From positions 1-8,853 of the forward strand of contig PWOD01000079.1 of NCBI GenBank assembly GCA_003557545.1: a DNA stretch of 8,853 nt. The letters are read 5' to 3'. The DNA is from a bacterium (GTDB taxonomy: Bacteria > T1Sed10-126). The position numbers were made by a program, and so were the translations under genes. The notes beneath the pieces were generated by a model. The model had not been told where the DNA came from. It saw only the letters and a program-made list of their open reading frames with translations, and did not search any database. This document shows, piece by piece, positions 1 through 8,853 of this stretch. The first letter of the stretch is position 1. Each line of letters opens with the position of its first letter.

Positions 1-521
1 ATGCAGAGACAGTCAGCCCCTGCAGCCTCCGCCACCTTTAAACTCTCCAGCGCATAATCAGGATCATCAAGATAGGCATCAAAGAAATGTTCGGCGTCAT
101 AAATGACTTCCCGCCCGGCCTGTTTTAGATAACGTATGGAGCTATCGATCATTTCAAGGTTCTGCTCGATATCAATCTTCAAAGCATCTTCTACGTGAAG
201 TTTCCAGCTTTTACCGAATATCGCAATAGATTCCGTTTCAGCTTCTAAAAGAGCCTGTAGATTCGGATCATCCTCGGGACTGTTATTTACATGTCTGGTA
301 CTACCAAAAGCGGTCAGGGTTGAATGAGTTAATTTTTCTCCCTTCATACGGGAAAAAAACTCCATATCTTTGGGATTGCTTCCCGGCCAACCACCCTCAA
401 GATAATCCACCCCCAGCTCATCCAGATATTTAGCTATACGCACCTTATCTTCAACTGAAAAGGAAATATTTTCCGCCTGTGAACCATCTCTAAGGGTCGT
501 ATCGTAGATTGCAATTTTCAT
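1..521 (-). CDS. cimA: Citramalate synthase, N-terminal part (gene cut by left window edge)
   Basis: This is an open frame from the ATG at 521-519 to the window edge, giving 173 codons with no stop. The protein begins [15 protein letters not shown], the metal- and acyl-acceptor-binding signature of the isopropylmalate/homocitrate/citramalate synthase family (Arg11 and Asp12 are the expected catalytic and metal residues). The following [20 protein letters not shown], the FGSTRH segment, [28 protein letters not shown] and [13 protein letters not shown] are typical of the long citramalate synthase subfamily (about 520-530 residues), not of LeuA. The enzyme condenses pyruvate with acetyl-CoA to (R)-citramalate, the first step of the threonine-independent isoleucine route. 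The HxH metal site and the C-terminal regulatory domain lie outside the window. Its start is 12 nt after the lysC stop, with a GGTGAT ribosome site partly formed by that junction, so it is almost certainly cotranscribed with lysC. Family assignment is firm; citramalate over isopropylmalate is strongly favoured by the motifs. Confidence 0.92.
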
Positions 522-533
522 CCTATCACCAAC

Positions 534-1010
534 CTATAAATCGAACAGAGAATGGAGTATCTTAACCGATTGGTCAGCCCTGGCAGCCCGTACCAGTACC
601 GATATCTTAATTTCGGAAGTGGAGATCGTTTCGATATTAATTCCAGCCTCTCCCAACGCCGTGAACAGATCTCTGGCAACCCCGGGATGATTGCGCATAC
701 CGGAGCCAACGACTGATACCTTGGCCACCTCATCATCCACGGTGAGCTTTGTTCCACAGCCCAGCTCAACCAGCTCATCAAGGGTCTCCAGAGCCTCAGC
801 TGAATCAGTTCTACTTACCGTGAATGAAATATCATTCAAACTATCGCTGCTTACCGGACTGCTTTGAACAATCATGTCAACATTAATCTCCCGAGCAGCC
901 AGCGCACCAAAAATTTTACCGGCCATTCCCGGCTTATCAGGGACAGCATGAACTGTAAATCTAGTTTGATCCTCATCCACCGTTACAGCTCTTACCTGCA
1001 CATCTTCCAT
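534..1010 (-). CDS. Candidate separate aspartokinase beta subunit from an internal lysC start
   Basis: Inside lysC, Met247 (ATG at 1010-1008) is preceded on the coding strand by AGGAAGTGATC at 1026-1016, which matches the full anti-Shine-Dalgarno complement AGGAGGTGATC at 10 of 11 positions; the ATG follows after AGGTC. Translation from here would give a 158-residue protein beginning MEDVQVRAVTVDED and consisting of the two ACT domains. Bacillus subtilis aspartokinase II and Corynebacterium glutamicum LysC are known to make a beta subunit from an in-frame internal start at almost the same residue (about 246-250), giving an alpha2beta2 enzyme. The equivalent position plus the strong ribosome site make the same arrangement likely here. 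It remains an inference: the sequence cannot show that the shorter product is made. Confidence 0.6.
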   Translation of the reverse strand: MEDVQVRAVTVDEDQTRFTVHAVPDKPGMAGKIFGALAAREINVDMIVQSSPVSSDSLNDISFTVSRTDSAEALETLDELVELGCGTKLTVDDEVAKVSVVGSGMRNHPGVARDLFTALGEAGINIETISTSEIKISVLVRAARADQSVKILHSLFDL

Positions 1011-1748
1011 GACCTGATCACTTCCTGTTATTATTGTTCCAAGTTGTTTGTTAAAACTTGATCTAACATGTACCTCAACCTGAAATTTCCAGGCAACCTC
1101 AACAGCCCGAACCTGCAGAACTTCCGTCCCCAGGCTTGCCAGCTCCAGCATCTCTTCATAACCAATCCGCTCGATCTTTTTGGCCTCCGGGACCACCGCC
1201 GGGTTGGCCGTAAACACTCCATCAACATCTGTATAAATTTCACACTGATCAGCATCCAGAGCTGCCGCCAGGGCCACAGCGGTCGTATCAGAGCCACCAC
1301 GACCAAGGGTTGTTACATCCAGATTTTCTGTAACCCCCTGGAAACCGGCTGCTATGACGATCTTCCCGGCTGCCAGTTCTGCTTTTATTCGCTCCCCATC
1401 AATTCCCAAAATCCTCGCACGGGTATGGGTTAAATCAGTCTGAATACCCAGTTGATGAGCTGTCAGAGCCGTTGCTCTCTTCCCTGCCTCCTCAACTGCC
1501 ATGGCCAGCAAAGCACTACTTATAACTTCGCCGGTGGAAAGCAGGAGGTCCATCTCCCGTTTCGGTTGAATAGTAGAGACCTGATCAGCCAGTTCAATCA
1601 GCTCATCGGTAGTATCACCGAGGGCTGAAACAACCGCCAGTACCTGATGTCCCCGATCAGCCGTTTCAACTATCCGTTCAGCCACATTCTTAATTTTTTT
1701 TACATCTGCTACTGAACTACCACCAAATTTTTTCACATATAACGCCAC
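534..1748 (-). CDS. lysC: Aspartokinase (aspartate kinase) with two C-terminal ACT domains
   Basis: This 404-residue protein phosphorylates L-aspartate to 4-phospho-aspartate, the entry step to lysine, methionine and threonine. The kinase domain shows KFGGSS at 7-12 (the family's KFGGTS motif), STGE at 71-74, TLGRGGSDTT at 147-156 and TDVDGVFTANP at 173-183. Two ACT domains follow at about 264-310 (VPDKPGMAGKIF) and 343-400 (VGSGMRNHPGVARDLF, then ISTSEIKISVLV). The layout and length match Bacillus/Corynebacterium-type LysC, and there is no fused homoserine dehydrogenase. The start is GTG at 1748-1746, nine nt after an AGGTG ribosome site that overlaps the end of the preceding gene; only 14 nt separate the two genes. 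ACT domains imply feedback control by lysine and/or threonine, but the effector cannot be read from the sequence. No lysine riboswitch precedes it because it is internal to an operon. An internal in-frame start is described separately. Confidence 0.97.
   Translation of the reverse strand: MALYVKKFGGSSVADVKKIKNVAERIVETADRGHQVLAVVSALGDTTDELIELADQVSTIQPKREMDLLLSTGEVISSALLAMAVEEAGKRATALTAHQLGIQTDLTHTRARILGIDGERIKAELAAGKIVIAAGFQGVTENLDVTTLGRGGSDTTAVALAAALDADQCEIYTDVDGVFTANPAVVPEAKKIERIGYEEMLELASLGTEVLQVRAVEVAWKFQVEVHVRSSFNKQLGTIITGSDQVMEDVQVRAVTVDEDQTRFTVHAVPDKPGMAGKIFGALAAREINVDMIVQSSPVSSDSLNDISFTVSRTDSAEALETLDELVELGCGTKLTVDDEVAKVSVVGSGMRNHPGVARDLFTALGEAGINIETISTSEIKISVLVRAARADQSVKILHSLFDL
1016..1026 (-). 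promoter_or_regulatory. Internal Shine-Dalgarno within lysC
   Basis: Coding-strand AGGAAGTGATC, one mismatch from AGGAGGTGATC, lies just upstream of the in-frame ATG at 1010-1008. Spacing from AGGAAG to the ATG is 10 nt, a little long but workable. It encodes part of the linker between the kinase and ACT domains (residues TGSDQ), so it is under coding constraint too. Confidence 0.6.
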
Positions 1749-1762
1749 TATTGTTCACACCT

Positions 1763-2959
1763 TTATAAATTAAACTTTCCACCTTCACAGTACCATGCCG
1801 CCAGTTTTTCCCAGCCCCTCGAAACAAAAGGGGCATTTTTGGCAGCTTTTTCAGTAAACTCCAGACTGTTAACCTCACCATCAACAATCAGAAAAGGGAC
1901 AGGCTCTTTAACATGAGTTCTTTCCTGTATCGGGGTATAATGGTCAGGACCAAGGGCCAGGTTAAAAAACTCCCGTTGCCACTGTCGATAAACCGGTCCA
2001 ACAATATCCCGATCGAATTTTTCAATCATCTCAAGCTTTAATTGTGCATTCCCATCATGGCCTGCCTCATCCGGTGCCTCCAGATGCAAAAAAACCAGAC
2101 TGTCCGGTTCCAGGGCTTTAATTGCCGCCCGAGCCTTACCAAGCATATCGGTATCATAACCGCCGGTTGCACCGGGAACGGTCAGTTTCTGCATACCCAC
2201 GGCACGCCCCAGACCATTAATTAAATCAACCCCGGCCACAACGCTACCGTTTAGATTATAACGCTGTTGTATGGCGGGAAGTGGTTGATAACAGCCACCA
2301 CCCCAGGGCCAGATCATATTGGCCGGTTTCAATCCCGCCTGCCTCCGCTGCTGGTTCAACGGGTGTTCTTCCAGTATATCACGACTTTTAATCATTAGCT
2401 GCTTGAGCAGCTGACTGCCCGGCCCCCGGGGCCAGAGTTTTTCAACCGGACTACCCATTTGATCATGCGGACGAGCACAATCAAGAAGATCCAGGGCATC
2501 AGTAACCAGCAAACCTCGATATCCAAGCCCGGGATAGAAGGAAAAATCATCATTTCCCAGCTCCTCCTCCAGGTCAGCAAACAGCTGTTTTCCGAGGTCA
2601 CCAGCAAGATTGCCAGCAGAATAATCAGCCAGCCTCCCCTGCTCGTCAACAAAGATCAGATTGCAGCGATAGGCAATCTCTCCCTCTACCAGATCGATCC
2701 CCAGGTTAAAAGCTTCCAGTGCCCCACGCCCCAGATAATATTCACGGGGATCATAGCCCAGCAACGCCATATTGGCAACTCCCGAATCAGCCGGACTTTC
2801 CGCTGGAATGTTTTGCAAACAGACAGTTCGGCCCTGACGGCAAAAACTGTCCAGATTAGGCGTTTCAGCTGCTTCCCAGGGAGTTTTACCATTAAACTCT
2901 TCCTGGGGCCAATCAGCCATTCCATCGGGAACTATAAGCAATGTTGGTGGACGACTCAC
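1763..2959 (-). CDS. apgM: ApgM-family (cofactor-independent phosphoglycerate mutase-like) protein, probable homoserine kinase
   Basis: This 398-residue protein belongs to the archaeal-type cofactor-independent phosphoglycerate mutase branch of the alkaline phosphatase superfamily. The metal and catalytic residues expected for that fold are present: Asp12 in PDGMAD, Ser59 in PADSGVANMALLGYDP, Asp297 and His301 in EAPDEAGHDG, Asp339-His340 in GPDHYTP, and His349 in RTHV before EPVPFLI. The start is GTG at 2959-2957, which overlaps the hom TGA stop in a GTGA arrangement; a GAGGG site lies 12 nt upstream, so translation is probably coupled to hom. It sits between homoserine dehydrogenase and aspartokinase, and no GHMP-type thrB is seen. 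ApgM-like proteins in this context have been proposed, and in some anaerobes supported genetically as I recall, to act as homoserine kinase. I infer the same here. The alternative is a true 2-/3-phosphoglycerate mutase. The family is certain; the substrate is not. Confidence 0.9.
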   Translation of the reverse strand: MSRPPTLLIVPDGMADWPQEEFNGKTPWEAAETPNLDSFCRQGRTVCLQNIPAESPADSGVANMALLGYDPREYYLGRGALEAFNLGIDLVEGEIAYRCNLIFVDEQGRLADYSAGNLAGDLGKQLFADLEEELGNDDFSFYPGLGYRGLLVTDALDLLDCARPHDQMGSPVEKLWPRGPGSQLLKQLMIKSRDILEEHPLNQQRRQAGLKPANMIWPWGGGCYQPLPAIQQRYNLNGSVVAGVDLINGLGRAVGMQKLTVPGATGGYDTDMLGKARAAIKALEPDSLVFLHLEAPDEAGHDGNAQLKLEMIEKFDRDIVGPVYRQWQREFFNLALGPDHYTPIQERTHVKEPVPFLIVDGEVNSLEFTEKAAKNAPFVSRGWEKLAAWYCEGGKFNL

Positions 2960-4257
2960 TCCTGTTCAAAACCCTCTTCGATACGGACAAATTTTGGGGT
3001 CTGTCCAATATCTTCAAGTTGCGATATCTCTTCAAGGGCTGCTTGCATCGCACCTTCACGTGCCTCATGCGTGGTTAGAACAACCGGAACTAACCGGTCG
3101 GCAGAACGGCCCCGCTGAATTACTGTCTCAATACTAATATGATGTCGACCAAGAATCTCGGTCACTCTGGCCAGCACCCCGGGACGATCGACCGCACTAA
3201 GTCGCAGATAGTAACAGCTAACCAGTTGCTCAGTTGGCAGCAGTCTGGTTTTTTCCCAGGAATAATAAACTGCCGGAGTCGAATTAGTTTTCTGAGCGGC
3301 CAGTGATACCAGATCACTAATAACCGCTGTTGCAGTTGAGGGACCCCCAGCACCCTTTCCATATAACATTGAGGAACCGAGCTGAGACCCCTTCAAATAA
3401 ACAGCATTGTATTCGCCAGTCACAGCAGCCAGAGCAGATTTCTGGGGAATCAAGGTTGGATGAACTCTAACATCAACCCGGTGATTAAATTTTTTAGCTA
3501 TACCCAGTAGTTTTATCGAATAACCAAGCTGCCGTGCGTCCTCAAGAATCATCGGAGTTATTCCTTTTATCCCCTCGGTATAAACCGCATCAGGAGAGAT
3601 ATTGATGCCAAAGGCAAGTTCTGCCAGAATCGTCATCTTGTGGGCACTATCAAATCCTTCCACGTCAGCCGTAGGGTCAGCTTCAGCAAATCCCTTATGC
3701 CGGGCTTCTTGAAGTGCTTTATCAAACTCCAGACCACGATCTGCCATACAACTCAGAATATAATTGGTAGTTCCATTAATAATTCCGTAGATAGAATCCA
3801 GCTCTACACCTACAAGGGCTTCCCTGATCGTCCTGATGATCGGAATACTTCCTCCGACTGCCGCCTCAAAGCGCAGCCGGCCCTCCCCCTTACGGGAAAG
3901 TTCAAAAAAACTGCTTCCCTGCTTGGCCAGCAGCTCTTTATTTGCGGTGACCACATCAATCCCCCTGTTTAAAGCCTGATGAATAATTTTACCTGCCGGA
4001 TCAACCCCGCCGATAAGCTCAACCAGAAGATCAAGCTCTTCCTGCTCAACCATATCAGCAGCATCTGAATAACAACTCTGGTTGTCCAGCATAGCTTTTC
4101 TATCTGAATCAATCTGGGGATCAGCAACCGCCGTTAAAGCCAGCTCAACCCCGGCCTTCTGGATGATCTGTTCACGATTTTTCAGCAATTGGCAGACCGT
4201 CTGCAAACCTACTGTACCGAGGCCTGCAACACCCACCTTGAGTTTTTTAACCATCAT
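2956..4257 (-). CDS. hom: Homoserine dehydrogenase with C-terminal ACT domain
   Basis: This 433-residue enzyme reduces aspartate 4-semialdehyde to homoserine with NAD(P)H, at the branch to threonine and methionine. Numbering from the chosen ATG: GLGTVG at 12-17 is the dinucleotide-binding loop, TANKELLA is at 104-111, EAAVGGSIPII at 131-141, GTTNYIL at 162-168, and EADPTADVEGFDSAHK at 192-207 carries the catalytic Asp203 and Lys207. The C terminus (about 349-425, YYLRLSAVDRPGVLARV) is an ACT domain, the usual site of feedback control by threonine. The start is the ATG at 4257-4255, six nt after AAAGGA; the adjacent ATG at 4254-4252 is also possible, and the TTG at 4263 is too close to the ribosome site. 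Its stop overlaps the next gene's start by 4 nt. It is a monofunctional enzyme of ordinary length, with aspartokinase as a separate gene two places downstream. Confidence 0.97.
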   Translation of the reverse strand: MMVKKLKVGVAGLGTVGLQTVCQLLKNREQIIQKAGVELALTAVADPQIDSDRKAMLDNQSCYSDAADMVEQEELDLLVELIGGVDPAGKIIHQALNRGIDVVTANKELLAKQGSSFFELSRKGEGRLRFEAAVGGSIPIIRTIREALVGVELDSIYGIINGTTNYILSCMADRGLEFDKALQEARHKGFAEADPTADVEGFDSAHKMTILAELAFGINISPDAVYTEGIKGITPMILEDARQLGYSIKLLGIAKKFNHRVDVRVHPTLIPQKSALAAVTGEYNAVYLKGSQLGSSMLYGKGAGGPSTATAVISDLVSLAAQKTNSTPAVYYSWEKTRLLPTEQLVSCYYLRLSAVDRPGVLARVTEILGRHHISIETVIQRGRSADRLVPVVLTTHEAREGAMQAALEEISQLEDIGQTPKFVRIEEGFEQE

Positions 4258-4295
4258 TATCAATCCTTTTATTAATAACCTGTAACCGGTCTAAA

Positions 4296-4310
4296 GCAAT
4301 TATAAATTGC
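4296..4310 (-). promoter_or_regulatory. Palindrome containing a TATAAT box upstream of hom
   Basis: In the 59-nt gap before hom, the coding strand reads GCAATTTATAATTGC, a perfect 6-bp inverted repeat with a 3-nt centre. It contains a consensus -10 hexamer TATAAT (complement of 4299-4304). Transcription from it would begin near 4292, about 35 nt before the hom ATG. The -35 region at 17-bp spacing is poor (TTCAGG), and a good TTGACC lies 27 nt upstream, which is too far. It could be an activator-dependent internal promoter whose -10 lies inside an operator-like palindrome, or simply a weak AT-rich hairpin after the kinase stop codon. There is no U-tract long enough for a terminator. Confidence 0.35.
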
Positions 4311-4316
4311 CAGGAA

Positions 4317-5225
4317 CTAAGCCTGAAAATGGGTCAACCGAACAAATCTCTGGTATCGCTCATCCAGATCCCAGCTTTCCAGATCGGAAACACCCTTCAC
4401 GCCAAACTCCTGAACAGCGAAAGAGGCTATTATATTACCATGAACAAGTGCAGATTTAAGTGTAGAAAAAGAAGTCCCACCAGAGCGGGCCAGATATCCC
4501 ATGAATCCTCCACCAAAACTATCTCCGGCACCGGTTGGATCCTTAACTATACTAACGGGAAAACCAGGCAGGACAAACTGCCATTCACGTCCCACCATGA
4601 ACACACCGTGTTCACCCTTTTTAATGATAACTATTGAAGGGCCAAGTTTTCTTAACTCCTGAGCTGCTTGAATTAAATTTGCTTTACCGGTCATCAGCTC
4701 TGCCTCGGTTGCGTTAAGAAAAAAGATATCGGTCTGTTTGAGAACCCGGGCCAGTTGTTCCGGTTTTCCTTCAATCCAGTAGTTCATTGTATCACAGGCA
4801 ACCATCCTCGGACCATCCATCTGATCAAGCACTGAAAGTTGAACTTCAGGATCGATATTACCCAGGAAAAGAAAGGGTGTTGATCGATATTCTTCCGGTA
4901 GACAGGGGGCAAAATCAGCAAAAACATTAAGATCTGTGCGCTCGGTCTGGGCTTCCAGATCAGATTCATAAAACCCTTTCCAGCGGAAAGTTTTAGCCTT
5001 TTCTATCCGTTCAAGCCCCCGCAAATCAATCCCGCGCTGTTGTAATTTATTCAGCAAATTCTGATCAAAATCATCCCCCACAACACCGACCAGATTGACT
5101 TTTGAATAATGACTCGCGGCGAGGCTGAAATAGATTGCTGCCCCCCCGGGTTCCTCTTCCACTTCACCGTGAGGGGTTCTAATCGAATCATAAGCCACAG
5201 AACCAACAACCAGTAACTCAGACAT
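4317..5225 (-). CDS. PfkB-family carbohydrate (ribokinase-like) kinase, substrate unknown
   Basis: This 302-residue protein is an ATP-dependent kinase of the PfkB/ribokinase superfamily. Numbering from the chosen ATG: GSVAYDSIRTP near the N terminus, GGAAIYFSLA at 27-36 (first family signature), NATEAE at 171-176, IIKKGEHG at 200-207, and DPTGAGDSFGGGF at 229-241, where Asp235 is the catalytic base and the GAGD loop forms the anion hole. The N-terminal GSVA.DSI.TP.GE pattern recalls a widespread but uncharacterised 'sugar kinase' subgroup, not ribokinase or fructokinase themselves, so I give no symbol. I chose the ATG at 5225-5223, which follows TTGGAG at a normal distance; the in-frame TTG at 5240 would overlap that ribosome site. 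It lies 59 nt upstream of hom in the same direction. A role in the amino-acid pathway is possible but unsupported by sequence. The family is sure, the substrate unknown. Confidence 0.93.
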   Translation of the reverse strand: MSELLVVGSVAYDSIRTPHGEVEEEPGGAAIYFSLAASHYSKVNLVGVVGDDFDQNLLNKLQQRGIDLRGLERIEKAKTFRWKGFYESDLEAQTERTDLNVFADFAPCLPEEYRSTPFLFLGNIDPEVQLSVLDQMDGPRMVACDTMNYWIEGKPEQLARVLKQTDIFFLNATEAELMTGKANLIQAAQELRKLGPSIVIIKKGEHGVFMVGREWQFVLPGFPVSIVKDPTGAGDSFGGGFMGYLARSGGTSFSTLKSALVHGNIIASFAVQEFGVKGVSDLESWDLDERYQRFVRLTHFQA

Positions 5226-5362
5226 TTTTAACATCTCCAACTTAATTTTAATCTACAGATTTTATCTAAAAATTACTCCAACTTACCTTTAAACCATTGA
5301 TCAGAGAGATCCGATCGAAATCTAGTTACTCATCAAAACCGAGCAGATCGAGGGGATAGATT
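5226..5362. other. Intergenic gap between SPOR protein and PfkB kinase
   Basis: This 137-nt, AT-rich gap holds no credible reading frame. On the coding strand the 10-mer TAAGTTGGAG occurs twice, at 5285-5276 and 5244-5235. The second copy supplies the PfkB ribosome site; the first is followed by no usable start codon. No convincing -35/-10 pair or intrinsic terminator was found, so read-through from the SPOR gene is possible but not shown. Confidence 0.5.
5235..5285 (-). repeat. Pair of 10-bp direct repeats carrying a Shine-Dalgarno motif
   Basis: TAAGTTGGAG is present as two perfect copies 41 nt apart in the leader of the PfkB kinase. Each contains the ribosome-binding core GGAG. Only the promoter-distal copy (5244-5235) is followed by a start codon (ATG at 5225). 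The upstream copy may be a relic duplication or a standby ribosome site; chance in AT-rich sequence is also possible. Confidence 0.45.
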
Positions 5363-6052
5363 TTAATCGCTCACAAGATTAATCCAGTAATCATTAATTA
5401 CTCCGGTGGCCACCATTTCATCAGCAAAATCATCGGCCTGAGATCGATTGGGAAACTGTCCCACAACTATTCTGTACCAGGTTTCCTGATTGACAGAAAC
5501 TTCCCTGAGAGCGGCCGGATAACCCTGGTTTTCTAAATTTTCCACCTGGCTTTGTGCATTTTCCTGATTTTTACTGGAGGCCACAACGATCACGTGGAAT
5601 TCCTCCAGTTCTTCCTCAGGCTCCGGCTGAACCTCAGGGGGCGAATCATCAGGCTCAGCCATCGGAGTTTCAGCCCGATCATCCGGCGTTTCGGTCGGCT
5701 GAATACCGCGGTCCTGCTGCCGTTTAACCGATTCTTCAACTTCAACATCTTGTGGAGATATCCCGAGATCTTCAGCGGTAATCCGCAGCCCCTCCTCCGG
5801 TTGTTCAGGTCGAGTATCTACCGGGGAATCATACTCCTCAAGGTCAGCTAATAATTCGGCCATCAAATCCTCCTGCGATGGTTGGTCGGCCTGAAAAGCC
5901 TGTTCTCCAGCATCAAACCCTCTATTATAACCATACTGATGACCAACCCAAAAAGCCAGAACCAGAAGAACAGCAAAACCGGCCAGCCCCCAGACCAGCG
6001 CTGTGGAATTAAACATCGAATTTTTATTTTTCCTTCTACTGTATCGTGGCAT
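5363..6052 (-). CDS. Membrane-anchored SPOR-domain protein
   Basis: This 229-residue protein starts with a basic segment (PRYSRRKNKN), followed by one hydrophobic membrane span at about 17-36 (TALVWGLAGFAVLLVLAFWV). The charge pattern predicts an inside N terminus and the rest outside. Residues about 55-150 form a low-complexity linker very rich in Glu, Asp, Pro and Gln. Residues about 151-229 (FHVIVVASSKNQENAQSQV, ENQGYPAALREV, TWYRIVVGQFPNRSQADDFA) form a SPOR domain. SPOR domains bind denuded septal peptidoglycan in known cases, so a role at the division site or in spore or cell-wall turnover is likely. It has no catalytic domain. I chose the ATG at 6052-6050, nine nt after an AGGAG ribosome site; the in-frame TTG at 6058 is only 3 nt from it. 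Proteins of this build are usually annotated only as SPOR-domain proteins, and I know no specific gene name. Confidence 0.88.
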   Translation of the reverse strand: MPRYSRRKNKNSMFNSTALVWGLAGFAVLLVLAFWVGHQYGYNRGFDAGEQAFQADQPSQEDLMAELLADLEEYDSPVDTRPEQPEEGLRITAEDLGISPQDVEVEESVKRQQDRGIQPTETPDDRAETPMAEPDDSPPEVQPEPEEELEEFHVIVVASSKNQENAQSQVENLENQGYPAALREVSVNQETWYRIVVGQFPNRSQADDFADEMVATGVINDYWINLVSD

Positions 6053-6127
6053 ACCCAACCACTCCTTTCAGGTCTTAAACCAACTCAAATAATGACAGTT
6101 AAATTTTCGCCAAGCTCGCTTGATAGT
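6053..6127. other. Short gap between coaE and the SPOR gene
   Basis: This 75-nt gap contains the SPOR gene's AAAGGAG ribosome site (coding strand, about 6062-6068) and a small inverted repeat, CAAG-CGAG-CTTG, close after the coaE stop. The repeat has no U-tract after it, so it does not look like a terminator. No promoter is evident; cotranscription with coaE is the simplest reading. Confidence 0.4.
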
Positions 6128-6709
6128 TCATACAGACAATAGTTTCCCGGCCAGTTTTGCAGCCTTTTCCTGGAGATGTTCGAGAGAACCCGAATTATCG
6201 ATAACCTCATTGGCCTGACGAACCTTTTTATCCTCTGGCCACTGAAGCCGGCGACGTCTCTCCAGCTCAGTTTCCGTCATTTCAACCCGCTGACTGATAA
6301 GATCCGGAGAGCTTACCACACAGACCGTCCAATCACAGAGTTTATCAATCCCCGCTTCAAACAGCAGGGGAGCATCTACAATATAAAACCCCTCCTGTGA
6401 AAGGTGGATAGTTTGCTCAATAAAATCAAACACAAGGGGATGCAAAATAGCCTCCAGCTTACGTAACTCATCAGGCTTTGTAAAGACCAGATCAGCCAGT
6501 ATTGCAGGTTCTATATAACCTTTAGAATCGGTAATATAATTACCAAACTGATCCAGAACAAGATCATATCCAGACTGACCGGGGAGCATCATATCCCGAG
6601 CAATTGTATCAGCGTTGAGGTGATAGCCACCCTCATCAGCCAAAAACTTACTCAATGTAGTTTTCCCGGACCCGATCGATCCGGTAACACCAATAACAGG
6701 AGTTGACAT
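6128..6709 (-). CDS. coaE: Dephospho-CoA kinase
   Basis: This 193-residue P-loop kinase catalyses the last step of CoA synthesis, ATP-dependent phosphorylation of dephospho-CoA at the 3'-hydroxyl of the ribose. It has the Walker A loop GSIGSGKT at 10-17, the substrate-site segment LNADTIAR at 31-38, the HP motif at 90-91, PLLFE at 114-118, and the closing RRRRLQ...KKVRQANEVIDNSGS region at 151-175. Length fits the family (about 195-210). The first Asp of the usual DAD triplet is Asn32, while the second, Asp34, is kept. The start is the ATG at 6709-6707, seven nt after GGAAG; this places the P-loop at the usual distance from the N terminus. A TTG at 6730 with AGGAT upstream would add seven residues and cannot be excluded. 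It follows polA directly, whereas polA-mutM-coaE is a common order; no mutM remnant is visible in the gap. Confidence 0.96.
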   Translation of the reverse strand: MSTPVIGVTGSIGSGKTTLSKFLADEGGYHLNADTIARDMMLPGQSGYDLVLDQFGNYITDSKGYIEPAILADLVFTKPDELRKLEAILHPLVFDFIEQTIHLSQEGFYIVDAPLLFEAGIDKLCDWTVCVVSSPDLISQRVEMTETELERRRRLQWPEDKKVRQANEVIDNSGSLEHLQEKAAKLAGKLLSV

Positions 6710-6743
6710 AATAGCACTTCCAGAAATCAAACTTTATCCTTGC

Positions 6744-6767
6744 AAAAACGACCGCCTACAGACGATC
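6744..6767 (-). terminator. Possible intrinsic terminator or attenuator in the coaE leader
   Basis: The coding strand reads GATCGTC-TGTA-GGCGGTC at 6767-6750, a 7-bp stem (two G-U pairs) with a 4-nt loop. After two bases (the G of one further possible G-U pair falls here) comes TTTTT at 6748-6744. It lies between the TATAAT box at 6814-6819 and the coaE start at 6709. It may stop read-through from polA, or attenuate a transcript started at the TATAAT. The U-tract is short and the stem contains wobble pairs, so efficiency is doubtful. Confidence 0.4.
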
Positions 6768-6813
6768 AGTATCGAAGCGCAGCCAACAGCCAGTTTTATT
6801 AACTCACTATATT

Positions 6814-6819
6814 ATTATA
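6814..6819 (-). promoter_or_regulatory. Candidate -10 box of a coaE promoter
   Basis: The coding strand has a perfect TATAAT at 6819-6814 within an AT-rich stretch, giving a predicted start near 6807 and a leader of roughly 100 nt before coaE. The -35 position is T-rich (TTATTT at 17-bp spacing), only a partial match to TTGACA. The match is good for a -10 box alone, so this is a moderate call. Confidence 0.45.
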
Positions 6820-6825
6820 GCTTAA

Positions 6826-6851
6826 GAAAAAAACAAAAATAACCCGTTATT
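6826..6851 (-). terminator. Weak terminator-like element after polA
   Basis: The coding strand AATAACGGGTTATT (6851-6838) is an inverted repeat that can form five A-U pairs closed by a CGGG loop. It runs straight into a T-rich tract, TTTTTGTTTTTTT, ending at about 6827. The stem has no G-C pair beyond the loop, so it would be unstable; the long T-tract is the stronger part. It begins about 38 nt after the polA stop. Confidence 0.3.
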
Positions 6852-6888
6852 CAAACTACCGGCAGCAGCCCGACAAAACCAACTGAAG

Positions 6889-8853
6889 CTATTTGCTAAC
6901 CTCAGACCAATCATAGCCAATCTTTATATTAACTTCGACAGGAACAGTAAGTTGGAAAGCATTACACATTATTTTTCTCAGTCGGCCAGCCAGTTCCTCC
7001 GCCTCCTGCAGCTGTACTTCCAGCAACAATTCATCATGAATCTGTAACAGCAATTCTGCGTTGAACTTAGCCAGTTCAGGGGGCAGTTCAACCATGGCTT
7101 TTTTTATCAGATCCGAGGCCGATCCTTGAATCGGAGCATTAACCGCGATTCTACGGGCGAATTGACGACGCATATATTTTTTACTGTTGATCTCATGAAC
7201 ATACCGCCTGCGTCCGGTCAGGGTTGTTACATAACCCTGTGATTTGGCCTGTTCAACAGTTTTATCAATATACTCTTTAACTCCGGAGTAACGCTGAAAA
7301 AATCTGTCTATGTAAGCTGCGGCCGCTTTTATATCAACCTCCAGATCACGAGCCAATCCATACTCACTCAAACCGTAAGCGATTCCATAATTAACCAGTT
7401 TGGCAATCCGACGATCGGCCCCGTCAACTTCATCCACTGATTTGCCACTAATTTCGGCGGCAGTTAAAGCATGGATGTCCTGGCCTTTTCTAAAAGCCTC
7501 AACCAGTGTTGAATCTCCCGAAAAATCTGCCAGCAAGCGAAGTTCAATCTGTGAGTAATCAGCCGCCAGCAGAATATAATCATCCTGCGAAGGGACAAAA
7601 GCGGCTCGAACTCTTCGTCCAAATTTTTCCCGTACCGGAATATTCTGCAGGTTTGGCTCACTGCTGGAAAGTCGACCGGTGGCAGTAACTGTCTGGTTAA
7701 ATTTTGTGTGAAGTTTTCCCGTTCTCCGGTTGATCGCCTCAACCAGGGGTATAAGATAGGTTGAAACAAGTTTTTTAGACTGTCGATATTGTAAAACTAC
7801 TGACGGTAGCCGATGCTTATCTACCAATCGATTGAGAGTTTCAGCATCGGTGCTGGGTTTTCCACTACCGGTCTTTCCCAGAACTGGCAGCTGAAGCCTG
7901 TCAAAAAGAATTTTTCGAAGTTGTTTAGGACTATCAAGATTAAACTGCTCCCCGGCCAACTCCCAGGCCTGCTTTTCCAGACGTGCCAGCTCACTCTCAA
8001 GTTCCCGCGAAAATTCAGTTAACTGTTCAGCCTCAACTTTAATCCCCGTCATCTCCATTCGAGCCAGTTCCCGGGCGAGCGGTTGTTCCAGTTGTACCAA
8101 AACCGACATCTGCTGTTGTTCCTCAATCTGATCTGAATAATCGGAAACCAGCTGCTGCAACCCGGCTAATAAACGACCATACCAATCGATTAGCTGATCG
8201 GCTTCCAGATAATCCTCACGATCGGCCAGTTCTTCACCGGTAGAACTCTTAATGATTGTTGTCAGATCATGACCTGACTCTGGAGCGAGCAGGTACGAAG
8301 CCAACTTTAAATCAAACGATTTTTTCAACAGACAGGGCTCAAATCCCAGTTGAAAAGCCCAACAGTAGAGAGTTTTCAAATCATAAAAAAATAACTTCCG
8401 TTGAGAAAAAATATCAAATAATTGCTGCAGATCGCTCTGATTTGAACTGTCACAGCCGATTGAGGTATGACCGGCAAAATCAGCCGTTCCAACTATCAGT
8501 TCAATGCTCTCCAACTGACTGGGTTTAAGCTGCTGATCAGCCGGATCTATCAGACCATATATCGGTCCTGAAGAGTTTTTTAAGCGGGAAATTAAATCGG
8601 CGAATGGAATTCCCTCCAATTCTCTCGTACCTGCGGTCAATTGGGGACTATTACCGGTCAACTGATTTATTTCTTCAACCAGGGAAAACAGCTCTCGGCG
8701 GCGGCAAAAATCGGCCAGTAACTCAAATTTTTCGGCTAAAAACCGACTATCTTCAACTGAGATATCTATTTCACAATCAGTTTTCAGAGTTACCAGTTTC
8801 AAAGCTTTTTGTAGCTCCTCCTGATGGTCTTCTATCTTTTCCCTGAACCTATC
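6889..8853 (-). CDS. polA: DNA polymerase I, C-terminal 654 residues (5' end beyond right window edge)
   Basis: The frame stays open from the TAG stop at 6891-6889 to the right edge. The 17 codons before the TTG at 8802 read DRFREKIEDHQEELQKA, typical of the end of the 5'-nuclease domain, so that TTG is Leu18 of this fragment and not a start. Counting from the edge, residues about 18-240 are the 3'-5' exonuclease-like domain and 240-654 the polymerase domain: TVTATGRLSSSEPNLQNIP at 388-406, motif A DYSQIELR with catalytic Asp432, motif B RRIAKLVNYGIAYG at 481-494, and motif C IHDELLLEV with His606-Asp607-Glu608. The enzyme fills gaps in repair and removes Okazaki primers. The exonuclease domain lacks the DxE and YxxxD motifs, so proofreading is probably lost, as in Bacillus and Thermus enzymes. 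The O-helix residue that is usually Phe is Tyr489. Full length is probably about 850-900 residues. Codon use resembles the neighbours. Confidence 0.98.
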   Translation of the reverse strand, partial: DRFREKIEDHQEELQKALKLVTLKTDCEIDISVEDSRFLAEKFELLADFCRRRELFSLVEEINQLTGNSPQLTAGTRELEGIPFADLISRLKNSSGPIYGLIDPADQQLKPSQLESIELIVGTADFAGHTSIGCDSSNQSDLQQLFDIFSQRKLFFYDLKTLYCWAFQLGFEPCLLKKSFDLKLASYLLAPESGHDLTTIIKSSTGEELADREDYLEADQLIDWYGRLLAGLQQLVSDYSDQIEEQQQMSVLVQLEQPLARELARMEMTGIKVEAEQLTEFSRELESELARLEKQAWELAGEQFNLDSPKQLRKILFDRLQLPVLGKTGSGKPSTDAETLNRLVDKHRLPSVVLQYRQSKKLVSTYLIPLVEAINRRTGKLHTKFNQTVTATGRLSSSEPNLQNIPVREKFGRRVRAAFVPSQDDYILLAADYSQIELRLLADFSGDSTLVEAFRKGQDIHALTAAEISGKSVDEVDGADRRIAKLVNYGIAYGLSEYGLARDLEVDIKAAAAYIDRFFQRYSGVKEYIDKTVEQAKSQGYVTTLTGRRRYVHEINSKKYMRRQFARRIAVNAPIQGSASDLIKKAMVELPPELAKFNAELLLQIHDELLLEVQLQEAEELAGRLRKIMCNAFQLTVPVEVNIKIGYDWSEVSK

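Follow-up and report, generated by a model that had tools for sequence, protein, structure and literature searches.

A candidate homoserine-phosphorylating enzyme of the ApgM fold encoded between homoserine dehydrogenase and aspartate kinase

What does a protein of the phosphoglycerate mutase-like ApgM family do between homoserine dehydrogenase and aspartate kinase? The window analyzed here, 8,853 nucleotides long, makes up an entire contig (C96); the assembly amounts to 2.15 Mb and is 91.9% complete. The gene in question lies on the minus strand at 1763..2959 (398 aa; GTG start at 2959, stop at 1763) and is defined by its ORF, NCBIfam and Pfam matches, tree position, signature residues, and AF2 model; the plus strand of the same interval is interrupted by stops throughout. 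It is flanked by hom (2956..4263, minus strand), encoding a homoserine dehydrogenase with an ACT domain, and by lysC (534..1748, minus strand), encoding a monofunctional aspartate kinase, both assigned by ORF, NCBIfam, and Pfam. The hom stop and the apgM start share 4 nt (GTGA), and lysC begins 14 nt past the apgM stop; ORFs and profiles thus agree with the order hom-apgM-lysC and the overlap described in an earlier, sequence-only reading of this DNA. Around apgM, NCBIfam and Pfam together identify hom, the aspartate kinase, a PfkB kinase, a SPOR protein, coaE, and polA. The frame of the polA-like ORF (6889-8853) is open at the contig end, and its 5'-3' exonuclease part is missing because the contig is cut, not because it was lost. 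The order pfkB-hom-apgM-lysC, with the 4-nt overlap, is also found in the sister genome T1Sed10_126. Since the order hom-apgM-lysC is kept there and recurs in other phyla, it is not due to chance.

The window protein matches PF10143 and PF01676, and the latter match, together with the two-metal ligands and nucleophilic serine described below, places it in the alkaline phosphatase superfamily. It scores 424 bits against TIGR00306 (apgM; cut-off 320) and 430.2 bits against NF003242 (PRK04200, cofactor-independent phosphoglycerate mutase, PGM; cut-off 426). Against TIGR02535, labeled "proposed homoserine kinase", it reaches 429.6 bits, below the curated cut-off of 446.3, and the sister protein reaches 402.9 bits. 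By cut-off, the phosphoglycerate mutase label of NF003242 therefore wins over that of TIGR02535 for the window protein; TIGR00191 (GHMP ThrB) is absent among its NCBIfam matches. The AF2 model (pLDDT 96.2, pTM 0.92) has 2zkt as its best solved structural match (TM 0.82/0.85), followed by 3kd8, iPGM, and phosphopentomutase. Two PGM-named profiles exceeded and 2zkt as the nearest fold are what would be seen if the protein were an ordinary archaeal-type PGM that sits within an aspartate-family operon by chance.

A tree of 98 ApgM-like proteins, from a quick search with SH-aLRT values, no bootstrap, and an arbitrary midpoint root, separates 64 proteins (clade B, which includes the window protein) from 34 others; the branches to either side of the midpoint both have SH-aLRT 99. 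The 34 comprise PDB entries 2zkt and 3kd8, the PRK04024 and PRK04135 types, and a third type represented by six proteins from Solincola; without these six, they form a set of 28 core PGM-type ApgMs. The window protein groups with the thrA-apgM-thrC proteins of Bacteroidota, apart from the PGM-type ApgMs (SH-aLRT 99 for the 64-row clade). Placed in the family tree, it thus falls in the TIGR02535/ThrB2 clade, in keeping with the sequence-only reading.

With the archaeal-type cofactor-independent PGM (PRK04024; PDB 2zkt, 3kd8), the window protein shares fold, metal ligands, and catalytic serine. The alignment contains D12, D297, H301, D339, H340, H349, and the nucleophile S59, as had been claimed from the sequence. 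The S59 codon (2783..2785, minus strand, counted from the GTG at 2959), predicted to specify the phosphorylated residue, lies in a loop reading ADSGVAN for PGSDVAN. These residues are kept in both groups of the tree, apart from H or E at the H301 position in clade A and one degenerate clade-B protein (L064). In BT2402, the clade member from Bacteroides thetaiotaomicron, the zinc sites, but not the calcium site, are conserved (PMC9765024).

Unlike the archaeal-type PGM, however, the window protein has none of R112, R113, R116, H147, R225, and K301 (2zkt numbering). Five of these are invariant in the core PGM-type ApgMs (28/28, including the PDB structures), and H147 occurs in 27 of the 28. The set is found in 0 of the 64 clade-B proteins, which at these six columns carry Y/H/F, S/N/A/T, H/N/other, Y/F, W (64/64), and E (63/64); W217 and P218 are present in all 64, and the combined W...E signature in 63. 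In the window protein, the residues are Y113, S114, N117, Y147, W217-P218-W219 (codons 2303..2311, minus strand), where PGM-type ApgMs carry L/x/R225, and E294 (codon 2078..2080, minus strand), so that all six PGM-type residues are replaced. E294 stands three residues ahead of the metal ligand D297, at a position that is Lys in 28/28 core PGM-type ApgMs. The pairing of the signature columns is supported by a profile alignment of the two groups; the signature of WPW plus Glu was defined on the same alignment as the clades and is descriptive, not an independent test. An attempt to transfer iPGM substrate residues onto ApgM by global alignment broke down in the transferase domain. The case for the role of these six residues is built on their conservation and on the position of K301 beside a metal ligand rather than on a structure with a bound ligand. 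The Solincola-type actinobacteria (L152-L157) carry up to three ApgM paralogs, and those of the third type match neither signature (G/E-S-P-F-S-K). Both ApgMs of M. jannaschii are reported to be active as PGMs.

A protein that had remained a PGM would not be expected to exchange all six of these conserved polar residues, and the window protein is therefore very probably not a PGM. The rest of the genome bears on the same point. An intact iPGM of 511 aa (TIGR01307, 700 bits) is encoded in the window genome, which answers the question of another phosphoglycerate mutase raised in the sequence-only reading and makes a second PGM unnecessary. Matches to PF01676 occur in four places in the assembly: the iPGM, a 396-aa frame at C48 that, from its length, is probably a phosphopentomutase, the window protein, and a phosphodiesterase/alkaline-phosphatase-like lipoprotein (C104), which was considered as an ApgM and rejected. 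A PF00300 match (C177) was considered as a dPGM, but its best score, itself below cut-off, is to alpha-ribazole phosphatase (cobC). The TIGR00306 search of the assembly returned the window protein as the only ApgM. Among the 51 genomes of our co-occurrence sample (the window genome and 50 reached through clade-member loci), another PGM is present in 45; in four, none was found, leaving aside two that have a clade-A fragment or a close relative with a dPGM. These four would suit an ordinary PGM, as do the profile labels and the retained catalytic residues, but with the Lys-to-Glu exchange beside the metal ligand, the iPGM, and the conserved association with hom, thrC, and lysC set against them, that explanation is improbable.

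The absence of a GHMP-type thrB from the window, stated in the sequence-only reading, was reproduced by profile search and extends to the assembly, in which nothing exceeds the TIGR00191 cut-off; the best match, at 34 bits (C188), was identified as IspE. No HSK2-type homoserine kinase (TIGR00938) was found in the assembly, and thrB was not found in the sister genome (G001/G002) either. A single protein of the assembly passes the shikimate kinase cut-off, so that a Desulfovibrio-type shikimate-kinase-like replacement is not indicated. What the assembly holds is thus the reverse of a canonical thrB without any other PGM: no ThrB over cut-off, and an iPGM. At 91.9% completeness, a thrB could have been missed in an assembly gap.

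The pathway argument is weakest at threonine synthase. The sole ThrC-like match in the window genome (TIGR00260, 174.5 bits, cut-off 167.1) is flanked by genes for a carbamate kinase and an ornithine/putrescine-type carbamoyltransferase, with two further carbamoyltransferase-like ORFs ahead of them. The sister genome has the same cluster and, elsewhere, a second ThrC of 222 bits, which was not found in the window genome. The only ThrC-like gene of the window genome may therefore be catabolic, and its biosynthetic ThrC may lie in a gap or have been lost. The cluster itself (L174:6489-11902; L173:2616-7925) is conserved and looks catabolic; in addition to the ThrC-like PLP enzyme, it encodes carbamate kinase and an OTC-type protein and has a pair of carbamoyltransferase-like ORFs.

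Gene context was examined at 80 relative loci. Across several phyla, clade members occur in the arrangements hom-apgM-lysC-cimA and hom-thrC-apgM, and in Bacteroidota as thrA-apgM-thrC. Aspartate-family linkage is found in 28 of the 51 genomes and needs five changes on the tree. ThrC exceeds its cut-off in 46/51 genomes, ThrB is absent from 42, and ThrC without ThrB occurs in 37. Previously, among 148 prototrophs, GapMind had assigned ThrB with low confidence in 29, and 15 of these have TIGR02535 (PMC7311316), and a gut-microbiome survey had found 278 of 300 ThrB2 genomes to be without thrB (PMC9026213). ThrB is missing more often from the clade sample (present in 9/51) than from the GapMind prototrophs (missing in 29/148), with a Fisher p of ~1e-15 that is uncorrected for kinship and sampling and is to be read only as strong ThrB depletion. 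The absence of ThrB does not differ with operon linkage, since ThrB is present in 5/28 linked and 4/23 unlinked genomes. The five genomes with both ThrB and an aspartate-family-linked apgM are L016, L024, L025, L041, and L044. In Mnemosynella archaea (L031:5090-7173; L127; L167), a GHMP thrB overlaps a clade-B apgM by 4 nt within one operon, and in Bathyarchaeota thrB adjoins thrC, with apgM about 8 kb away.

The nine genomes with ThrB and the Mnemosynella thrB-apgM operon suggest that some clade members do not replace ThrB. Phosphorylation of a different hydroxy amino acid, for instance L-threonine destined for the side chain of cobamides, or another aspartate-family step would accommodate them, and an L-threonine kinase has been proposed for a family member in a Dehalobacter corrinoid operon (PMC4285132). 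No cobamide gene was seen, however, among the 18 clade-B neighbors scanned or in the window, and ThrB is absent from 42 of the 51 clade genomes. Moreover, BT2402 mutants require threonine (PMC7311316), and their rescue by threonine points to threonine synthesis. We consider such a different substrate or step unlikely.

Homoserine phosphorylation remains the best reading because of the gene order, the assembly's lack of any known homoserine kinase, the other PGM, and the replaced PGM-type residues. These features and the retained catalytic residues, all observed directly in the sequence, make it reasonably probable that the window protein is a ThrB2-type enzyme that has lost the PGM substrate site and most likely converts homoserine to O-phosphohomoserine. 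The substrate switch from phosphoglycerate put forward in the sequence-only reading is supported by the loss of PGM-type residues; a role as homoserine kinase is weakened by the nine of 51 genomes that also have ThrB and by the position of the ThrC-like gene in a carbamoyltransferase cluster. The homoserine kinase idea for the clade, and with it the statement that ApgM relatives have been proposed as functional analogues, is already in the literature (TIGR02535/ThrB2; PMC7311316; PMC9026213). According to a personal communication cited in PMC7311316, BT2402 did not complement E. coli thrB, and we found no published assay of homoserine phosphorylation by any member of the ThrB2 clade.

In the mechanism we infer, the protein would be an ApgM-fold, two-metal phosphotransferase acting between the upstream Hom and ThrC. 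S59 would take a phosphate from a small phosphate donor, for which PEP, suggested by TIGRFAM, is a candidate, and the donor product would leave before homoserine binds, giving a ping-pong order. Homoserine would sit in a remodeled pocket in which W217/W219 and E294, perhaps with D245, replace the Arg/His/Lys set, and the phosphate would then move from S59 to the homoserine hydroxyl. A regulatory or otherwise non-catalytic operon member would need none of this chemistry, and non-catalytic versions do exist: in an Omnitrophota operon, hom-thrC-apgM-lysC-cimA (L064:1828-3042), the ApgM has T, H, L, and L in place of S59, D297, D339, and H340. Such a role is highly unlikely for the window protein, which retains all metal ligands and S59. 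The genome of L064, itself a possible pseudoenzyme, also carries a second clade-B copy with an intact signature (L175) on another contig.

The proposed ThrB2-type enzyme resembles and departs from known systems in several ways. With TIGR02535/ThrB2 proteins such as BT2402, it shares the clade, the signature residues, an operon with hom (often thrC), and the usual lack of a GHMP ThrB; it differs in its score below cut-off, a long branch, the altered serine loop, M272 for Y, and lysC instead of thrC as operon partner. With GHMP ThrB (TIGR00191), it would share the product and the position in the pathway, whereas the fold is unrelated and the ATP-binding GHMP motif is lacking. The shikimate-kinase-like homoserine kinase of Desulfovibrio (DvMF_0971, PMC5764234) is likewise a non-orthologous stand-in for ThrB, but has an unrelated P-loop fold, and the window genome has one shikimate kinase only.

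As a tentative extension, which we regard as possible rather than probable, the clade in bacteria and archaea may have turned an ApgM mutase into an ATP-free homoserine phosphotransferase, with the basic set exchanged for WPW plus Glu and a glycolytic phosphoester as donor; most PGM labels in the clade would then be wrong. New here are the residue-level case against PGM function across the clade, the extension of the proposal to another phylum, and the genomes that do not fit a replacement of ThrB. This rare, uncultured phylum has an unrelated iPGM, so a need for the gene in glycolysis can no longer be argued. Homoserine kinase is one of the steps most often missing from predicted amino acid pathways (20% of prototrophs; PMC7311316), and a residue rule that parts clade B from the PGM-type ApgMs would mend annotation in many phyla.
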